IMG/VR virus record: IMGVR_UViG_3300024433_000007
Coordinates: 1 to 54,491 of that record
Length of the DNA: 54,491 bases
Source of the DNA: a virus
Strand: one strand, 5' to 3'
Under the pieces are notes generated by a model. The model did not search any database. It worked only from the letters and a program-made list of their open reading frames with translations, and was not told where the DNA came from. A program made the position numbers and the translations under genes. Positions 1 to 54,491 of this stretch are shown here, piece after piece; position 1 is the first letter of the stretch; each line of letters starts with the position of its first letter.

Positions 1-510
1 GTAACTGCGATAGTACCAGCAAGTGCAATCTTTCCAACAAGACTGAGAGCACCGCTTATAGTCGATACTGCTGCGACAGCACCCGCAAATACTTTAGTAC
101 ATATAAGATCTGCTGATAAAGCTGATGCGCCCGCAACTGCTCCAATCAAAGACCGCAGCACATGTAGAGTACCTATAACTGATGTCGTAGACGAGAAACC
201 TCCTATAAGTGAACGCACAGCCTGTAATATACCTACAACTGCTGTTGAAGCTGCTGCTGTCCCTATGAGAGACCTCAGAGCTTGGACAATTCCAGACATC
301 GTAGAAACAGCTGACAAAGAACCCACAAGCGATCGTGCTGCACGCAGGATTCCAGAAACGGCGGACGTACCAGCCAACGAGCCAATGAGTGAACGGATCG
401 CAGAGAGAAAACCAGATGTTGATGCCAAAGCTGCGGAAGAACCTATACAACTACGACCCGCAATAAGAATTCCAACCAATGCCCCCTGGCCTGCAAACGA
501 GCCCTTAAGC
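1..510 (-). repeat. 60-bp tandem repeats coding a 20-residue unit
   Basis: Inside the partial beta-helix-like gene at least seven successive 60-bp units encode 20-residue repeats. The consensus is close to RSLIG-x2-A-x-SxVSGxLxxx; examples are RSLIGSLAGTSAVSGILRAA and RSLVGSLSAVSTMSGIVQAL. The units are diverged in DNA but keep the frame. They run off the left edge, so the total number is unknown. Confidence 0.8.
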
Positions 511-1595
511 GCATGGGTTTGCCCGCCTGCCGCCACATATTCACTTGCCCCCACGTCCCATATTGCATCTGCTACATTCCAATTTGGCCGTGCATTTCCA
601 GCAATATCAAGTCTAAATAATGGATCGCCATCTGTATCATTCTTCAGGAAATCGTCAAAATCTGTGGTAACTGTTACGTCATTATAAGGATTTCTCCCAC
701 ACCTGTCTCCGGCATTTCCATTGGCTGATATGTGGGCAGTGGCAAGGTAGTCAACATCTAAGCTGGCATCGTAATCAACACTATTCTTGTAATTATCTCC
801 TGCCGTTCCTCCAAGATCTGCTGTTGTATCATCAGCACCATTCCAGCCAGAAGGAGAATCCCAGTTAGCCTCAGCAAACTCAGAGCCAGTATTGTCCATT
901 CCATAGCATGAAAAAATTATTCCTGTCCCTGAAGCTAGTGTTGACGCAAATCCATCTCCAGCATTTCCAACCGAAGTGCAACAAATAGCCCCAAAGGTAT
1001 AGCCAACATTCGATCTTAACTTAAAGCCATTTCCTCCTCCCAACATCCCATAAGCTATACAATTATAATACAGTATATTAACATTGTAGGCAGAGTAGAA
1101 GCCACCACTTACATTACCCGCCCCCGAATTGCTAAAATCATGTGCTACCACATTAACAATCTTTTGATGATCGCCATGATAAAAGTATATACCACGTAGA
1201 TCAAGGTCATGTGATCCTATATGCTTAATAACAAGTTGTTCTACCCGACTCCAGTGTTCACCGGCTAAAACTATATCTCGATTTGTTCCACTATATTCAA
1301 AATTCGCTCCTGTTGCGGCTTTACCAGCAAAGGGCGTTACACACCCAGAAGCCGATCTTATCTTTCTATAATGAGTAGCGTCCATATTTGACGCACCATC
1401 TATATTTACGCAATTATTATGATTCTGGCTATCATAGCAATCAAGGGTAGTAACCCCTGTCCCACTCAGGTCATTATCAGAGACAGATTCCCAAATAGCC
1501 AAAGAACTGTAATCGGGATCACCACCACCTGGCAACGAACCATTACCACCAGAGTCATAGGTGCATGTATAGGGTGATTGATCGTAACAGGCCAT
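1..1595 (-). CDS. Beta-helix-like protein with C-terminal 20-residue repeats (partial)
   Basis: The frame is open from an ATG at 1593-1595 to the left edge with no stop, so the C-terminus is missing; 531 codons are visible. The start shares a base with the stop of the upstream gene (TAATG). The first ~370 residues are rich in Gly, Asn and Asp with short beta-prone stretches and HNNCVNIDGAS- and DLRGIYFYHGDH-like segments. This resembles right-handed beta-helix proteins whose C-terminal part has the 'NPYNDVTVTTDFDDFL...DPLFRLD' look of polymorphic outer-membrane or PQQ-type spikes. From about residue 365 it becomes a hydrophobic Gly/Ser/Ala tandem repeat of period 20. A tail-spike, fibre or particle-surface role is inferred. 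No catalytic residues could be assigned. Confidence 0.6.
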   Translation of the reverse strand, partial: MACYDQSPYTCTYDSGGNGSLPGGGDPDYSSLAIWESVSDNDLSGTGVTTLDCYDSQNHNNCVNIDGASNMDATHYRKIRSASGCVTPFAGKAATGANFEYSGTNRDIVLAGEHWSRVEQLVIKHIGSHDLDLRGIYFYHGDHQKIVNVVAHDFSNSGAGNVSGGFYSAYNVNILYYNCIAYGMLGGGNGFKLRSNVGYTFGAICCTSVGNAGDGFASTLASGTGIIFSCYGMDNTGSEFAEANWDSPSGWNGADDTTADLGGTAGDNYKNSVDYDASLDVDYLATAHISANGNAGDRCGRNPYNDVTVTTDFDDFLKNDTDGDPLFRLDIAGNARPNWNVADAIWDVGASEYVAAGGQTHALKGSFAGQGALVGILIAGRSCIGSSAALASTSGFLSAIRSLIGSLAGTSAVSGILRAARSLVGSLSAVSTMSGIVQALRSLIGTAAASTAVVGILQAVRSLIGGFSSTTSVIGTLHVLRSLIGAVAGASALSADLICTKVFAGAVAAVSTISGALSLVGKIALAGTIAV

Positions 1596-2365
1596 TAGAC
1601 TTTACCACCATAAATTATTGGCCTAATTAGATTAAGCCCATCAGATTCAAGAACATAACGACTGTTCATCTTATCAAAACTTTCAATCTTTTGAATGTCC
1701 CGTATATCAGGGACATATTCCAGTTGTTTATCCAGCATCCTGCCTTCATCAACTCCAAGCACTTTTAGATCATTCATAGGAATATGAAATCTTCGTTTCT
1801 TTAAATGCTCTGTTGGATATAATTCTTCTGGTTCCTCTGGAAATTCGGGAGGGATTTTATAGCTATCCAAATCCCATACAGATTCGCAAATTCCTTCTAT
1901 TTGCTTATTGTCAAGATTATCAAGAGTAATAATCAGAAATTCTTTTCTTTCTTTTTCTGTCCAAACATCCTTACCATAAGTGTGAAACTTTGAATAGCCG
2001 ACAATACCCTTCTGCATTCTGTAGCCTTTAAAGGCTATGATGTCTGTAGGCTCTGCCCGCTTTTCCCAACCAGTTACATTATAGATAAAGTATTTCTCAG
2101 TATCAAAACCAACAGGCATCTCCACATGACGACTTATAGTCTTATTGATTTCAGTATTAGCAGCCAGGTTAATGTCAGGAGTCATTTTATGATATCCTGT
2201 ACCAGCATATCCCTTGCCTACTTCTGAAAAAGAAGAAGCAAGGTAATAATAAGGCTCTCTATGATAGCCATGAGCTACTATCTGCTTAATTTTAGACAGC
2301 TCTTTCTCACGCAATTCAAAACGTGGTTTATGATGTCCAAACAATGCCACTGACCATTTAGCCAT
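1595..2365 (-). CDS. Phage protein of unknown function, 256 aa
   Basis: I do not recognise this protein. It is soluble-looking and rich in Lys, Glu, Tyr and Ile, with no signal peptide, membrane segment or cysteine motif. The N-terminus carries a HHKPRFELREKEL stretch and the middle a DNLDNKQIEGICESVWDLDSY segment. It lies at the end of the portal operon and overlaps the start of the beta-helix-like gene by one base, so it is probably co-translated with it. A role linked to that surface protein (chaperone or anchor) is possible but is inference only. Confidence 0.75.
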   Translation of the reverse strand: MAKWSVALFGHHKPRFELREKELSKIKQIVAHGYHREPYYYLASSFSEVGKGYAGTGYHKMTPDINLAANTEINKTISRHVEMPVGFDTEKYFIYNVTGWEKRAEPTDIIAFKGYRMQKGIVGYSKFHTYGKDVWTEKERKEFLIITLDNLDNKQIEGICESVWDLDSYKIPPEFPEEPEELYPTEHLKKRRFHIPMNDLKVLGVDEGRMLDKQLEYVPDIRDIQKIESFDKMNSRYVLESDGLNLIRPIIYGGKV

Positions 2366-2385
2366 TACTTATAATTCCTCCTAAA

Positions 2386-2700
2386 TTATTCTATACGCAC
2401 GTTTCCTGGTGCACCCGCCACTGCCTTGGTAAAATCGAAAGGGACAGCCACGCTCTCGCCCCATATATTCTTTGCCTTAATATCAATTTGATAAGTACCC
2501 CCCGAAATACCAGCAAGATCGAGCCATAGTTTGACAGTACCATCACCCAGATCAAGAGCCGGAATTGTAACATTTATATCACCTGTAATGACATAATGAG
2601 TCACATTTGTCTGCGGATCAGCTGTAAGATGTGGGTCTGCAAAGGCCAAAACTGGCAAAAGGCAAATAGCCAAAGCCATGCCTATTATTTTTCTGATCAT
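2386..2700 (-). CDS. Small secreted protein with signal peptide, 104 aa
   Basis: The N-terminus MIRKIIGMALAICLLPVLAF is a classic Sec signal peptide with a likely cleavage site after AFA (residues 20-22). The mature ~82 residues are a beta-rich segment with Thr/Asp/Gly (GDGTVKLWLDLAG, GGTYQIDIKAKN), consistent with one small immunoglobulin or fibronectin-like sandwich. The family is not identified. Export suggests a function at the envelope or outside the cell. It sits between the two small membrane proteins and the unknown 256-aa gene. A lysis, exclusion or particle-decoration role would fit the position but is not shown. Confidence 0.65.
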   Translation of the reverse strand: MIRKIIGMALAICLLPVLAFADPHLTADPQTNVTHYVITGDINVTIPALDLGDGTVKLWLDLAGISGGTYQIDIKAKNIWGESVAVPFDFTKAVAGAPGNVRIE

Positions 2701-2714
2701 AACTTTTCTCCTTT

Positions 2715-2897
2715 TTAATCTTTAGCAAAAAGCAATACCAAAGATTGTATCCCAATTATAACTATTGAAATCTCCTCAACATTGGTTTCAAACCCAAACC
2801 GAGATGCAATCAATGCTGCCGCTGCAATGATGGCAATTGAAGATGTTGCCCAATTCTTCACTACTCTCTTCCATATTTCTGTTATAAAATTCCACAT
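2715..2897 (-). CDS. Small membrane protein, holin candidate, 60 aa
   Basis: The 60-residue protein has an amphipathic N-terminus (MWNFITEIWKRVVKNW), then two hydrophobic stretches (about residues 19-32 and 43-57) separated by a polar FETNVEEI linker, ending in KD. Two short membrane segments in a very small protein next to other exported proteins is the usual picture of a class II holin. Holin sequences are too diverse to identify by eye, so this is inference from topology and position. No endolysin is recognised nearby; one may lie outside the window. Confidence 0.6.
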   Translation of the reverse strand: MWNFITEIWKRVVKNWATSSIAIIAAAALIASRFGFETNVEEISIVIIGIQSLVLLFAKD

Positions 2898-2908
2898 AAC
2901 TTATCTCC

Positions 2909-3124
2909 TTAGCCTAAGTGTTTTTTGATTCTTTCTATCAACTTCTTAATTTCTTCTTCCGCTCCATCCTTGCAATAATCAAGGTACGCCTGAGCTTCAG
3001 CTATGTTCTTTTCTAATAGTTTAGTTCTAATGGTTATTCTTCTTTTCCCGAAAAGATAACCAATAAAACCTCCGAATAGAAAGATCGCCAGAGCTGCTAA
3101 TCCTGTCGCTGTTCCTGGACTCAT
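2909..3124 (-). CDS. Small membrane-anchored coiled protein, 71 aa
   Basis: One N-terminal membrane segment (TGLAALAIFLFGGFIGYLFG, about residues 6-25) is followed by KRR and a charged helical tail of ~45 residues (LLEKNIAEAQAYLDYCKDGAEEEIKKLIERIKKHL). N-in anchor plus coiled tail resembles inner spanins or holin accessory proteins. Directly downstream of portal and upstream of the holin candidate. A lysis role is inferred; the sequence itself shows only an anchored helical protein. Confidence 0.6.
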   Translation of the reverse strand: MSPGTATGLAALAIFLFGGFIGYLFGKRRITIRTKLLEKNIAEAQAYLDYCKDGAEEEIKKLIERIKKHLG

Positions 3125-3169
3125 ACTTTATCACCTCCTTTGTAATTTCATCAACTGAAGATACGAAAC

Positions 3170-4471
3170 CTACTTTCTTATCTCAGAATATTCGGTCAAT
3201 CTTCCATACTTCCTCAAGAAAGACTTAATCTCCTCGTCTACATCAAGAGCATCAGCATCGACCAGAACCTTTACATATCCTGACATATCCTTCAAAGCCT
3301 GCTTCCGAACTTGGGTATGTACAATATAGGGAAGAGGACGATCCTTTACACCATTTAATGAAAACAGCGTTGAAACAGCCTGTCGATTGAACGTGCTTGC
3401 GATGGAATCTGCCCACCCTTCGAGGCTTAGATGAAACAAGTCCATAATATCCTTCGAGAGAGCATACGATCCTGTACGTTCCATTCCAAGCATAACAAAT
3501 TGGGCCAATAATGAGATGGCAATCTCTTTGCTATATCTGTTGATGATTGCTGTAGTATCAAATTGCTTTGCTCCTGGAGCAGATAACAGTGAAAGTTTCC
3601 ATCCATGCGGCTGCAATATTCCATCTTGCTCATCTACTCTAACATTTGTAACTATCTTCTTCGCCCAATCTAATACCGCTCTAGTTTCAGGCGAGTCATC
3701 ATCCATCTTCAGACCCTCTGGAAGATCCATTACAGGAAGCCCATTCACATCTCTCTCTACACCAATACCCTCAATCTCCTCCATATTCTTGCGAAAATAC
3801 CACGGTCGATAACAGTTTCGTAGGAGACTTCTTCCCTCCGGATTATTTGCCCACGGATCAGTTCTAAAATGGATTAGTTTCTTTATCGGAATATAAACAG
3901 TTCTTCCCTCCAAGGGAGGCCTCTGCCACATACCTATCATATCCCCTACATCGTCTATATCCCATCTCTCCAAAGAACTCTGTGCCCTAAGAGGAAGCTT
4001 CTTCCAAACAACTTTCCCATCATCTCTCCGCTTATAAACCTGCTCAAAACTTGCCCATCCGTAAATGAACTGACTCATTGACTCTGCAATAAATTCCGAC
4101 CATGTATGAGTCATAGAGCGCATGCAATCTTCAAGAAATAAACCATCAGCATCTAACTCTTTTGCCTCCGAATTAGCCGATCTAACCGACCATCTAACCT
4201 CCTTCAAAATCTGTCTAATAGCAAGTAGACATCCACCAACGATGGGATCATTATCAGACATCTCACGGTAGACTGCAATCCCCCGTTTCCCTCGTAGATC
4301 AATGAAGAACTCTTCCAGAATTTGTCCGTAACTCCACTTCAATCCAGATTTGCCTACCTCAGTCAGCATGAGATTCCTTCTCGTAGGCTTTTTGTACTCT
4401 CCTGCAGGATAGTCTAAATCTCTTTTTCTGTCGATTGGTACTTGAGAACGTGCCTTCTTAAACCATGCCAT
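3170..4471 (-). CDS. Portal protein (DUF935/Mu gp29-like)
   Basis: Portal proteins form the dodecameric ring at the capsid vertex through which DNA is pumped. This 433-aa protein has the features of the DUF935/gp29-like group: YREMSDNDPIVGGCLLAIRQ near the N-terminus, then WSEFIAESMSQFIYGWASFE and WKKLPLRAQSSLERWDID, and a C-terminal helical region. It lies immediately after large terminase. I chose the ATG at 4471 because GGAGAAGGAG precedes it at proper spacing; the longer in-frame start at 4492 has no such site. The start overlaps the end of the terminase gene by 14 bases, which suggests translational coupling. Confidence 0.88.
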   Translation of the reverse strand: MAWFKKARSQVPIDRKRDLDYPAGEYKKPTRRNLMLTEVGKSGLKWSYGQILEEFFIDLRGKRGIAVYREMSDNDPIVGGCLLAIRQILKEVRWSVRSANSEAKELDADGLFLEDCMRSMTHTWSEFIAESMSQFIYGWASFEQVYKRRDDGKVVWKKLPLRAQSSLERWDIDDVGDMIGMWQRPPLEGRTVYIPIKKLIHFRTDPWANNPEGRSLLRNCYRPWYFRKNMEEIEGIGVERDVNGLPVMDLPEGLKMDDDSPETRAVLDWAKKIVTNVRVDEQDGILQPHGWKLSLLSAPGAKQFDTTAIINRYSKEIAISLLAQFVMLGMERTGSYALSKDIMDLFHLSLEGWADSIASTFNRQAVSTLFSLNGVKDRPLPYIVHTQVRKQALKDMSGYVKVLVDADALDVDEEIKSFLRKYGRLTEYSEIRK

Positions 4472-5957
4472 AGAATCTCCTTCTCCTTGCATGAGGACTA
4501 AAATTCCTTGAACTCCAGACGGACTTTTTCGTCATGTCTCCCGTATTCCTTATTACATTCCCCGGAAATTCATATATAACAACTCTTATTCCCCGACAAG
4601 CATCTGGACTAAGAAATGCCATGTAGGTTGCATCAGCATAGTCGGGAGACTTCATTGCACGAGCCAACATATCCTCTTTAGACTCGATCTTAATCTTGAG
4701 ATTTGATGTTGGTTTAGTTCTTATATCTCCCAATTCCATTATTACTCTATTAGGCCAATCCTTACAATATAAAGATGGAATCATCTCTCTAAGTTGCCAA
4801 TATCCCTGAGCTCTTAAATTTAAGTATCTTTCCTTTACTTCTGTCTCTGGAGCCATACTTCCTACAACTGGGACAATCATATCTCCGTAAATATCGTGGA
4901 GGCCATCATATACTCCTGCACCAATTCCAATAGCATCAACTTTTATATTAGTAGGCCCAAATTCATTGATGTACTCTATAGTCCACTGACAAATCTCTGA
5001 TGTATCTGTAACTGAACCTTTCTTATGCCTTTCATCATATTTCAGAACTTTGTTTCCCTGACGGATACATAATACACTAGATGCTCTTGCCCTCCCAACA
5101 TCAAGACCGAATTCTACAGGAAAACCTTTTACATCTGGAGGACTGTTATTTTCCATAGTATCAAGAAAGGAAGGAGGAACAAGATAAGTCGCATCGCCGG
5201 TTGCGAACTCGCCCAAAACCTTAATCATGAAGATCGGGTGATTCTCTCCATACCGTTCTGCCATCATCTCAATATATCTCTTACCAACTCTTGGTGAATC
5301 ATAACACGAAACATGCATATGGTGATACATTCTTTTCAAAGCTGGGTTGTTGAAGGTATCATAAAAGTACCCGTTTGTACGAGTAGGATTTCCTGCAAGG
5401 ATACAATATGAACCATCACCAGTAAGAGCTCCTTCCATAGCAGGAAAGATCGCATCAGGTACACCTGAAGCCTCATCCACGATGAAAAGAATATTTTCCT
5501 CATCATGAAAGCCCTGAAGTCCCTCAGCAACCTCTGCTCCAGGTCTAACTTGTGCAGTTCGAGCAACTGCATGCCATGCAGGTTCATGTCCCTTAACACC
5601 AACTCTCGTCTGCGTCCAAATAAAAAGATTACTTAATATTGGACTATTGTTGATTCTTTTGAAATGCTCTGACCATAAAACATCATGTAACTGATGCTGC
5701 GAAGGTGCTGTAGAAGGAACTTTAGAACCAGGTCTTGTAAAGAGGAACCATCTCGAAGCAAGGCCCAAGAGGAAAGTTTTTCCAACTCCAGAGCCTGAGC
5801 GAAGTGCAAGAAAATGATGCTCAACTAAGTTTTCCAGAGCTTCTATCTGCCACGGATCTAGTGCAACTCCTTCAATTTCCTCCGCATAAGCGACAGGATC
5901 ATTGTAATAATGTTGAATTGCATCTATAACTTCTTGATTTTCATGTACTGCTTCCAC
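4458..5957 (-). CDS. terL: Terminase large subunit
   Basis: The packaging ATPase-nuclease. The ATPase half shows Walker A GSGVGKT at residues 55-61, Walker B ILFIVDEASG with D161/E162, and a coupling motif ILAGNPTRTNGYFYD near 187-200. The nuclease half starts with FGLDVGRA (D286) and has further acidic positions at VDAIGIGAG and SPDYADA, as in RNase H-fold terminase nucleases. The length (499 aa) is typical. The gene begins with GTG at 5955-5957, sharing its first base with the TAG of the lipoprotein gene. The order terS-lipoprotein-terL-portal is conventional except for the inserted lipoprotein. Confidence 0.95.
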   Translation of the reverse strand: MEAVHENQEVIDAIQHYYNDPVAYAEEIEGVALDPWQIEALENLVEHHFLALRSGSGVGKTFLLGLASRWFLFTRPGSKVPSTAPSQHQLHDVLWSEHFKRINNSPILSNLFIWTQTRVGVKGHEPAWHAVARTAQVRPGAEVAEGLQGFHDEENILFIVDEASGVPDAIFPAMEGALTGDGSYCILAGNPTRTNGYFYDTFNNPALKRMYHHMHVSCYDSPRVGKRYIEMMAERYGENHPIFMIKVLGEFATGDATYLVPPSFLDTMENNSPPDVKGFPVEFGLDVGRARASSVLCIRQGNKVLKYDERHKKGSVTDTSEICQWTIEYINEFGPTNIKVDAIGIGAGVYDGLHDIYGDMIVPVVGSMAPETEVKERYLNLRAQGYWQLREMIPSLYCKDWPNRVIMELGDIRTKPTSNLKIKIESKEDMLARAMKSPDYADATYMAFLSPDACRGIRVVIYEFPGNVIRNTGDMTKKSVWSSRNFSPHARRRRFYGMV

Positions 5958-6217
5958 TAGATATCCTTACTGACGTTATTTGAATCTCCTCCGGTTTCTT
6001 TCATGTAATCTTTCATGCTTGTCCATCCTCCAACTTTATCTCTATTTTCTTCATTAAAGAATCCTTTAGGAATACGAGCTCTCATAGGAAAAGGAACTCC
6101 AGGATGAAACGCCTCATATACAACATCCTCCGATGGACAGTCCTTTGTAGGACAGGTATCACATCCAAGGATGAGAAAGCAAGAAAGTATCACAGCAGTT
6201 AAAACTAACTTTTTCAT
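5957..6217 (-). CDS. Small lipoprotein, outer-spanin candidate, 86 aa
   Basis: The ATG at 6217 gives MKKLVLTAVILSCFLILGCD, a lipoprotein signal with the lipobox LILGC; Cys19 would be lipidated. The frame stays open further upstream to 6349, but that extension is Pro/Ser-rich, overlaps small terminase and has no ribosome-binding site, so it is rejected. The mature part (about 68 aa) contains CPTKDCPSED and a Pro-rich FHPGVPFPMRARIP stretch. A short, Pro-containing lipoprotein would fit an outer spanin (Rz1-like) acting at the outer membrane, but its place between the terminase genes is unusual. Known: lipoboxes mean export and lipid anchoring. Inferred: spanin or exclusion role. Confidence 0.6.
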   Translation of the reverse strand: MKKLVLTAVILSCFLILGCDTCPTKDCPSEDVVYEAFHPGVPFPMRARIPKGFFNEENRDKVGGWTSMKDYMKETGGDSNNVSKDI

Positions 6218-6313
6218 TTTACTCTCTATCTGTATTCTAGTTAAAGAAAAAGAGCTGGTTAGCGAAAAGATCTGAACAGGACTTTGGGGAGCCGACAGCC
6301 TCACAGGGAAAGA

Positions 6314-6329
6314 CCGGCCTTGCGGCCGG
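6314..6329 (-). terminator. GC-rich GNRA-loop hairpin after small terminase
   Basis: On the minus strand CCGGCC-GCAA-GGCCGG forms a perfect six-pair GC stem with a GNRA loop, followed by TCTTTCC. It lies just past the small-terminase stop and ahead of the lipoprotein gene. The T-run is weak, so it may be an attenuator or RNA-stabilising hairpin rather than a full terminator. Confidence 0.4.
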
Positions 6330-6345
6330 AGAGGACAGGGCAGGC

Positions 6346-6810
6346 TCACTGCTCTCCGCCAGCCCTAGTGACCTCGATAGGTTTATCATTCTCCTTCTCA
6401 GCCTCCCGTTGTTTCCGTGCTTCGATGATGAGATCAGACAAGTTTATATGCCCCACAAGCTTTTTATCTGTAGGCTTAAGCCCTCCACGATCAAGAACGT
6501 CCCAAGCAGACTTCAGTCTAAGACTTCGATCAATAAGTGGATTTCCTACCGTCTCTCGACAGAGGATAGCTGCATCTTTCATTGTATTGGTTATGACTTC
6601 TAAGGCTTCGACCCTCCCATCTCCGCCAAGGATTTTCGTCCTTGTTTCATATTCAAGCTCACTTAGCGTGCTGGCAAACAAAGGATCATGTAGCCACCCA
6701 TTAATCGTAGCAGTTGCTAAGTTTAATTCTTCTGCTATCTCCTTTGGCGTTTCGGCTACGAGCAGCCTTCGCATTACTTCCTTGTGTCTGATTGTTATTT
6801 TTTTCAGCAT
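6346..6810 (-). CDS. terS: Terminase small subunit-like protein
   Basis: 154 aa. The N-terminal ~45 residues (KEVMRRLLVAETPKEIAEEL then NLATATINGWLHDPLF) form a helix-turn-helix of the type that small terminases and phBC6A51-like proteins use to bind packaging-site DNA. A long helical region follows, with LRLKSAWDVLDRGGLKPTDK, a motif seen in many small terminases. The C-terminus is charged. The gene directly precedes the lipoprotein and large terminase. The ATG at 6810 has only a weak GAGATGAG upstream; an in-frame ATG at 6774 (MRRLLVAE) is a possible alternative. Confidence 0.8.
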   Translation of the reverse strand: MLKKITIRHKEVMRRLLVAETPKEIAEELNLATATINGWLHDPLFASTLSELEYETRTKILGGDGRVEALEVITNTMKDAAILCRETVGNPLIDRSLRLKSAWDVLDRGGLKPTDKKLVGHINLSDLIIEARKQREAEKENDKPIEVTRAGGEQ

Positions 6811-6943
6811 TTAGTTTCTCATCTCGCCGTAAGGCGTTAAGTTTCTCTACAAGATGTTTTAAACGATTTTTATCGTGCATTATTTTGTCTCTGGGCATTG
6901 GGGGATATATATATGCTTCATCTGTCATAGATTCATGTTTCAT
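6701..6943 (-). CDS. Possible small charged protein overlapping terS
   Basis: An 80-codon frame whose first ~45 residues lie outside terS and look protein-like (YIYPPMPRDKIMHDKNRLKH, then VEKLNALRRDEKLN). Its last ~36 codons overlap the first part of terS in another frame and are low-complexity (Asn/Ala/Arg/Lys). Only a weak GGAAG is found upstream. It could be the first gene of the leftward operon, or a chance frame. Low confidence because of the 110-base overlap. Confidence 0.3.
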   Translation of the reverse strand: MKHESMTDEAYIYPPMPRDKIMHDKNRLKHLVEKLNALRRDEKLNAEKNNNQTQGSNAKAARSRNAKGDSRRIKLSNCYD

Positions 6944-7398
6944 TGTTTAGAGCTTCCATTCCTTAAATTTTATGCCTTTATAACTCAAAAGTCAAACACT
7001 TTTACGATCTTAATTTACTGTGTTTAATATTTCTTGATAATCACTCTCATCACTTCCACATATGTATCAATCAGGCTCATCCAGTTTTGCTGCTTTTTGA
7101 TAATCACCTAATTAAGTTCAGGAAAATGATTATCATTCTATATGCAACTTTATTGCTGCGAGCTTGCTCGGCTCTGCCAAACGATTATCACGTTTGAAAA
7201 TTGGGCGAGTTTAGAGAGCGACCCGCATAAACTTCAGAGCATCTAATTTTGCATGATATTTCAAATAAACTTCATGTAGGCCTACAAAGTTGTAGCCTGC
7301 TAACATTGTTAGGCTTATAGAATGTTCTCAGATTGTTTTAGCTGGCATGGTTATTGCTATTGCAAAGTTTGTGCCAAAAGGAAAAGGATAAAAAAAGA
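6944..7398. promoter_or_regulatory. Control region of the leftward packaging operon
   Basis: I see no gene here. It holds four copies of a GATAATCA-type site: identical TTGATAATCAC at 7034-7044 and 7097-7107, ATGATTATCAT (a perfect dyad) at 7126-7136, and ATTATCA flanked by AAACG/CGTTT at 7179-7195. A 12-bp palindrome TGTAGGCCTACA lies at 7275-7286 and a CTAAC/GTTAG hairpin near 7300-7312. The clustering ahead of the terminase operon suggests operator or activator sites for late leftward transcription. This is inference from repetition and position. Confidence 0.5.
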
Positions 7399-7420
7399 GG
7401 TGCAAGTATAACCTTGCACC
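7399..7420 (-). terminator. Rho-independent terminator, distal copy
   Basis: On the minus strand GGTGCAAG-GTTATA-CTTGCACC is an eight-pair stem followed by TCTTTTTT. It is the second of two consecutive terminators downstream of the gene at 7512-7826 and would stop leftward transcripts before the terminase control region. Confidence 0.75.
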
Positions 7421-7478
7421 TTCATTGAGTTATCTCATTTCTTTTTCCTTTCATTTTAAATTGTTAACCTTAAAAAGA

Positions 7479-7500
7479 GGTGCACCCTCCAAAGTGCACC
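7479..7500 (-). terminator. Rho-independent terminator, proximal copy
   Basis: On the minus strand GGTGCAC-TTTGGAGG-GTGCACC followed by TCTTTTT lies 12 bases beyond the stop codon of the gene at 7512-7826. It shares the GGTGCA arm and the T-run flank with the distal terminator, as if one was copied from the other. Confidence 0.75.
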
Positions 7501-7511
7501 CTATTTTAAAA

Positions 7512-7826
7512 CTAACCTTTGATACCCCACTTTACCCGCAACGCCTTGATCTCTGTTGCAAACTCGGTGTTACTCTTTTCAAGCGCCTTACTTTGTGCCT
7601 GCGTACTCTTGACACGAGCAAGGTCATTGCGAGCATCCGTTTTTATTTGACGATTGATTAACTCCATTACACCTTTGCAAGTGTAACGTTTGGTTGCCTT
7701 TTTCAAACCCTCCTCATTAAGTGAGTAAGCAGGACAACTCCCCTTGCCTAAGACGTTCCCGTCCTTGTCTTTTGCGGTAACTTCAACCTTAAATTCAGTT
7801 ACCTTATTACCGTTAGCATTTTCCAT
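7512..7826 (-). CDS. Small protein, paralogue of the 19117-19392 product
   Basis: 104 aa with a strong GAGGAG site seven bases before the ATG. N-terminal half: beta-type segment (TEFKVEVTAKDKDGNVLGKG). C-terminal half: helical, ending ALEKSNTEFATEIKALRVKW. The arrangement matches the 91-aa product at 19117 (TVEVKSKGTVVDTVTVSKYE, helical C-terminus ending VKAEIDALIAKYQK), including the HIN/LIN and TNAAR/RNDLAR steps. I read the two as paralogues. It is a lone leftward gene isolated by tandem terminators and facing the repeat-rich region, suggesting separate, perhaps strong, expression. A DNA-binding or structural-nucleoid role is a guess. Confidence 0.75.
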   Translation of the reverse strand: MENANGNKVTEFKVEVTAKDKDGNVLGKGSCPAYSLNEEGLKKATKRYTCKGVMELINRQIKTDARNDLARVKSTQAQSKALEKSNTEFATEIKALRVKWGIKG

Positions 7827-8137
7827 AATTCAACTCCTCTTGCTTTAGGTTTTGATTGCAAGGCTTTTCTGGTAGCCTTTAACCATTTCAATTTTCAAAA
7901 AACGTGTGTGCAATTTGTTTGTAACTACCTTATAATGTAGCAATTCCTATGCCAAACAGAAATAATTACTACAAAAAATATAGCCTTAAAACCTTACTGG
8001 TATTGAGTTTGTAAGCATTTAATTATTAGTTGCTTTTAACCTTAAAAAGCTGTGTCAAATTTAACGCAGTTGTGAAAATATAACACACTAAAAATGTAAT
8101 GATATTAAATAGTTAGCCTACTGTGTTTTAGTTTCAC

Positions 8138-8255
8138 ACTATGTAATATGAGCAAGCAATAATTAAGTAAAAATTACATAGTCTTATGAAAAAATTGCGT
8201 AGTAGAAACGTAAGCATTTCAATATATTAGCCTTACTATGTAAAAAGTACATAGT
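8138..8255. repeat. ACTATGTA repeat sites
   Basis: ACTATGTAAT at 8138-8147, its inverse ATTACATAGT at 8173-8182, and a perfect inverted pair ACTATGTA-AAAAG-TACATAGT at 8235-8255. The spacing (about 35 and 62 bases) is irregular. Confidence 0.6.
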
Positions 8256-8333
8256 ATAGATAGAGTATATAACTTATAGCATATTATATCAAATTATATT
8301 AATCTATATGATCTGACTTCTCTATCAATTATT

Positions 8334-8499
8334 TGTCGGATGATCTACTGTCCTTGTCGGGTACCCTAATGGAATATTTTACATTTCTTGGATGATGCTA
8401 CCGTTCTGTCGGATCATCTCGTGGAATATTTTTCGACTTGTCGAATGATTCTGTCGTAACTTCATTCGATGAAATTACTAAGGCTGTGTCGGATGATCG
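8334..8499 (+). repeat. TGTCGGATGATC direct repeats (iteron-like)
   Basis: Four direct copies: TGTCGGATGATCT (8334-8346), TGTCGGATCATCT (8407-8419), TGTCGAATGATTC (8439-8451) and TGTCGGATGATCG (8487-8499). A degenerate TGTCGGGTACCCT lies near 8355. All are in the same orientation. Confidence 0.7.
8461..8478 (+). repeat. Diverged copy of the dispersed TGAAATTAC palindrome
   Basis: TTCATTCGATGAAATTAC has TTCAT/ATGAA arms and the same TGAAATTAC tail as the palindromes at 9029, 19450 and 45711. Confidence 0.4.
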
Positions 8500-8565
8500 T
8501 ATGCAAGAATTGTGCCAAATATATAGGTGGATATTAAAGAGTTTTTTCCTCAATAAAATCAAACA

Positions 8566-8609
8566 CTTAACAGTTATCCCTGAAAGTTTTTTGAGGGATA
8601 ATTGTTAAG
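8566..8609. repeat. 16-bp-arm inverted repeat
   Basis: CTTAACAGTTATCCCT and AGGGATAATTGTTAAG pair over 15 of 16 positions around a 12-base loop. Each arm carries one TTATCCC/GGGATAA site, so this is both a potential hairpin and a pair of inverted protein-binding sites. Confidence 0.7.
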
Positions 8610-9021
8610 TTATTGAGATCACTAAAGAAACAAGAAAAATTTGCTTTTGGGTTATCCTTGCAGGGATAACCGTTAAGTTATTGAAATAACTGAATAATTA
8701 GCAATTATCCCCCAATTATCCCGTTATCCCAACACTCGTTATAGGTTTCCGGTGAAGTTACGCAGCATTTTAGAGTTATGGACTTCTCTTAGTGAATAAA
8801 TATATATATATATACATATATAAAGATAGATACATAATTTCACCACTAAACAAAAAGGCGTATGTCAGGATAAGGGATAATTGGATAACCCAAACGAATT
8901 GTTCAATAATTTCAATAACTTACGTCAACTTTTGCGTTATCCCCTCTCGGATAATTCTATCGACAATTTCAAAAAAGTCAAGTAATTTCAAGGACTTATA
9001 CCCGCTTTTGACTGGATAACC
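8574..9021. repeat. TTATCCC/GGGATAA site cluster
   Basis: Thirteen TTATCC/GGATAA cores in both orientations, eight of them with a third C/G. They start at about 8574, 8595, 8650, 8663, 8705, 8716, 8724, 8868, 8874, 8883, 8937, 8949 and 9014. Two form the hairpin GGTTATCC/GGATAACC at 8650-8671, and three lie head to tail at 8705-8730. The density is far above chance for one motif. Confidence 0.65.
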
Positions 9022-9028
9022 GCATTCG

Positions 9029-9052
9029 TATTTTCACCGACTGAAATTACAC
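9029..9052 (+). repeat. Dispersed palindrome, copy 1
   Basis: TATTTTCA-CCGAC-TGAAATTAC: arms TTTCA/TGAAA around a five-base centre. The centre CCGAC is the reverse complement of the GTCGG in the copy at 19450, while the outer flanks keep the same orientation. Confidence 0.65.
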
Positions 9053-9277
9053 AGCCAGACAAGCTGGCTCCAACAAAGCTGGGATCAGCGGGGAACCAGA
9101 ATCAACAGAGAAAATATGGAACCTTAAATTTTCAAGTTATTTCAACCACTTACAACACAAGGAAATTACTTACAGTAAAATTTACAGTCAAGCAATTTAC
9201 ATACCAAACAAGAAAATTGTCGCCTAACCTATTGAAATTACTAAAGAAAAATCTTTTTTTAACTAAAGTGGAAAAAA

Positions 9278-9309
9278 GACTTGACAAGTCTATTTGAAAA
9301 TGTTAGTAT
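9278..9309 (+). promoter_or_regulatory. Sigma70-type early promoter with operator-like dyad
   Basis: A perfect -35 TTGACA (9281-9286), a 17-base spacer and TAGTAT as -10 (9304-9309), about 60 bases before the first rightward gene. GACTTGACAAGTC (9278-9290) is a perfect dyad around one central base and covers the -35 box, so a repressor bound there would block the promoter. The leader also contains GTTGAT/ATCAAC arms (about 9320-9352). Confidence 0.7.
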
Positions 9310-9369
9310 CCCCATAGCGGTTGATGGAGATATAAGTAAAATCAGGATCAACGTTTAAAGGAGAATGAC

Positions 9370-9549
9370 ATAGAAAACTCAATTTCAGGATTACTGCTTA
9401 AGAAAGCAGAACAGTATCGAATCGACCTAATTTGGCGTGGCAAGTTGAAGGTCGATGAAGAATATCTCGTACAGTTTAGAATGCACACAGAGCAAATAGT
9501 ATTCTACAGAGAAGAAGGAGAAGAACTTATAGAATCATTTAACTTTTAG
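9370..9549 (+). CDS. Small early protein with apparent ATA start, 59 aa
   Basis: First gene after the early promoter. The frame AEQYRIDLIWRGKLKVDEEY ... EEGEELIESFNF is clearly protein-like and ends two codons before the next gene's ribosome-binding site. No ATG, GTG or TTG lies at its beginning. AAGGAG (9358-9363) is six bases before an ATA at 9370, the ideal spacing for initiation. The ATG at 9365 is out of frame and hits TAG after two codons. Either ATA is used as a start, or there is a sequence error or mutation. Function unknown. Confidence 0.5.
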   Translation: MENSISGLLLKKAEQYRIDLIWRGKLKVDEEYLVQFRMHTEQIVFYREEGEELIESFNF

Positions 9550-9558
9550 GAGGATAAC

Positions 9559-10107
9559 ATGGCAAGACCGAAAGGAACAAACAAGAATGTAAGAATCAAA
9601 GAAGTTGGTGATTTTTTAGAGCATCACCAAAAGATGGATAAGGCTATGGACAGGATCGGAAAGCCCAGATCAAAGCATTCCGATCCAATAGACGCAATCA
9701 AGATTTTTGACAAAGCCCTGCAAGCAGGTACAGATGCCCTCAAAGCCTGCATACCCACTCCGATGGTCGTTCAATTACACAAAGACGTAACTGATGACCA
9801 TTCAGATGTCATCAAATCCTACCACATTTCAGACGGAGTATGTGGCTTCGCCTGGATCAACATTAAACTCACAAATATACCATCCAGACAATTTATCAAT
9901 GCCTTAAAAAAGGCAAAATTAGCGACCGCTGACATCAATTCATTCAATCATGAGCCCTTTAAAAAAAGTTTATATTATGGAGGATACATGTATTGGATTC
10001 ATCAAGGCAACCAAAGCATGCAAAAGAAAGAAGCATTTGCACGTGCATTCGCAGCTGTTTTGATCAATGAGGGAATTAAGGTCCGGACAGGATCAAGGAT
10101 GGATTAA
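9559..10107 (+). CDS. Early protein of unknown function, 182 aa
   Basis: Starts behind AGGAGGATAAC. The N-terminus is basic (MARPKGTNKNVRIKEVGDFL), followed by helical segments and a mixed alpha/beta C-terminal half (SDGVCGFAWINIKLTN ... YYGGYMYWIHQGNQSMQKKE). I do not recognise a family. As the largest product near the candidate origin and early promoter it could be a regulator or an inhibitor of host functions; nothing in the sequence proves either. Confidence 0.8.
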   Translation: MARPKGTNKNVRIKEVGDFLEHHQKMDKAMDRIGKPRSKHSDPIDAIKIFDKALQAGTDALKACIPTPMVVQLHKDVTDDHSDVIKSYHISDGVCGFAWINIKLTNIPSRQFINALKKAKLATADINSFNHEPFKKSLYYGGYMYWIHQGNQSMQKKEAFARAFAAVLINEGIKVRTGSRMD

Positions 10108-10135
10108 ACATTTAACCAAGTAGGAGAGCAGAGTT

Positions 10136-10324
10136 ATGAATAAAGAAGAAAGATGTGAAACATGCCACTTTCATGATGGTGTTTTCTGCCGCAAGAATGC
10201 TCCACTTCCGCTTCTCACTTTTAGAGATGTTATGCACGAAGAGAATTGGAGACCTACCGCATGGTGGCCTGAAACTGGAATAGAAGAATGGTGCGGAGAA
10301 TATAGGAAGAAATCGGATGATTAA
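10136..10324 (+). CDS. Small cysteine-rich protein, 62 aa
   Basis: CETCHFHDGVFC at residues 8-19 and a C-terminal WCGEY give a CxxC...C...C pattern suited to one zinc ion. The Trp-rich RPTAWWPETGIEEWCGEY end is common in short phage and prophage proteins of unknown role. Ribosome-binding site AGGAGAG, 9 bases upstream. Confidence 0.75.
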   Translation: MNKEERCETCHFHDGVFCRKNAPLPLLTFRDVMHEENWRPTAWWPETGIEEWCGEYRKKSDD

Positions 10325-10370
10325 TCCTTGACAATGCCTCCTGTCGTCGGAGGTATTAATGAAGGATTAA
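10321..10370. promoter_or_regulatory. 50-base perfect two-part hairpin between early genes
   Basis: Outer arms TTAATCCTT (10321-10329) and AAGGATTAA (10362-10370) pair over 9 bases. Inside them AATGCCTCC (10333-10341) pairs with GGAGGTATT (10349-10357), with one G-T pair and a seven-base loop. The stop codon of the preceding gene is inside the outer arm. There is no T-run, so a processing or stability element in the early transcript, or a protein-binding site, is more likely than a terminator. Confidence 0.55.
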
Positions 10371-10391
10371 CCTAAAACGTAGGAAGATAGA

Positions 10392-10577
10392 ATGAGATTC
10401 ATATACAGTACAGAGGAATGTATTGGTAAATATTCAACAATGAAAGATGCAGAGAAGTTAGCAGAATCAGAAACGAAACGAACAGGCCGAATGCATCATC
10501 CGTTTCTGACACATTACCATTGTCCTTACGGATTTGAGGATATAATACATTGGACTATTATAGTAAGTAGAATATAA
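10392..10577 (+). CDS. Small early protein, 61 aa
   Basis: MRFIYSTEECIGKYSTMKDA then a helical segment and a His-rich MHHPFLTHYHCPYGFEDIIHW. The family is unknown. The start follows AGGAAGATAGA, a variant of the usual early ribosome-binding site. The His/Cys content would allow metal binding, but no standard zinc motif is complete. Confidence 0.65.
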   Translation: MRFIYSTEECIGKYSTMKDAEKLAESETKRTGRMHHPFLTHYHCPYGFEDIIHWTIIVSRI

Positions 10578-10604
10578 TTAACATTTAATAAGGAGGATAG
10601 AACA

Positions 10605-10802
10605 ATGCAAAAAAAGATTAAGAATGCTGCGGAAATATTCGCAGACCATGTGCTCAAGATGAAAACATGGTGGATAGTTAAAGTACATGGATACAATCCA
10701 ATAATAACGGTTGTAAATTTAGGGCAGTTTTATCAAAATGCAATCGGGCCTTACTTCAGCTACAAAGAGGCAATGCAAGTGCTCCACAGATGGAGCAAGT
10801 GA
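10605..10802 (+). CDS. Small early protein, 65 aa
   Basis: Preceded by AGGAGGATAGAACA. Helical N-terminus, then a hydrophobic-aromatic middle (MKTWWIVKVHGYNPIITVVN) and a C-terminal YKEAMQVLHRWSK helix. Soluble, no cysteines, family unknown. Confidence 0.65.
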   Translation: MQKKIKNAAEIFADHVLKMKTWWIVKVHGYNPIITVVNLGQFYQNAIGPYFSYKEAMQVLHRWSK

Positions 10803-10824
10803 CAATTTAACTTAGGAGGATAAA

Positions 10825-11409
10825 ATGATACTTACAGGCAAAGCAGCCAAATTCGCAGAGAACGTGGAAGATCTTGAAGAAAGGCTGAATCCACCGGAAC
10901 AGCAAGAATTTACTGAAGGTGAGCAGATAGCATTTTTTACGTTCAATAAAATGTTCTCAAAGGATGATACGTTTAGGAAAGTAATGGTAAGTGTTATACA
11001 GTTGTACTCAACAGCATACACCAGAAAGTTTTTAGGAGGTATCAACTTTAGCAAATCTATTAAACCTTTAAAGGAGGATAAAATGCAATACAAAATAAAA
11101 TCATGGATTCCTTGTGAAGAGGAAGAACCTCAATTCTATCCATCTCTGGAAGCTGCCAGAAGAGATCTTCAAGAACTTAAAGGAATGCAACCAGAAAATC
11201 ACTATGAGATTCATGCTGTCGAAGGTAGCCAAGAAGTTGAATGCTTCTTTTGTGGAAAGAAAGAAAAGATGTCTGTCGCTCAGGATACTTGGATCGCCTC
11301 TTTCTGGCACAACGAGTTTGTCAAAGAAGAAGGACCAGCATGCGAAGTCTGCTCCAAAAGACTCGTAGTTGATCCAAGTGGCGAATACTTTTTACCATTA
11401 GGAAGATAA
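10825..11409 (+). CDS. Probable in-frame fusion of two small genes; zinc-binding C-terminal part
   Basis: The 194-codon frame contains a full AAGGAGGATAAAATG at 11070-11085, in frame, coding KEDKM at residues 83-87. Residues 1-86 are an acidic helical domain (VEDLEERLNPPEQQEFTEGE). Residues 87-194 form a second domain with two CxxC pairs (CFFCGKK and CEVCSKR, the latter inside GPACEVCSKRLVVDPSGEYF), a zinc-ribbon pattern. The simplest reading is two adjacent genes whose first partner has lost its stop, giving a long fusion plus a separately initiated 108-aa protein from 11083. Function unknown. Confidence 0.7.
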   Translation: MILTGKAAKFAENVEDLEERLNPPEQQEFTEGEQIAFFTFNKMFSKDDTFRKVMVSVIQLYSTAYTRKFLGGINFSKSIKPLKEDKMQYKIKSWIPCEEEEPQFYPSLEAARRDLQELKGMQPENHYEIHAVEGSQEVECFFCGKKEKMSVAQDTWIASFWHNEFVKEEGPACEVCSKRLVVDPSGEYFLPLGR

Positions 11410-11410
11410 C

Positions 11411-11548
11411 ATGCCAAAAAGTAAAGAAACTAAAAGAGAAGAAGCAGCTAAAAGGCAAGAATATTATAACGGTTTAACAACAAAACAGAAAATCAAAAAA
11501 CTTGGCGAGCATAAAGCATCCAAGCAAAGGAAGAAGTTAGGAGGATAA
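11411..11548 (+). CDS. Basic 45-aa protein ending in the next gene's ribosome-binding site
   Basis: ATG at 11411 behind GGAAGATAAC. The product is highly basic (PKSKETKREEAAKRQEYYNG ... KLGEHKASKQRKK). Its last residues Leu-Gly-Gly-stop are encoded by TTAGGAGGATAA, the ribosome-binding site of the gene at 11550. Probably a nucleic-acid-binding peptide; no family is recognised. Confidence 0.55.
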   Translation: MPKSKETKREEAAKRQEYYNGLTTKQKIKKLGEHKASKQRKKLGG

Positions 11549-11549
11549 A

Positions 11550-11933
11550 ATGGTAATAAGATATAAAGTAACAAAAAGTAGAAGAAGTTATCCAGGAAAT
11601 ATACATCCTTTAAACTATCCTAAAGATGAAACAGTCATGTCGCCAAATGGATTTGGAATTTTTGTATACAAAAGAAGAAAGGATGCTGAAGATTATCTAC
11701 AACACTCTACAAAAAATGCAGGCTACACTCAAAGAGAGAGATCAAGAATTTTCCAGATTCTCAGAGTAAAAACCATCGGAAAAGGTAAAAAACTAACACT
11801 TTGTCCAACTGCGGATGAGTTTTCTAAAGGTATTGAGGTAGATAAAATTCTACGTTTATCGAGGAGGTATAGATATTATCCCCTTTTGTGCATTGCAGGG
11901 ACAGTTAGTGAACGTAAAGGTACAAAAGTATAG
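11550..11933 (+). CDS. Early protein of unknown function, 127 aa
   Basis: Starts behind TTAGGAGGATAAA. Basic protein; a Pro/Asn-containing N-terminus (SYPGNIHPLNYPKDETVMSP), then GFGIFVYKRRKDAEDYLQHS and ILRVKTIGKGKKLTLCPTAD. The FVYKRRKDAEDYL pattern (beta strand followed by a helix beginning KDAE) resembles small phage proteins that modify or sense the host, but I cannot name the family. Confidence 0.75.
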   Translation: MVIRYKVTKSRRSYPGNIHPLNYPKDETVMSPNGFGIFVYKRRKDAEDYLQHSTKNAGYTQRERSRIFQILRVKTIGKGKKLTLCPTADEFSKGIEVDKILRLSRRYRYYPLLCIAGTVSERKGTKV

Positions 11934-11940
11934 CTATGCG

Positions 11941-11967
11941 CTCCAGGCACAATGGTTTATCCTGGAG
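11941..11967 (+). promoter_or_regulatory. Seven-pair hairpin between early genes
   Basis: CTCCAGG-(13 bases)-CCTGGAG directly after the stop at 11933. No T-run follows, so it is more likely an RNA-processing or stability element than a terminator. Confidence 0.35.
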
Positions 11968-12001
11968 TTAAGGTGCTAACATAGACAAGAAGGAGGATAA
12001 C

Positions 12002-12151
12002 ATGTTCTACGCAATATTAGCAATTTGTTTATTAGTATGCATTATAGACCCCTTCATAGTCGGACTGTGTGCAATAAACAAAAGGAAGGAGATGAAAGAT
12101 GATCTTTCTTGCTTTGATAATGACCATTTTAACTCTACACTGGATGTGTAA
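12002..12151 (+). CDS. Small membrane protein, 49 aa
   Basis: AGGAGGATAAC precedes the ATG. MFYAILAICLLVCIIDPFIV GLCAI is a single membrane segment, followed by KRKEMKDD and an acidic tail. The C-terminal third overlaps the start of the next small gene in another frame. Function unknown. Confidence 0.55.
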   Translation: MFYAILAICLLVCIIDPFIVGLCAINKRKEMKDDLSCFDNDHFNSTLDV

Positions 12152-12233
12152 AAATCCTACGTTAATCAGACTTTTAGGGGGATTGGGGATGACGTTCATG
12201 GATTTAATCGTTGTAGGACAAACTTTAGATTAG
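12099..12233 (+). CDS. Small hydrophobic protein overlapping its neighbour, 44 aa
   Basis: GGAAGGAG seven bases before the ATG supports translation. MIFLALIMTILTLHWMCKNP is one membrane segment; a second hydrophobic stretch follows (LLGGLGMTFMDLIVVG). It overlaps the preceding gene by 53 bases and ends one base before the next ribosome-binding site. Two overlapping tiny membrane proteins could act together, but that is speculation. Confidence 0.45.
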   Translation: MIFLALIMTILTLHWMCKNPTLIRLLGGLGMTFMDLIVVGQTLD

Positions 12234-12242
12234 GAGGATAAA

Positions 12243-12419
12243 ATGGATAAAGTAAAAGTTTTTGAGATAACTTGCAAAGGTTGCAGAAGCCACAATGTAG
12301 AGATCAAAGCTACTGCTGTCGAGTATGGAGCAAGAGTAAGATGCAAGCTGCATTGTAAAGATTGCGGAATAGTTGGAGAACTTGACAAAAACGAAGTTTC
12401 GATATCTATAGAGGGATAA
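12243..12419 (+). CDS. Zinc-ribbon protein, 58 aa
   Basis: TAGGAGGATAAA precedes the ATG. CKGCRSHNVEIKATAVEYGA then CKLHCKDCGIVGEL gives two CxxC knuckles about 23 residues apart, a standard zinc ribbon. Such minimal ribbons often bind nucleic acid or a host polymerase; here only the fold is supported. Too small to have been called by length filters. Confidence 0.65.
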   Translation: MDKVKVFEITCKGCRSHNVEIKATAVEYGARVRCKLHCKDCGIVGELDKNEVSISIEG

Positions 12420-12420
12420 A

Positions 12421-12657
12421 ATGAGCTATAAATATAATAAAAAGTGGAGATTATTACATACTAAGCTCCGGAATGAAGAAAGAAAAAGGTACTACGCCCG
12501 ATTTCGTTATCCCAATATAAGACGTAGACGGTGGAGCATTGAGGATAGTGATCTTATTATCATGTCCAATCTCAAGGATAGGATTCTTTCTATTATTCTC
12601 GAACGTTCCGTTCAGGCGATACAGGTGAAACGATGCAGTTTAATGAAAACATTTTAG
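12421..12657 (+). CDS. Small basic protein with Myb/SANT-like C-terminal half, 78 aa
   Basis: Begins one base after the previous stop, behind GAGGGATAAA. The N-terminus is strongly basic (TKLRNEERKRYYARFRYPNI, RRRRW). WSIEDSDLIIMSNL ... ILERSVQAIQVKRCSL has the spaced Trp, Asp-Leu-Ile and the 'R-S-x2-AIQxRR' recognition-helix look of Myb/GcrA-type DNA-binding domains found in many phages. A DNA-binding regulator is likely. Confidence 0.6.
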   Translation: MSYKYNKKWRLLHTKLRNEERKRYYARFRYPNIRRRRWSIEDSDLIIMSNLKDRILSIILERSVQAIQVKRCSLMKTF

Positions 12658-12669
12658 GAGGATAAGGAT

Positions 12670-12897
12670 ATGGAGAAAAAATTTCGTGTATGGAAAAACA
12701 GCACGGGCATGATGTTTATAGAATGGACAGAACTTCATAGTTCAGTGATTGATCCTAATGAGCCAGATAATGTAGAAACCTTTGCAAACATAATTGGGAC
12801 AACAGCTAAGGATATACGTTCTGCTATAGAAGTGTATGAAGAAAGCGAGAAGAGAAAAATACAGGCATATAATGATATGTTCGCAAGGAAAGGATAA
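12670..12897 (+). CDS. Small early protein, 75 aa
   Basis: TAGGAGGATAAGGAT precedes the ATG. The first ~40 residues are mixed (FRVWKNSTGMMFIEWTELHS), followed by NVETFANIIGTTAKDIRSAI and a charged helix. No known motif. One base separates it from the next gene's start. Confidence 0.65.
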   Translation: MEKKFRVWKNSTGMMFIEWTELHSSVIDPNEPDNVETFANIIGTTAKDIRSAIEVYEESEKRKIQAYNDMFARKG

Positions 12898-12898
12898 A

Positions 12899-13102
12899 AT
12901 GCCCCAATCAGAACAACAATTTAAGTACATCGGCGATTGTGAAGAATGCGGGGCAGCATGCTATTCAGATGGTGAAGAGTTCCGATCTACGAGTAACTTG
13001 CCAGGATGTTTGTGCTGGGTGAAGGGATATGGAGAAGATGCCGATAGAGGAATGATAGGTGATGATGTTGATTTTGGTTTAGAAGATATAGGCAATAAAT
13101 AG
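12899..13102 (+). CDS. Acidic zinc-ribbon-like protein, 67 aa
   Basis: Start chosen at 12899 because AAGGATAAA precedes it and the upstream in-frame extension overlaps the previous gene. CEECGAACYSDGEEF ... PGCLCW gives a CxxC...C...CxC cluster. The C-terminal half is very acidic (GEDADRGMIGDDVDFGLEDI), as in DNA-mimic proteins, though it is too short to claim that role. Confidence 0.65.
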   Translation: MPQSEQQFKYIGDCEECGAACYSDGEEFRSTSNLPGCLCWVKGYGEDADRGMIGDDVDFGLEDIGNK

Positions 13103-13119
13103 AAGGATTACAAAATAAA

Positions 13120-13554
13120 ATGGTAAAATTGTTTATAGATCAGAAAAAAGATTGTGAAGAGAATGAGACAAGGTACGAGAAAGGCATGATGGATATGGTA
13201 AGCCATCGAATGAGCATTCCTTACACTTGGATGTGCAAACGCTATGGAGGTCTTTGTATGTCCTGGAAGTGTCTTGATGAAAGACGTGAAATAAAAATAG
13301 AGGAGGATAAAATGGAATATTCAGAAACGACTGCGGAGGATGTATATTCTGTCTTTCGCACGATCATAGCTCAACAACTACCGAGAACCAGAGCATTCGA
13401 GCTTGCCCATGCGTATGCAAGGGTAGGATTGGAACTATCAGCAGATCACTTAAGAACTCATGTACTCTATTTGTTAGCAAATCTTCAAGAATGGAGAGGT
13501 GTCGAAGCAAGAGAATGCAAAAGGATTTTGGGGAATTTTATCAGTAAAGCATAA
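13120..13554 (+). CDS. Second probable in-frame fusion of two small genes
   Basis: The 144-codon frame again contains a complete ribosome-binding site and start in frame, GAGGAGGATAAAATG, coding EEDKM at residues 62-66 with the ATG at 13312. Residues 1-64 are Cys-rich (CEENETRYEKGMMDM ... CKRYGGLCMSWKC), a small zinc-binding pattern like that at 10136. Residues 65-144 are an all-helical domain (ETTAEDVYSVFRTIIAQQLP, ELAHAYARVGLELSADHLRT). Two genes that share a continuous frame, probably giving a fusion and a separate 80-aa product. The start of the first has only a weak AGAAGGATTAC upstream. Confidence 0.65.
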   Translation: MVKLFIDQKKDCEENETRYEKGMMDMVSHRMSIPYTWMCKRYGGLCMSWKCLDERREIKIEEDKMEYSETTAEDVYSVFRTIIAQQLPRTRAFELAHAYARVGLELSADHLRTHVLYLLANLQEWRGVEARECKRILGNFISKA

Positions 13555-13585
13555 AGGATTAACTTAACATAAAGGAGAAAGGACT

Positions 13586-14095
13586 ATGAAAATCATCGAG
13601 GCATTGAAACAAGTGAAGGATCTCCAAAGGAAGGCAGATGATCTGAAAATTTTAGTTAAAAATCACTGTGCCATCTCCTCATTGGAGACGGAGAAATATC
13701 CAGATCAGAAAAGGCAGGTGTCGGAATGGATACAGGCTCATTCAGATATATTGAAGGAGATTCTGAGACTTCGGATAGCCATCCAAAAGACGAATCTTGC
13801 TCATGAGGTTATAATCGGGCTTGGTGGAAAGCAGGTAACTAAGACGATAGCTGAGTTGATACATAGAAGAAGAGATCTGGCAAGGGAGGAATTATCCATG
13901 TGGGACGTTTTGGGAGATCGGGGCGTTAAGGAAGGCATGGGCACAGGGCCGACAGGTGACAAAATCGAGATCAAGATAAATAGATTCTACGATCCTGTCG
14001 AACGGGACAACAAAAAGGATCTTTTTGGAAGTGAGCCTTCCATTGTAGATTCGAAGCTTGAAGTAGTTAATGCGGTGACGGATCTTATCGAATAG
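13586..14095 (+). CDS. DIP1984-like helical protein, 169 aa
   Basis: The pattern IIEALKQVKDLQRKADDLKI ... ILRLRIAIQKTNLAHEVIIG ... LIHRRRDLAREELSMW matches the DIP1984/septicolysin-like family: long antiparallel helices with the 'LR..I.KTN' and 'L..RR.L.....' signatures. Members are found in bacteria and phages, and their biochemical role is not established. Ribosome-binding site AAGGAGAAAGG. Function in the phage unknown. Confidence 0.65.
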   Translation: MKIIEALKQVKDLQRKADDLKILVKNHCAISSLETEKYPDQKRQVSEWIQAHSDILKEILRLRIAIQKTNLAHEVIIGLGGKQVTKTIAELIHRRRDLAREELSMWDVLGDRGVKEGMGTGPTGDKIEIKINRFYDPVERDNKKDLFGSEPSIVDSKLEVVNAVTDLIE

Positions 14096-14491
14096 AATAA
14101 TTGTTCTTTGAAAACTTATCCTACAAGCAGAGATAAAAACTGGCAAAGGAGACGTGATTCATAGACGATACATATGATAACGCTATGCAAATAGCACTGG
14201 AATGCTAATCCAGCTAAGAATGCTCGGCTATGGTCGAGCTGAATCTCAAGGCAGCAAGGATCAAGCGTAAAGGCAGCAAGATTCAGGACATTCAAGGCAG
14301 AACGGTGCAAGGTAGTAAGGCAGAATCTCGATGCGAAAGCGGAGAGAATGTCCTAACAAAAGTTATGTTTTTCTCTTGTAGTTCATCCAGAAGCTCGTTA
14401 GGCTTCCTGTTTGGGAGGATAAATAATTATTTATCCTGCTACTTTTGAGGGTGGCAGGAATAAGTAATTAAACCTTTAAATGGAGAATAAA
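14096..14491. ncRNA. Structured non-coding stretch, candidate RNA
   Basis: No convincing gene in about 390 bases. Successive hairpins are visible: GCTAT-GCAA-ATAGC (14182-14195, GNRA loop), CTGGA-ATGCTAA-TCCAG (14197-14213), GCTCG/CGAGC (14222-14239) and a long arm pair AGGACATTC/GAATGTCCT (14285-14293, 14346-14354) enclosing a GC-GAAA-GC tetraloop hairpin. AAGGCAG or AAGGTAG recurs five times between 14248 and 14323. The second hairpin has the size and loop (T33, GCT, A37) of an anticodon arm, but no tRNA acceptor or T-arm exists. An unclassified structured RNA or a decayed element. Confidence 0.4.
14416..14437. repeat. 22-bp perfect palindrome
   Basis: AGGATAAATAA followed by its exact complement TTATTTATCCT. 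It is followed by a bulged stem (about 14436-14458). It may be an operator, or the remains of an AGGAGGATAAA ribosome-binding site with its inverted copy. Confidence 0.55.
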
Positions 14492-14701
14492 ATGACAAAA
14501 TTTAGTAAGAAGCATTACAAACTGTTGGCAGAAGTTTTGAAGAAAAGGGTCGAAGAAATACGAGGAATGCACATGACCTCAGAAAACATAGGAGCAATGA
14601 AAGAGGTGCATAAAATCTTTGATACATTAAGTAATCTCTTCAAGGCAGATAACAAGAAATTCGATCCAGAAAAATTCAAAAAGGAAGTCTGTGGAGGATG
14701 A
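14492..14701 (+). CDS. Small phage protein, 69 aa
   Basis: ATG at 14492 behind TGGAGAATAAA; an in-frame ATG 12 bases earlier would put the ribosome-binding site inside the gene. MTKFSKKHYKLLAEVLKKRV ... NLFKADNKKFDPEKFKKEV is the layout of a widespread short phage protein: Lys-rich start, helix, then 'F..DN..FD..KF...' end. Its function is unknown. The C-terminal Gly-Gly comes from the next gene's ribosome-binding site. Confidence 0.7.
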   Translation: MTKFSKKHYKLLAEVLKKRVEEIRGMHMTSENIGAMKEVHKIFDTLSNLFKADNKKFDPEKFKKEVCGG

Positions 14702-14702
14702 T

Positions 14703-14900
14703 ATGAATTCAGGAAAAGCAAAGCGCATTCGCAAAAAGGTTTATGGCGAGATGTCGAGCAAGAATCCTCAATACAAGGCAGAGGATCATGTTTCGCTTGT
14801 CAAGGTAAAGGATAAGCTCAAAAGAGTAAAAACGAGTACCATTAGTTGTATTGGCCTGAGAGCAGAATATTTAAAAGCCAAAAAGGAGGCAATATTATGA
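14703..14900 (+). CDS. Small basic phage protein, 65 aa
   Basis: Start at 14703 behind TGGAGGATGAT. AKRIRKKVYGEMSSKNPQYK ... GLRAEYLKAKKEA resembles a family of short phage proteins with an 'RK.VYG..S.....Y ... GLR..Y..AK' signature and no known function. Its TGA overlaps the next ATG (ATGA), implying coupled translation. Confidence 0.65.
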   Translation: MNSGKAKRIRKKVYGEMSSKNPQYKAEDHVSLVKVKDKLKRVKTSTISCIGLRAEYLKAKKEAIL

Positions 14901-15058
14901 AACTAACTAAGCCTGCATCTGTCTTTATGCAAATAGTAGGTGCTTTGTTCATTATAGCGGGATTCAATCCTCCTATCAACTACATTGCAATTTTCTTCGG
15001 TATAGGATTTGTAGTTGTCGGAGGAAGGGCTATACGTGATAGACTTGAAAAGGACTGA
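14897..15058 (+). CDS. Small membrane protein, 53 aa
   Basis: Start at 14897 behind AAAGGAGGCAATATT. Two hydrophobic segments (FMQIVGALFIIAGF and YIAIFFGIGFVVVGG) joined by NPPIN, then a basic end. Probably an inner-membrane hairpin protein. It overlaps the preceding gene by four bases. Confidence 0.6.
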   Translation: MKLTKPASVFMQIVGALFIIAGFNPPINYIAIFFGIGFVVVGGRAIRDRLEKD

Positions 15059-15241
15059 TGTTGTAGACGTGCTACAGCTGACCATCACGTGTGGATTCGT
15101 CTAACTAACAGTTGTATTCGAATCCCAAAAAGGTCGCTGCGGCTGAGGCATCGGGAGATAATTTGACCGCATTCAGCAAATACTGATCTTGTGAGCAGAA
15201 ACTCCCGATGTCCTTACTATCATATTCTAAGGAGATATAGA
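15059..15241. other. Structured spacer upstream of the first HNH gene
   Basis: 183 bases without a gene. TAGACG/CGTCTA arms lie at about 15064 and 15097. CATCGGGAG (about 15149) pairs with CTCCCGATG (about 15202) over nine bases. An ATTCGAAT near 15117 looks like a tRNA T-loop but lacks a pairing stem. The closeness to a homing-type endonuclease suggests DNA that arrived with it. Confidence 0.35.
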
Positions 15242-15763
15242 ATGGAACGAACAGAAAAAGAGATCTGGAAACCAATTAAAGATTTTCCTGATTATGAAGT
15301 ATCTAATTTAGGAAGAATAAAATCTTACAAAAGAGTTGCTCCTTGGAAAGATCCTCTCATTTCGGATGGATCTATAAGTAAAGAGGGATATTATAGAGTT
15401 ACACTTTTTAGACAGAGTAAACCATCCCATTTTCTTGTACACCGTCTTGTCTTGGAGACTTTTGTCGGACCATGCCCTTTGGGATGTCAAACGAATCATA
15501 AAAACGGCATTAAGATAGATAACAGACTTAAGAATTTAGAGTGGGTCACATTCGGCGATAATATAGAACATGCCTATCGAATTGGTCTGAAAACTAATAG
15601 AGGTATCATGAATTCCAATGCGAAGTTACGAAATGAGGATGTTTTAGAGATACGAAGATTAGCTAAGAAGGGTATTAAAAAGACTATAATCGCCGAAATG
15701 TTCAAGATAAGTTCAGAGAATGTATATACAATAGCGTATCAATTAAGTTGGAGACATATATGA
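15242..15763 (+). CDS. HNH homing endonuclease with NUMOD4 domain
   Basis: 173 aa from the ATG at 15242 (AAGGAGATATAGA upstream). Order: NUMOD4 DNA-binding module (EIWKPIKDFPDYEVSNLGRI, residues 7-26), HNH core (VHRLVLETF ... TNHKNGIKIDNRLKNLEWVT, about 75-118), and a C-terminal helix-turn-helix (IRRLAKKGIKKTIIAEMFKI, about 137-158). Such genes are mobile, cut DNA near their own site and spread by copying. It is free-standing, and I see no intron or disrupted gene. It is a paralogue of the gene at 31831. Confidence 0.9.
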   Translation: MERTEKEIWKPIKDFPDYEVSNLGRIKSYKRVAPWKDPLISDGSISKEGYYRVTLFRQSKPSHFLVHRLVLETFVGPCPLGCQTNHKNGIKIDNRLKNLEWVTFGDNIEHAYRIGLKTNRGIMNSNAKLRNEDVLEIRRLAKKGIKKTIIAEMFKISSENVYTIAYQLSWRHI

Positions 15764-15784
15764 ATACATGAAAGGAGGATAAAA

Positions 15785-16000
15785 ATGAAACGTAGAAAAA
15801 GATCCAAAAGCAAGCCCATCCGATGGGAAGGCAACTATAGAACGATCCAGGATTCAGGATACATATCAGACAACATTCTGGAGCACCTTCTGTCGAATGC
15901 TCGCAAGGTCGCATTGTTGATTCCAGTCTTGGAGGCTTTTAAGATGAAGATTGGAGAGTTCGGAGGAAGATTGACAGTAATCTCTAAAGCAGGAGGATAA
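15785..16000 (+). CDS. Small basic protein, 71 aa
   Basis: AAAGGAGGATAAAA precedes the ATG. RRKRSKSKPIRWEGNYRTIQ is very basic; the rest is helical (NILEHLLSNARKVALLIPVL). Ends in Gly-Gly encoded by the following ribosome-binding site. Family unknown, possibly nucleic-acid binding. Confidence 0.65.
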   Translation: MKRRKRSKSKPIRWEGNYRTIQDSGYISDNILEHLLSNARKVALLIPVLEAFKMKIGEFGGRLTVISKAGG

Positions 16001-16001
16001 A

Positions 16002-16193
16002 ATGAAAGCAGTATTTACGCTAAAGTACGATTGTAAACACTCTCGCAGATATGGAACTGACGATGAGGAATTTCCAATCAAAGATGTTTATGTCCAGCGT
16101 CCGTTTTCGGACGGAAAGGACAAGATTGAGATTGAAGTAACTGTTCCATCCACTAAGCCGAATGCGGCTGTGATTCATGGGGATGAATTATAG
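16002..16193 (+). CDS. Small protein, 63 aa
   Basis: CAGGAGGATAAA precedes the ATG. Beta-rich: MKAVFTLKYDCKHSRRYGTD, DVYVQRPF, KIEIEVTV. Probably a small sheet protein; I do not recognise the family. Confidence 0.65.
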   Translation: MKAVFTLKYDCKHSRRYGTDDEEFPIKDVYVQRPFSDGKDKIEIEVTVPSTKPNAAVIHGDEL

Positions 16194-16197
16194 TTTG

Positions 16198-16356
16198 ATG
16201 AAAGATTATATAGAAACATGGATTGTTTTAGAAGAAGTAGATAGGCTAACTCTTAAATGTAAATGTAAATTATGCGGTCAAGAGTTTACAGCTGATGGAC
16301 TTGAGCATATAAATGTCAAGATGCATTGGCATCCTAAATCTAATCAAGACTGTTAG
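16198..16356 (+). CDS. C2H2-type zinc-finger-like protein, 52 aa
   Basis: CKLCGQEFTADGLEHINVKM followed by HWH gives C-x2-C, a 'F....L..H' core and terminal histidines, the spacing of a classic C2H2 finger, which is rare in bacteria and phages. Only a poor ribosome-binding site is visible, and the gene follows the previous stop after four bases. Likely DNA or RNA binding. Confidence 0.55.
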   Translation: MKDYIETWIVLEEVDRLTLKCKCKLCGQEFTADGLEHINVKMHWHPKSNQDC

Positions 16357-16586
16357 ATGCCTCAATGTCCAAATGAATGTAGTCAGACGATGTCTACTAA
16401 TAAGGAGAAAGATTAAATGAACCGATCCTTCAATAAAGATCATATCCGCTGTCGTGGAGAGAAGCCATGTTCTCTCATTCTAAGCGGCCATTGGAGGATA
16501 TAGATCTTGCCTTCGATCCTGTTTGTTTATCCTCCGCAGGAGAGAAGGCATTGGAGGATCACCTTAAGAGTTGAAAGGAGAACAAT
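16357..16586. other. Hairpin-rich spacer with possible micro-ORFs
   Basis: Two tiny frames follow usable ribosome-binding sites (16357, 19 codons; 16417-16503, 28 codons), but they are too short to judge. Hairpins: GAGAGAA-GCCATG-TTCTCTC at 16457-16476, and TGCCTTC/GAAGGCA arms at about 16507 and 16546 that enclose TCCTCCGCAGGAG. The second places a Shine-Dalgarno-like GGAGGA next to a CCTCC, so sequestration of a ribosome-binding site is possible. Confidence 0.35.
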
Positions 16587-16799
16587 ATGGAAATCATACA
16601 ATTTGAAGGCGGAAGGAGGCCCGCATCGTACCTTGGAGACGGGGTTTATGCTATCTTTGATGGATACGGAATTTGGCTCCATGCAAACGATCATGAGCAT
16701 CCTACTGATAGAGTATATCTTGAGCCTTCCGTTTATCAGGCATTGATCAACTTTGAGAAGGAATCTAAAAGTGAGGAGGTAATAAAGTTATGTCAATAA
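16587..16799 (+). CDS. Small phage protein, 70 aa
   Basis: Start behind AAAGGAGAACAAT. GDGVYAIFDGYGIWLHANDH followed by VYLEPSVYQALINFEKE is a recurrent pattern in short phage proteins ('VYA.FDGY.I.L......D....IYLEP.V..AL'). The function is not established. Ten bases overlap the next gene. Confidence 0.75.
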   Translation: MEIIQFEGGRRPASYLGDGVYAIFDGYGIWLHANDHEHPTDRVYLEPSVYQALINFEKESKSEEVIKLCQ

Positions 16800-16969
16800 C
16801 AGAAAGAACTTTAAGGAAATGGAGGAAGGAAGCACTTAGACTTGGAAAGGATGCACAGGATAGTCTTCCTAACGGGGATGCAAAGAGTGTAGCCATCGAG
16901 ATAAACAGTCGCATCCTCAAAATGACTCAAGAGCTTCTCGATCAGCACCTTTTGAGGAGGAAGAAATAG
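16790..16969 (+). CDS. Small helical protein, 59 aa
   Basis: GTGAGGAGGTAATAAAGTT precedes the ATG. TERTLRKWRKEALRLGKDAQ and LKMTQELLDQHLLRRKK suggest two or three basic helices. Family unknown. The end overlaps the next small frame. Confidence 0.55.
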   Translation: MSITERTLRKWRKEALRLGKDAQDSLPNGDAKSVAIEINSRILKMTQELLDQHLLRRKK

Positions 16970-17058
16970 ATATATTTCTGTTCGTTGTCGGAGTACTTGC
17001 AGCAGCATCGTTTGGTGTTATTGTTACGGTTTTAATTGCAAATGAGGAGGATGAATGA
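16966..17058 (+). CDS. Possible 30-aa membrane peptide with ATA start
   Basis: DIFLFVVGVLAAASFGVIVT VLIA is a clean membrane segment ending in acidic residues, and its TGA overlaps the next ATG. No normal start codon opens the frame. GAGGAGG (16954-16960) is five bases before an ATA at 16966, the same situation as the gene at 9370. Very small, so the coding assignment is tentative. Confidence 0.35.
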   Translation: MDIFLFVVGVLAAASFGVIVTVLIANEEDE

Positions 17059-17252
17059 GATTTCGAGGAACATTTACATGGATGGGGATGTCCTACACAC
17101 TCTATACAGAAACAACAAATCGTACTAGGGCATTCAACAACTTTCTGCATCAAATAGCGAAGAAGGTAGGTTATTCGTATCAATACGTTTTTCGTTATTT
17201 TATGAGTGGGAAGGATAATTACTTAATTGAGGAAGTAAAAAGTGACGGATAA
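17055..17252 (+). CDS. Small protein, 65 aa
   Basis: GAGGAGGATGA precedes the ATG. MRFRGTFTWMGMSYTLYTET then a helical RAFNNFLHQIAKKVGYSYQY and FMSGKDNYLIEEV. A mixed fold of unknown family, possibly a small DNA-binding or host-takeover protein. It overlaps the next gene by 11 bases. Confidence 0.65.
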   Translation: MRFRGTFTWMGMSYTLYTETTNRTRAFNNFLHQIAKKVGYSYQYVFRYFMSGKDNYLIEEVKSDG

Positions 17253-17463
17253 AATAAGATTTGGACAATCTTTTTCTATCAAGGCCGATGGACCAGCTTC
17301 ATGTGGCAAGTCTACTTTCCTATATGCTATAAAGGATGCAGTAATAAAGCTCAATCTTCCATTTGCTGTCGAGCAAGTGGGAGATCATATCCTTAACATT
17401 AGATGTATAGAAATTAGAAAGGAGAATAAAAAATGCAAGGAGCAAGAGAATACGCAAAATTAA
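17242..17463 (+). CDS. Miniature P-loop protein, 73 aa
   Basis: Starts with GTG at 17242. DGPASCGKSTFLYAIKDAVI contains a good Walker A (GPASCGKST, residues 17-25), followed by a strand (FAVEQVGDHILNIRCI) and a charged end. This is only the first third of a normal P-loop ATPase; short phage proteins of this type exist, with no known role. It overlaps the next gene by 31 bases. It may bind ATP without a full catalytic domain. Confidence 0.6.
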   Translation: MTDKIRFGQSFSIKADGPASCGKSTFLYAIKDAVIKLNLPFAVEQVGDHILNIRCIEIRKENKKCKEQENTQN

Positions 17464-17813
17464 TACCAACAGGTCAGTATGGAAGGCTGTATTGCACAAG
17501 TGGTACGCATGCGAGAGGCAGAACATTTCGTATACAAGTATTACCTAAAGGCGAAAAAGCGATAGAAAATGGACCAAGTAATCTGTGTATCAATGAAGAT
17601 GCAGTTGAAGTCTATGGAATTATAGGAGGTAATCCTGGATGGTCCGAGTGGTATGGTTGGCTACACTTAGGAAAGTGGCAAGATGATTTTATGGTTTTGG
17701 TTAACTCCAAAAAAAGAGAATATGAGCAGAAGAAGGCAGAGGAAGAAAAACAAAAGACGGATGCACATATGAAAGAAGCAGATAGAGAAGCAAGATTATT
17801 GAGTAATTATTAG
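17433..17813 (+). CDS. Phage protein of a widespread unknown family, 126 aa
   Basis: AAAGGAGAATAAAAA precedes the ATG. Core: HARGRTFRIQVLPKGEKAIE, NEDAVEVYGIIGGNPGWSEW, YGWLHLGKWQDDFMVLV, then a charged coiled helix. I recognise the '[RH]GRTF.I.VLP.GE....N...........VYG...G..GWTE.YGWL..G.W..DF' pattern as common in phages and prophages, where the function is unknown. Confidence 0.75.
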   Translation: MQGAREYAKLIPTGQYGRLYCTSGTHARGRTFRIQVLPKGEKAIENGPSNLCINEDAVEVYGIIGGNPGWSEWYGWLHLGKWQDDFMVLVNSKKREYEQKKAEEEKQKTDAHMKEADREARLLSNY

Positions 17814-17823
17814 GAGGATAAAA

Positions 17824-17982
17824 ATGGATGAACCAACTTATGATGAAATACAGCAGGTAAAAGAAGGTGTTTGTGATGGATGTAAAGGCTTATTCACCTT
17901 GCATGAAACAGGATGCTATGAACGATGCAAGCCGTTTCAGGAGGAATTAAAAGAAATGAAGGAACTGTCGGAAGGAGGATAA
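17824..17982 (+). CDS. Zinc-knuckle-like protein, 52 aa
   Basis: TAGGAGGATAAAA precedes the ATG. CDGCKGLFTLHETGCYERCK gives C-x2-C-x11-C-x3-C, enough for one zinc site. Acidic C-terminal helix ending Gly-Gly from the next ribosome-binding site. Family unknown. Confidence 0.6.
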   Translation: MDEPTYDEIQQVKEGVCDGCKGLFTLHETGCYERCKPFQEELKEMKELSEGG

Positions 17983-17984
17983 AA

Positions 17985-18242
17985 ATGATCAGCGAAAACG
18001 AAGCATCGAAGTACGTTCATAAGGAATGGAAAAAGGTTGAGAACTTAAGGATGCACAAAGCTCTAACGATTCCTGTCAGATCGAAGCTAAGGAAGATCAA
18101 AAATGAACTTGAGAAGAGAATCATTCTTGTTGATATACTTCTCGATAAACCTATAAAGGAGGATAAAAATGGGACAAGAAGAAAAGGAAGAAATAGAAAG
18201 ATTACTTCTACAAATATCGAAGGCCGAGAGACAAAAACTTAG
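17985..18242 (+). CDS. Basic helical protein reading through the next start, 85 aa
   Basis: Start at 17985 behind AGGAGGATAAAA. Residues 1-57 (NEASKYVHKEWKKVENLRMH ... NELEKRIILVDILLDKP) look genuine. The frame has no stop before the next gene: it reads AAGGAGGATAAAAATG as KEDKNG and adds ~25 basic residues that overlap the next gene in another frame. Loss of the original stop is likely. Function unknown. Confidence 0.55.
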   Translation: MISENEASKYVHKEWKKVENLRMHKALTIPVRSKLRKIKNELEKRIILVDILLDKPIKEDKNGTRRKGRNRKITSTNIEGRETKT

Positions 18243-18567
18243 AGATAGAATCTTTGGCGTACCGAAGAAGAAAAAAACATGGATCGATTTTCCAAGGGTC
18301 ACAGTCAGGTATCAAGGTGCGGCAGGATTATGTACCACAAAGAAGGCAGCTTTGCAACATCTCGGAGAGATTCTTCTTCTGGATATTGAGAAGAAATCTT
18401 CATCAACTATTAAGGCTCATGTTGTCGAAGCATTGGGTACACTGGCCGAGTTGGAGGATAACGCAGCAGAGAAAAAGGCAACGCTGATGAGAGCCGCAAA
18501 GATAGTTCTTGAGGAGGATAGATTGAGACTTTTCAATAAGGTTGCGTCATTAGCGGCTATAACATAG
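18169..18567 (+). CDS. Early protein of unknown function, 132 aa
   Basis: AAAGGAGGATAAAA precedes the ATG. Acidic helical N-terminus (EEKEEIERLLLQISKAERQK), a basic VPKKKKTWIDFPRVTVR, then helical segments. RVTVRYQGAAGLCTTKKAAL could be a small sheet plus helix. Not recognised. Confidence 0.7.
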   Translation: MGQEEKEEIERLLLQISKAERQKLRDRIFGVPKKKKTWIDFPRVTVRYQGAAGLCTTKKAALQHLGEILLLDIEKKSSSTIKAHVVEALGTLAELEDNAAEKKATLMRAAKIVLEEDRLRLFNKVASLAAIT

Positions 18568-18577
18568 GAGGATAAAA

Positions 18578-19021
18578 ATGAGAACAGTAGTAAGACATAC
18601 TAGATTAGGATGCTACGATATTATGAGTCCAACAAAGAAAAGTGAGACATATACATTCTTCTTTGATACGAATGACAAGGAAAATAAGACAGTTACGTTC
18701 GACTATGGTGAAGAGAATGCTCCGCAACTCAATGTCCACGACTTTCGGGTAGACGAACTAATCGAGGAATTGGAAGGATGTATAAGTAAAAGATATTTAT
18801 TTTCAAGCTCTTACAATCATGTCGGACAGAAATCTCACGAAGAAAGGATCTACATAGCAAAGATGTTGGCAGAGGAAAATCTGCTTGATGATTTACAGGC
18901 TTATAGAGAACGCCTCTTTACCAGAAAGGATCGTCTCGATAAGCAGATAGATAGGATTAATTTAGAAATAGAAAGGTTAGATCGTGAAGTCTATGATCTA
19001 AAGGCTGAGGAGAATAAATGA
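18578..19021 (+). CDS. Early protein with C-terminal coiled coil, 147 aa
   Basis: TAGGAGGATAAAA precedes the ATG. N-terminal ~75 residues are beta-rich (YTFFFDTNDKENKTVTFDYG). The last ~60 form a strong coiled coil (DRLDKQIDRINLEIERLDRE). Probably oligomeric. Unknown role. The 95 bases up to the next gene hold only two micro-ORFs (14 and 12 codons) and extra AGGAGG sequences. Confidence 0.7.
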   Translation: MRTVVRHTRLGCYDIMSPTKKSETYTFFFDTNDKENKTVTFDYGEENAPQLNVHDFRVDELIEELEGCISKRYLFSSSYNHVGQKSHEERIYIAKMLAEENLLDDLQAYRERLFTRKDRLDKQIDRINLEIERLDREVYDLKAEENK

Positions 19022-19116
19022 AACCGTCAACCTTTAGATTGAATCGGAGGAAAGGAGGGTAAATGATATCCGATCCAAAAATAATATTAACATCAATAAA
19101 CTAAAGGAGTAACATA

Positions 19117-19392
19117 ATGAAAAAACTTACAGTAGAAGTAAAGAGCAAGGGCACTGTCGTTGATACAGTTACAGTATCAAAGTATGAGACCATCAAGGAA
19201 GCTACGGATGCTATCGGAGCAGAAACAGCATTGGCTCATATCAACAAGTGTGTATCTGACGGTGTTACCAATGCAGCCCGTGCCGCAAAGGTGCGTCCAT
19301 CTACACCTCAGGCACAGCTTACACGGATGGCCAAAGCTGATCCAAAGGTCAAGGCCGAGATCGATGCTCTTATTGCGAAGTACCAGAAGTGA
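19117..19392 (+). CDS. Small protein, paralogue of the 7512-7826 product, 91 aa
   Basis: AAAGGAGTAACATA precedes the ATG. KKLTVEVKSKGTVVDTVTVS is a beta hairpin-like start; YETIKEATDAIGAETALAHI and TNAARAAKV follow, with a helical end (KAEIDALIAKYQK). Both this gene and the leftward gene at 7512 are followed by strong hairpins, suggesting high expression. Known relatives in phages lack assigned functions. A small, abundant DNA- or RNA-associated protein is a reasonable guess. Confidence 0.8.
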   Translation: MKKLTVEVKSKGTVVDTVTVSKYETIKEATDAIGAETALAHINKCVSDGVTNAARAAKVRPSTPQAQLTRMAKADPKVKAEIDALIAKYQK

Positions 19393-19403
19393 GATCCTGG
19401 TAA

Positions 19404-19434
19404 GGAGTAGCCATCTTAAGTGGATGGCTACTCC
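19404..19434 (+). terminator. Strong hairpin ending the first early block
   Basis: GGAGTAGCCATC and GATGGCTACTCC form a perfect 12-pair stem around a seven-base loop, 11 bases past the stop at 19392. The tail ACTTCTC is only moderately T-rich, so it may terminate partially or protect the transcript's 3' end. Confidence 0.65.
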
Positions 19435-19449
19435 ACTTCTCAAACTTCA

Positions 19450-19473
19450 TATTTTCAGTCGGTGAAATTACGA
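19450..19473 (+). repeat. Dispersed palindrome, copy 2
   Basis: TATTTTCA-GTCGG-TGAAATTACG with TTTCA/TGAAA arms; outer CTTC (19445) and GAAG (19472) extend the dyad. It lies between the hairpin at 19404 and the next operon, where an operator or promoter element is expected. Confidence 0.65.
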
Positions 19474-19511
19474 AGATACAATCAATACATAATCCAACAA
19501 AGGAACAAAAA

Positions 19512-19679
19512 ATGATCCCTTTTTTAATAAGAGACGTACCCTCACAGCTCCACACGGAGTGGGCATTCTTTGCAAAACTTAGAGGAATGAGTATGAGGAA
19601 GTACGTTCTACATGCTTTGTATACGCTGATAGAAAAAGACAAGGAGAATGTTCCTTTGAAGAAGGGAGCACTCAAATGA
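19512..19679 (+). CDS. Ribbon-helix-helix-like small protein, 55 aa
   Basis: MIPFLIRDVPSQLHTEWAFF, AKLRGMSMRKYVLHALYTLI. This is a strand ('FLIRDVP') followed by two helices with the 'L...W...A...G.S...Y....L' spacing of Arc/MetJ-type repressors. It follows a palindrome that could be its operator. It overlaps the next gene (ATGA). Too short to have been reported by length filters. Confidence 0.6.
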   Translation: MIPFLIRDVPSQLHTEWAFFAKLRGMSMRKYVLHALYTLIEKDKENVPLKKGALK

Positions 19680-19942
19680 CCAAAGTAGTTCACTGCAAAA
19701 AAGAAGCCTATGATGTCTATATAAGAAGACCCTCGAAGTGGAGTAATCCTTTTAAGATTCCCTGGGATGGTTCCAGAGAAGATGTTATAAACAAATATGA
19801 AGCCTACATTATGTCCCATCCAGATCTTATTAATTCACTCCCAGAGCTTCAAGGAAAGATTCTCGGCTGCTGGTGCAAGCCAAAAGCCTGTCATGGAGAT
19901 ATCTTGGTTAGAATGATAGAGGATGAGATTTGGCTTAAATGA
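19676..19942 (+). CDS. DUF4326 family protein
   Basis: 88 aa with the full DUF4326 signature: YDVYIRRPSKWSNPFKIPWD, GSREDVINKYEAYI, PELQGKILGCWCKPKACHGD. The conserved 'GCWC-x3-CHGD' end and NPF motif are diagnostic. The family is common in phages and bacteria near nucleotide or DNA metabolism genes; the conserved Cys/His may bind a metal. No reaction has been established. Confidence 0.9.
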   Translation: MTKVVHCKKEAYDVYIRRPSKWSNPFKIPWDGSREDVINKYEAYIMSHPDLINSLPELQGKILGCWCKPKACHGDILVRMIEDEIWLK

Positions 19943-19955
19943 GAGGATTATCTAA

Positions 19956-20159
19956 ATGAGCGCAGATACTTTTAACATAGGAAAGGCCACAAAGGAGCAA
20001 CTTGAGGAATGGCTAAAAGATTTAAGAGAACAGCGTAAGAAAGGCTATGAAGCTCCTAAAAAAACATCAAAGAAGAAATCAGTTAATCCTTTCGAGGGTC
20101 TCGATCCGGAAGTTGCAGAAAAGGTTTTGAGAGACATGATGAAAGGAGATGGAGGATAA
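19956..20159 (+). CDS. Small acidic/basic helical protein, 67 aa
   Basis: Ribosome-binding site GAGAGGATTATCTAA is weak. KATKEQLEEWLKDLREQRKK, a Lys-rich KKTSKKKSVNPFEGL linker and DPEVAEKVLRDMMKGDGG. Helical, unknown. Terminal Gly-Gly comes from the next ribosome-binding site. Confidence 0.6.
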   Translation: MSADTFNIGKATKEQLEEWLKDLREQRKKGYEAPKKTSKKKSVNPFEGLDPEVAEKVLRDMMKGDGG

Positions 20160-20162
20160 ATT

Positions 20163-20423
20163 ATGCAATCAATACATTCAATATTACTTACAGGTGGAAC
20201 CATAGGCTTCGCTGTCGGGATAATTGCAGCAACCTTATTACTTGCATGGGGAAAGAAGAATACCTTCAAAAGATTGAGGGATATAGTAGGAGCAGGGTGG
20301 GAGATACGTTTAGAAGCTATAAGACAGAAATATTGCAAGATGCATCTTTCCTATCGTGACCCTTTTCCTTCGGAAGATATAAATTTCCTGCTTCAAGTAA
20401 TAGATATAATAAGGAAGAATTAA
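20163..20423 (+). CDS. Membrane-anchored protein, 86 aa
   Basis: GGTIGFAVGIIAATLLLAWG is one membrane segment (about residues 11-30) followed by KKNTFKRLRD and a cytoplasmic helical tail. GGAGGATAAATT precedes the ATG. Unknown role; an early inner-membrane protein might act in exclusion or tether replication. Confidence 0.65.
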   Translation: MQSIHSILLTGGTIGFAVGIIAATLLLAWGKKNTFKRLRDIVGAGWEIRLEAIRQKYCKMHLSYRDPFPSEDINFLLQVIDIIRKN

Positions 20424-20440
20424 TACAAAAGGAGGATAAA

Positions 20441-20659
20441 ATGAGTTGCCAGGAATGCGAAAAAGTTAAATCTGTTTTAGCTAGATTAGTTAATTTGTAT
20501 GTTGCGAATATTGGAACAGATAGTGAATTTATAGCTTGTATAACACCTAAATCCGGAATGTCATACTTTCAACGTAGACGATCCGCTGTCTGGTCTGCAT
20601 GGGATGATGCAAGAGCTATCTTAGGCGGTAAGTATACAGCTGAAAAAGGAACGGACTAA
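20441..20659 (+). CDS. Small protein, 72 aa
   Basis: AAAGGAGGATAAA precedes the ATG. CQECEKVKSVLARLVNLYVA then GMSYFQRRRSAVWSAWDDAR. The CxxC at residues 3-6 is alone, so metal binding would need a dimer. Family unknown. Confidence 0.6.
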   Translation: MSCQECEKVKSVLARLVNLYVANIGTDSEFIACITPKSGMSYFQRRRSAVWSAWDDARAILGGKYTAEKGTD

Positions 20660-20660
20660 T

Positions 20661-21536
20661 ATGGAAGAACGTGAATTCTCCTTTTCTAAAATCCTTACTT
20701 ATAGTACCTGCCCTGAAAAGTACCACCTCTGTTATGGCAATCCGAGAATACTTCCTGTCCAAAAACCCAAACCTCTCGCAATGGGATCTTGCTTGGCAAA
20801 GGGTTTTGAAGGATACCGCACTACAGGCACCTTGAAAGGCGCATCTGATGCCTTCCAAAAAGAATGGATAAAAGATGGCAAGGTGCTTGGTATAAGACCC
20901 GATCCGAACAATCCAAAAGATTTCCGTACTGTCGAGAGAGGGTTAGAAATAATGAAAGATTACATTCGTCAGTATCCAAATGATAAGGATCAAATGATCG
21001 AGCCAGAAGTTAGATTTCGCCTTAAGATAGGTGAGATCAATGGAACTGCTATCTTCCTTGTCGGAAGGATCGACGGTGTATTTCTTCTTGGGAAAGATAT
21101 CTGTGTTATTGAGGATAAAAGCACAGCTGCACTCGGCCCTACATATCTACAAAATCTTCGAGATTCTCTACAGATTGGACTTTATCTTTATGCCGCTGAA
21201 AGAGATGGGCTTTTCGATGTTGGAGGTAAAAAGAAAACTCCGAAATGTCTAATGAGTGTGGTTAAGGTTCATCCAAAAGAATTTAAATATGACAGAGACC
21301 TTGCAATCAAATCGAGATCCAGTCTTGAGAAGTATAAAGACAACGCCATGGATTGGATCAGGAGAATAATGTCGTCGGAGGAAACCGGAGTTTTTCCCAA
21401 GAATGATGCAGATAACTTGACTTGTACTAAGTATGGAGGATGCGAGTATTTGCCCCTAAGATATACAGAGGGAAGTATTCGAGAAAGACTTTTGAAGAAT
21501 GAATATAAGATTTTAGATGGAAAGGAGAAAAACTGA
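20661..21536 (+). CDS. PD-(D/E)XK nuclease, RecB/Cas4-like
   Basis: 291 aa. FSFSKILTYSTCPEKYHLCY at the start is the 'S.S....C....Y' entry motif of PDDEXK_1/RecB-type nucleases. The catalytic core is GRIDGVFLLGKDICVIEDKS (Asp, then E-D-K as the ExK motif), followed by SLQIGLYLYAAERDG, the Q-x3-Y motif. C-terminal CTKYGGCEYLP has two cysteines; with Cys17 or Cys24 these could hold an iron-sulfur cluster as in Cas4/AddB, though one usual ligand is not obvious. Probable role: 5'-3' exonuclease of the phage recombination/replication system with the downstream AAA_24 ATPase. Confidence 0.88.
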   Translation: MEEREFSFSKILTYSTCPEKYHLCYGNPRILPVQKPKPLAMGSCLAKGFEGYRTTGTLKGASDAFQKEWIKDGKVLGIRPDPNNPKDFRTVERGLEIMKDYIRQYPNDKDQMIEPEVRFRLKIGEINGTAIFLVGRIDGVFLLGKDICVIEDKSTAALGPTYLQNLRDSLQIGLYLYAAERDGLFDVGGKKKTPKCLMSVVKVHPKEFKYDRDLAIKSRSSLEKYKDNAMDWIRRIMSSEETGVFPKNDADNLTCTKYGGCEYLPLRYTEGSIRERLLKNEYKILDGKEKN

Positions 21537-21749
21537 GTGGCCGATTTATCACAAACTAATGATTTTCTCTGCTGGCTAAAAAATATACATCCTGAAATAC
21601 ATCTTTTACCTTGGCAGGAAGATTTTGTAGGAATGTTCTTTAAAAACAAGGAAAGAGAAACATGGAATAAACATCTTTTAGTTACACCTCTTTTAACAGG
21701 CAGAACTTTCATTAAAAACCTAATTAGTGAATTTGAAAGGAGGATATAA
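21537..21749 (+). CDS. Truncated helicase-like protein, 70 aa
   Basis: Starts with GTG directly after the nuclease stop. LLPWQEDFVGMFFKNKERET ... HLLVTPLLTGRTFIKNLISE has the 'PWQ....' and 'TP..TGKT' layout of the first ~60 residues of a superfamily 2 helicase or terminase ATPase, but the Walker Lys is Arg (TGRT) and the rest is missing. A remnant or a miniature domain. Function doubtful. Confidence 0.55.
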   Translation: MADLSQTNDFLCWLKNIHPEIHLLPWQEDFVGMFFKNKERETWNKHLLVTPLLTGRTFIKNLISEFERRI

Positions 21750-22169
21750 ATGCCAGCACAAAATGATATGGAAGATCTCTACTTAACGAATCTTCAATAT
21801 GTAGAGATTCTTCTCAAGATCCAAAAGGTAGTTAATGCACCAGATTTTCAACCAACCTTCTATGACTGTACTGAGCCAGGAAATCATCATACTGACTCAA
21901 ACTGCGGATTCTGCAACGAGGGTTTTACAACTAAAGAAACAGCCTACTTTCCTGAATACTTTCCAAGCAGAACATCAATGAAGTACCGCCAAGATCACCA
22001 TCGCTGCCCTTTTGATATGGGGCCAGCAGGAATCCTAGGTTGGGGATCGGGATGCTTTTATAGATGCTATCTTTTCAACAATAAGGAACATGATATAGAT
22101 CTTATGAGAAGGATGGTAAGTAATCTTATTGAGGATGGAAACTTTTATGGAGAAACGGAAGGAGAATAA
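21750..22169 (+). CDS. Cys/His-rich phage protein, 139 aa
   Basis: AAAGGAGGATATAA precedes the ATG. CTEPGNHHTDSNCGFCNEGF, HHRCPFDMGPAGI and GSGCFYRCYLF make a Cys/His-rich centre able to bind two metals. The 'H.RCPFD......GCFY.C..F' segment recurs in phage genomes next to nuclease/ATPase genes. Function unknown; it may belong with the flanking recombination genes. Confidence 0.7.
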   Translation: MPAQNDMEDLYLTNLQYVEILLKIQKVVNAPDFQPTFYDCTEPGNHHTDSNCGFCNEGFTTKETAYFPEYFPSRTSMKYRQDHHRCPFDMGPAGILGWGSGCFYRCYLFNNKEHDIDLMRRMVSNLIEDGNFYGETEGE

Positions 22170-22955
22170 ATGAATTTTTTACTGATATCGCCTCCAGGTG
22201 GAGGTAAAACAACATCTGCCTGTTCAGGCAGACATCCGACGTTGATCGTAGATGTCGATGGTAAAGCTCATGAAATGATGAACATCAAACCTCTAATTGA
22301 TAAAGGCGATGTTGTAGTCAAAGCCTTTGAAGATCGCCTTGTCGAGGATAAGATGTCGTATCGAGCACTTCATCCTGATGAACCTCCGAAGAAGCAGCCC
22401 ACAGGTTTCATCTCTGTCGTAGATTTTCTAAATGAAATCCTCGATGGCAGTGCCGAGCTTGACAAATTCAATACTGTTGTTTTGGATTCACTAACAAGAT
22501 TGAGCGAGCACCTGAAAAGCCTTCTGGTCTATCTTCGTGGACAAGGGAAGTTCGGAAAGAAGATTGAGGGCGACTTAAACTGGCCAAGTTGGGGATCATA
22601 CTTGAAAAACTGGGAGGAATTATTCTCCAACATGTGTACCTACTTTCAGAGGGACTTTATCTGTACAGCTCATCTAAAGATTATGACAGAAAATACAACT
22701 ATGATGGTAGGGCCTCAAGTTGTTGAGACGGAGGTCGTAGTAGGCTATAAACCTCTCATTGATGGACAGATGCGAGACAAACTTTCCGGATACTTTAATG
22801 AATGTTATTTTCTAGAGGCTAAAACTTCAGGGAAAAATCCTAAGTATCAGTTTCGTACAAGGGGAACAAAATACGACGCAAGAACATCATTACCACTTGA
22901 TGAGTTCGAGGATGCAGATATTATGAAGATATTAAGGAAGGCAGGAATCTCATAA
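22170..22955 (+). CDS. AAA_24 RecA-like ATPase (Sak4-type)
   Basis: 261 aa. Walker A SPPGGGKTT (residues 7-15) sits at the very N-terminus, followed by TLIVDVDGKAHEMM, a Walker B-like NTVVLDSLTRLSEHL and TYFQRDFICTAHLKI. This is the layout of AAA_24/Sak4 proteins: short RecA-core ATPases of phages that anneal single-stranded DNA. Neighbours (PD-(D/E)XK nuclease before, DUF669-like protein after) are the usual partners. The gene ends just before the cassette-like array. Confidence 0.85.
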   Translation: MNFLLISPPGGGKTTSACSGRHPTLIVDVDGKAHEMMNIKPLIDKGDVVVKAFEDRLVEDKMSYRALHPDEPPKKQPTGFISVVDFLNEILDGSAELDKFNTVVLDSLTRLSEHLKSLLVYLRGQGKFGKKIEGDLNWPSWGSYLKNWEELFSNMCTYFQRDFICTAHLKIMTENTTMMVGPQVVETEVVVGYKPLIDGQMRDKLSGYFNECYFLEAKTSGKNPKYQFRTRGTKYDARTSLPLDEFEDADIMKILRKAGIS

Positions 22956-22959
22956 AGAA

Positions 22960-23112
22960 ATGAAAAAAGAAATGTGTAAAATCTGCGAAGGGAAAAAATA
23001 CATAAAATATTTTTTGGAGTGTGATGATGCCCCAAGTATAGCATGCCCAAAGTGCAATGGCGGAAGTTGGAAAAAATATAGATATTATGAAAAGCGCATA
23101 AGAAAAATCTAA
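22960..23112 (+). CDS. Cassette gene 1: zinc-ribbon protein, 50 aa
   Basis: CKICEGKKYIKYFLECDDAP then ACPKCNGGSWKKY: two CxxC pairs 20 residues apart, a minimal zinc ribbon related to DnaJ-type or YgiT-like knuckles. Its TAA is the TAA inside the TCTAACAA start of attC-1, a normal arrangement in integron cassettes. Only a weak upstream AAAGAA is seen, so it may be translated by read-on from the ATPase gene. Confidence 0.65.
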   Translation: MKKEMCKICEGKKYIKYFLECDDAPSIACPKCNGGSWKKYRYYEKRIRKI

Positions 23113-23163
23113 CAAGCCTCATGCATCCGACCCCCAAAGTTGCGGCTGATTGAGGCGTTAGGA
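23108..23163 (+). repeat. attC-like site 1
   Basis: TCTAACAAGCCTCA at the left and TGAGGCGTTAGGA at the right are complementary (CTAAC/GTTAG and GCCTCA/TGAGGC), enclosing CCGAC...GTTGCGG. Size 56 bp, within the known range. The last base departs from GTTRRRY. The right end also forms the GTTAGGAGG ribosome-binding site of the next gene. Confidence 0.7.
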
Positions 23164-23169
23164 GGAAAT

Positions 23170-23367
23170 ATGTTAATAATTCTAATGTATGTTGTTATGG
23201 CGTTCATTATTTTTATGTGCGTTGATACCGTGCTTTATGTAAAAGCCCCATGGCCTGAACGTACAAAACACTTTTATTATAAATTGCCTGGTGGAGGAAT
23301 AGTGGCATATTTCCACCTATCAAGCACACAGAACCGACCGCAAAAGCCAAGCAAGATTGAAGAGTAG
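23170..23367 (+). CDS. Cassette gene 2: membrane protein, 65 aa
   Basis: ATG at 23170 behind GTTAGGAGGAAAT, whose AGGAGG is the right edge of attC-1. MLIILMYVVMAFIIFMCVDT is one membrane segment, followed by a soluble tail (FYYKLPGGGIVAYFHLSS). No family recognised. Small membrane proteins are frequent in integron cassettes. Confidence 0.65.
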   Translation: MLIILMYVVMAFIIFMCVDTVLYVKAPWPERTKHFYYKLPGGGIVAYFHLSSTQNRPQKPSKIEE

Positions 23368-23396
23368 TCTGTGTGCGGCTGATTAGGGCGTTAGAT
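23316..23396 (+). repeat. attC-like site 2 (left half degenerate)
   Basis: The right half GCGGCTGATTAGGGCGTTAG AT ends in GTTAGAT, an exact GTTRRRY, and is nearly identical to the right half of site 4. The left half is longer and less regular: GCACACAGA (23324-23332) pairs with TCTGTGTGC (23368-23376), and CCTATCA roughly pairs with TGATTAGG. A canonical left RYYYAAC box is not clear. The stop of cassette gene 2 lies inside. Confidence 0.5.
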
Positions 23397-23404
23397 TTTT
23401 TGTT

Positions 23405-23554
23405 ATGAAAATATCCATATCTTGTCCAGTATGCAGAATTAAATATTGTCTACTTCGTGATGGCATACAATTTATTTGTACGTCATGTGGAAGCTCTTTT
23501 TCTTTTGACGATTTACGCAAAAAATCTAACAAGGCCATCGAGCCGACCCGATAA
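23405..23554 (+). CDS. Cassette gene 3: zinc-ribbon protein, 49 aa
   Basis: ISCPVCRIKYCLLRDGIQFI then CTSCGSSFSFDDL: two CxxC pairs 16 residues apart, like the zinc-ribbon domains of many small regulators. The frame runs into attC-3 and stops at a TAA in its central loop. No ribosome-binding site is seen between GTTAGAT and the ATG. Confidence 0.6.
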   Translation: MKISISCPVCRIKYCLLRDGIQFICTSCGSSFSFDDLRKKSNKAIEPTR

Positions 23555-23582
23555 ATCGTGCGGCTCATAGGCAGCGTTAGAT
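23525..23582 (+). repeat. attC-like site 3 (most canonical)
   Basis: Begins TCTAACAAGGCC and ends GGCAGCGTTAGAT. Outer boxes ATCTAAC/GTTAGAT are complementary over seven bases, GTTAGAT fits GTTRRRY, and the inner GAGCCG/CGGCTC arms pair with an unpaired A after GAGCCG, as in real attC sites. 58 bp. Confidence 0.8.
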
Positions 23583-23599
23583 TTTTAGGAGATATAAAA

Positions 23600-23779
23600 A
23601 TGAAATATAGAAATTCAGTATCATTAGAAGAATGGTTCGAAAGAGCGAGAAGAGGAACATCTGGTGATATGGTATTTGATATTCTTTCCGATTGGAAATT
23701 AGATCGAGATGAATTACTTAAACAAATAAAAAATCTAATCAGTAAATCCAGCCGACAGGATAAACCTGCGGCTGATTAG
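23600..23779 (+). CDS. Cassette gene 4: small protein, 59 aa
   Basis: ATG at 23600 behind TTAGGAGATATAAAA. YRNSVSLEEWFERARRGTSG and DILSDWKLDRDELLKQIKNL suggest a helical domain. The C-terminus (SKSSRQDKPAAD) is encoded by attC-4, and the TAG stop is inside it. Unknown function. Confidence 0.65.
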   Translation: MKYRNSVSLEEWFERARRGTSGDMVFDILSDWKLDRDELLKQIKNLISKSSRQDKPAAD

Positions 23780-23789
23780 GGCGTTAGGC
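23733..23789 (+). repeat. attC-like site 4
   Basis: CAGCCG (23749-23754), an unpaired A, CAGG, loop ATAAA, CCTG and CGGCTG (23769-23774) form a perfect ten-pair hairpin with one extrahelical A, a hallmark of attC. The right end GGGCGTTAGGC gives GTTAGGC, an exact GTTRRRY. The left box is ATCTAATC, one change from the consensus. Confidence 0.75.
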
Positions 23790-23794
23790 AGAAA

Positions 23795-24037
23795 ATGAAA
23801 GAATTATCACAAGCGGATAAAATAGCTATTGAAGTTGCAGGTATATCCATTGGTGATTTACCTAAAGGTTGTCATAATTTTTGCATATTAATTTGGAAAG
23901 TCTTTAATCTGGGCAGAGAGTATGAAAAAGCATTTTCTGCCCAACAAGCCAATAGAGCTGACTGTGAGATACCAGGCGAATTAGACATCTGCAAAACCTG
24001 TGCTGCAAAGAAATTATTTGATGAATCTTTGAAATAA
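23795..24037 (+). CDS. Gene after the last attC-like site, 80 aa
   Basis: Starts six bases after attC-4. MKELSQADKIAIEVAGISIG, CHNFCILIWKVFNLGREYEK and DICKTCAAKKLFDESLK. The C-terminal CxxC plus the earlier CHNFC could bind metal. Either the last cassette or the first resident gene after the array. Function unknown. Confidence 0.6.
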   Translation: MKELSQADKIAIEVAGISIGDLPKGCHNFCILIWKVFNLGREYEKAFSAQQANRADCEIPGELDICKTCAAKKLFDESLK

Positions 24038-24102
24038 GCCCGCCCGTTGGATAGGCCAACAAGCTGAATAAACGTCTTCATTCGACCAGCTAAAGGCGGG
24101 CT
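24037..24102 (+). other. Three-stem structure after the cassette array
   Basis: AGCCCGCC (24037-24044) pairs with GGCGGGCT (24095-24102) and encloses two hairpins: GTTGG/CCAAC (24046-24060) and AGCTG/CAGCT (24062-24091). It does not end in GTTRRRY, so I do not call it attC, but its position at the far end of the array is suggestive. No T-run. Confidence 0.45.
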
Positions 24103-24125
24103 AAACCTAAAAGAAAGGAGTAATT

Positions 24126-24311
24126 ATGTGTAATAATCCAGCAAAGTACAGATATACTTGGCCTGGAACAGATGAAGCATTCATTTGCGAAGATCATGTT
24201 GATAGACTTCGAGGAATAGCAAATGTGATAGGGCTGCACCTTCAAGTTATTTTATTAACAAAAGAAGAACTGATGGTAGAGTTGATTTGTAATCAGAAAG
24301 ATAGTCCATAG
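24126..24311 (+). CDS. Small protein, 61 aa
   Basis: AAAGGAGTAATT precedes the ATG. CNNPAKYRYTWPGTDEAFIC EDHVDRLRGIANVIG: Cys, Cys and His in a 'C.......P......C..H' order suggest one zinc site, as in small phage proteins with a 'YTWPG.....C..H' core. Function unknown. Confidence 0.65.
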   Translation: MCNNPAKYRYTWPGTDEAFICEDHVDRLRGIANVIGLHLQVILLTKEELMVELICNQKDSP

Positions 24312-24334
24312 ATCACCATAAGAAAGGATCAACT

Positions 24335-24952
24335 ATGAAAAAATTATTCGTTTTTTTATTCTTATTAATCCTGATTTCAATTACTCCAGCCAATGCCTTT
24401 GAATTAGAAGTCAAAGGATCGCAGATGATTTATAATGACAAAGAGACAAAGGCTGGTCCTGGCATTGAATTAAAGGTTAAGATAAATGATCTATATGGTT
24501 ATCTATCAGAAAGCCGAATCTGGCTCTATGGAGACTGGATAAGGCTTAACGGGTTTGGGGTAGGTTTTGAGTATTCAATTACAAAGAGGATCTCCTTTTG
24601 GTCTCAAATTGGATACTATGTACCTGATTATAGAGAAGACCAGTTTTGTATTGAACAGTTAGGGGGATACCAGAATAAGTATTTGGCTGGAGTTGCTGAT
24701 ACACCCACTTGGTGGCCGAGGTACACTGCTAACTGGGCAAGCGACTTTGGTGGTGAGCTTGGGATTGACTATCATCGGCGAATCTATTGGAAAATTTCAT
24801 TTGGAGGCTTTATTAGCTATCGTTGCCTACGTTTAAACGAAATGGTAACGAGCTATAAAGAGATAGACAGTGACGACGTTGCCTGGTTCGTAGAACAGAA
24901 CCGAGGCTTCGGCGGCTTCAAAGTAGGATTCCAAATATCATACGAATTTTAA
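24335..24952 (+). CDS. Signal-peptide protein resembling an outer-membrane barrel, 205 aa
   Basis: KKLFVFLFLLILISITPANA is a clear Sec signal peptide (cleavage near residue 21). The rest alternates polar and hydrophobic residues in short strands (LYGYLSESRIWLYGDWIRLN, GFGVGFEYSITKRISFWSQI, GFGGFKVGFQISYEF) with aromatic belts, and ends in Phe, the C-terminal residue recognised by the barrel-assembly machinery. A phage early outer-membrane protein could mask the receptor after infection (superinfection exclusion), as Cor-type or other barrel proteins do; that role is inferred. It also shows the host has an outer membrane. Confidence 0.75.
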   Translation: MKKLFVFLFLLILISITPANAFELEVKGSQMIYNDKETKAGPGIELKVKINDLYGYLSESRIWLYGDWIRLNGFGVGFEYSITKRISFWSQIGYYVPDYREDQFCIEQLGGYQNKYLAGVADTPTWWPRYTANWASDFGGELGIDYHRRIYWKISFGGFISYRCLRLNEMVTSYKEIDSDDVAWFVEQNRGFGGFKVGFQISYEF

Positions 24953-25043
24953 GAAGGAAAGTTATGAAAGGAGGTGAATCGCAAAGCACACCAGGCTAAG
25001 GAAAGTATTATCAACTATTAACTTTAAATGAAAGGAAAGTCTG

Positions 25044-25418
25044 ATGACAAGAATAAACGTGCATCTTGACGATGTTGAAAGTGGGTTCGAGTTATTCCCT
25101 GATGGCACTCATCTCGTCACAATTCAACCATCTTCAAAGTTGAAGAAGTCCGATGCAGGAGCCTACATCCAAGTCATTTCCAAGTGCGATGAGGGCGAGA
25201 TGGAAGGAAAGATGATTGGATGGAACTGTTCTCTGCTTCCACAAAGCCTCTGGGTTTTGAAGAGCATGCTCGAAGCTCTCGGTCAGAAATGGGATGAGGA
25301 TGGATTTGAGCTTGAAGATATTTTCGAGCAGCAGCTGATGATAGATGTTACCTCAAGAGAGTATCCGGAAGGAAGTGGAGAGTATCGGAATCAGGTTGAT
25401 GGTTATCATGCAGCGTAA
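25044..25418 (+). CDS. DUF669-like single-strand-binding partner, 124 aa
   Basis: NVHLDDVESGFELFPDGTHL VTIQPSSKLKKSDAGAYIQV: a compact beta domain like DUF669 and related phage proteins encoded beside AAA_24/Sak4 ATPases, where a single-stranded DNA-binding function has been proposed. 'PDGTH/Y' and 'K.S.......V' are the typical segments. AAAGGAAAGTCTG precedes the ATG. Confidence 0.65.
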   Translation: MTRINVHLDDVESGFELFPDGTHLVTIQPSSKLKKSDAGAYIQVISKCDEGEMEGKMIGWNCSLLPQSLWVLKSMLEALGQKWDEDGFELEDIFEQQLMIDVTSREYPEGSGEYRNQVDGYHAA

Positions 25419-25424
25419 GTAGTT

Positions 25425-25547
25425 TGGGAGAGTGGCGGTATGATAAGTGTCCTAACAGAACCTATCATTATTGATGCACGGATGGCGGAACGTTACGTCA
25501 TCTGTGGAGAGCTCGCACACGGTGTTGAGTAACCTCTCACTCTCCCA
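25425..25547 (+). ncRNA. Candidate 123-nt structured RNA with a four-way junction
   Basis: A perfect ten-pair closing stem, TGGGAGAGTG (25425-25434) with CACTCTCCCA (25538-25547). Inside are ATGATA/TATCAT (25440-25445, 25463-25468), CACGGATG/CATCTGTG (25477-25484, 25499-25506, one G-T pair) and a third arm of GAGAG/CTCTC with CTC-CAC/GTG-GAG (25507-25538). The stems use almost the whole length and no gene fits. Strand is assumed from the flanking genes. No tRNA or known family matched by eye. Confidence 0.55.
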
Positions 25548-25706
25548 TCATCCAAATTTCCAAAGTCATTTTACAGTTTTTTAAACCGTGAAAAAACCTT
25601 TTCTGGCCGCCAAACGCCCGTCCCGTGCGGCTTTCACAAGGCCACTAAGGGCATAGCCTTAAAAACCTTTTAACTTACCACGTGTGGCCTATTTTGGCCT
25701 TTTAAA
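25548..25706. promoter_or_regulatory. Spacer upstream of the XRE-family gene
   Basis: 160 bases without a gene. AAGGC/GCCTT arms (about 25648-25672), a GC-rich GGCCGCC...GTGCGGC stretch, and a repeated TGGCCT near 25686 and 25697. It could hold the promoter and operators of the regulator at 25707, but no box is clear. Confidence 0.3.
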
Positions 25707-26015
25707 ATGAAAGAAAAAACAATGGAAAATCTGCCTCTTAAAGATCGTTTTCACTTAGTTAGACTCTCAAAAGATATGAATAAAAATGGAATGGCCAAAA
25801 TGCTTCGCATTTCTCCCTCATATTTAACAAGACTGGAGAATGGAGAGAGGCCCATACCGCAGTACATTATAGATCTGCTTGAGTTAGATCGTTCTGTAAC
25901 TTTCAGGTGGTATTATAATATTATGCATGCCTTAAAACCTTTCACAAAGCATTATTTGTCACAGGAAGAGATAGAAGAATCCAAAAAAGTTTTAAAAGTA
26001 GTTTTGGGAATCTAA
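25707..26015 (+). CDS. XRE-family helix-turn-helix regulator, 102 aa
   Basis: RLSKDMNKNGMAKMLRISPS YLTRLENGERPIPQYI is a standard Cro/C1-type helix-turn-helix (about residues 18-53). The C-terminal half is helical. The start is either 25707 or the ATG at 25722 (MENLPLKDR); neither has a strong ribosome-binding site. Its single-base overlap with the next gene implies coupling. A transcriptional switch within the early region is likely. Confidence 0.8.
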   Translation: MKEKTMENLPLKDRFHLVRLSKDMNKNGMAKMLRISPSYLTRLENGERPIPQYIIDLLELDRSVTFRWYYNIMHALKPFTKHYLSQEEIEESKKVLKVVLGI

Positions 26016-26401
26016 TGCGTAGTCCATGTTATGAATGCAAATTAAGAAATGAAGATAAAAATAATGAACGATGCCGGAGTTGTGAGAGGCGTATTGCATA
26101 TGCACAGGCGACGCAACTAATCTCATCTGAGACTTCCGATAGTATAGAAGAAGAGAGAATGACCGATGGAGCAGCCGAGAAAATAATGACTGTTCAAGAG
26201 ATGGATGTAAGTTACAAAGAAGTCCTCCAAGATATTGAAGATCTGAGAAAAGAGATTCCAAGACGAAAAGGAAAAAAGAGAGGACGAAAGTCCTTAGAAA
26301 GTCCAAGTCCGATTAGGAGGCCCCAGATGTATATAAAGTTCGGGCCTAAGTATTTCGATATTCATCGAGACTTAGTAAATATAGCTGAGTTAGAGCATTG
26401 A
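26015..26401 (+). CDS. Zinc-binding protein, 128 aa
   Basis: CYECKLRNEDKNNERCRSCE RRIAY: four cysteines as CxxC-x11-CxxC, a zinc knuckle often found in phage proteins next to XRE regulators. The C-terminal half is basic (RRKGKKRGRKSLESPSPIRR), suggesting nucleic-acid contact. Function unknown. Confidence 0.65.
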   Translation: MRSPCYECKLRNEDKNNERCRSCERRIAYAQATQLISSETSDSIEEERMTDGAAEKIMTVQEMDVSYKEVLQDIEDLRKEIPRRKGKKRGRKSLESPSPIRRPQMYIKFGPKYFDIHRDLVNIAELEH

Positions 26402-26465
26402 ACAATAGTGCTACAAGCTCTTTACTTTATAAAAGAAGGAATCGCTAAATACAAGGAGAATTCTA

Positions 26466-27824
26466 ATGAATGATAAAGAAGTAACAGTTCCTGTTGAAAG
26501 CATCACTGTCGAGGGTCGAGCTAGAATAGAGTTAGGCAATTTAGAGGAATTGCAAGGCAGTATCGAAAGGGTAGGTCAACTTAATGCTATCATCATAAAC
26601 AAAAAGGATAACAGTCTTGTCGCAGGCTATCGACGTTTAACCTGCTTTAAGAATTTAGGATTAAAAAAGATAAGAGTACTATATAAAGAAGATCTTTCTC
26701 CTTTAATGAAAAAGGTAATCGAACGTGAAGAGAATCTTCATAAGGAATTAGAATGGAATGAGCATGCCAAACTACGTGCAGAAATACATGTTCTTCTTCA
26801 AGAAGAGCATGGAGCAGCAGTTAAAGGTCACAAAAGTGGAGGGTGGTCTTTGGAAGATAGTGCTAACTATTTAGGAGTTTCTATAGGAACACTGTCGCAG
26901 GACATCTCCTTGATCGAGGCGATGGAAGCTCTTCCCAAGATTGCCGAATTCAGCTCGAAGAAACAGGCTCTAAAGAGCCTTGGTAAAATAAAAGAGATGG
27001 CCATTTTGACGGAGTTGGCTAGGAGAGATAAGGAGGAAGGATTTGCACTGACTAAAAGTTCTGATCCTTATATGCTCTTTCAAAAAGATAGTGTAGAATA
27101 TGTTAGGGAAAGTATAGATAATGAAACTATAGACTTAATAATCTTCGATCCTCCTTGGGGAATAAATGCAGATGATATAGCAGACGCTCGTGGCCCAAGA
27201 GGAGAAAAAACATTCTACGATGATTCAGAGGAAACCTCCAAAAACCTTATCCACAAATTGATGCCCGAACTGTATAGAGTAATGAAGACTGATTCGCACA
27301 TGTATATGTTTATAGGATCACAATTTGGTAGTTATTATGTAAATCTTCTACAAAATCAGAAACCCATTGTCGATGCTCTCGGTGTTATTACAGATTATGA
27401 AGTTCTCGATCCAAAACGTAAATGGCGATTTGATGTTAGACCTTTTCCTTTAGTTTGGGTCAAGGAGGGAGGTGGATATACAGATTTTGAGTATAAGTTC
27501 ATGCCACGTTATGAAAATATTCTCTTCTGTACTAAAGGCCGTCGGCCCCTAAACTATGTTACTTCAGATGTATTTATCTTTAATCGTCCTCTTTCTACAG
27601 AAAGAATTCATCCACAACAAAAGTCTCTTGAACTCCTTAAAGAATTTATCAAGTTGTCATCTCATCAGGACGAGATCGTTCTTGATCCCACGATGGGAAG
27701 CGGAGCGGTCATAGTCGCTGCTATCTTAACAAGTCGGAGATCAATAGGTGTTGAGAAGGATGCAGAACAATTTTTGAAGGCGGAGAACTGGATTAAGGGA
27801 ATACAGCATGAGAAAGGAGAATAA
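26466..27824 (+). CDS. ParB-like domain fused to a DNA methyltransferase
   Basis: 452 aa. Residues 1-90: ParB/sulfiredoxin fold (PVESITVEGRARIELGNLEE, LNAIIINKKDNSLVAGYRRL). Residues 95-180: helical, with a helix-turn-helix (SLEDSANYLGVSIGTLSQDI). The rest is an amino-methyltransferase: LIIFDPPWG (motif IV, near 228) comes before DPTMGSGAVIVAA (motif I, near 405), the beta-class order, for N6-adenine or N4-cytosine. Many phages fuse ParB-like domains to such enzymes. Likely role: self-methylation against host restriction, or regulation. Confidence 0.9.
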   Translation: MNDKEVTVPVESITVEGRARIELGNLEELQGSIERVGQLNAIIINKKDNSLVAGYRRLTCFKNLGLKKIRVLYKEDLSPLMKKVIEREENLHKELEWNEHAKLRAEIHVLLQEEHGAAVKGHKSGGWSLEDSANYLGVSIGTLSQDISLIEAMEALPKIAEFSSKKQALKSLGKIKEMAILTELARRDKEEGFALTKSSDPYMLFQKDSVEYVRESIDNETIDLIIFDPPWGINADDIADARGPRGEKTFYDDSEETSKNLIHKLMPELYRVMKTDSHMYMFIGSQFGSYYVNLLQNQKPIVDALGVITDYEVLDPKRKWRFDVRPFPLVWVKEGGGYTDFEYKFMPRYENILFCTKGRRPLNYVTSDVFIFNRPLSTERIHPQQKSLELLKEFIKLSSHQDEIVLDPTMGSGAVIVAAILTSRRSIGVEKDAEQFLKAENWIKGIQHEKGE

Positions 27825-27826
27825 GA

Positions 27827-28210
27827 ATGAATACAGAACAACAGTTTGTATATAATTTTCACAAATTCTTTAATGTTCATATAGAGCCTCATCCAAAAGT
27901 TCCTCCTACAGAAGTAGTTGAGCTAAGGATAAGGTTGATGCTTGGAGAGTTGAATGAACTTATAGATGCTCTGCGAGATAAGAATCTAATAGAGATAGCT
28001 GATGGCATTGCTGATCTATTATATGTCGCATATGGAACTGCTGTATCTTGTGGATTGAATATGCAGTATATTCTTGATGAAGTACATACATCTAATATGA
28101 CAAAAGGAGGTAGAAGGAAAGATGGTAAAATATTAAAACCAATCACTTTTCGTCCCCCAGATCTGAATGGAATATTTAGACTCGGCCTTCATAGAATAAA
28201 GGAGAAATAA
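27827..28210 (+). CDS. MazG-like all-alpha NTP pyrophosphohydrolase
   Basis: 127 aa. LRIRLMLGELNELIDALRDK carries the ExxE of the MazG/PRA-PH fold; EIADGIADLLYVAYGTAVSC carries the second metal-binding ExxD; ILDEVHTSNMTKGGRRKDGK completes it. Such phage enzymes hydrolyse (d)NTPs to NMP and pyrophosphate and are thought to adjust nucleotide pools or alarmone levels during infection. It lies between the methyltransferase and a peptidase-like gene. Confidence 0.88.
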   Translation: MNTEQQFVYNFHKFFNVHIEPHPKVPPTEVVELRIRLMLGELNELIDALRDKNLIEIADGIADLLYVAYGTAVSCGLNMQYILDEVHTSNMTKGGRRKDGKILKPITFRPPDLNGIFRLGLHRIKEK

Positions 28211-28620
28211 TGAAACAGAAACCAGGATCTCATAACTGTGTAGCAGTTGTAGCTGCTATGGCTACAGATAGTACACCGGAGGAATTTGAGGAATTCATAG
28301 GAAGTTCTCCTCCTTATGGTGATTATGATTTTTATAGATTTCTATTATCTAAAGAATATGTAGTAGGTGTCGGAGTAGATATCAAAGAAAACCCCATTCA
28401 AGACGGTACTATTAATTTATGGTTCGAGATAACTGCCTATCCTGCCCTTGTCGTTGTTAAGTCAGAAACTTATAAAGAAAAGGAGCATGTTATTTATTGG
28501 GATGGTAACAGGATTTACGATCCGAACCCAAATGTGGAGGATGGTAGACCTCTATCAGATTATGAGATTCATCTATGGTTTCCAATTAATAAGGTAGATA
28601 CAGAAAAGAAGCTAATATGA
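28210..28620 (+). CDS. Papain/C39-like cysteine protease-fold protein
   Basis: 136 aa. SHNCVAVVAAMATDSTPEEF has Cys10 in the N-C-x-[VA]-x4-M context of papain-like (C39/BtrH-type) folds. EHVIYWDGNRIYDPNP supplies the His and the Asp (in DPNP). Such proteins cleave peptides or act as inactive carriers; which applies is not known. Overlaps its neighbours at both ends. Confidence 0.6.
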   Translation: MKQKPGSHNCVAVVAAMATDSTPEEFEEFIGSSPPYGDYDFYRFLLSKEYVVGVGVDIKENPIQDGTINLWFEITAYPALVVVKSETYKEKEHVIYWDGNRIYDPNPNVEDGRPLSDYEIHLWFPINKVDTEKKLI

Positions 28621-28739
28621 ACAGCGTTCTATGGTCAATATTCACATGGATACTAATGATAGCAGCTTTAGTCGGTGTCATCCTGAACATCAAAAAGAAA
28701 GGAGATAAAGATGATCAAAAAACTGTTCCTAGATCTTGA
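28617..28739 (+). CDS. Small membrane protein, 40 aa
   Basis: ATGA overlap with the previous stop. NSVLWSIFTWILMIAALVGV is one membrane segment, followed by KKKGDKDDQKTV. The last 29 bases overlap the exonuclease start in another frame. Unknown role. Confidence 0.5.
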   Translation: MNSVLWSIFTWILMIAALVGVILNIKKKGDKDDQKTVPRS

Positions 28740-29280
28740 GACCTCAGGTCTCGATCCTCAGCTTAATGCAATCCTTGAAATAGGATGCGTTATAGAGTAT
28801 AGAAATATTTACAAAGAATTAACTTTTAACTGCCAGCCCTTTCCAAATGATTTAGTCGATTCGGAGGCACTTGAAGTAAACAAAATTACAGAAGAAAAGA
28901 TCAGCTCTTTTTCTACTCCAAGACAGGTTTATAACGATCTTACTGCTGAGTTATCTATGCATGTCGATAAGTACAATCCAAAAGATAAATTCGTCCTTCT
29001 TGGATACAACGTCGGTTTTGATGCTCAGTTTCTGAGAAGTTTCTGGCAGAAGAACCAGGACAAATATTTCAGTTCGTGGTTCTGGTACCCGCCGCTGGAT
29101 GTTATGGCCTTAGCCATGTATATTCTCAAAGACAAAGTACGTCCTCTTATGGAAAATTTCAAGCTGATGACCGTTGCTAAGGAAATCGGACTGAGTGTAG
29201 ATCTAGAGCAAGCTCACGGTGCACTGTATGACGTAAAATTGACAAGAGAAATCTATAATGCGATAGAAAATTGGGCCTAA
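28711..29280 (+). CDS. DEDDh 3'-5' exonuclease
   Basis: 189 aa. LFLDLETSGLDPQ gives D8 and E10 (ExoI), FVLLGYNVGFDAQFLRSFWQ the third Asp (ExoII), and AHGALYDVKLTREIY the His and Asp (ExoIII), so all DEDDh residues are present. The family covers DnaQ-like proofreading subunits, RNase T and exonuclease X-like enzymes. With a polymerase gene just downstream, a proofreading or DNA-degrading role is likely. Confidence 0.9.
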   Translation: MIKKLFLDLETSGLDPQLNAILEIGCVIEYRNIYKELTFNCQPFPNDLVDSEALEVNKITEEKISSFSTPRQVYNDLTAELSMHVDKYNPKDKFVLLGYNVGFDAQFLRSFWQKNQDKYFSSWFWYPPLDVMALAMYILKDKVRPLMENFKLMTVAKEIGLSVDLEQAHGALYDVKLTREIYNAIENWA

Positions 29281-29383
29281 GAAACTTCAAAGCGATTAAG
29301 AAACGCAGGAAGATCGAAGAAAAGAAAGGTAAAGGAAAGTTTCATATCAAGAAATATATTTCCACGATATGTAGGAGGTTCAA

Positions 29384-29536
29384 ATGATATTTAAGGATGA
29401 AGTTTCAAGAAAGGCATTTGCAGAGTTTAAAAAATGGAGAGAGTCCTTAGATTACGATCTTGGAGAAGCAGAGGAGGACTGGAAGGTGTGGTGGTACTGC
29501 TTTCTCGCAGGATTTAAGGCAGCTCAAGAGGATTAA
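29384..29536 (+). CDS. Small aromatic-rich protein, 50 aa
   Basis: TAGGAGGTTCAA precedes the ATG. AFAEFKKWRESLDYDLGEAE EDWKVWWYCFLAGFKAAQED resembles short phage proteins with an 'F.....W..........W..F..G..A' pattern. It ends one base before the polymerase ATG. Between the exonuclease and this gene only a basic 38-codon frame without a proper start is visible. Confidence 0.6.
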   Translation: MIFKDEVSRKAFAEFKKWRESLDYDLGEAEEDWKVWWYCFLAGFKAAQED

Positions 29537-29537
29537 T

Positions 29538-31814
29538 ATGATAAGAGTTCCACCTGCCGGCCCAACCTCCGCAGAGATTGTACTGATCGGTGAAGCACCG
29601 GCTTCAGAGGAAGTCAATTATAATCCACCTACTCCGTTTGTGGGTTCGGCTGGCCAGCATCTAAACCGCTTTCTCAAGATGGCAGATCTTTTCAGAGGTG
29701 AACTATATCTGACCAATATTCTGAAATACCAAGCGCCTGGCAACAAAATCTCTCGTGTTGGGCCAGAGACTCTACGTATGAGTGAGTTGGAACTCGTAGA
29801 GGAAATAAATAATCTTGAAAACCCCAAAATTCTTGTCCCTTTAGGGGAATATCCTTTACGAGCTATTACAGATAAAAGAGGAATAGGAAACTTCCGAGGA
29901 TCGGTTCTAAGACCAAAAGAGTCAATCAGACAAGATTGCATTGTTATCCCTTCTTATCATCCTTCCATAATGCATTACAATCATGATGTCTGGCCTCTCA
30001 TTGTAGCTGATCTCATCCGTGTCAGAAGGCTTAAAGATAAAGATTTTGAGTTTGAGTTTCCTACATATAACTTTATCATCCAACCAAGACTATCTCAAGT
30101 CCTCGAAACTCTGGATATGTTAGAGAAGAAACTTCATCCTCTCACTGTCATTGATGTCGAGACACCCCATGAACTTCTCTCATGCATCGGTATTGCCTGG
30201 TCAAGACAGGATGCGATTTGCATTCCTTTTTATTGGGGAAATGGAGCTAACTATTGGAGCTTCGCTGAGGAACTCGTCATCTGGAAAAGGCTATCTGAAG
30301 TCCTTCCTCAATTGAATCTCGCAGGACAGAATGTTTTCTTTGATTGGGAAGTAATGCATAATCATGGAATCGACTTAAAGATTCCTCGATGGGATTCGAT
30401 GCTTATGCATAGCTGCCTTTACAGTGAGCTTCGTCATAATCTCGAAACTATTGTAAGTATTTATACAGATATTCCATTCTATAAGAGAGATGAAGATGAA
30501 GAAGTCAAAAGATCAGCTATCAAAGCAGGAAAGGAGAGAGATCATTGGGAATACAACATGCTCGATTGTGTTAGCACTCTCTGGGCTATCGAAGAAGAAA
30601 AGGTAGAATTAGAAGAAGATAACATGCTTTCTGTTTATGACGATCTCTATGCTGAGCTAATTGAGCCTGTCTATCAAATGAATCTACGAGGCGTTCCTGT
30701 CGATATGAAGAGACTACCAGAGGTAAGAAAAGATTTAGATGATATTATAAAAGCTAAAGAGGCACATATATTTGGGGCGGCAGGTTATGAGTTCAATGTC
30801 AGATCTCATACGCAGGTAAAAAAGCTTCTCTATGATGACTTCAAATGGGTTCCTTACTTAGATAGAAAAACAAGGAAAACTTCCTCAAATAAGAAATCTC
30901 TTGAAAAGCTCGCATATAAGTACCAATCTGATATACCTACGCTTATTCTGGAAGTGAAAGAAGATTACAGCTTTCAGAGTATATTCGATGACGAAAATAT
31001 CGAAGATGGAAGATTTAGATGCAGCTATGGATTAGCCAGAACTAAGACAGGACGCTTATCCTCCAGAAAGACATATTCCGGTAGGGGGAGAAATCTCCAT
31101 AATGTAAAGCGAGGCCCAACGAGGACATTCTTTATTGCCGAAAAAGGTCATATACTAGTCGGAGCTGACCAAAAACAGGCAGAGGCCAGACTGACTGCAT
31201 ATTTCTCTCAAGATGAAAGTTATATTAGAGCTGTAGATAGTGGAAGAATTCACTTTGAGACTGCCAAAGGCATCTTCGGAGAGGAAGTTACAAAAGCTGA
31301 TAAAAGGTACATTATCGCTAAGAATATGGGTCATGGATCAGATTATGGTGTCGGGCCTTGGACTCTCGCACATGAAGCCAACATTCCTTTTAGTGATGCG
31401 AAGATATTTCTTGAAAAGTTCCATGAACTGTATCCAGGAATTAGGAGCACATACTACAAATATGTCGAGGACTGTATCAGAAAAGATAGAACTATTATTA
31501 ATCCGTTTGGTCGAAGGCAGATTTTTATTGGGCATATAAATGAAACTCTCTTTAGGGCAGGTTATGCTTTCCTTCCTCAAAGCACATCAGGAGATCTTAC
31601 CAAGAAAGCAATGAAGAAACTTTACAAACATTACATTGTGCTTATGGATCAACATGATGGTCTCATCTTGTCTGTTCCTGAAAAGGAAGTTAAGTATGGT
31701 ATAGAAGCTTTACAGGAGGCATATGATATTCCTATTATGATTTGGGATACTGAAAGAAAGATTCCCATTGATATTTCGGTGGGCGAAAACTGGGGAAGCA
31801 TGAAAGAAATATAA
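29538..31814 (+). CDS. Uracil-DNA-glycosylase-like domain fused to family A DNA polymerase
   Basis: 758 aa from the ATG at 29538. Residues 1-160: family 4/5-type uracil-glycosylase fold (IVLIGEAPASEEVNYNPPTP FVGSAGQ, YLTNILKYQ, YHPSIMHYN). About 190-370: 3'-5' exonuclease (TVIDVETPHELLSCIGIAWS, AGQNVFFDWEVM, YNMLDCVSTLWAIEEE). The C-terminal half is polymerase A: motif A VGADQKQAEARLTAYFSQDE (near 540), motif B KRYIIAKNMGHGSDYGVG (near 590) and motif C LMDQHDGLI (near 702). Glycosylase-PolA fusions are known in SPO1-type phages. It is the replicative enzyme. Confidence 0.92.
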   Translation: MIRVPPAGPTSAEIVLIGEAPASEEVNYNPPTPFVGSAGQHLNRFLKMADLFRGELYLTNILKYQAPGNKISRVGPETLRMSELELVEEINNLENPKILVPLGEYPLRAITDKRGIGNFRGSVLRPKESIRQDCIVIPSYHPSIMHYNHDVWPLIVADLIRVRRLKDKDFEFEFPTYNFIIQPRLSQVLETLDMLEKKLHPLTVIDVETPHELLSCIGIAWSRQDAICIPFYWGNGANYWSFAEELVIWKRLSEVLPQLNLAGQNVFFDWEVMHNHGIDLKIPRWDSMLMHSCLYSELRHNLETIVSIYTDIPFYKRDEDEEVKRSAIKAGKERDHWEYNMLDCVSTLWAIEEEKVELEEDNMLSVYDDLYAELIEPVYQMNLRGVPVDMKRLPEVRKDLDDIIKAKEAHIFGAAGYEFNVRSHTQVKKLLYDDFKWVPYLDRKTRKTSSNKKSLEKLAYKYQSDIPTLILEVKEDYSFQSIFDDENIEDGRFRCSYGLARTKTGRLSSRKTYSGRGRNLHNVKRGPTRTFFIAEKGHILVGADQKQAEARLTAYFSQDESYIRAVDSGRIHFETAKGIFGEEVTKADKRYIIAKNMGHGSDYGVGPWTLAHEANIPFSDAKIFLEKFHELYPGIRSTYYKYVEDCIRKDRTIINPFGRRQIFIGHINETLFRAGYAFLPQSTSGDLTKKAMKKLYKHYIVLMDQHDGLILSVPEKEVKYGIEALQEAYDIPIMIWDTERKIPIDISVGENWGSMKEI

Positions 31815-31830
31815 AAGGAGGTAGAACAAT

Positions 31831-32349
31831 ATGAATAAAGAGATTTGGAAACCTGTTAAAGATTTTTCTAAATATGAAACATCGAATTTTGGAAATGTAC
31901 GATCTTATAAACAATCAAGCATAATTAACAGTTTTCAGTCTAAGCTATTAACACCTAATTATGGAAGCTATGGACATGCAGCAGTATCTTTACGCAAAGG
32001 AAATAAAACATATACTAAATCTATACACAGATTGGTACTAGAAGCTTTTGTCGGTTCATGTCCATCTGGACATGAAGCAAACCATAAGGACAGTAACCCT
32101 CAAAATAATAGATTAACAAACTTAGAATGGACTACACCATCTAAAAATATTAAGCATTCTTTCAAATACGGATATAATTCTAACGCAGGTGAATGTAGTC
32201 CTACCGCAAAACTACGAGATGAGGAAGTTTTAGAAATAAGAAGATTAGCTAAGCAAGGTGTCAAACTAATTACAATCGCCAAAATGTTTAAGATAGATCG
32301 AGGACATACAAGTGCTATAGTAAATCGTAAGAAGTGGAATCATATATAA
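31831..32349 (+). CDS. HNH homing endonuclease with NUMOD4 domain, second copy
   Basis: 172 aa: NUMOD4 (EIWKPVKDFSKYETSNFGNV), HNH (IHRLVLEAFVG, ANHKDSNPQNNRLTNLEWTT) and a C-terminal helix-turn-helix (IRRLAKQGVKLITIAKMFKI). The same domain order and many identical segments as the gene at 15242, so they are paralogues. It sits between polymerase and helicase genes, a favoured site for homing endonucleases. AAAGGAGGTAGAACAAT precedes the ATG. Confidence 0.9.
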   Translation: MNKEIWKPVKDFSKYETSNFGNVRSYKQSSIINSFQSKLLTPNYGSYGHAAVSLRKGNKTYTKSIHRLVLEAFVGSCPSGHEANHKDSNPQNNRLTNLEWTTPSKNIKHSFKYGYNSNAGECSPTAKLRDEEVLEIRRLAKQGVKLITIAKMFKIDRGHTSAIVNRKKWNHI

Positions 32350-32379
32350 AAGTCTGTAACGAAATAGGAGAAACAGCAT

Positions 32380-33555
32380 ATGTCACGGCGTTGTATTGGG
32401 GGTTGGTTACAGACTTATAGAAGGTACATACATAAGCAAGAGGCTCCAGATATATTTCATTTTTGGATTGGATTATCAATGATCTCAGCTACCCTCAAGA
32501 GAAACATTTGGATCGATCAAGATGCTTACACAATCTATCCAAATCAATATGTCATCCTAGTCGCTGAATCAGCTTCCTGTCGCAAAAGTGTAGCTATGGA
32601 ATTGGGCCTCGATCTCCTGCTTGTCAATAAGGACATTCGTGCTGTCCATGAAAGGACTACTGTCGAGGGATTGACCGACTTAATGAATCGAGCTACTGTA
32701 TCTCCTACGGGCAGAGTTAGACCCGATGGAAGTGTATTGTTACATGCCGATGAGCTCTCGAATATGTTCAGCAAAGCTTCGTACATCACCGATCTCGTTT
32801 CCTTTTTGACAGCTGCATACACAGCGAAGTCTAGACTCGATTTTCTGACAAGAAATAAAGGATTCGTTCAAGTCCGAAATCCCTGCCCATCTCTTCTGGC
32901 AGGAACTACTCCAGGACAGATGGGAGAAATTTTTCCTGTTCTAGCACTCTCTAGTGGATTCCTGGGTAGGATACTCATGGTCACAGCAAAGAAAGGACAT
33001 AAGGAACCAGAACCTAGACTGAGAAAGGAGCTGAGACAGGGCTTGATAGATGACCTATATGACATGAGTCTACTCCAAGGAGAGATCAAGCTTACACCTG
33101 AGTGTCGTAAAGATTTCAATAAGTGGTACATAAAATTGGAAGGATCACCTTCACCGAATCTAGATTCCTTCTACGAAAGAAAGCATGACCATGTTTTGAA
33201 GTCTGCTATGCTCCTGTCGGTATCGGAGTCGAATGATATGATAATTACGAAAGATCACTTTTGGAGTGCAGTGGAAGCTATAGAATTTCTAGAACAAGGC
33301 ATGACTAGAACCGTAGACTTTATAGGAGCAACTGCTAGGAGTGATATAGGAGAGCTGCTTGTTAGAATGATTAGGAAGAATGCACCTGAACCCATGTCAC
33401 ATTCAGTTCTTATGAGGAGGGTATATAAGAGAATTCAGGATGGAGAAGAATTCAACAAAATTATTGAGACCCTTATGGATAGCAAAAGAATCGAGCCAGT
33501 TACCTCCAAGCAAGGAATATTTTATAAATTAACAAAGGAGAAAGATGATGGATAA
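32380..33555 (+). CDS. DUF3987-like primase/helicase protein
   Basis: 391 aa. IFHFWIGLSMISATLKRNIW IDQD and YPNQYVILVAESASCRKSVA match the DUF3987 signature '[W/F]...A......RN...........P N.....[V]..S...KS'. The Walker A is degenerate (AESASCRKS for GPSGTGKS); Walker B-like LLHADELSNMF follows, then ALSSGFLGRILMVTAKKG. C-terminal winged-helix-like segment (ARSDIGELLVRMIRKNAPEP). Usually found beside phage polymerases as helicase-primase. Confidence 0.78.
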   Translation: MSRRCIGGWLQTYRRYIHKQEAPDIFHFWIGLSMISATLKRNIWIDQDAYTIYPNQYVILVAESASCRKSVAMELGLDLLLVNKDIRAVHERTTVEGLTDLMNRATVSPTGRVRPDGSVLLHADELSNMFSKASYITDLVSFLTAAYTAKSRLDFLTRNKGFVQVRNPCPSLLAGTTPGQMGEIFPVLALSSGFLGRILMVTAKKGHKEPEPRLRKELRQGLIDDLYDMSLLQGEIKLTPECRKDFNKWYIKLEGSPSPNLDSFYERKHDHVLKSAMLLSVSESNDMIITKDHFWSAVEAIEFLEQGMTRTVDFIGATARSDIGELLVRMIRKNAPEPMSHSVLMRRVYKRIQDGEEFNKIIETLMDSKRIEPVTSKQGIFYKLTKEKDDG

Positions 33556-33739
33556 AAAACTAGATAAAGATATGTTAATATATCGAATTGCGAAGCTAAT
33601 AATTGAGCTTGCAAAAGTCTTTCACGATCCAGAAAAAGATCCTGCAGTGGAATTATATCGAACTGATCGGAGTATAAGTGAGCACATAGAAAAAGAAATG
33701 GAATGTATACGAATGAGAGAAAGAGGAGAAATAGCATGA
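33545..33739 (+). CDS. Small charged protein, 64 aa
   Basis: Starts in the last codons of the helicase gene (ATGATG at 33545 or 33548). KLDKDMLIYRIAKLIIELAK and SISEHIEKEMECIRMRERGE are helical and charged. Overlaps both neighbours, suggesting coupled translation. Unknown function. Confidence 0.55.
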   Translation: MMDKKLDKDMLIYRIAKLIIELAKVFHDPEKDPAVELYRTDRSISEHIEKEMECIRMRERGEIA

Positions 33740-34080
33740 CTTTCAAACTCCCGATACTTGATATCCTTGACCGTATGCAGGATGAGAAGCACGAAACCCT
33801 TCTCAACAAAGTAATATATTTTCTCTATATAGAAGAGAACCATTCAGCTAAAGTTACCGCTGCTTTACTAAGCATCAGCGAACCAACTGTCCTTATGAGG
33901 ATTCCTAAAGACGAGAAGAAGAGAGCTAAACGAGCACGTGATTACGAAGCGATGATTCCTGCAGTATTAGAGATGTATAAAGCTAAGGACAATCCAAAGG
34001 AGATAGCTTTTGATTTGGATATTCCTTTAGGGAAAGTATATGAAATTCTAAAAAAGGAGAAAGAAGATGACAAAACTTGA
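33736..34080 (+). CDS. Helix-turn-helix DNA-binding protein, 114 aa
   Basis: Start at 33736 behind AGAGGAGAAATAGC. Two helix-turn-helix candidates: IEENHSAKVTAALLSISEPT and KAKDNPKEIAFDLDIPLGKV followed by YEILKKEKEDD. Paired units of this type suit a sigma-like or transposase-like DNA binder. Located near the end of the early operon, it could control the late switch; that is inference. Confidence 0.65.
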   Translation: MTFKLPILDILDRMQDEKHETLLNKVIYFLYIEENHSAKVTAALLSISEPTVLMRIPKDEKKRAKRARDYEAMIPAVLEMYKAKDNPKEIAFDLDIPLGKVYEILKKEKEDDKT

Positions 34081-34399
34081 AGAACTAATGATGTATGGAT
34101 TTCCAAGAGCAGTAGGCCATACATGGACAGAATTGTATGGCGTAAGAGGCAATCCCAAGGCGGTTTTGATTGTAGCAACTGAGCGACATAGAGACTTCAT
34201 TGATTTGCCCAAAGAGCAGATGATTAGTATTTCTAATTTGAGAGAAAAGCTAGCAGGAAGAGGATGCCCTGTTGTAGTAGATCATTTTGCCTTAAGTATA
34301 CTAGTCGGCGAATGCGTAAGACATTATAAACAGCAGATCGATACGCTCATAGAAGAGAAAACAAATCTCGAAGCGGAGCTTCGTAATTTCACCAAGTGA
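34067..34399 (+). CDS. Early protein of unknown function, 110 aa
   Basis: Overlaps the preceding gene by 14 bases. VRGNPKAVLIVATERHRDFI, REKLAGRGCPVVVDHFALSI LVGE, then a C-terminal coiled coil (DTLIEEKTNLEAELRNF). Last gene before the convergent junction. No family recognised. Confidence 0.65.
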   Translation: MTKLEELMMYGFPRAVGHTWTELYGVRGNPKAVLIVATERHRDFIDLPKEQMISISNLREKLAGRGCPVVVDHFALSILVGECVRHYKQQIDTLIEEKTNLEAELRNFTK

Positions 34400-34450
34400 A
34401 AATACAAAGGAGACAAAGGACGATGCAACTCTCTTACTCTCTGACCCTCT

Positions 34451-34508
34451 GAGCTGGCCCTGGCCCTCCTAGTCTTGAAGCTTCTCCTTGCCTAACCAGC
34501 TCTTTTTT
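34451..34508 (+). terminator. Terminator at the convergent gene junction
   Basis: GAGCTGG (34451-34457) pairs with CCAGCTC (34496-34502), and TTTTTT follows directly (34503-34508). Inside lie GGCC-rich stretches and a GAAGCTTC dyad. The long interior makes it atypical, but the position, 50 bases past the last rightward gene, and the T-run suit a rightward terminator. The right arm lies inside the end of the leftward gene at 34492. Confidence 0.5.
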
Positions 34509-35091
34509 CTTTCCTTTGATAATATTCCTGCATCAGATTTTTAATGGTTGCTATATTTTCGCTTAACTGATCTTTGATCTTCTCAAGAGGGTAAGCTTTC
34601 TGTAAATTAGGTAAAATATCATCTAGAAAGGCGGCAACTTTAGGATCGTTGGTGCGCATAAAAATAATGATCAATGATATAAGCTTCCATGCATCCGCCA
34701 AGAGATCCTCAATATCACCAGTATCCCTTTTGAATACCTGTCGAAGCTGGTTCCTAGTCATAGATTCCTGTTCTACCTTCATCCCATTTTCTATTTCTAA
34801 GGCAGTCTTTACTCTGATAGTTCCATCTTCTATGATTAGATTCTTCCGATCTCTATATGTCATTTGGACTTTCTGCGTATCCAGTACCTTAACAGCATGC
34901 AGCTCATAAAAATTGTTACTCACCGACTTTACCCATATTTCGGACATATCTGCTAGATCAACAATTTTCGTTCCATTCCATCTAAGACGTTCGAGGCCAA
35001 CATCCTTTTTATTTGATGGAATCGTGCCGATCTCAGTATCACCTTTTTCCGTGATATAGATAATTATGTCCTGATCGAGTATGGCTTTCAT
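34492..35091 (-). CDS. Late protein of unknown function, 199 aa
   Basis: Last gene of the leftward tail operon. N-terminal ~55 residues are strand-rich (KAILDQDIIIYITEKGDTEI); the rest is helical (QESMTRNQLRQVFKRDTGDI; ENIATIKNLMQEYYQRKEKR). As the gene beyond the tail-tip and fibre genes, a fibre assembly or accessory role is likely. Not recognised. Confidence 0.65.
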   Translation of the reverse strand: MKAILDQDIIIYITEKGDTEIGTIPSNKKDVGLERLRWNGTKIVDLADMSEIWVKSVSNNFYELHAVKVLDTQKVQMTYRDRKNLIIEDGTIRVKTALEIENGMKVEQESMTRNQLRQVFKRDTGDIEDLLADAWKLISLIIIFMRTNDPKVAAFLDDILPNLQKAYPLEKIKDQLSENIATIKNLMQEYYQRKEKRAG

Positions 35092-35474
35092 AGAGGCAAG
35101 TTAATAATTCTTTGTTTTAAAGGAGTCTGAGAGTTTTCGATATACCTTATCGTATCCGAAAGCTTAGCTATGTTCTTCGCTGAATTTTCCATTGATATAA
35201 GAGCCTCACCGACTACTTTCAGAGCGTTGTTATTTGCAACGAGATTGTTTTTCGTATGATCTAAATCCTCTTGCATACCCCGCAGAGCCGCCTCGATCTT
35301 TGGCAGATACACACAAAGGAAATCTAGTACGTTCCATTCTTCTTCCTTGATGACCTTTTCCGGATCTCCCTGGTTTCGCGGTCCGTGCTCAATGGTAATC
35401 TTACGGTAAAGAGCTGCCTTGAGTTCCTGCTGGATCATTTCCCGCAGGCGGTTTTCATCTTTTTTGCTGATCAT
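35088..35474 (-). CDS. Late coiled-coil protein, 128 aa
   Basis: Overlaps the next gene by four bases. Mostly helical with long heptad-like stretches (LPKIEAALRGMQEDLDHTKN; VGEALISMENSAKNIAKLSD). No signal peptide. Located after the fibre-tip protein, it may be a fibre trimerisation or assembly factor. Family unknown. Confidence 0.65.
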   Translation of the reverse strand: MISKKDENRLREMIQQELKAALYRKITIEHGPRNQGDPEKVIKEEEWNVLDFLCVYLPKIEAALRGMQEDLDHTKNNLVANNNALKVVGEALISMENSAKNIAKLSDTIRYIENSQTPLKQRIINLPL

Positions 35475-35483
35475 AAATCCTCC

Positions 35484-36185
35484 TTATAGATCTAAATATT
35501 GCAAGGTGCCCACTGCAGCAGCCGGCCGATATGTGTTTGCAGTGGCTCCGCCGCCGGTTGCTCCGGTGCCTTCGGCTCCGGTTGCTCCGGTGCCTTCGTT
35601 TGCGGTCCACATATCACCAACGGGCCGGGCGGCTTTATTGGCATCATACTGGATTGTTTTATGATCATAAAACTTGGCTCCCGCCCCAGCCGGAATGCTT
35701 ATCTCTGCGCCCGCTTCATCATATGACTTATCCGCCACGGTATATATATTTGCCTCATACCATTTATGATTGTGGCTTGGTCCGGTGTGCGTATGGCTCG
35801 GTCCTGTGTGCGTATGGTCTGGCTGTGTCCAGGTGCCGGCACTCGCTGCGCCGGTGGTATAAATGGCTCCTCCCTTGAGGCCTAATACCTTGTCGCTGAC
35901 TCCAGAATCTATCGCCCAGCCGCTCATTGCTGCATTTCGATAGATCCATATCTTCTGACTGACATCTCCATGCATCAGACCTATCCAAACAGAATCGTTG
36001 TCGTTTCTGACTTTCAATACATGCTTAACGGCGTCAAACCAAGGATGACAAGCCGCCATAGATGCAGGTTGTGCAGCCCCAGAAAATAGCGATTTTAAGG
36101 TTGCAAAATTATTCTCCATATTTTGGAGATCTGTTGATCCTATATGTCCTGCAGCATATACATTATCTGTCCAGTCTTGGCTCAT
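35484..36185 (-). CDS. Tail fibre/collar-type tip protein
   Basis: 233 aa. The His-rich HTHTGPSHTHTGPSHNH (about residues 124-141) is the metal-binding HxH repeat of phage tail fibre and short-fibre tips, where iron or zinc stabilises a trimeric needle. A Gly/Thr/Ala run (GTGATGAEGTGATGGGATAN) and the ending TYRPAAAVGTLQYLDL are typical of the receptor-contacting end. Likely function: host recognition at the distal tail. It follows the J-like gene, as expected. Confidence 0.82.
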   Translation of the reverse strand: MSQDWTDNVYAAGHIGSTDLQNMENNFATLKSLFSGAAQPASMAACHPWFDAVKHVLKVRNDNDSVWIGLMHGDVSQKIWIYRNAAMSGWAIDSGVSDKVLGLKGGAIYTTGAASAGTWTQPDHTHTGPSHTHTGPSHNHKWYEANIYTVADKSYDEAGAEISIPAGAGAKFYDHKTIQYDANKAARPVGDMWTANEGTGATGAEGTGATGGGATANTYRPAAAVGTLQYLDL

Positions 36186-36198
36186 TTTTGTACCTCCT

Positions 36199-38691
36199 CT
36201 ATTGGCAAAATTTCATTGTAAAATTTTCTACTAATGCGTTGACCGCATCGCTGGGATCTGTAATCTCTATTTCTAACTGAAAATATCTACCTATAACAAT
36301 AGTTGAGAGAATTTCCATCATTTTGACTTCGCTCGTTGGAGGACTTGATTCTCCATGTTTGAGCATCATTTTTACAGATGGACCTGCTTCCAAAGCAAAT
36401 ATTTCCGTCCATTGTCTGACTGTAATTCCGATATTTGACCATTTGCAAGCTATTAGATCTGATGCCTTGAGAACATCATCCCAGGTAGTACCTGTACCAG
36501 TAACTACAATATCTGCTAGGACATAGACCAGGTACCGTGCTGATGCTCCTCTATCATAAATTGGTGATTTATAAGTACCGACTAATACATCTCCACTATG
36601 CGAGCATTTGAGATAGTCATCTTCACTATAAATTACATGCTCAGTATTATCATGAGTACCTATTCCGTTATAGTCACAAGTCTCAATATTTTGTACAGCC
36701 CAGCCATCCGGTGGATCTTTCAGAGCAACTGATGCGGACCTAGGTGTAACACCATACATTCCATTATTACCTAGGGTATTAGCCATAAATGTATGGTCTC
36801 CAGGTTTAGCACCGTAGAGAGACAGATTCGGAGAACGCAAAGCTGCTAGAAATACAGCACCTGACCAAGATCCTCCTAAACGAAATTCGTAAAGTTCGAC
36901 ATCGGGATCAGATACTTTTTCTGCGTAGAGATTGATACAATTAGCATTAACTATGGCATTTAATGATGCAAGAGATTCCGGAGGCGATATATGACCTCCG
37001 ACTGTCCAAAAGATTTTATAATCATTACTATCTTTCTGTTTTGTGTCCCAGATAGAGACTACTTTTAATCTAAGATAATAAGTAACACCTTCTTCTACTG
37101 GATCAAGTGTAAAGTCCGTGTTAACATCATAGAGATATTCCCAAGTTGCATCATCAAAACTGAGACGCACCTCCACGTGTGAAAACCATGCGTAATTCAT
37201 TGGCGGATCAAAGGTGACTTTCAATCGAGTAAAAGTACGAAGTCGGTAGTCGTATGTCTCCTCCGTTTTATGCACGTTCGACAAGCTGGGAGGCTCTGCT
37301 GTAGGATCGGGCAAAGAGCATCGATATATCCCTTCTGCATCGAAGTCGTAATCATCATTATAAAGAAGTATACTCTCATATGCCAGCACCAATTCTACCG
37401 TACCATTTTCCTGAATGTTGGTCTCTCGTACCCGCATCAACAGATTACCGATTGCAAGAGCGGACGTATTCAAAGTAATAGGATCGTGTACTTCAAGCTT
37501 TAATGCATCATCCCTAAAGATTCCGACTATTGTACGATCTAACAGCATTCGTTCGAGGTAATAAACTCCGAGATCTGCAGCCTGTTGTCGAGAGGTACAT
37601 CCAATTAGACTTAACTTTCTAATAACACCTAATGTATCTCCGACAGGAAATGAATTAATTATGTAATCACTATTAGGATCTGTGTAGTCGACATTTAGTC
37701 CATCAGGTTTATCGAAGCGTGGCGGCTCATTGACAGTGATCATCATTTTGCCGCTCTCTTCTTGAGCGATATGCTTGTCTTCAAGAGTCATTACAGATGA
37801 TTCCAGGTTCAAATCCGCATATCTAAGGTAGAATTTGCCGTCCCACCAAACGAGTTCGCTTCTAAAGTGAGCAAGCATTGTATCAATAATATTCTGTGCC
37901 GCCTGATCACTTGTTAAGGCTATATCTAAAGTCCATCCTTTAGTATCGCAATAATTAGCCACTGTAGTCCAAGATGGTATATCAATCTTGGATGAATCCA
38001 TACCCAAGCCATACCTAGCATTGGTCATATAATCGTACAAACATAGAACAGGATTGTTAGAATATGCAGTAGAATCGTCCCTGAAGTCAAATAATTCTTT
38101 ACCTTTAAGTATGAGCGTCCGCCTTGGAATTGACTGAAAGTAGTCTCTATTATAAGTGAGTTTCCAGACTATGTAGCATGTATGATGAAGTGGGTCAGTC
38201 CACTCTGCGAGGGCTGCATTAAGATTTGCATCAACAACCTGATCCGATGCTCCATCATGAAAGTAGTATGCCGCATTACCGCCATACTGATTATAGAGCA
38301 AATCTCCTAGGAATACCTGATCTATACCTGCATCTTGATATATACTATCACATACACCTTCACTAAGAGTCTGAACAATCCAGAGGATTTCGTTATCAGT
38401 TCCTGATACCCCTATGTAAACGTCATTACCGCCTATCCTTAACTGACCATATACAACTTTTATTAATTCTTGAGTCGATCTGGTATTCGCTCTAAGTCCT
38501 GCTCCACCTGCCAAGGGTGCTGCGCTGACGACGTCTTTTCTGAGGGATTCAGCTATGTAATACTGTATAACTGCTCCGCCAGCCATAACTGCCATACCCC
38601 AATATATGCCATAATATTGTTGAGTAGCAATGGCAGCAAACATTATACCAATCCCAAAAGCAGTCTGTATTACCTCTGCAGCATCACCCAT
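36199..38691 (-). CDS. Tail-tip J-like host specificity protein
   Basis: 830 aa, the longest product. N-terminal hydrophobic IMFAAIATQQYYGIYWGMAV then AAPLAGGAGLRANTRSTQEL IKVVYGQLRIGGNDVYIG, the start of lambda-J/TipJ-type proteins, followed by the phage-tail_3 region (EESGKMMITVNEPPRFDKPD) and fibronectin-like domains (VTFDPPMNYAWFSHVEVRLS; VEEGVTYYLRLKVVS). The C-terminal end carries another beta domain. Forms the tail tip hub and contacts the host envelope. It overlaps the NlpC-like gene by 22 bases. Confidence 0.88.
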   Translation of the reverse strand: MGDAAEVIQTAFGIGIMFAAIATQQYYGIYWGMAVMAGGAVIQYYIAESLRKDVVSAAPLAGGAGLRANTRSTQELIKVVYGQLRIGGNDVYIGVSGTDNEILWIVQTLSEGVCDSIYQDAGIDQVFLGDLLYNQYGGNAAYYFHDGASDQVVDANLNAALAEWTDPLHHTCYIVWKLTYNRDYFQSIPRRTLILKGKELFDFRDDSTAYSNNPVLCLYDYMTNARYGLGMDSSKIDIPSWTTVANYCDTKGWTLDIALTSDQAAQNIIDTMLAHFRSELVWWDGKFYLRYADLNLESSVMTLEDKHIAQEESGKMMITVNEPPRFDKPDGLNVDYTDPNSDYIINSFPVGDTLGVIRKLSLIGCTSRQQAADLGVYYLERMLLDRTIVGIFRDDALKLEVHDPITLNTSALAIGNLLMRVRETNIQENGTVELVLAYESILLYNDDYDFDAEGIYRCSLPDPTAEPPSLSNVHKTEETYDYRLRTFTRLKVTFDPPMNYAWFSHVEVRLSFDDATWEYLYDVNTDFTLDPVEEGVTYYLRLKVVSIWDTKQKDSNDYKIFWTVGGHISPPESLASLNAIVNANCINLYAEKVSDPDVELYEFRLGGSWSGAVFLAALRSPNLSLYGAKPGDHTFMANTLGNNGMYGVTPRSASVALKDPPDGWAVQNIETCDYNGIGTHDNTEHVIYSEDDYLKCSHSGDVLVGTYKSPIYDRGASARYLVYVLADIVVTGTGTTWDDVLKASDLIACKWSNIGITVRQWTEIFALEAGPSVKMMLKHGESSPPTSEVKMMEILSTIVIGRYFQLEIEITDPSDAVNALVENFTMKFCQ

Positions 38692-39116
38692 CGGTACGCT
38701 CTCCTTATTTCTACTGATTTTGAGGGAATTAAATCTACACCTATATCAGTAAAGGCGGACAGAATCAGGCCATTACCAGCATTGATTCCAACCACAAACG
38801 ACGTAGGACTTTTCTTATTCACGATAACTAATAAATCCCATGCGGAGGAGAAATTTGGTTTGATTTCCCTTCCAAGTGAAGCTACAAATTCAAGCATCAG
38901 CTCCTTGGCCTTAGAAGGTTCTTCCATCCAGATCTTCATATAATTGCTACGATCATATCCCCCAAAATTCTTCGGCATCTCAAGCCCGATATCCTCTCCT
39001 ATAGTAACTATTAGTGAGATACAGTCAAATCCCTCCTCAACTGACCATCCCCCAAGCTTATATGGTGCTCCAACATACTTGCTTGTAACTTTAACTAAAC
39101 TAGGTTTCATCCTCAC
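38670..39116 (-). CDS. NlpC/P60-like tail-tip protein with no clear catalytic His
   Basis: 148 aa. YVGAPYKLGGWSVEEGFDCI SLI is the conserved NlpC/P60 start with Cys32. The region expected to supply the histidine (FVVGINAGNGLILSAFTDIG) has Val/Ser where HVGI...HA usually stands. It may therefore be an inactive structural version, or use another residue. In phage tails this protein occupies the tail tip between the DUF2163 and J proteins, as here. Confidence 0.75.
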   Translation of the reverse strand: MRMKPSLVKVTSKYVGAPYKLGGWSVEEGFDCISLIVTIGEDIGLEMPKNFGGYDRSNYMKIWMEEPSKAKELMLEFVASLGREIKPNFSSAWDLLVIVNKKSPTSFVVGINAGNGLILSAFTDIGVDLIPSKSVEIRRAYRWVMLQR

Positions 39117-40113
39117 CTCTTAGCCTTCCCCACCAAACTTCCTTGTCAATAATACTTGGGAGCCATCTGAATCCTCCAAAATTGTCTGTATTTCCAAGGA
39201 CTGTACATCGTGCGTATGTACGATCACACCATGTCTCTGCTCCTGCATACAAACACTGATTCGTAGCTACATCATATAGAACTACATCATCTATACTACC
39301 AATAAAATCTGCATCACCAGCAATATAAAAGGTAGTATTCCCCGCACAAGTTAATGTTTCATGATAAGTGCCGTTTGCACCTCTCCACGGTGACCATGCA
39401 CCGTCTCCACATCCACAGGCGGCATTGCCAGCATTGTAATTCGATACTGTGAAACTTACCCTATAAATACGCCCTATAACTAATGGTATATTCTGATACA
39501 GATGGGTATTAGCCGCCTGAGAACCATCGCAATGAGCTTTTCCAGCATGGGTAACTCCAATATCCCATCCAGTTTGTTTTGTCCATATTGTATCAGAATC
39601 GAAAGTGCCGTTAGTAACCCAGTTTGTCCCTTTAAAAACTTTCCATCGGCAGGATGCACTATGTATAGCCAATGTACGCTGCGCCCATTTTGCAAGCTCG
39701 CCGGTTACTATAACTGATAGCTTTTCCTCATCTAGGCTCCAACTGTCAATTTCACCTTCAAAAACGGTCACAGATGTACTTGCATCTGGAATAAGATTAT
39801 AGTCGGAATCCAGTACGACTATTTCGAGAATTACATCTTCACCTTGAGGAGTTCCTCCTACAAAGGCAGCAGTCATAACTTGATCTAGATTGTCTACATC
39901 AATTTGTACCTGGTCTACAATATTTGTGGCACTATATCTGATCGGACTGATGCGGAATCCGAGAGGTTCGTATCTATTTCCATTGAGTACGATAGGAACA
40001 TCACAGTCGGTTCTCCGATAATGTGTGCTATTGATATTCATATCCAGCAGCATGAAGGGACGTAATTCCTTTGCTTCAAACTGCGCTAAAATATCTGTAT
40101 CAATGCTACGCAT
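39100..40113 (-). CDS. DUF2163 tail assembly protein with an inserted carbohydrate-binding-like domain
   Basis: 337 aa. The N-terminal part (LRPFMLLDMNINSTHYRRTD ... GFRISPIRYSATNIVDQVQI DVDN) and the C-terminal part (CLYAGAETWCDRTYARC, NTDNFGGFRWLPSI) belong to DUF2163 tail proteins. Between CRWKVFKG (near 155) and the CLYAG segment (near 287) about 120 residues are inserted: NWVTNGTFDSDTIWTKQTGW, NIPLVIGRIYRVSFTVSNYN, DADFIGSIDDVVLYDV. This is the layout of CBM4/9-type galactose-binding sandwiches. An insert of this type may bind host glycans. Confidence 0.82.
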   Translation of the reverse strand: MRSIDTDILAQFEAKELRPFMLLDMNINSTHYRRTDCDVPIVLNGNRYEPLGFRISPIRYSATNIVDQVQIDVDNLDQVMTAAFVGGTPQGEDVILEIVVLDSDYNLIPDASTSVTVFEGEIDSWSLDEEKLSVIVTGELAKWAQRTLAIHSASCRWKVFKGTNWVTNGTFDSDTIWTKQTGWDIGVTHAGKAHCDGSQAANTHLYQNIPLVIGRIYRVSFTVSNYNAGNAACGCGDGAWSPWRGANGTYHETLTCAGNTTFYIAGDADFIGSIDDVVLYDVATNQCLYAGAETWCDRTYARCTVLGNTDNFGGFRWLPSIIDKEVWWGRLRGEDET

Positions 40114-40693
40114 TAAGTAAACCTTTTAGTCTTATGCCCATATGGATGAGCAATAAATAAAACGTATCGAAGTCCTGTATATCCTGAGCAAACCTACTTC
40201 TAACTTTCAGAATTCCTGTAAAGTCACAGATAATACGATCTCCGTCACCTGGAGCAGCCACGAACGTAACTTTATCGGCTCCGTCGGCACCGCTTCCCGA
40301 ACCGAATGTATAGTCAACTCCACCGGCTGATTGCTCAACCCCATTCTTATAAAGTACAAAGCCTGTAGCACTCTTAGCTGGTAAATTAAAGACTGTAGTC
40401 GAGTCGTCTCCAGTTCCAACATATTCACCTTCGTAGGTATCACTACGAGAATAGAAAAGATTGAAAGCTTCAAACGCACCTTTTCGATCTAGATAGAACT
40501 GCCATATTGTTCTTCCATCAGTTAGAGTAAGCCATTTATAACCAATATTTACATGTCTCTTTGGATACAGCCACTTCTGTTTCCTTTTCTCTTCGCCTGA
40601 TTCACCGAATCTCGATACGAGAGTTTTAAACTGAATCTGCTCTGAGAAGGGACTGATATAGAGTACAGATGTTAATGAAGGAAATGCTGCCAT
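40106..40693 (-). CDS. DUF2460-like distal tail protein
   Basis: 195 aa. FPSLTSVLYISPFSEQIQFK TL, ESGEEKRKQKWLYPKRHVNI and LTDGRTIWQFYLDRKGAFEA FNLF match the DUF2460/distal-tail type in which the first half builds the ring at the tail end. The middle (YVGTGDDSTTVFNLPAKSAT GFVLYKNG) looks like a small beta insertion. Starts one base after the tape measure stop. Confidence 0.7.
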   Translation of the reverse strand: MAAFPSLTSVLYISPFSEQIQFKTLVSRFGESGEEKRKQKWLYPKRHVNIGYKWLTLTDGRTIWQFYLDRKGAFEAFNLFYSRSDTYEGEYVGTGDDSTTVFNLPAKSATGFVLYKNGVEQSAGGVDYTFGSGSGADGADKVTFVAAPGDGDRIICDFTGILKVRSRFAQDIQDFDTFYLLLIHMGIRLKGLLNA

Positions 40694-42975
40694 TATACTG
40701 TATTCCTTATTGCACCACGAAGTTCACGATCACCACTCCGAAGAGCCTTCTTGAACGGATTTAATATTGCTTGGGGATTACGGTTTGTTAGATCTGCAAA
40801 AGATTTCGCATCCACAGCATTAATAACAATATTGTAATTGTCTCCCTCAGACTTCCCAAGAGCCTTCATCTGTGCAGGTGTAAAAATACCTTCATCTCTT
40901 CTAGCTATTATAGGAATTTCACTTGGTAGTAGTCCTGTATGTGCTCGTGGAACGTCAGCAAATGTAGAGATGGGTACTGTTCTAAAAGGACCACGATCTT
41001 GGCCTATGATGCCACCGCCATGCATCGATGCCCCAAAAGATGTTCCGCCAGCCCACATTTTAGCTGTTTTCTTCATAATTTCTAATGCTACCATTTGAGC
41101 ATATAAGTCCGTCAGTGCACGCAAGATGCTATCCAATATCGCAAGAACGTAATCCTTCCAATCTTCAAATTTGCCTTTCATGGCATCGAAGAATAGATCA
41201 GAGAAAGCATCAGCAAAGGCGCTCTGCACATTTGCGAGGTAGTTTTTATATAATTCCTCCATCAAGGAAAGATCTCTCTTTATTGATGGTAGCCACTCCT
41301 CCCAATCGAACGGAGGGGCATATTCAAGGGCAGCCAGTTCCTTCGCTTTCGCAATGTAAGCCTCCATAGTATCAATCCCTAAATCTAGCCACTCCTCCCA
41401 ATCAAAAGGTGGAGCATACTCAATAGCAGATCGCAATTTCGCTATCTCGATATAAGCTTCCTTTACGGCTTCTGTCCATGCTTCTAATGTCTTTTTACCT
41501 TTTTTTCCAAATATCTCTACTGCCTTGTTCAGCACCTCCATTTCAAGTCTATACTTTTTTGCATAGTGTGTTAGATCTACCCAAAACTCCTCTGTAATCT
41601 TTTCCTCTCCCCATTTTATCTCAAATTCTATGTCCTTTGTTCCTGTCCGGAGATCTTCAAGGAATTTCCTTAATTCTTCTAAATCAGTTTTCAAACCTTT
41701 CATATACTTTTTACGAAATTCTTCTTGAGTTATAAATATATCCGTAAGAGCCTTATCCATCCTTGTATTAATGTCAAGGAGTCTATTATAGAGTGCTAGG
41801 GGATCATAGAGATCCTGCATAATAAGAGCATTTATCTTTTCCATCCCAGCTGAAATTATAACTATCAGACCTGCCCATCCTTTAAGAATAGCCGTGAAAC
41901 CCAAAAGTTTATTACTCCAATAGACAATGTCTGCTAATATTAATGCGATAGGTTTTATAGCATTCCAAGTTGTAGCCCATGCTTTATGATAAGTCCATGC
42001 TATTACAGTAGCTTGTTCTGTTAGACCATTTTGATCCATTAAGGTGTCTCTAATACCTATCATCAGACTTAGCAGGTCTTCGTACATCTGTAAAAGTCCT
42101 GCTCTCTGAATTTTATTCAGAACTGCCATCAACGTAGTCCACAGAGCAGTATGAGTCTTCTGTATATCCTTAGAGACAGATCCTACAGCATCCAAGACTT
42201 TACCTATACCTTCAAACATTATCTTTGTCTTTTCAGCGACATCTGTCTCTTCTTCCATCCTCTCAATAAGATCGTCAAAGTTTGCAATCCTTTGACTCAT
42301 CATTCGTGCTACGATGGCACCTTGTCTCATCTCACCTAAAACAAGAGCTTGTATTTCTGTTCTGAGCTGTCTCTGTTTATCAAGTCCTTTCGTTTGAATT
42401 ATAACTAAGTCCACGAGACGAGCCATCTGCTCCAGTTGTACTTCCGTCTGGGGAACTATTCCCATCGTAGCTAACTTAGCGTAGGCATTTCTAAGATCTT
42501 CGCCAGTAGAGATATGCTTGGCAGCTATTATTTCGAGATCCTCAAATACAGCCTTAGCAAATTTATAGTAAGCTTCAAGCCCTTCTATTGATGGCTGTTC
42601 AGTAAGCATCTGAAGGGAGGCTGCAACCTCCACAATGGCCATTCTGAAGTCATCTATTACTTGCCTACCCGACACGAATGTTCTAATTAGGGCTTTAAGA
42701 CCTTCCTCGAAGGCATTCATAGCACGATACGCAATCGTAAAACCAACAGCTACTTTTCCAAAGGTCTTCCACCAACCCTTAGCCATTCTATTTCCTGCGG
42801 CCACAGATCTCCTGCTGAAGTCATCGTAGGATCTCCCCATACTTCGAGAAGATTCTCTAGCAACCTTTTCTGTCATACCAAAAGCTGCTTTCGCCTCCTG
42901 AGAGGATTGCCTAAGAGCCTTCTTGAATAGCTTATTATCAAGTCTTAGATGCGATATTAGATCGCCTACGTCCAT
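40693..42975 (-). CDS. Tail tape measure protein
   Basis: 760 aa, the second longest helical protein here and in the usual place before the tail-tip genes. N-terminal ~100 residues contain charged helices and a hydrophobic KTFGKVAVGFTIAYRAM. The middle has long helices and hydrophobic segments (LLGFTAILKGWAGLIVIISA GMEKINALI). The C-terminal part contains a duplicated EYAPPFDWEEWL (41290-41420) and a hydrophobic end with GGGIIGQDRGPFRTVP. It sets tail length and is injected with DNA. Length suggests a medium-size siphovirus tail. Confidence 0.92.
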   Translation of the reverse strand: MDVGDLISHLRLDNKLFKKALRQSSQEAKAAFGMTEKVARESSRSMGRSYDDFSRRSVAAGNRMAKGWWKTFGKVAVGFTIAYRAMNAFEEGLKALIRTFVSGRQVIDDFRMAIVEVAASLQMLTEQPSIEGLEAYYKFAKAVFEDLEIIAAKHISTGEDLRNAYAKLATMGIVPQTEVQLEQMARLVDLVIIQTKGLDKQRQLRTEIQALVLGEMRQGAIVARMMSQRIANFDDLIERMEEETDVAEKTKIMFEGIGKVLDAVGSVSKDIQKTHTALWTTLMAVLNKIQRAGLLQMYEDLLSLMIGIRDTLMDQNGLTEQATVIAWTYHKAWATTWNAIKPIALILADIVYWSNKLLGFTAILKGWAGLIVIISAGMEKINALIMQDLYDPLALYNRLLDINTRMDKALTDIFITQEEFRKKYMKGLKTDLEELRKFLEDLRTGTKDIEFEIKWGEEKITEEFWVDLTHYAKKYRLEMEVLNKAVEIFGKKGKKTLEAWTEAVKEAYIEIAKLRSAIEYAPPFDWEEWLDLGIDTMEAYIAKAKELAALEYAPPFDWEEWLPSIKRDLSLMEELYKNYLANVQSAFADAFSDLFFDAMKGKFEDWKDYVLAILDSILRALTDLYAQMVALEIMKKTAKMWAGGTSFGASMHGGGIIGQDRGPFRTVPISTFADVPRAHTGLLPSEIPIIARRDEGIFTPAQMKALGKSEGDNYNIVINAVDAKSFADLTNRNPQAILNPFKKALRSGDRELRGAIRNTV

Positions 42976-43255
42976 CTAACCTTCTCCTCGCTCTGAGTGT
43001 GGACCATGCCCTATTTATTCTCTCTTTGTAAGTAAGTTCTGTACCTTCTGCGATGGTTACATAACGTTGCCTTACTCTTTCTTGGTCTATTTTCTTCATT
43101 TGCGGAAAGGATGTAGCTTCGAGAGCCAAAATCTGTATATAAGCTTCTAACTTATCTATATTACGCAAATATAGAAAGAACTGACGAGTAGTAAGCCCTA
43201 GAATTTCCTTATGAGTCCAACCAAATTCCTTCGCTATGCGGACAAAACTAAACAT
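42938..43255 (-). CDS. Tail assembly chaperone extension (frameshift product)
   Basis: 105 codons from an ATG at 43255, but its main route is probably a -1 shift from the gene at 43261. A AAA AAC at 43267-43273 followed by the new frame reads KKPLDLMFSFVRIAKEFGWT. FGWTHKEILGLTTRQFFLYL RNIDKLEAYIQ is the expected 'G..P..I..L...Q......' region of phage tail chaperones. Overlaps the tape measure gene by 38 bases. The ATG may also be used alone. Confidence 0.8.
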   Translation of the reverse strand: MFSFVRIAKEFGWTHKEILGLTTRQFFLYLRNIDKLEAYIQILALEATSFPQMKKIDQERVRQRYVTIAEGTELTYKERINRAWSTLRARRRLDGRRRSNIASKT

Positions 43256-43260
43256 CAGAT

Positions 43261-43572
43261 CTAGAGGTTTTTTAGGTCTGTATCCTCAGTTTCATTAATA
43301 TCTTTAAGACCTTCTACATCGAAGATCCACTTTCGGATCTCTCTTAGTGCTAAGCCGACAGCCCTGAATCCTATACCTTCAATTTCCTTTACGTCAGCTC
43401 CTAAAATGGCAGCAAGCTGTTTATGAAGAGTTTTCTCATTCTTCTTATCAATCTTCCTGGTTTTAAGAAAGACCTCCAGTGGAACATCTTCGACTCTGTA
43501 CATCTTACCTTTTAAGGTAATCTCCAATGCATCGTCTGCTAACAATACATCGACATCAATTTTTGTTGCCAT
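43261..43572 (-). CDS. Tail assembly chaperone (gpG-like)
   Basis: 103 aa, after the tail tube and before the frameshift extension. DVDVLLADDALEITLKGKMY RVEDVPLEVFLKTR and LAAILGADVKEIEGIGFRAV GLALREIRKW match the small chaperones that wrap the tape measure during tail assembly. It ends DLKNL; the slippery heptamer A AAA AAC lies in its last codons. Confidence 0.85.
   Translation of the reverse strand: MATKIDVDVLLADDALEITLKGKMYRVEDVPLEVFLKTRKIDKKNEKTLHKQLAAILGADVKEIEGIGFRAVGLALREIRKWIFDVEGLKDINETEDTDLKNL
43267..43273 (-). promoter_or_regulatory. Programmed -1 frameshift slippery site
   Basis: On the minus strand CTA AAA AAC reads A AAA AAC in the zero frame, the classic XXXYYYZ heptamer. 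A -1 slip moves ribosomes from the gpG-like gene into the 42938 frame with no stop between. Stops in the zero frame follow two codons later. Confidence 0.88.
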
Positions 43573-43583
43573 AAATTATCTCC

Positions 43584-44090
43584 TTATGAGGGTTCATCTC
43601 CTATGTAATATAGGTTATCAAGACTATCTGGAAAAGCTGTAAAAACTATCTCAATGATTCTCTGATCAGACTTACTGAACCTGATCGTCGGACTCCCTTG
43701 AGGTGCAGCATTGGGAAATCTCATTCGGTCACTTTCATTAACGGAGGGAACTCCATTAACATACTTTATCAAAAGCAAACTCTCAGCCAGAGTAGTCATC
43801 TTCGTGCCAACTATACTTGCACCATCTATTATAGATCCATCAAGGGTCTGATTCAACGCCTTGGCTAGATTGGCCAAGGTGTATTCTGCCAAAGGAACTG
43901 TAATTGTAGCTCCCTGACCAGTAATTACTTGATCCTCTGGCGAAGTGCCATGCTGATCTGATAACAGGTCGGCGACATCAGTAACAAAAGCAACTTCTAC
44001 ACCGCCCTCTGTCCTTCCAAGATCAACTTCGGCACCCTCAGTCCCGAACAGCACTTGACATGGACCAAGATCCAAACCTACCATAGCCAT
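43584..44090 (-). CDS. Major tail tube protein
   Basis: 168 aa, followed by the chaperone pair. MAMVGLDLGPCQVLFGTEGA EVDLGRTEGGVEVAF begins with the short beta strands typical of tail tube subunits; TGQGATITVPLAEYTLANLA and KSDQRIIEIVFTAFPDSLDN LYYIGD continue the tube fold. Place between the tail terminator and tail chaperone supports this. Confidence 0.82.
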   Translation of the reverse strand: MAMVGLDLGPCQVLFGTEGAEVDLGRTEGGVEVAFVTDVADLLSDQHGTSPEDQVITGQGATITVPLAEYTLANLAKALNQTLDGSIIDGASIVGTKMTTLAESLLLIKYVNGVPSVNESDRMRFPNAAPQGSPTIRFSKSDQRIIEIVFTAFPDSLDNLYYIGDEPS

Positions 44091-44111
44091 AACAAAACCT
44101 CCTTTACAATT

Positions 44112-44498
44112 TTAACTTTCTTCTTTCTGTCTCTTCCTTATAACAAAATTTGAGCTGAAGATATATCTACCTCTTCCATCTCTCTCGACGGGAAAAGGAG
44201 AACTTATAACTTCGCAATAGAAAACATTCTCCAACCCACTAAATCCAGGTTTGTTTGCTAACAAATCATGCACCGTCTGTGCCAGATCCTCTGCAGCAAT
44301 AAAAGATTTTCCCTTAGCTAACACCTGTAGAATCTGCACATCCATACCAGATTCGGTTCTAAGCGAACCAGGTGAGGTAATCAAAGTAACGCACTCGTCG
44401 GGAGAATCAACTTCTTCCTCACCTAAAAACAGATCAGTATCAAGCGTCAATATAGTATTTAGTGCGATATAATCAGCTAGATCTAATATGAAACTCAT
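44112..44498 (-). CDS. Tail terminator / minor capsid-type protein, 128 aa
   Basis: Start at 44498 (MSFILDLADYIALNTILTLD), which overlaps the upstream stop by four bases; a longer frame with an Arg/Asn-rich extension is not supported. VTLITSPGSLRTESGMDVQI LQVLAKGKSFIAAEDLAQTV HDLLANKP is the 'VQI.VR...S..A...A..I...L' pattern of tail terminators (minor capsid from phage). It caps the tail at the head side. Confidence 0.78.
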   Translation of the reverse strand: MSFILDLADYIALNTILTLDTDLFLGEEEVDSPDECVTLITSPGSLRTESGMDVQILQVLAKGKSFIAAEDLAQTVHDLLANKPGFSGLENVFYCEVISSPFPVERDGRGRYIFSSNFVIRKRQKEES

Positions 44499-44962
44499 CG
44501 TGCAGTCCTTATTCTTGCTGCAATTAAACCAAAATATTTGAGACCGAATCTTATTAACTTTGATTCGACCCACTTTCGTCCTGTGCCTGGGGTTTTATAG
44601 ATGTATGCCGTACCCCAACGACTAATGCCTTCATGTATTGAAGTAGCATAAGGTTTATGTACTACCAGAGTACCTATCAGCTCCTTAGTAATCTTTGGCA
44701 TGAATGTCAATGGAGTAGCTTCACCCTTTCCAGTAACAGGTCTGCCTGCTGAAGTTCCGACGAGCTTACTATCTACAAATATAGAATGACTCGCAGCCAT
44801 AGCTCCAGATTCTCTTGGACAGGCCGGCGGCAGATCTAAGCAATCGTCCATAAATGTCTCAACTGCTCTTTCCATTCCCTTCTGGGATGCTCCTTCAACC
44901 TTTCCAATCGCAACAATTACGCCTCGCTTAAACTTGGATGTATCAAGTGTAATCTTGATCAC
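44495..44962 (-). CDS. HK97 gp10-like tail completion protein
   Basis: 155 aa. A mixed alpha/beta protein with an N-terminal helix-rich region (SQKGMERAVETFMDDCLDLP PACPRESGAMAASHSIF) and YATSIHEGISRWGTAYIYKT PGTGRKWVESKL. The 'A.. .DCP..SG.L..S' segment and 'PYA..[IL]HEG' are hallmarks of the gp10-like family. Probably completes the head-tail joint. Confidence 0.8.
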   Translation of the reverse strand: MIKITLDTSKFKRGVIVAIGKVEGASQKGMERAVETFMDDCLDLPPACPRESGAMAASHSIFVDSKLVGTSAGRPVTGKGEATPLTFMPKITKELIGTLVVHKPYATSIHEGISRWGTAYIYKTPGTGRKWVESKLIRFGLKYFGLIAARIRTAR

Positions 44963-45267
44963 TTAAGCAGCACCTCCAGATGACTCGCATTTGACGATCT
45001 CGTAGATCTCGGAGCTCTTATCTCTGCTATAGGACTCGCAACACTGCCAACTTTGATTTCATCCTGCTCTGTTACATCAGTATCATGTTCCAGCATAATA
45101 AGTGTTTTATCTACGAAATGATCACCTGATACATCTCTGATAACGGTTCTTATCGAAGTAATAAATGCTGGAACATCATCAATTTCTGTTACAGTTCTCT
45201 CACCTCTAGCAAGAGTCACCTTTACAATAGTTACTGTATGTGTTAGATACTTACTAATCCCTGACAT
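44959..45267 (-). CDS. Head closure (head-tail stopper) protein, 102 aa
   Basis: SKYLTHTVTIVKVTLARGER TVTEIDDVPAFITSIRTVIR followed by LIMLEHDTDVTEQDEIKVGS is a beta-barrel pattern seen in head closure proteins. Overlaps the next gene by four bases and sits between the connector and the tail completion protein, the usual place. Family assignment rests mainly on order. Confidence 0.68.
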   Translation of the reverse strand: MSGISKYLTHTVTIVKVTLARGERTVTEIDDVPAFITSIRTVIRDVSGDHFVDKTLIMLEHDTDVTEQDEIKVGSVASPIAEIRAPRSTRSSNASHLEVLLK

Positions 45268-45276
45268 TACTCTCCT

Positions 45277-45690
45277 CTATGGATGACGGAGATTATCCAT
45301 CTTACCCCGTTGGAACTTAGGCTTGACCAGAACACCATCAGCATAATCTTTCTTAGTAGCATCCTTATCGTCTACATAAATAGATCCACTCCAAGGATAA
45401 TTCAATCCAGATTGAGCCTCATAGTACGCAGTCATCTTCAAATATCTTTCATAGACAATCTCTGCATTTTCAGTGAATGTGGAAAGTTTCGAGTCAACAC
45501 GTCTAGCTAACTTCGAGCAGATTAGCCGACAGCACGATGCACACCTTCTAAGGAACGTCGTGCTGTCAGCCTGTACTTGTGCTATTTCCTCATCTGCAAG
45601 AAGAACATCGTCTTCATCTACATCTCCAATATACAGACGTATCTTGTTTAGCTCGGTATTCAGAGCACTCGCATCATAACTAAAAGTCAT
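45277..45690 (-). CDS. Head-tail connector (adaptor) protein
   Basis: 137 aa. LNTELNKIRLYIGDVDEDDV LLADEEIAQV is the standard adaptor start ('L..VR..IGD.......L.DEEI'), and a helical bundle follows. The first gene after major capsid in the head-tail joint cluster. Confidence 0.8.
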   Translation of the reverse strand: MTFSYDASALNTELNKIRLYIGDVDEDDVLLADEEIAQVQADSTTFLRRCASCCRLICSKLARRVDSKLSTFTENAEIVYERYLKMTAYYEAQSGLNYPWSGSIYVDDKDATKKDYADGVLVKPKFQRGKMDNLRHP

Positions 45691-45710
45691 TTATCTGCCC
45701 TCCTCTGCCG

Positions 45711-45734
45711 TATTTTCAGTCGTTGAAATTACGA
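45711..45734 (+). repeat. Dispersed palindrome, copy 3
   Basis: TATTTTCA-GTCGT-TGAAATTACGA, between the connector start and the end of the capsid gene; its right end covers the capsid stop codon. Relative to the late operon it is just downstream of the capsid gene. Confidence 0.65.
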
Positions 45735-46718
45735 CTCCTCACTTACCTCAATAGCCTCACTAAAGAAAACGCCGCAACTGGATGCAACGAGCTTGATGTC
45801 CTCATAGACCGATCCTTCCACACGCTCGCCAGCGATTAATTCAAGCCTCATCTTCCGGACAGTGGTCTCTAACCTCTCACCTGTACGACCAGCCTGTATA
45901 GGCCGATTCCATCTGAAGGTATATCCTCCAGAGGGGCTTCTCTTTGAAGGTCTCGGAGCTGCGTAGACGAGCAATGCATCATTCTCGTTAAGAATATATT
46001 CCAGATTTTCGGTGTCACCTTCCTTATTGGTAGCATATATCGCAGAAGCCTTTACATATCTCTCAACTTCAAAGACTTGGGCAAGCAACTTCTCAGTTAT
46101 GATGCCCGTCTGCGTATACTTAAACCTATCCAATACGCTGGCGTGATTCTTAAGAGTTTGATGCACTCGTTCTGCAACAACGAGTGTATTAGGCATTAAG
46201 CCTGTAGCTAGCCTAATGAGAGCTTTGGCACTGTCTATATCGTCTATAGGAGTACTCAAAAGAGTGGACCACGCAGTAAAGTCCGTACCTCCTACAAGGT
46301 CATTACCCCAAACCCCTGTTCCGAAATAGGCAGCTGCCCATCTTCGCTCTCTACCTAATCGAAGCTTTTCAATGGTAAATGCCAAAGCATCATCTTCAAG
46401 ATCAAATACATCATCAGCATTCCAAATGTCCTCATCTGGAATGTCCTTATGGAATGCCCACTCATGAGCATAAAATGTTCCAGGATCTTCTAACTCATAC
46501 CCGCCCCCCTTGCTTTCAGTCAAAGGGGCACGCTTCTCAGCTTCATCACGGAACCAATAATCTTTCGCATATATCGGATACAGATCAGATTGTTTATTGG
46601 TTAAAACAACGGGGAATACCTGTGTAGCGATGTAACTGGAAGGTTCATTCATGTATGCTATACCTAAATTACTTAGATATGTATCAATATGAAGATCCGC
46701 ACCTGTTGGTTGTGGCAT
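45729..46718 (-). CDS. Major capsid protein
   Basis: 329 aa, by position between the decoration-like gene and the connector, and by pattern: YLSNLGIAYMNEPSSYIATQ VFPVVLTNKQSDLYPIYAKD YWFRDEAEKRAPLTESKGGG at the N-terminus, then LRLGRERRWAAAYFGTGVWG and MPNTLVVAERVHQTLKNHAS VLDRFKYT, and a C-terminal RWNRPIQAGRTGERLETTVR KMRLEL. These are features of a large environmental group of HK97-fold capsid proteins. Confidence 0.88.
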   Translation of the reverse strand: MPQPTGADLHIDTYLSNLGIAYMNEPSSYIATQVFPVVLTNKQSDLYPIYAKDYWFRDEAEKRAPLTESKGGGYELEDPGTFYAHEWAFHKDIPDEDIWNADDVFDLEDDALAFTIEKLRLGRERRWAAAYFGTGVWGNDLVGGTDFTAWSTLLSTPIDDIDSAKALIRLATGLMPNTLVVAERVHQTLKNHASVLDRFKYTQTGIITEKLLAQVFEVERYVKASAIYATNKEGDTENLEYILNENDALLVYAAPRPSKRSPSGGYTFRWNRPIQAGRTGERLETTVRKMRLELIAGERVEGSVYEDIKLVASSCGVFFSEAIEVSEES

Positions 46719-46745
46719 GATTCATACCTCCCTTGTTTTAAAGAT

Positions 46746-47123
46746 TTAAGATGCTGCAGGTGCATAGCCAAACTCCATTACAAGGCTAATGACTCGGTCC
46801 TCTACACCAGGCTCTAGAGCGATGCCTACGTAGCGTTCTCCCTCCGCAGCAACTACTCCGTGTGAATTTGCATCTGCTGTGATATGATCACCGACCTCTA
46901 TTGCTCCTCCACAGACTACTTTGGAGATACCCACTCTGCGGTTCTCGCAGGACTTCCCTTCCTCATCGGGTTTATTTTGTAAAATACCCACAAGCATTTG
47001 GTCTCCGCCTGTGGCCTTATCAGCTGTATATTCAGCTGACAACTGCAGGATATGAAACTGATAACTCTCAAGATCTCGGGCCGCATCCAGACTCATATCC
47101 CATATTCTTAACTCTAGGGCCAT
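46746..47123 (-). CDS. Capsid decoration-like protein (DUF2190-type)
   Basis: 125 aa between protease/scaffold and major capsid. KATGGDQMLVGILQNKPDEE GKSCENRRVGISKVVCGGAI EVGDHITADANSHGVVAAEG contains the 'VGI....P..G....V...G......GD....D..G.....' barrel pattern of DUF2190 and lambda gpD-like decoration proteins. Confidence 0.75.
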   Translation of the reverse strand: MALELRIWDMSLDAARDLESYQFHILQLSAEYTADKATGGDQMLVGILQNKPDEEGKSCENRRVGISKVVCGGAIEVGDHITADANSHGVVAAEGERYVGIALEPGVEDRVISLVMEFGYAPAAS

Positions 47124-47126
47124 TAT

Positions 47127-47753
47127 CTATTTCCTCCCGTCTACGTAGGTTTTATACAATTCCGGATTCTCTTTAACAGCACGTTTCCATGCTTCAGGGG
47201 GTTTGACTCCCTCTTTTATAAGAGCATCCACCTTAGCCTTTAATTTATCAAGAGCCGTAGCACTTTCCTGTGTTGGCCCATGACCGCTACTTCCGATCTC
47301 AGTAAAGAAACCAGAAGCATTCAATGCCTCACCATTCTCTTTGAGCTGTTCCATCATTTCTTTGGCAAGATCAGGATTCATCTTTTCGACGCTGAATATG
47401 ATACGGACCTGTTTCTGTACATCTCCAACTACTCCGATGGCCTCAATCTCCTGTGTCAATTCCAGCCGCCTTCGAGCATCCTTTTCTGTCTCAGTCTCTT
47501 TCTTGGACTCAGCTACTTCGCCTCTGAGGACTTCTATTTCCTGCCGCAGATCAGCGACCTCCTGTGTTTCTTGTCCATCACCCGCATGTTGCTCCTTATA
47601 CTCCTTAAGAGCATCTTTCTTTGCTTCAGCCTTTATAGCCTCTACATCCGGAAGATTCTCTTTAGAGACGTAACCTAACTGCTCGAAAGCTTCGGTTACT
47701 TCCTCATCGGGAACATCTGCAAGTAATGCATCAAGACTCTCTTTAAAGCCCAT
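47127..47753 (-). CDS. Nested scaffold protein from an internal start
   Basis: An in-frame ATG at 47753 (MGFKESLDALLADVPDEEVT EAF) lies behind AAAGGAGGTACTAAT inside the protease gene. It would give a 208-aa protein consisting of the scaffold only, as in lambda C/Nu3. The strong ribosome-binding site at the exact domain boundary is the evidence. Confidence 0.75.
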   Translation of the reverse strand: MGFKESLDALLADVPDEEVTEAFEQLGYVSKENLPDVEAIKAEAKKDALKEYKEQHAGDGQETQEVADLRQEIEVLRGEVAESKKETETEKDARRRLELTQEIEAIGVVGDVQKQVRIIFSVEKMNPDLAKEMMEQLKENGEALNASGFFTEIGSSGHGPTQESATALDKLKAKVDALIKEGVKPPEAWKRAVKENPELYKTYVDGRK

Positions 47754-49022
47754 ATTAGTACCTCCTTTATCAGTTGTAATGGTTTTCATGATCTGATTCC
47801 AAGAAAGAATCTGATCTACTAAACCAACCTCTAGCCCTTCCTCACCCAGGAATATTCCGGCTTCTGTAGCCTTTACATCATCAGGATTTAAATTTCTATT
47901 TCGTGCTACTGTCTTTACGAACAGATCGTACACGCTGTCAACCTTACTCTGGACATCTCCAAGAGCTTCGACGGAAATTTCCTCATGCGGAGAGAAAGCA
48001 TTCTTCTTTGCTCCAGCATAGATAGCTGTATACTTCATCCCTGCCTTTTCGTTGTACTTGCTCTGATCAGTATGAACCGCAATAACTCCAATCGATCCAG
48101 TTCCGCCAGTTCGGGGAACATAGATCTTATCCGCAGCGGATGCGATTGCATAAGCTGCAGAGTATGCGATGTCATTAACAGCAGCAATGATGGGCTTAAT
48201 CCCACGTGCATTGTAGATCTCATCTACCAGATCAAACACTCCAGAAGCCTCTCCTCCAGGACTGTCTATATCCAGCACAATCTGAGTGACCTTCGGATTT
48301 GCCAATGCACCTCGGAAACTTTCCCCGATCTGCTCATATGTCGTAAGACCAGACAGAGCAGAAATGCCTCTACCACGATGAACCAATGTATCATGAATAG
48401 GAATTACTGCGATATGAGGTTCATCCTTTTTCTTCTCTCTCGAAGAAAGCTCAAAATCGACTGCGTTGTCATCAGTCTCTAACCCGATACGATCTCCTAT
48501 CACGTTAATGATAGCATTCAACTTGTCAGGAGCAATCATTAGAGGCGTATTTACTATTCTCGTCGCAAAGCGAACAAGAAGAGCATTCTTATTTGTGGAT
48601 TCTCCTTTACCAGGACCAGGACGTTCAGCTCTCCTCATCTGCCCTCCACATTTAGGGCACTTTATCTTATCACAATGCTCTTCTGATGTTACTTTATGTC
48701 CACACTTTGTGCATTCACAATTATATGTCTCCGTTTTCATTTTTTGGCTTCCTTCTATAAGTGCATCCATCTTGATAACCTCAGCAGCGGCTTCGTATGA
48801 ACCTCCATGAGCCTTACAGTGACTTCTCGCCTCCGAAGCTGACCATGTACTCTTCGGATATCTATATGCCTGATCCTCATATTTGCCAGTAGCCTTTAGT
48901 GTTCCCCGAATGACAGAGTAGGTTTTCCCTTTGCTCTTACTCTTACGCTTGATCCTAGCCCAGGGATCTCTAAAGTCATTCGGATTGCGTAGCCTACAAG
49001 AGAATTCGTTTGGGTATGGCAT
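47127..49022 (-). CDS. S49-type prohead protease with C-terminal scaffold
   Basis: 631 aa. Residues 1-80: a capsid-protease N-terminal domain (MPYPNEFSCRLRNPNDFRDP). 101-135: zinc ribbon (CECTKCG ... CDKIKCPKCGG). 200-400: S49 (SppA/ClpP-like) protease with DIDSPGGEASGVFDLVDEIY, the nucleophile Ser288 in DIAYSAAYAIASAADKIYVP and the general base Lys339 or Lys340 about 51 residues later. From 424 a coiled-coil scaffold (KKDALKEYKEQ; ADLRQEIEVLRGEVAESKKE) follows. It matures the procapsid; the scaffold is probably also made separately. Confidence 0.9.
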   Translation of the reverse strand: MPYPNEFSCRLRNPNDFRDPWARIKRKSKSKGKTYSVIRGTLKATGKYEDQAYRYPKSTWSASEARSHCKAHGGSYEAAAEVIKMDALIEGSQKMKTETYNCECTKCGHKVTSEEHCDKIKCPKCGGQMRRAERPGPGKGESTNKNALLVRFATRIVNTPLMIAPDKLNAIINVIGDRIGLETDDNAVDFELSSREKKKDEPHIAVIPIHDTLVHRGRGISALSGLTTYEQIGESFRGALANPKVTQIVLDIDSPGGEASGVFDLVDEIYNARGIKPIIAAVNDIAYSAAYAIASAADKIYVPRTGGTGSIGVIAVHTDQSKYNEKAGMKYTAIYAGAKKNAFSPHEEISVEALGDVQSKVDSVYDLFVKTVARNRNLNPDDVKATEAGIFLGEEGLEVGLVDQILSWNQIMKTITTDKGGTNMGFKESLDALLADVPDEEVTEAFEQLGYVSKENLPDVEAIKAEAKKDALKEYKEQHAGDGQETQEVADLRQEIEVLRGEVAESKKETETEKDARRRLELTQEIEAIGVVGDVQKQVRIIFSVEKMNPDLAKEMMEQLKENGEALNASGFFTEIGSSGHGPTQESATALDKLKAKVDALIKEGVKPPEAWKRAVKENPELYKTYVDGRK

Positions 49023-49045
49023 AATTTTACCTCCTCTCTATCAGG

Positions 49046-49570
49046 TCAATCCTTTGCCTTAGTGGACTCACCACTTTTCTTTGGCTGCTCTTTAGTTGAT
49101 TTCTTTTTTACTTTAGGCTCATCTACACATTCCCCATCAGGAACATTACCCCTTTTCTTAGCAGGGATACCAAAATGAATTTCCTTATCAGGAACATCAT
49201 GAACTATCAAAGCACCTGTACCAACCAGTGCATTCCTACCAATTTTGATTCCAGAAAGTAGAATAGCTCCAGGTGCTATTCGTGCTCCCCTCTTGATATG
49301 AGGCCCTATCAATTTCTCCTCATATTTGCGCATGTGTGCAATTTTCTCCGTATTTATCATTAGAACTTTTGCACCAATATAGACAGAATCCTCTATAATA
49401 GTTCCCGCAGTAACATGTGCATACTCACCGATGAAGCAGTTGTTGCCTATTACTACACCATCCTCAATAATTACTCCATGACGGATATCACAGTTTTTGC
49501 CAATCTTGGCCGTTTCAGACTTGTACCATGTTTGACTTGTACCAGTCTCCTTCACGTTTTCTTTTTCCAT
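49046..49570 (-). CDS. Left-handed beta-helix acyltransferase, 174 aa
   Basis: Hexapeptide repeats dominate: AKIGKNCDIRHGVIIEDGVV IGNNCFIGEYAHVTAGTIIE DSVYIGAKVLM, and the C-terminal coil RIAPGAILLSGIKIGRNALV GTGALIVHDVPD then GIPAKKRG. The Lys/Glu-rich C-terminal end (KKKSTKEQPKKSGESTKAKD) is extra. Members transfer acetyl or other acyl groups to sugars (WbpD/PglD-like). Acts in the glycan cluster that reaches to the right edge. Confidence 0.85.
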   Translation of the reverse strand: MEKENVKETGTSQTWYKSETAKIGKNCDIRHGVIIEDGVVIGNNCFIGEYAHVTAGTIIEDSVYIGAKVLMINTEKIAHMRKYEEKLIGPHIKRGARIAPGAILLSGIKIGRNALVGTGALIVHDVPDKEIHFGIPAKKRGNVPDGECVDEPKVKKKSTKEQPKKSGESTKAKD

Positions 49571-49594
49571 TTTTCTCCTAATTATTATATTTTA

Positions 49595-50425
49595 TTATCC
49601 AAAAGTAAAACAGCTTTTAAATGGACGCTGCGTATATATTCGGATACCCCATTTGCGTATATAGTCCCTAAAGTCATCTGTCTCTTTATCTTCTACTCCT
49701 TCATATTTGAAGGTTTCTACATTAATCCTAAACTCATTAATCTCTACATAGGGATAGTCGATCCTTATTCTTGGACTAATATCATGATAACTGGCTATAT
49801 GGATATAATTTTCAATAATCATATTTACCATTTTTAATCTGTCCTCAGTAGGTAGAGACTCAATTTTCCTCACAAAGTGTGCAGGATTTCCGACATAGAT
49901 ACCCATCTTTAAAAGACTTACTGCTACCACAGAGTTTGCTCCAACTACTATATTATCAGCAATTAACACACCCATTAATATAGTGCTTCTATATCCAACA
50001 AGGACTCCGTTTCCTATCTTAATTCCAGTGAACCTTGCTGGATAACCCTCTAATACAGATAACCAATAACCATGAGTAATTAAGGATACATCAGGGGACA
50101 ATCCAACATCGTCGCCAATCATAATAGGCTCACATACATTTATGAAATTGTTATGTATTGTACATCGGTCACCTATTTGAAGGTTTGCTCCTGGATGCTG
50201 GCGACCACCTCCGCCTATCCTTAGTCCTGAACTGTTAAAAAGGTGCTTGCCGAAAATTATGTTATTCCCAAATATCTGAGTATTGCTACCTAATCTGCTA
50301 TAATCACCGATTCTGAATTCACCCTTTACTTTAATTAAGATGTTTTGACCGAATGTTACAGAACTGCCTATGCTGATCTGCCTTCCTATAATTTCAACAT
50401 TCTTCTTCTTATCTTCGTACTTCAT
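49595..50425 (-). CDS. Left-handed beta-helix acyltransferase, 276 aa
   Basis: Start taken at 50425, where ATGA overlaps the SDR stop. GQNILIKVKGEFRIGDYSRL GSNTQIFGNNIIFGKHLFNS SG, CTIHNNFINVCEPIMIGDDV GLSPDVSLITHGYWLS and IKIGNGVLVGYRSTILMGVL IADNIVVGANSVV are hexapeptide coils, with the catalytic-type His in ITHGYW, as in serine/maltose O-acetyltransferases. The last ~90 residues form another domain. Confidence 0.85.
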   Translation of the reverse strand: MKYEDKKKNVEIIGRQISIGSSVTFGQNILIKVKGEFRIGDYSRLGSNTQIFGNNIIFGKHLFNSSGLRIGGGGRQHPGANLQIGDRCTIHNNFINVCEPIMIGDDVGLSPDVSLITHGYWLSVLEGYPARFTGIKIGNGVLVGYRSTILMGVLIADNIVVGANSVVAVSLLKMGIYVGNPAHFVRKIESLPTEDRLKMVNMIIENYIHIASYHDISPRIRIDYPYVEINEFRINVETFKYEGVEDKETDDFRDYIRKWGIRIYTQRPFKSCFTFG

Positions 50426-51129
50426 ATAATACCGCCATTCAGATCGATACAAGTACCATTAATATATTCTGTCTTTCTAATAAAATCCACTAATCCAAAT
50501 ATATCTTCAGGATTGCCAAAGTATCCTAAAGGAATCTTTGATTTAATTATATTCTGCATATCTTTTGGAACTTCAGTAATCATACCGATGTTGAAATATC
50601 CCAATCTGATATTATTTACAGTAATTTTATATTTAGCATTCTCTACTGCAATGCTTCTGATCATTCCTGACAGACCAGCCTTCGATGCTGCATAGGCACT
50701 GGTTCCAGGAATACCTATCTGAGATACTACAGAAGAAAAATTAATAATCCTACCAAATTTATTTCCTCTCATAGCAGGCAATACTGCATGAATTACGTTA
50801 AATGTACCTATCAGATTCACATTAATTACACGTGCCCATTCGTTAACATCAGCTTTATGCAAGAATGAGCTATAGTTAATTCCCGCACAGTTAATTAAGG
50901 TTATTTCATTTATATCCTTCCTAATATTTAGAGTCTCTGAAATCCACTTCTGGACATCTGTATAATAAGATACATCAACCTTCCTGTAGTAATCGATCTT
51001 GTCGATATCAGGATATGTCACATTATAAGTTCCATATACAGATAGTTTACCATCCGAAAATCTGTTAAATAAATATTTACCGATACCTTTTGAAGCACCT
51101 GTAATCAAAATTACTACTTCATTACCCAT
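50422..51129 (-). CDS. Short-chain dehydrogenase/reductase
   Basis: 235 aa. ILITGASKGIGKYLFNRF (TGxxxGIG nucleotide site), ITLINCAGINYSSFL (NAG variant), FGRIINFSSVVSQIG and SAYAASKAGLSGMIRSIAVE with YxxxK complete the catalytic set (Ser, Tyr, Lys). Probably a FabG-like NAD(P)H ketoreductase acting on a sugar or acyl intermediate, given its neighbours. Confidence 0.9.
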   Translation of the reverse strand: MGNEVVILITGASKGIGKYLFNRFSDGKLSVYGTYNVTYPDIDKIDYYRKVDVSYYTDVQKWISETLNIRKDINEITLINCAGINYSSFLHKADVNEWARVINVNLIGTFNVIHAVLPAMRGNKFGRIINFSSVVSQIGIPGTSAYAASKAGLSGMIRSIAVENAKYKITVNNIRLGYFNIGMITEVPKDMQNIIKSKIPLGYFGNPEDIFGLVDFIRKTEYINGTCIDLNGGII

Positions 51130-51749
51130 CTTATTACTTCAAAAGCTTCGGCATATCTACTACCGATTTGAACTCCTCGCATTCTTACTATGCTCCTTAC
51201 ATACTCCTCATTAGCATAGGCTTTACCCTTTTGTGAGTTGTATGCATTTAACGCATTTAGTTTTGTAATTACGTTCTCTTCAGATAGTACAATAAAAGAC
51301 TCAGCTTGAAAACTTATATTATTCCAAGGATTTTCATATCCAAGAATCGTTATAGTTTTAAAAGCCCTTATTCCCTCCTCTGTGACAGTTGAATGATCCT
51401 GATGCAGATCATTTGTAGAGGGCAAAAGGACAAGATCAGGGCAAATATCTTTTTTGATCTTTATCAACTCATCTAGAACCTCCTGACGATGGTAGCTTAG
51501 TTCTCTGACCTTAAAATTAAAGATGATCAGATTCTCTTGGGAAATGCCCAGTTGCTTCGTTGCCTCCTTTACCTCAGTTTTCAGAATATCCTTGGGCCAC
51601 GGAGCAGGCACAGACTCTTCTGCAGTTGAGAAAGCTACATAATATATCTCCTTCTCTTCCTCTACAAATCTTGCAATACTTCCTCCGCAGCCAAACTCTC
51701 CATCGTCAGTGTGCGGAGAAAGGATTAGAAATCTGTTTATATCACACAC
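51114..51749 (-). CDS. PIG-L/LmbE-type deacetylase
   Basis: 211 aa, GTG start. SPHTDDGEFGCGGSIARFVE gives the H-x-DD zinc motif, and LLPSTNDLHQDHSTVTEEGI the H-x2-H partner. PIG-L enzymes remove acetyl groups from N-acetylglucosamine-type sugars. Fits a glycan pathway in which acyl groups are removed and replaced by the adjacent acyltransferases. Confidence 0.9.
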   Translation of the reverse strand: MCDINRFLILSPHTDDGEFGCGGSIARFVEEEKEIYYVAFSTAEESVPAPWPKDILKTEVKEATKQLGISQENLIIFNFKVRELSYHRQEVLDELIKIKKDICPDLVLLPSTNDLHQDHSTVTEEGIRAFKTITILGYENPWNNISFQAESFIVLSEENVITKLNALNAYNSQKGKAYANEEYVRSIVRMRGVQIGSRYAEAFEVIRWVMK

Positions 51750-51754
51750 TTAGG

Positions 51755-52669
51755 TTAATTCCTTATTAGCCTTTTCAATATGTCCTTAAATTGAAATGCT
51801 CTACTTACATCACTATGATTCTTTTGAACAAACTCCATAGCATCCTTCCTCATTTCAGCATAATCTTCTGGATGACCTAGGACTTCTCTTATCTGTTCAA
51901 TTACATTCTCCCTTGTTATTGGGACATAGTGGACGTAAGGCCCAAAGCCCAATATATCAAGCTCTTTCTTCCTTTCAGCTAACAGTAATGTACCTGCAGC
52001 TGGAATCTCAAAATACTTTGACACCATGCCACCGTACATTCCTGATGTTGCAATAGCACAAAAATAACTATTAAGAAACCTTGGATACTTTTCAAAGGGA
52101 ACGAAACTTCGTCCCTCAATATCAATTAGTTCAGAGATTCCATCCACATTCTTTTGACAAAGTCCTTTAATATATTCTCTGAAGGGATAATAACGATTTA
52201 TGCTTCCTGATAACAAACATTTCATTTTAGGTTCCAGATTCATTTGCAAATCCACATAGCTCTCATAAGGATGGCAGAATCCGGAAAAGAGCTCATATTT
52301 GTGGACATATTGTGGATACCATTTTGTAAATGCCTCATAAAATCCGCCCATAATTATATCACATTTCTCAAACATTTTCTTCTTGTTTTTCTCACATTCC
52401 TTATTATGATGGCATTGCAAATCCCCAAAGTAGAGGATAAGACTCGTATCTGAATCGAGCAGACCTGAAGGTATCTTAGGTCTATTATGATAAGGTATCG
52501 CATAGACAAGTGCTACATCCAATTCCTTCAGATTGGGCGTATCTGTATATATAGATGGAAAGCCGCAGATCTTTTCTATCCTATCAAACAGAGTCTTAGA
52601 TACCATACTTCTCAAACCCTGCATATGTCTCCTCTTATAAAATGTAGGTACTATAATTGCACCCTTCAT
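51755..52669 (-). CDS. Glycosyltransferase (GT-B, group 1-like), 304 aa
   Basis: The C-terminal half has the GT-B donor-site pattern: YFEIPAAGTLLLAERKKELD then NVIEQIREVLGHPEDYAEMR KDAMEFVQKNHSDVSRAFQF, as in glycosyl transferase group 1_2 (CgeB-like) proteins. The N-terminal half is less conserved (KICGFPSIYTDTPNLKELDV). Transfers a sugar from an activated donor. Overlaps the next gene by four bases. Confidence 0.8.
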   Translation of the reverse strand: MKGAIIVPTFYKRRHMQGLRSMVSKTLFDRIEKICGFPSIYTDTPNLKELDVALVYAIPYHNRPKIPSGLLDSDTSLILYFGDLQCHHNKECEKNKKKMFEKCDIIMGGFYEAFTKWYPQYVHKYELFSGFCHPYESYVDLQMNLEPKMKCLLSGSINRYYPFREYIKGLCQKNVDGISELIDIEGRSFVPFEKYPRFLNSYFCAIATSGMYGGMVSKYFEIPAAGTLLLAERKKELDILGFGPYVHYVPITRENVIEQIREVLGHPEDYAEMRKDAMEFVQKNHSDVSRAFQFKDILKRLIRN

Positions 52670-53364
52670 TTCCTTGTTCCATATGCCAAGAAAAAGTAAA
52701 TCTTTCTTCTACCCCTATATATAGAAAGAATCTTATCAAAATCAATAAGAGATTCATAACGCAATCTAACCTCTTCCTGACCTCCAAATATTCTGATATG
52801 ACCAGGTGCAGCATTATTAGGCACAGAAAATATGACCTTTCTTCCGGAAGGAATTGCTTCAAGTACGGCCAAATCATTTTCTAGATGCTCAAGCGTTTCC
52901 AAAGAGATGAAAACATCATAGTTAGCAAACTCATTTTGTATTCCCCGATCATAGAGATTACCTACAAAGAAGTCAAGATAAGGCACTCGTTCTCTGGCCA
53001 GCTTTATACAAACCTCAGAAAAATCGATTCCATGATAGTTTGTATATCCTTCATCATACAGAATCTTGGCAAGATATCCTGGCCCACATCCCAACTCGGC
53101 TATTGCTACGCCAGAATCGGCGGGAGGTAAAAGCGACAGCACCTTGTCATATAGCTTCTTCCAGTAAGTATCAGCACTTAGATCTTTGGGTATATGTACA
53201 TCATAGTATTCCGGACCCTCTTCGGGAAATACAGTAGGTCTAGATGCCACTGGTGTAGGTTTTACAGGTGCATGTTTTACAGGTGCATGTTTTATGGGAG
53301 GCAGTCCTTTTCTCTTCCTCATTCTATTTCTTGCAGCAAACTTTCTTTTTCCTATACTTACCAT
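52666..53364 (-). CDS. SAM-dependent methyltransferase with Pro/Lys repeat N-terminus
   Basis: 232 aa. GVAIAELGCGPGYLAKILYD is class I motif I (E/D-x-GxGxG) for S-adenosylmethionine; YHGIDFSEVCIKLA and FANYDVFISLETLEHLEND continue the fold. The first ~60 residues are basic and contain HAPVKHAPVKPTPV repeats, unlike the rest. Methylates a small molecule or glycan, by context. Confidence 0.85.
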   Translation of the reverse strand: MVSIGKRKFAARNRMRKRKGLPPIKHAPVKHAPVKPTPVASRPTVFPEEGPEYYDVHIPKDLSADTYWKKLYDKVLSLLPPADSGVAIAELGCGPGYLAKILYDEGYTNYHGIDFSEVCIKLARERVPYLDFFVGNLYDRGIQNEFANYDVFISLETLEHLENDLAVLEAIPSGRKVIFSVPNNAAPGHIRIFGGQEEVRLRYESLIDFDKILSIYRGRRKIYFFLAYGTRK

Positions 53365-54206
53365 TATATCCCCTTTTTTTCTAAAGCATCTCGATAAAAT
53401 TTACTGATCTTATATCCCGAACCTTCATAGTACGCATCGGGATTCTTTGTATAGCCTATCCTTTTTAAATTTTCAAACTTACGTACACGGCGATCATATT
53501 TAGAGTCTTTTTTTACGCTGGCTATATTGAATCTACTTCTATAGTAACCTTCATATTTAGGATTTCCAAATTCACAATCCTGAAATAATAAACATGGTTT
53601 ACCTAGCTCTGTGCATCTCAAATGCATCATAAACAGCGTACTGCAAACACCCGTATAGATGCTTCTCCGCAACCAGGTTGAGTATCCTTCAGCGAACTGT
53701 ATGCCGCTTCTATTTATTAAACTTTTCTTTACAGCTAGGCCACCTCCAAAAGGATAACCTAACTCCCACTTTCCAGTTCTCGTTACAAAAGATCCTCCAT
53801 TCTTGGTCTCATGTGGTACTCTTTTAGCAAATCCTGGCATACGAAGTACGCAGAAAACGTAATCAGGTTTGAGACTGCTCTGCACAATAAGTTTAAAGTT
53901 TTCAAACCATCCTTCCATACAGAACATGTCGTTGCTTAAAACTATGATCCAATCTGCATCGATGTCTGCCAGCTTCCAAGCATCATTGATGGCTTTTCCT
54001 AAACTGTTCGTGTGTTTTAGCACTAACTTATCAATAACACCTTTAGCTTTAAAATTCTTCAACATTGGCACTGTGCCATCAGTCGAGCGATTGTCTATTA
54101 CGATAAGCTCATATTCATCTCTAGGCGTCCGATCACGAATAGTTTCAATACAGAATTTAGACAATTTCTTTCTATTGTATGTAGTTACACTGATGGACGC
54201 AAACAC
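53364..54206 (-). CDS. Family 2-type glycosyltransferase, 280 aa
   Basis: Starts with GTG behind AGGAGTAAG. ISVTTYNRKKLSKFCIETIR DRTPRDEYELIVIDNRSTDG is the classic GT-A start, followed by ADWIIVLSNDMFCMEGWFEN, with SND in the DxD place, and GYPFGGGLAVKKSLINRSG. Adds a sugar to a growing glycan or to a protein acceptor. Confidence 0.88.
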   Translation of the reverse strand: MFASISVTTYNRKKLSKFCIETIRDRTPRDEYELIVIDNRSTDGTVPMLKNFKAKGVIDKLVLKHTNSLGKAINDAWKLADIDADWIIVLSNDMFCMEGWFENFKLIVQSSLKPDYVFCVLRMPGFAKRVPHETKNGGSFVTRTGKWELGYPFGGGLAVKKSLINRSGIQFAEGYSTWLRRSIYTGVCSTLFMMHLRCTELGKPCLLFQDCEFGNPKYEGYYRSRFNIASVKKDSKYDRRVRKFENLKRIGYTKNPDAYYEGSGYKISKFYRDALEKKGI

Positions 54207-54218
54207 CTTACTCCTGAT

Positions 54219-54491
54219 CTAAGTCTTGTCTCCATTTTTAATCTCCTCTTTAATCTTAGTTGAAGATTGTCCTTGATAGTAAGGTAATATTATCAGTCTA
54301 CCGCCAAGGCTTTCCATTAATGATTTACCATAGGCGAGTAATTTCTCACTATGGCTCGTACTTTCTACAAGAATATTAGCACCTAAACACTTAACATTCT
54401 CATGAGGAGCATAAGTGCTCTGAGGAACAGCTAAATCTACACATTCCAATGCACTTATTAAAGCTAACCGTTCAGGGAACGATATAACGGG
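54219..54491 (-). CDS. Cytidylyltransferase-like protein (partial)
   Basis: The frame is open to the right edge, so the N-terminus is missing; 90 codons are visible. FPERLALISALECVDLAVPQ and LLAYGKSLMESLGGRLIILP YYQGQSSTKI match the second half of RfaE/TagD-type nucleotidyltransferases ('ER...[IL]..L..VD.V', 'D', 'GG.....P...G.SST'). Such enzymes activate a sugar or polyol phosphate as CDP or ADP derivative. It would supply the donor for the cluster's glycosyltransferases. Confidence 0.78.
   Translation of the reverse strand, partial: PVISFPERLALISALECVDLAVPQSTYAPHENVKCLGANILVESTSHSEKLLAYGKSLMESLGGRLIILPYYQGQSSTKIKEEIKNGDKT

Follow-up and report, generated by a model that had tools for sequence, protein, structure and literature searches.

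Bacteria use attC sites, recombination sites that form hairpins, to shuffle the gene cassettes of integrons. When a cassette is free as a circle, the R'' box of its attC site pairs with the TTRRRY at the start of that same cassette, not with the R' box that comes next in the array. T4-like phages have promoter early stem-loop (PeSL) cassettes, small early genes with stem-loops between them that aid shuffling.

A CALIN is an array that lacks an integron integrase and has two or more attC sites, all pointing the same way, within a few kb. Qi et al. (2023) describe 17 CALINs among 10,705 phage genomes, virulent phages included, and report that IntI1 recombined five of the six phage attC sites tested, with the virulent-phage sites used at bacterial efficiency (PMC9892861). 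Our literature search found no further papers on phage CALINs as such.

Here we analyse an array in an uncultivated phage, virus record IMGVR_UViG_3300024433_000007, whose whole 54,491-bp stretch we call the window. Phage CALINs whose attC sites work have been on record since 2023 (PMC9892861), so this array joins a known kind, and the novelty implied by an earlier sequence-only reading of the DNA was overstated. We conclude that the block is very probably a CALIN: a set of very small integron-type cassettes between a Sak4-like annealing gene and an SSB-like gene in a phage early operon. The assignment rests on R and L boxes with an extrahelical base, the cassette pairing rule at two sites (S3 and S4), an integrase undetected in the window, and ORFs that run in the operon direction and end inside attC sites.

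Genome setting and architecture of the attC sites

The portal, large terminase, head protease, major head protein, tail fibre J, DNA polymerase and primase genes of the window match phage families; the window is therefore a tailed-phage genome. Early genes occupy the + strand from about 9.5 to 34 kb, with structural genes on the - strand on either side. The array (22956-24037) sits in the early recombination/replication module, all of its ORFs in the operon direction (+). Upstream is a PD-(D/E)XK exonuclease gene (20661-21536), and directly before the array comes the gene for a Sak4-like single-strand annealing protein of the AAA_24 type (22170-22955, +; PF13479, E 9e-12; phrog_124, Sak4-like ssDNA annealing, E 2e-17). 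A DUF669 or ssDNA-binding-like gene downstream (25044-25418, +; phrog_3724, E 9e-7; phrog_378, SSB, E 0.003) closes the module. The setting first proposed for the array, small cassette-type ORFs in a phage early operon and pointing with it, is thus supported. Elsewhere in the window, positions 7000-9560 form a long AT-rich stretch with no clear genes, with recurring GTTATCC-type inverted repeats and microsatellite runs; it is possibly a replication origin or regulatory region.

No tyrosine recombinase or Phage_integrase was detected in the window, even with matches up to E 10 considered, in agreement with the earlier reading, and inspection identified no attI site in it. The array is not a complete integron, which has both an intI gene and an attI site.

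The sequence-only reading had placed four attC sites between the small genes. S3 (23524-23582, +) has a textbook layout: R'' ATCTAAC, 9-nt spacers, L'' GAGCCG, an extrahelical A, L' CGGCTC and R' GTTAGAT, its ends complementary at 7 of 7 positions as had been claimed. S4 (23733-23789, +; ATCTAAT ... GTTAGGC) is built in the same way except for its R'' box, ATCTAAT, and a right spacer of 8 nt. Its stem, CAGCCG-A-CAGG / CCTG-CGGCTG, has the ten pairs, single extrahelical A and GTTAGGC end already read from the letters. S1 (23107-23163, +; ATCTAAC ... GTTAGGA) has one mismatch in the L stem, and its spacers GCCTCA/TGAGGC pair too. S2 (23315-23396, +) is degenerate: its right half (23374-23396) is the same as that of S4, its left half, from 23315 (ACCTATC), is weak, and its interior contains the 3' end of the second cassette ORF.

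The R'' (RYYYAAC) and R' (GTTRRRY) boxes, mutually complementary in an attC site, are exact in S3; each of the others departs from these motifs at one base, in R'' for S4 (ATCTAAT) and S2 (ACCTATC) and in R' for S1. As first read, S2, S3 and S4 end in an exact GTTRRRY; the end of S1, GTTAGGA, departs from it at one base. S3, S4 and, with one mismatch, S1 have a bottom strand that can fold into an L''/L' stem with spacers and an extrahelical base; S2 does not. The folding z-scores of the bottom-strand DNA are -5.9 for S3, -3.9 for S4, -2.8 for S1 and -0.8 for S2. The near identity noted for the right halves of S1, S2 and S4 is real: the 21-mer TGCGGCTGATTAGGGCGTTAG is the same in S2 and S4 and agrees at 19 of 21 positions in S1. 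Only two other 21-mers are repeated exactly in the window, and both belong to local near-tandem repeats. The motif GCCGAC-N4-24-GCGGCT occurs twice in the window, both times inside the array, against 0.01 occurrences expected.

A simple palindrome and motif finder for attC proved either too strict or too loose, and covariance models were used instead. Integron integrases were located with TIGR02249 among Pseudomonadota and in the phylum to which a KSB1 contig (L079) belongs, and the flanks of their genes supplied the training sites. Model R1 was built from 16 aligned bacterial attC sites, and the window was scanned with filters off. Two of these 16 sites came from a Shewanella contig (L080) that had been found through the window's own 21-mer, and so a second model, R2, was built from 57 attC sites with that contig left out.

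Under R1, S3 scores 37.3 bits (E 3e-7), S4 30.5 (E 2e-5) and S1 19.3 (E 0.012), with the next best match in the window at 10.4. Under R2 the scores are 42.5 (E 1e-7), 30.9 (E 5e-5) and 13.1 (E 0.62). S3 and S4 rank first and second in the 54-kb window with either model and S1 third, all on the + strand, although under R2 its 13.1 bits are equalled by a chance palindrome at 7298. S1 is a marginal site when the model is trained without the Shewanella sites. S2 is not recognised as a whole attC by either model, appearing only as a 3-bit fragment. As a positive control, two attC sites of phage TJE1, from the set shown to recombine (PMC9892861), score 34.2 and 33.4 bits with R2; about 20 other phage loci in the same search, a negative control, gave no match. 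The usual HattCI/Infernal threshold is 20 bits (PMC9892861). Set against it, with R1 and R2 in place of the published IntegronFinder model, S3 and S4 stand above 30 bits, S1 at 19.3 or 13.1, and S2 has no score as a site. Of the four sites first claimed, then, two are clear, a third is marginal under R2 and S2 is half a site. S1, S3 and S4 lie within 683 bp on the + strand, in keeping with the definition of a CALIN. Rfam has no attC family, and the array gave no match at gathering scores and no credible one even at E 10.

Cassettes and the pairing rule

The cassette units of the array measure 206, 211 and 209 bp. ORF c1 (22960-23112, +) encodes 50 aa with two CxxC pairs and stops at the TAA within the R'' box of S1; upstream of it, no GTTRRRY was found that would bound the cassette on the left. 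ORF c2 (23170-23367, +; 65 aa) encodes a predicted small membrane protein (phrog_18969, membrane protein, E 0.003), and upstream of its ATG lies an AGGAGG, part of which falls within the R' box of S1. ORF c3 (23405-23554, +; 49 aa) is of the CPxC...CxxC zinc-ribbon type, with a C-terminus, SNKAIEPTR, translated from the left arm of S3. ORF c4 (23600-23779, +; 59 aa) has no assigned function, and its C-terminus, SKSSRQDKPAAD, is translated from S4. ORF c5 (23795-24037, +; 80 aa), also without assigned function, belongs to the cassette after S4, whose closing attC is not recognisable. The candidates considered for that site, at 23939-24052 and in a hairpin at 24037-24102, fall below threshold in the models. 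The latter, AGCCCGCC/GGCGGGCT (+), is a strong hairpin at the right edge of the array (fold z -4.8 for 24034-24112) without an attC match under R1 or R2.

The array ORFs thus finish in, or run into, their own attC sites, c1 at the TAA of R'' and c3 and c4 by translation of attC arms. Proteins of two other virus contigs, G382 and G418, have similar C-terminal peptides (PNQSLEPTRKDERLS and TSKSSRPELLAAD). Zinc ribbons are in weak excess in cassettes (5 of 42 against 12 of 286, p 0.05, with an ORF filter that dropped c1 and c3 of the window). No convincing relatives of the cassette products emerged from any set searched, plasmid and phage collections included, and those collections yielded no DNA match to the array either.

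Do these sites obey the rule that governs free cassettes? In S4 the R'' box, ATCTAAT, fits the start of its own cassette, GTTAGAT, and not its own R' box, GTTAGGC. Of the variable bases, 4/4 match the own cassette start in both S3 and S4, whereas just 2/4 of those in S4 match the next. The R'' box of S3 fits both its own start and the next R' because the two sequences are identical, and S2, at the end of cassette 2, fits about equally well both ways. We then scored 60 consecutive pairs from viral arrays. The mean match was 3.37/4 to the own start and 2.13/4 to the next, with own exceeding next in 42 pairs and falling below it in 2. The own matches summed to 202, whereas none of 5000 shuffles exceeded 152. 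This set placed the left edge of S2 2 nt early, which touches 1 of the 60 pairs (its own match of 1/4 would be 3/4). S3 and S4 obey the integron cassette rule, and so do the 60 viral pairs taken together.

The attC type and cassette turnover in other phages

The closest comparison is with G382, a 25-kb contig whose tail module is 45-69% identical to that of the window (tail J, 62% over 820 aa). Its array, about ten tiny units, lies directly after a RecT gene, as the window array does after the Sak4-like gene. The attC arms of G382 (ATCCAGCCGAC ... GCGGCTGATTAGGGCGTTAGG) are almost identical to those of S4, and it contains none of the window's cassettes. The same attC type is therefore present in two tail-related phages with fully different cassette content. 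One G382 unit (L012 1890-2060, about 8657-8827 of G382) is GC-rich, structured-looking and apparently non-coding, with no evident ORF and no match in Rfam. Two further contigs of the same metagenome, G413 and G414, start at one base inside the array (G382 8773) and are identical to G382 from there on, which suggests strain variation to the left of that base.

We used RecT, ERF and AAA_24 to ask whether phage arrays generally lie next to annealing recombinases. This holds for the window and G382 and was rejected as a general rule: in G387 and G394 the arrays lie 6-12 kb from RecT or AAA_24, and most array contigs show neither. Searches for near relatives with the Sak4, ParB-methyltransferase and DNA polymerase sequences gave none usable that spans the array. 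A TerL search found near relatives as 5-kb terminase fragments (L175-L177), along with distant phages; a search with the G382 tail protein returned G382 itself, contigs of its metagenome that overlap it, and a single fragment of 4 kb.

A scan of IMG/VR for the attC core gave 76 contigs, many with several model-confirmed attC sites, although some of the 76 may be bacterial DNA. None of 26 such virus records has an integron integrase above the curated cut-off. The 21-mer right half is rare, found in two contigs of the GTDB set, one of them a true Shewanella integron site, and in no other IMG/VR contig. Among 399 Pseudomonadota genomes we found four attC-like single matches of this flavour. With so rare an attC flavour in bacteria and products without convincing relatives, the proposal that the phage captured its cassettes from a host integron was not substantiated. 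In a KSB1 metagenome-assembled genome (L079 3240-3460), two imperfect direct repeats carry the 21-nt right half or a near copy (GTCAAGTGCGGCTGATTGCGGCGTTAGGAATC); that genome has an integron integrase, and R2 does not call the repeats attC. In G385 (L017), divergent attC arrays (1141-1966, -; 6997-7960, +) flank a DNA methyltransferase and a phage-type tyrosine integrase (3665-4807; phrog_1, E 7e-30), the latter far under the integron-integrase cut-off. G392 has a methyltransferase-like ORF with a DPPYG motif between two attC-like sites (7330-8128), in the orientation opposite to theirs; it recalls the methyltransferase cassettes described in PMC9892861.

Two comparisons bear on turnover. L071 (34.6 kb) and L218 (9.5 kb, with TerL) have phage flanks 98-99% identical, and L071 has an extra 537-bp attC-bounded cassette (L071 3601-4201 against L218 1809-1872). 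The junction falls on a common R' core, GCCCAAC, the reverse complement of GTTGGGC, within 11 nt of shared sequence. A neighbouring cassette has been replaced, with edges within the flanking attC stems. G385 (48.9 kb) and G405 (55.9 kb) have one 218-bp cassette in common (G385 6788-7005, G405 2706-2923; 92% identical), which has its left edge at R' and its right edge at R'' and lies between attC bodies that differ, and no other ORF above 45% identity. These comparisons suggest that phages gain and lose mini-cassettes and share them with one another. We therefore infer that cassettes move as discrete units. The junctions at R' would fit an integrase acting in trans, and breaks at R'' or inside attC would fit homologous recombination. 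Some breaks lie at R'' or inside attC bodies, which is not expected of strict IntI crossover at G^TT, so that much of the exchange may be due to homologous recombination.

In a small, non-random sample, units of phage arrays have a median length of 258 bp (n 30) against 724 bp (n 28) for bacterial units, the latter drawn from three large arrays and one Shewanella pair. The evidence of exchange and the miniature units go beyond what is reported in the part of PMC9892861 available to us.

Origin of the array and comparison with known systems

How might such an array work in a phage? Under the CALIN reading, the bottom strand of attC would fold while the phage DNA is single-stranded, and an integron integrase supplied in trans, by the host or by a co-resident element, would join cassettes at G^TTRRRY. 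Expression would come from the operon promoter, as there is no Pc in an array that lacks attI. Homologous recombination by the phage within attC stems could then exchange cassettes further and leave hybrid sites such as S2. The cassettes themselves would be dispensable early accessory genes. Counting against this account are the incomplete S2, the marginal S1 under R2 and the outer cassettes, neither cleanly bounded (c1 on the left, c5 on the right).

The same weak sites and missing outer boundaries, with no integrase detected in the window, would also be expected of a block acquired once by illegitimate recombination and now immobile, its attC sites decaying leftovers. Qi et al. discuss such recombination at GTTRRRY-like motifs (PMC9892861). 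We consider this history rather unlikely, as S3 is near canonical with full R pairing, S4 keeps the cassette rule, and cassettes have recently been gained, lost and shared in other phages.

It is somewhat less likely again that the integron integrase is no longer involved and that attC arms serve as short homologies for the phage's annealing recombinase, Sak4 here and RecT in G382. The two tail-related phages do carry their arrays directly after annealing proteins that are not homologous, cassette edges lie inside attC stems or at R'' in both pairs of contigs compared above, and the right halves of S2 and S4 are identical. Against this, the adjacency is not general, one of the L071/L218 junctions falls on R', and the cassette rule is widely obeyed.

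Phages are known to have short palindromes between their small early genes, and intergenic stem-loops like PeSL, or terminators, might resemble attC by chance. The complete R''-L''-extrahelical A-L'-R' architecture, the model scores, the cassette rule and the same 21-nt right half in a bona fide Shewanella integron site make this highly improbable. A bacterial integron fragment fused to a phage contig during assembly is just as improbable: arrays are repeat-like and do break assemblies (contigs of 3300016457 begin inside one), but this array is internal, with phage genes in the same orientation on both sides and a GC content of 0.38 against 0.40 for the window, and such an array occurs in tail-related G382 as well.

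Returning to the CALIN reading, we put forward, tentatively and with some doubt, a wider proposal: unrelated phage lineages may share a pool of miniature attC cassettes adapted to phages (each about 200-300 bp with one early gene of 50-80 aa), swapped without a phage-encoded integron integrase, by IntI in trans, by phage single-strand annealing machinery within attC stems, or by both. On this view, the array analysed here would be a sample from that pool. What the window itself adds is an uncultivated phage outside the published CALIN list, and the L071/L218 and G385/G405 pairs suggest indirectly that phages exchange cassettes as units. If this is general, phages would both store and carry integron cassettes, whose ORFs would offer candidates for early accessory proteins, for example in counter-defence. 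Phage annealing recombinases can now be tested as cassette shufflers beside integron integrases.

The PeSL cassettes of T4-like phages, unlike the window array, are without R and L boxes, GTTRRRY or the cassette rule. The sedentary chromosomal integron of the Shewanella contig has attC sites with the window's right half (GCGGCTGATTGAGGCGTTAG) between its cassettes; it differs in lying on a bacterial chromosome, in a genome that has an integron integrase. The CALINs of virulent phages, namely Tetrasphaera phage TJE1, Pseudoalteromonas phage H101/PH101 and Polaribacter phage P12002L, are also attC arrays without an integrase, with small ORFs that have no known function (PMC9892861). In TJE1 and PH101 the cassettes likewise run in one direction (PMC9892861), and the TJE1 sites score 33-34 bits with R2, as S4 nearly does. 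Compared with these arrays (PMC9892861), the window's has no methyltransferase cassette, belongs to an uncultivated phage, is made of units of about 210 bp and comes after a Sak4-like gene.
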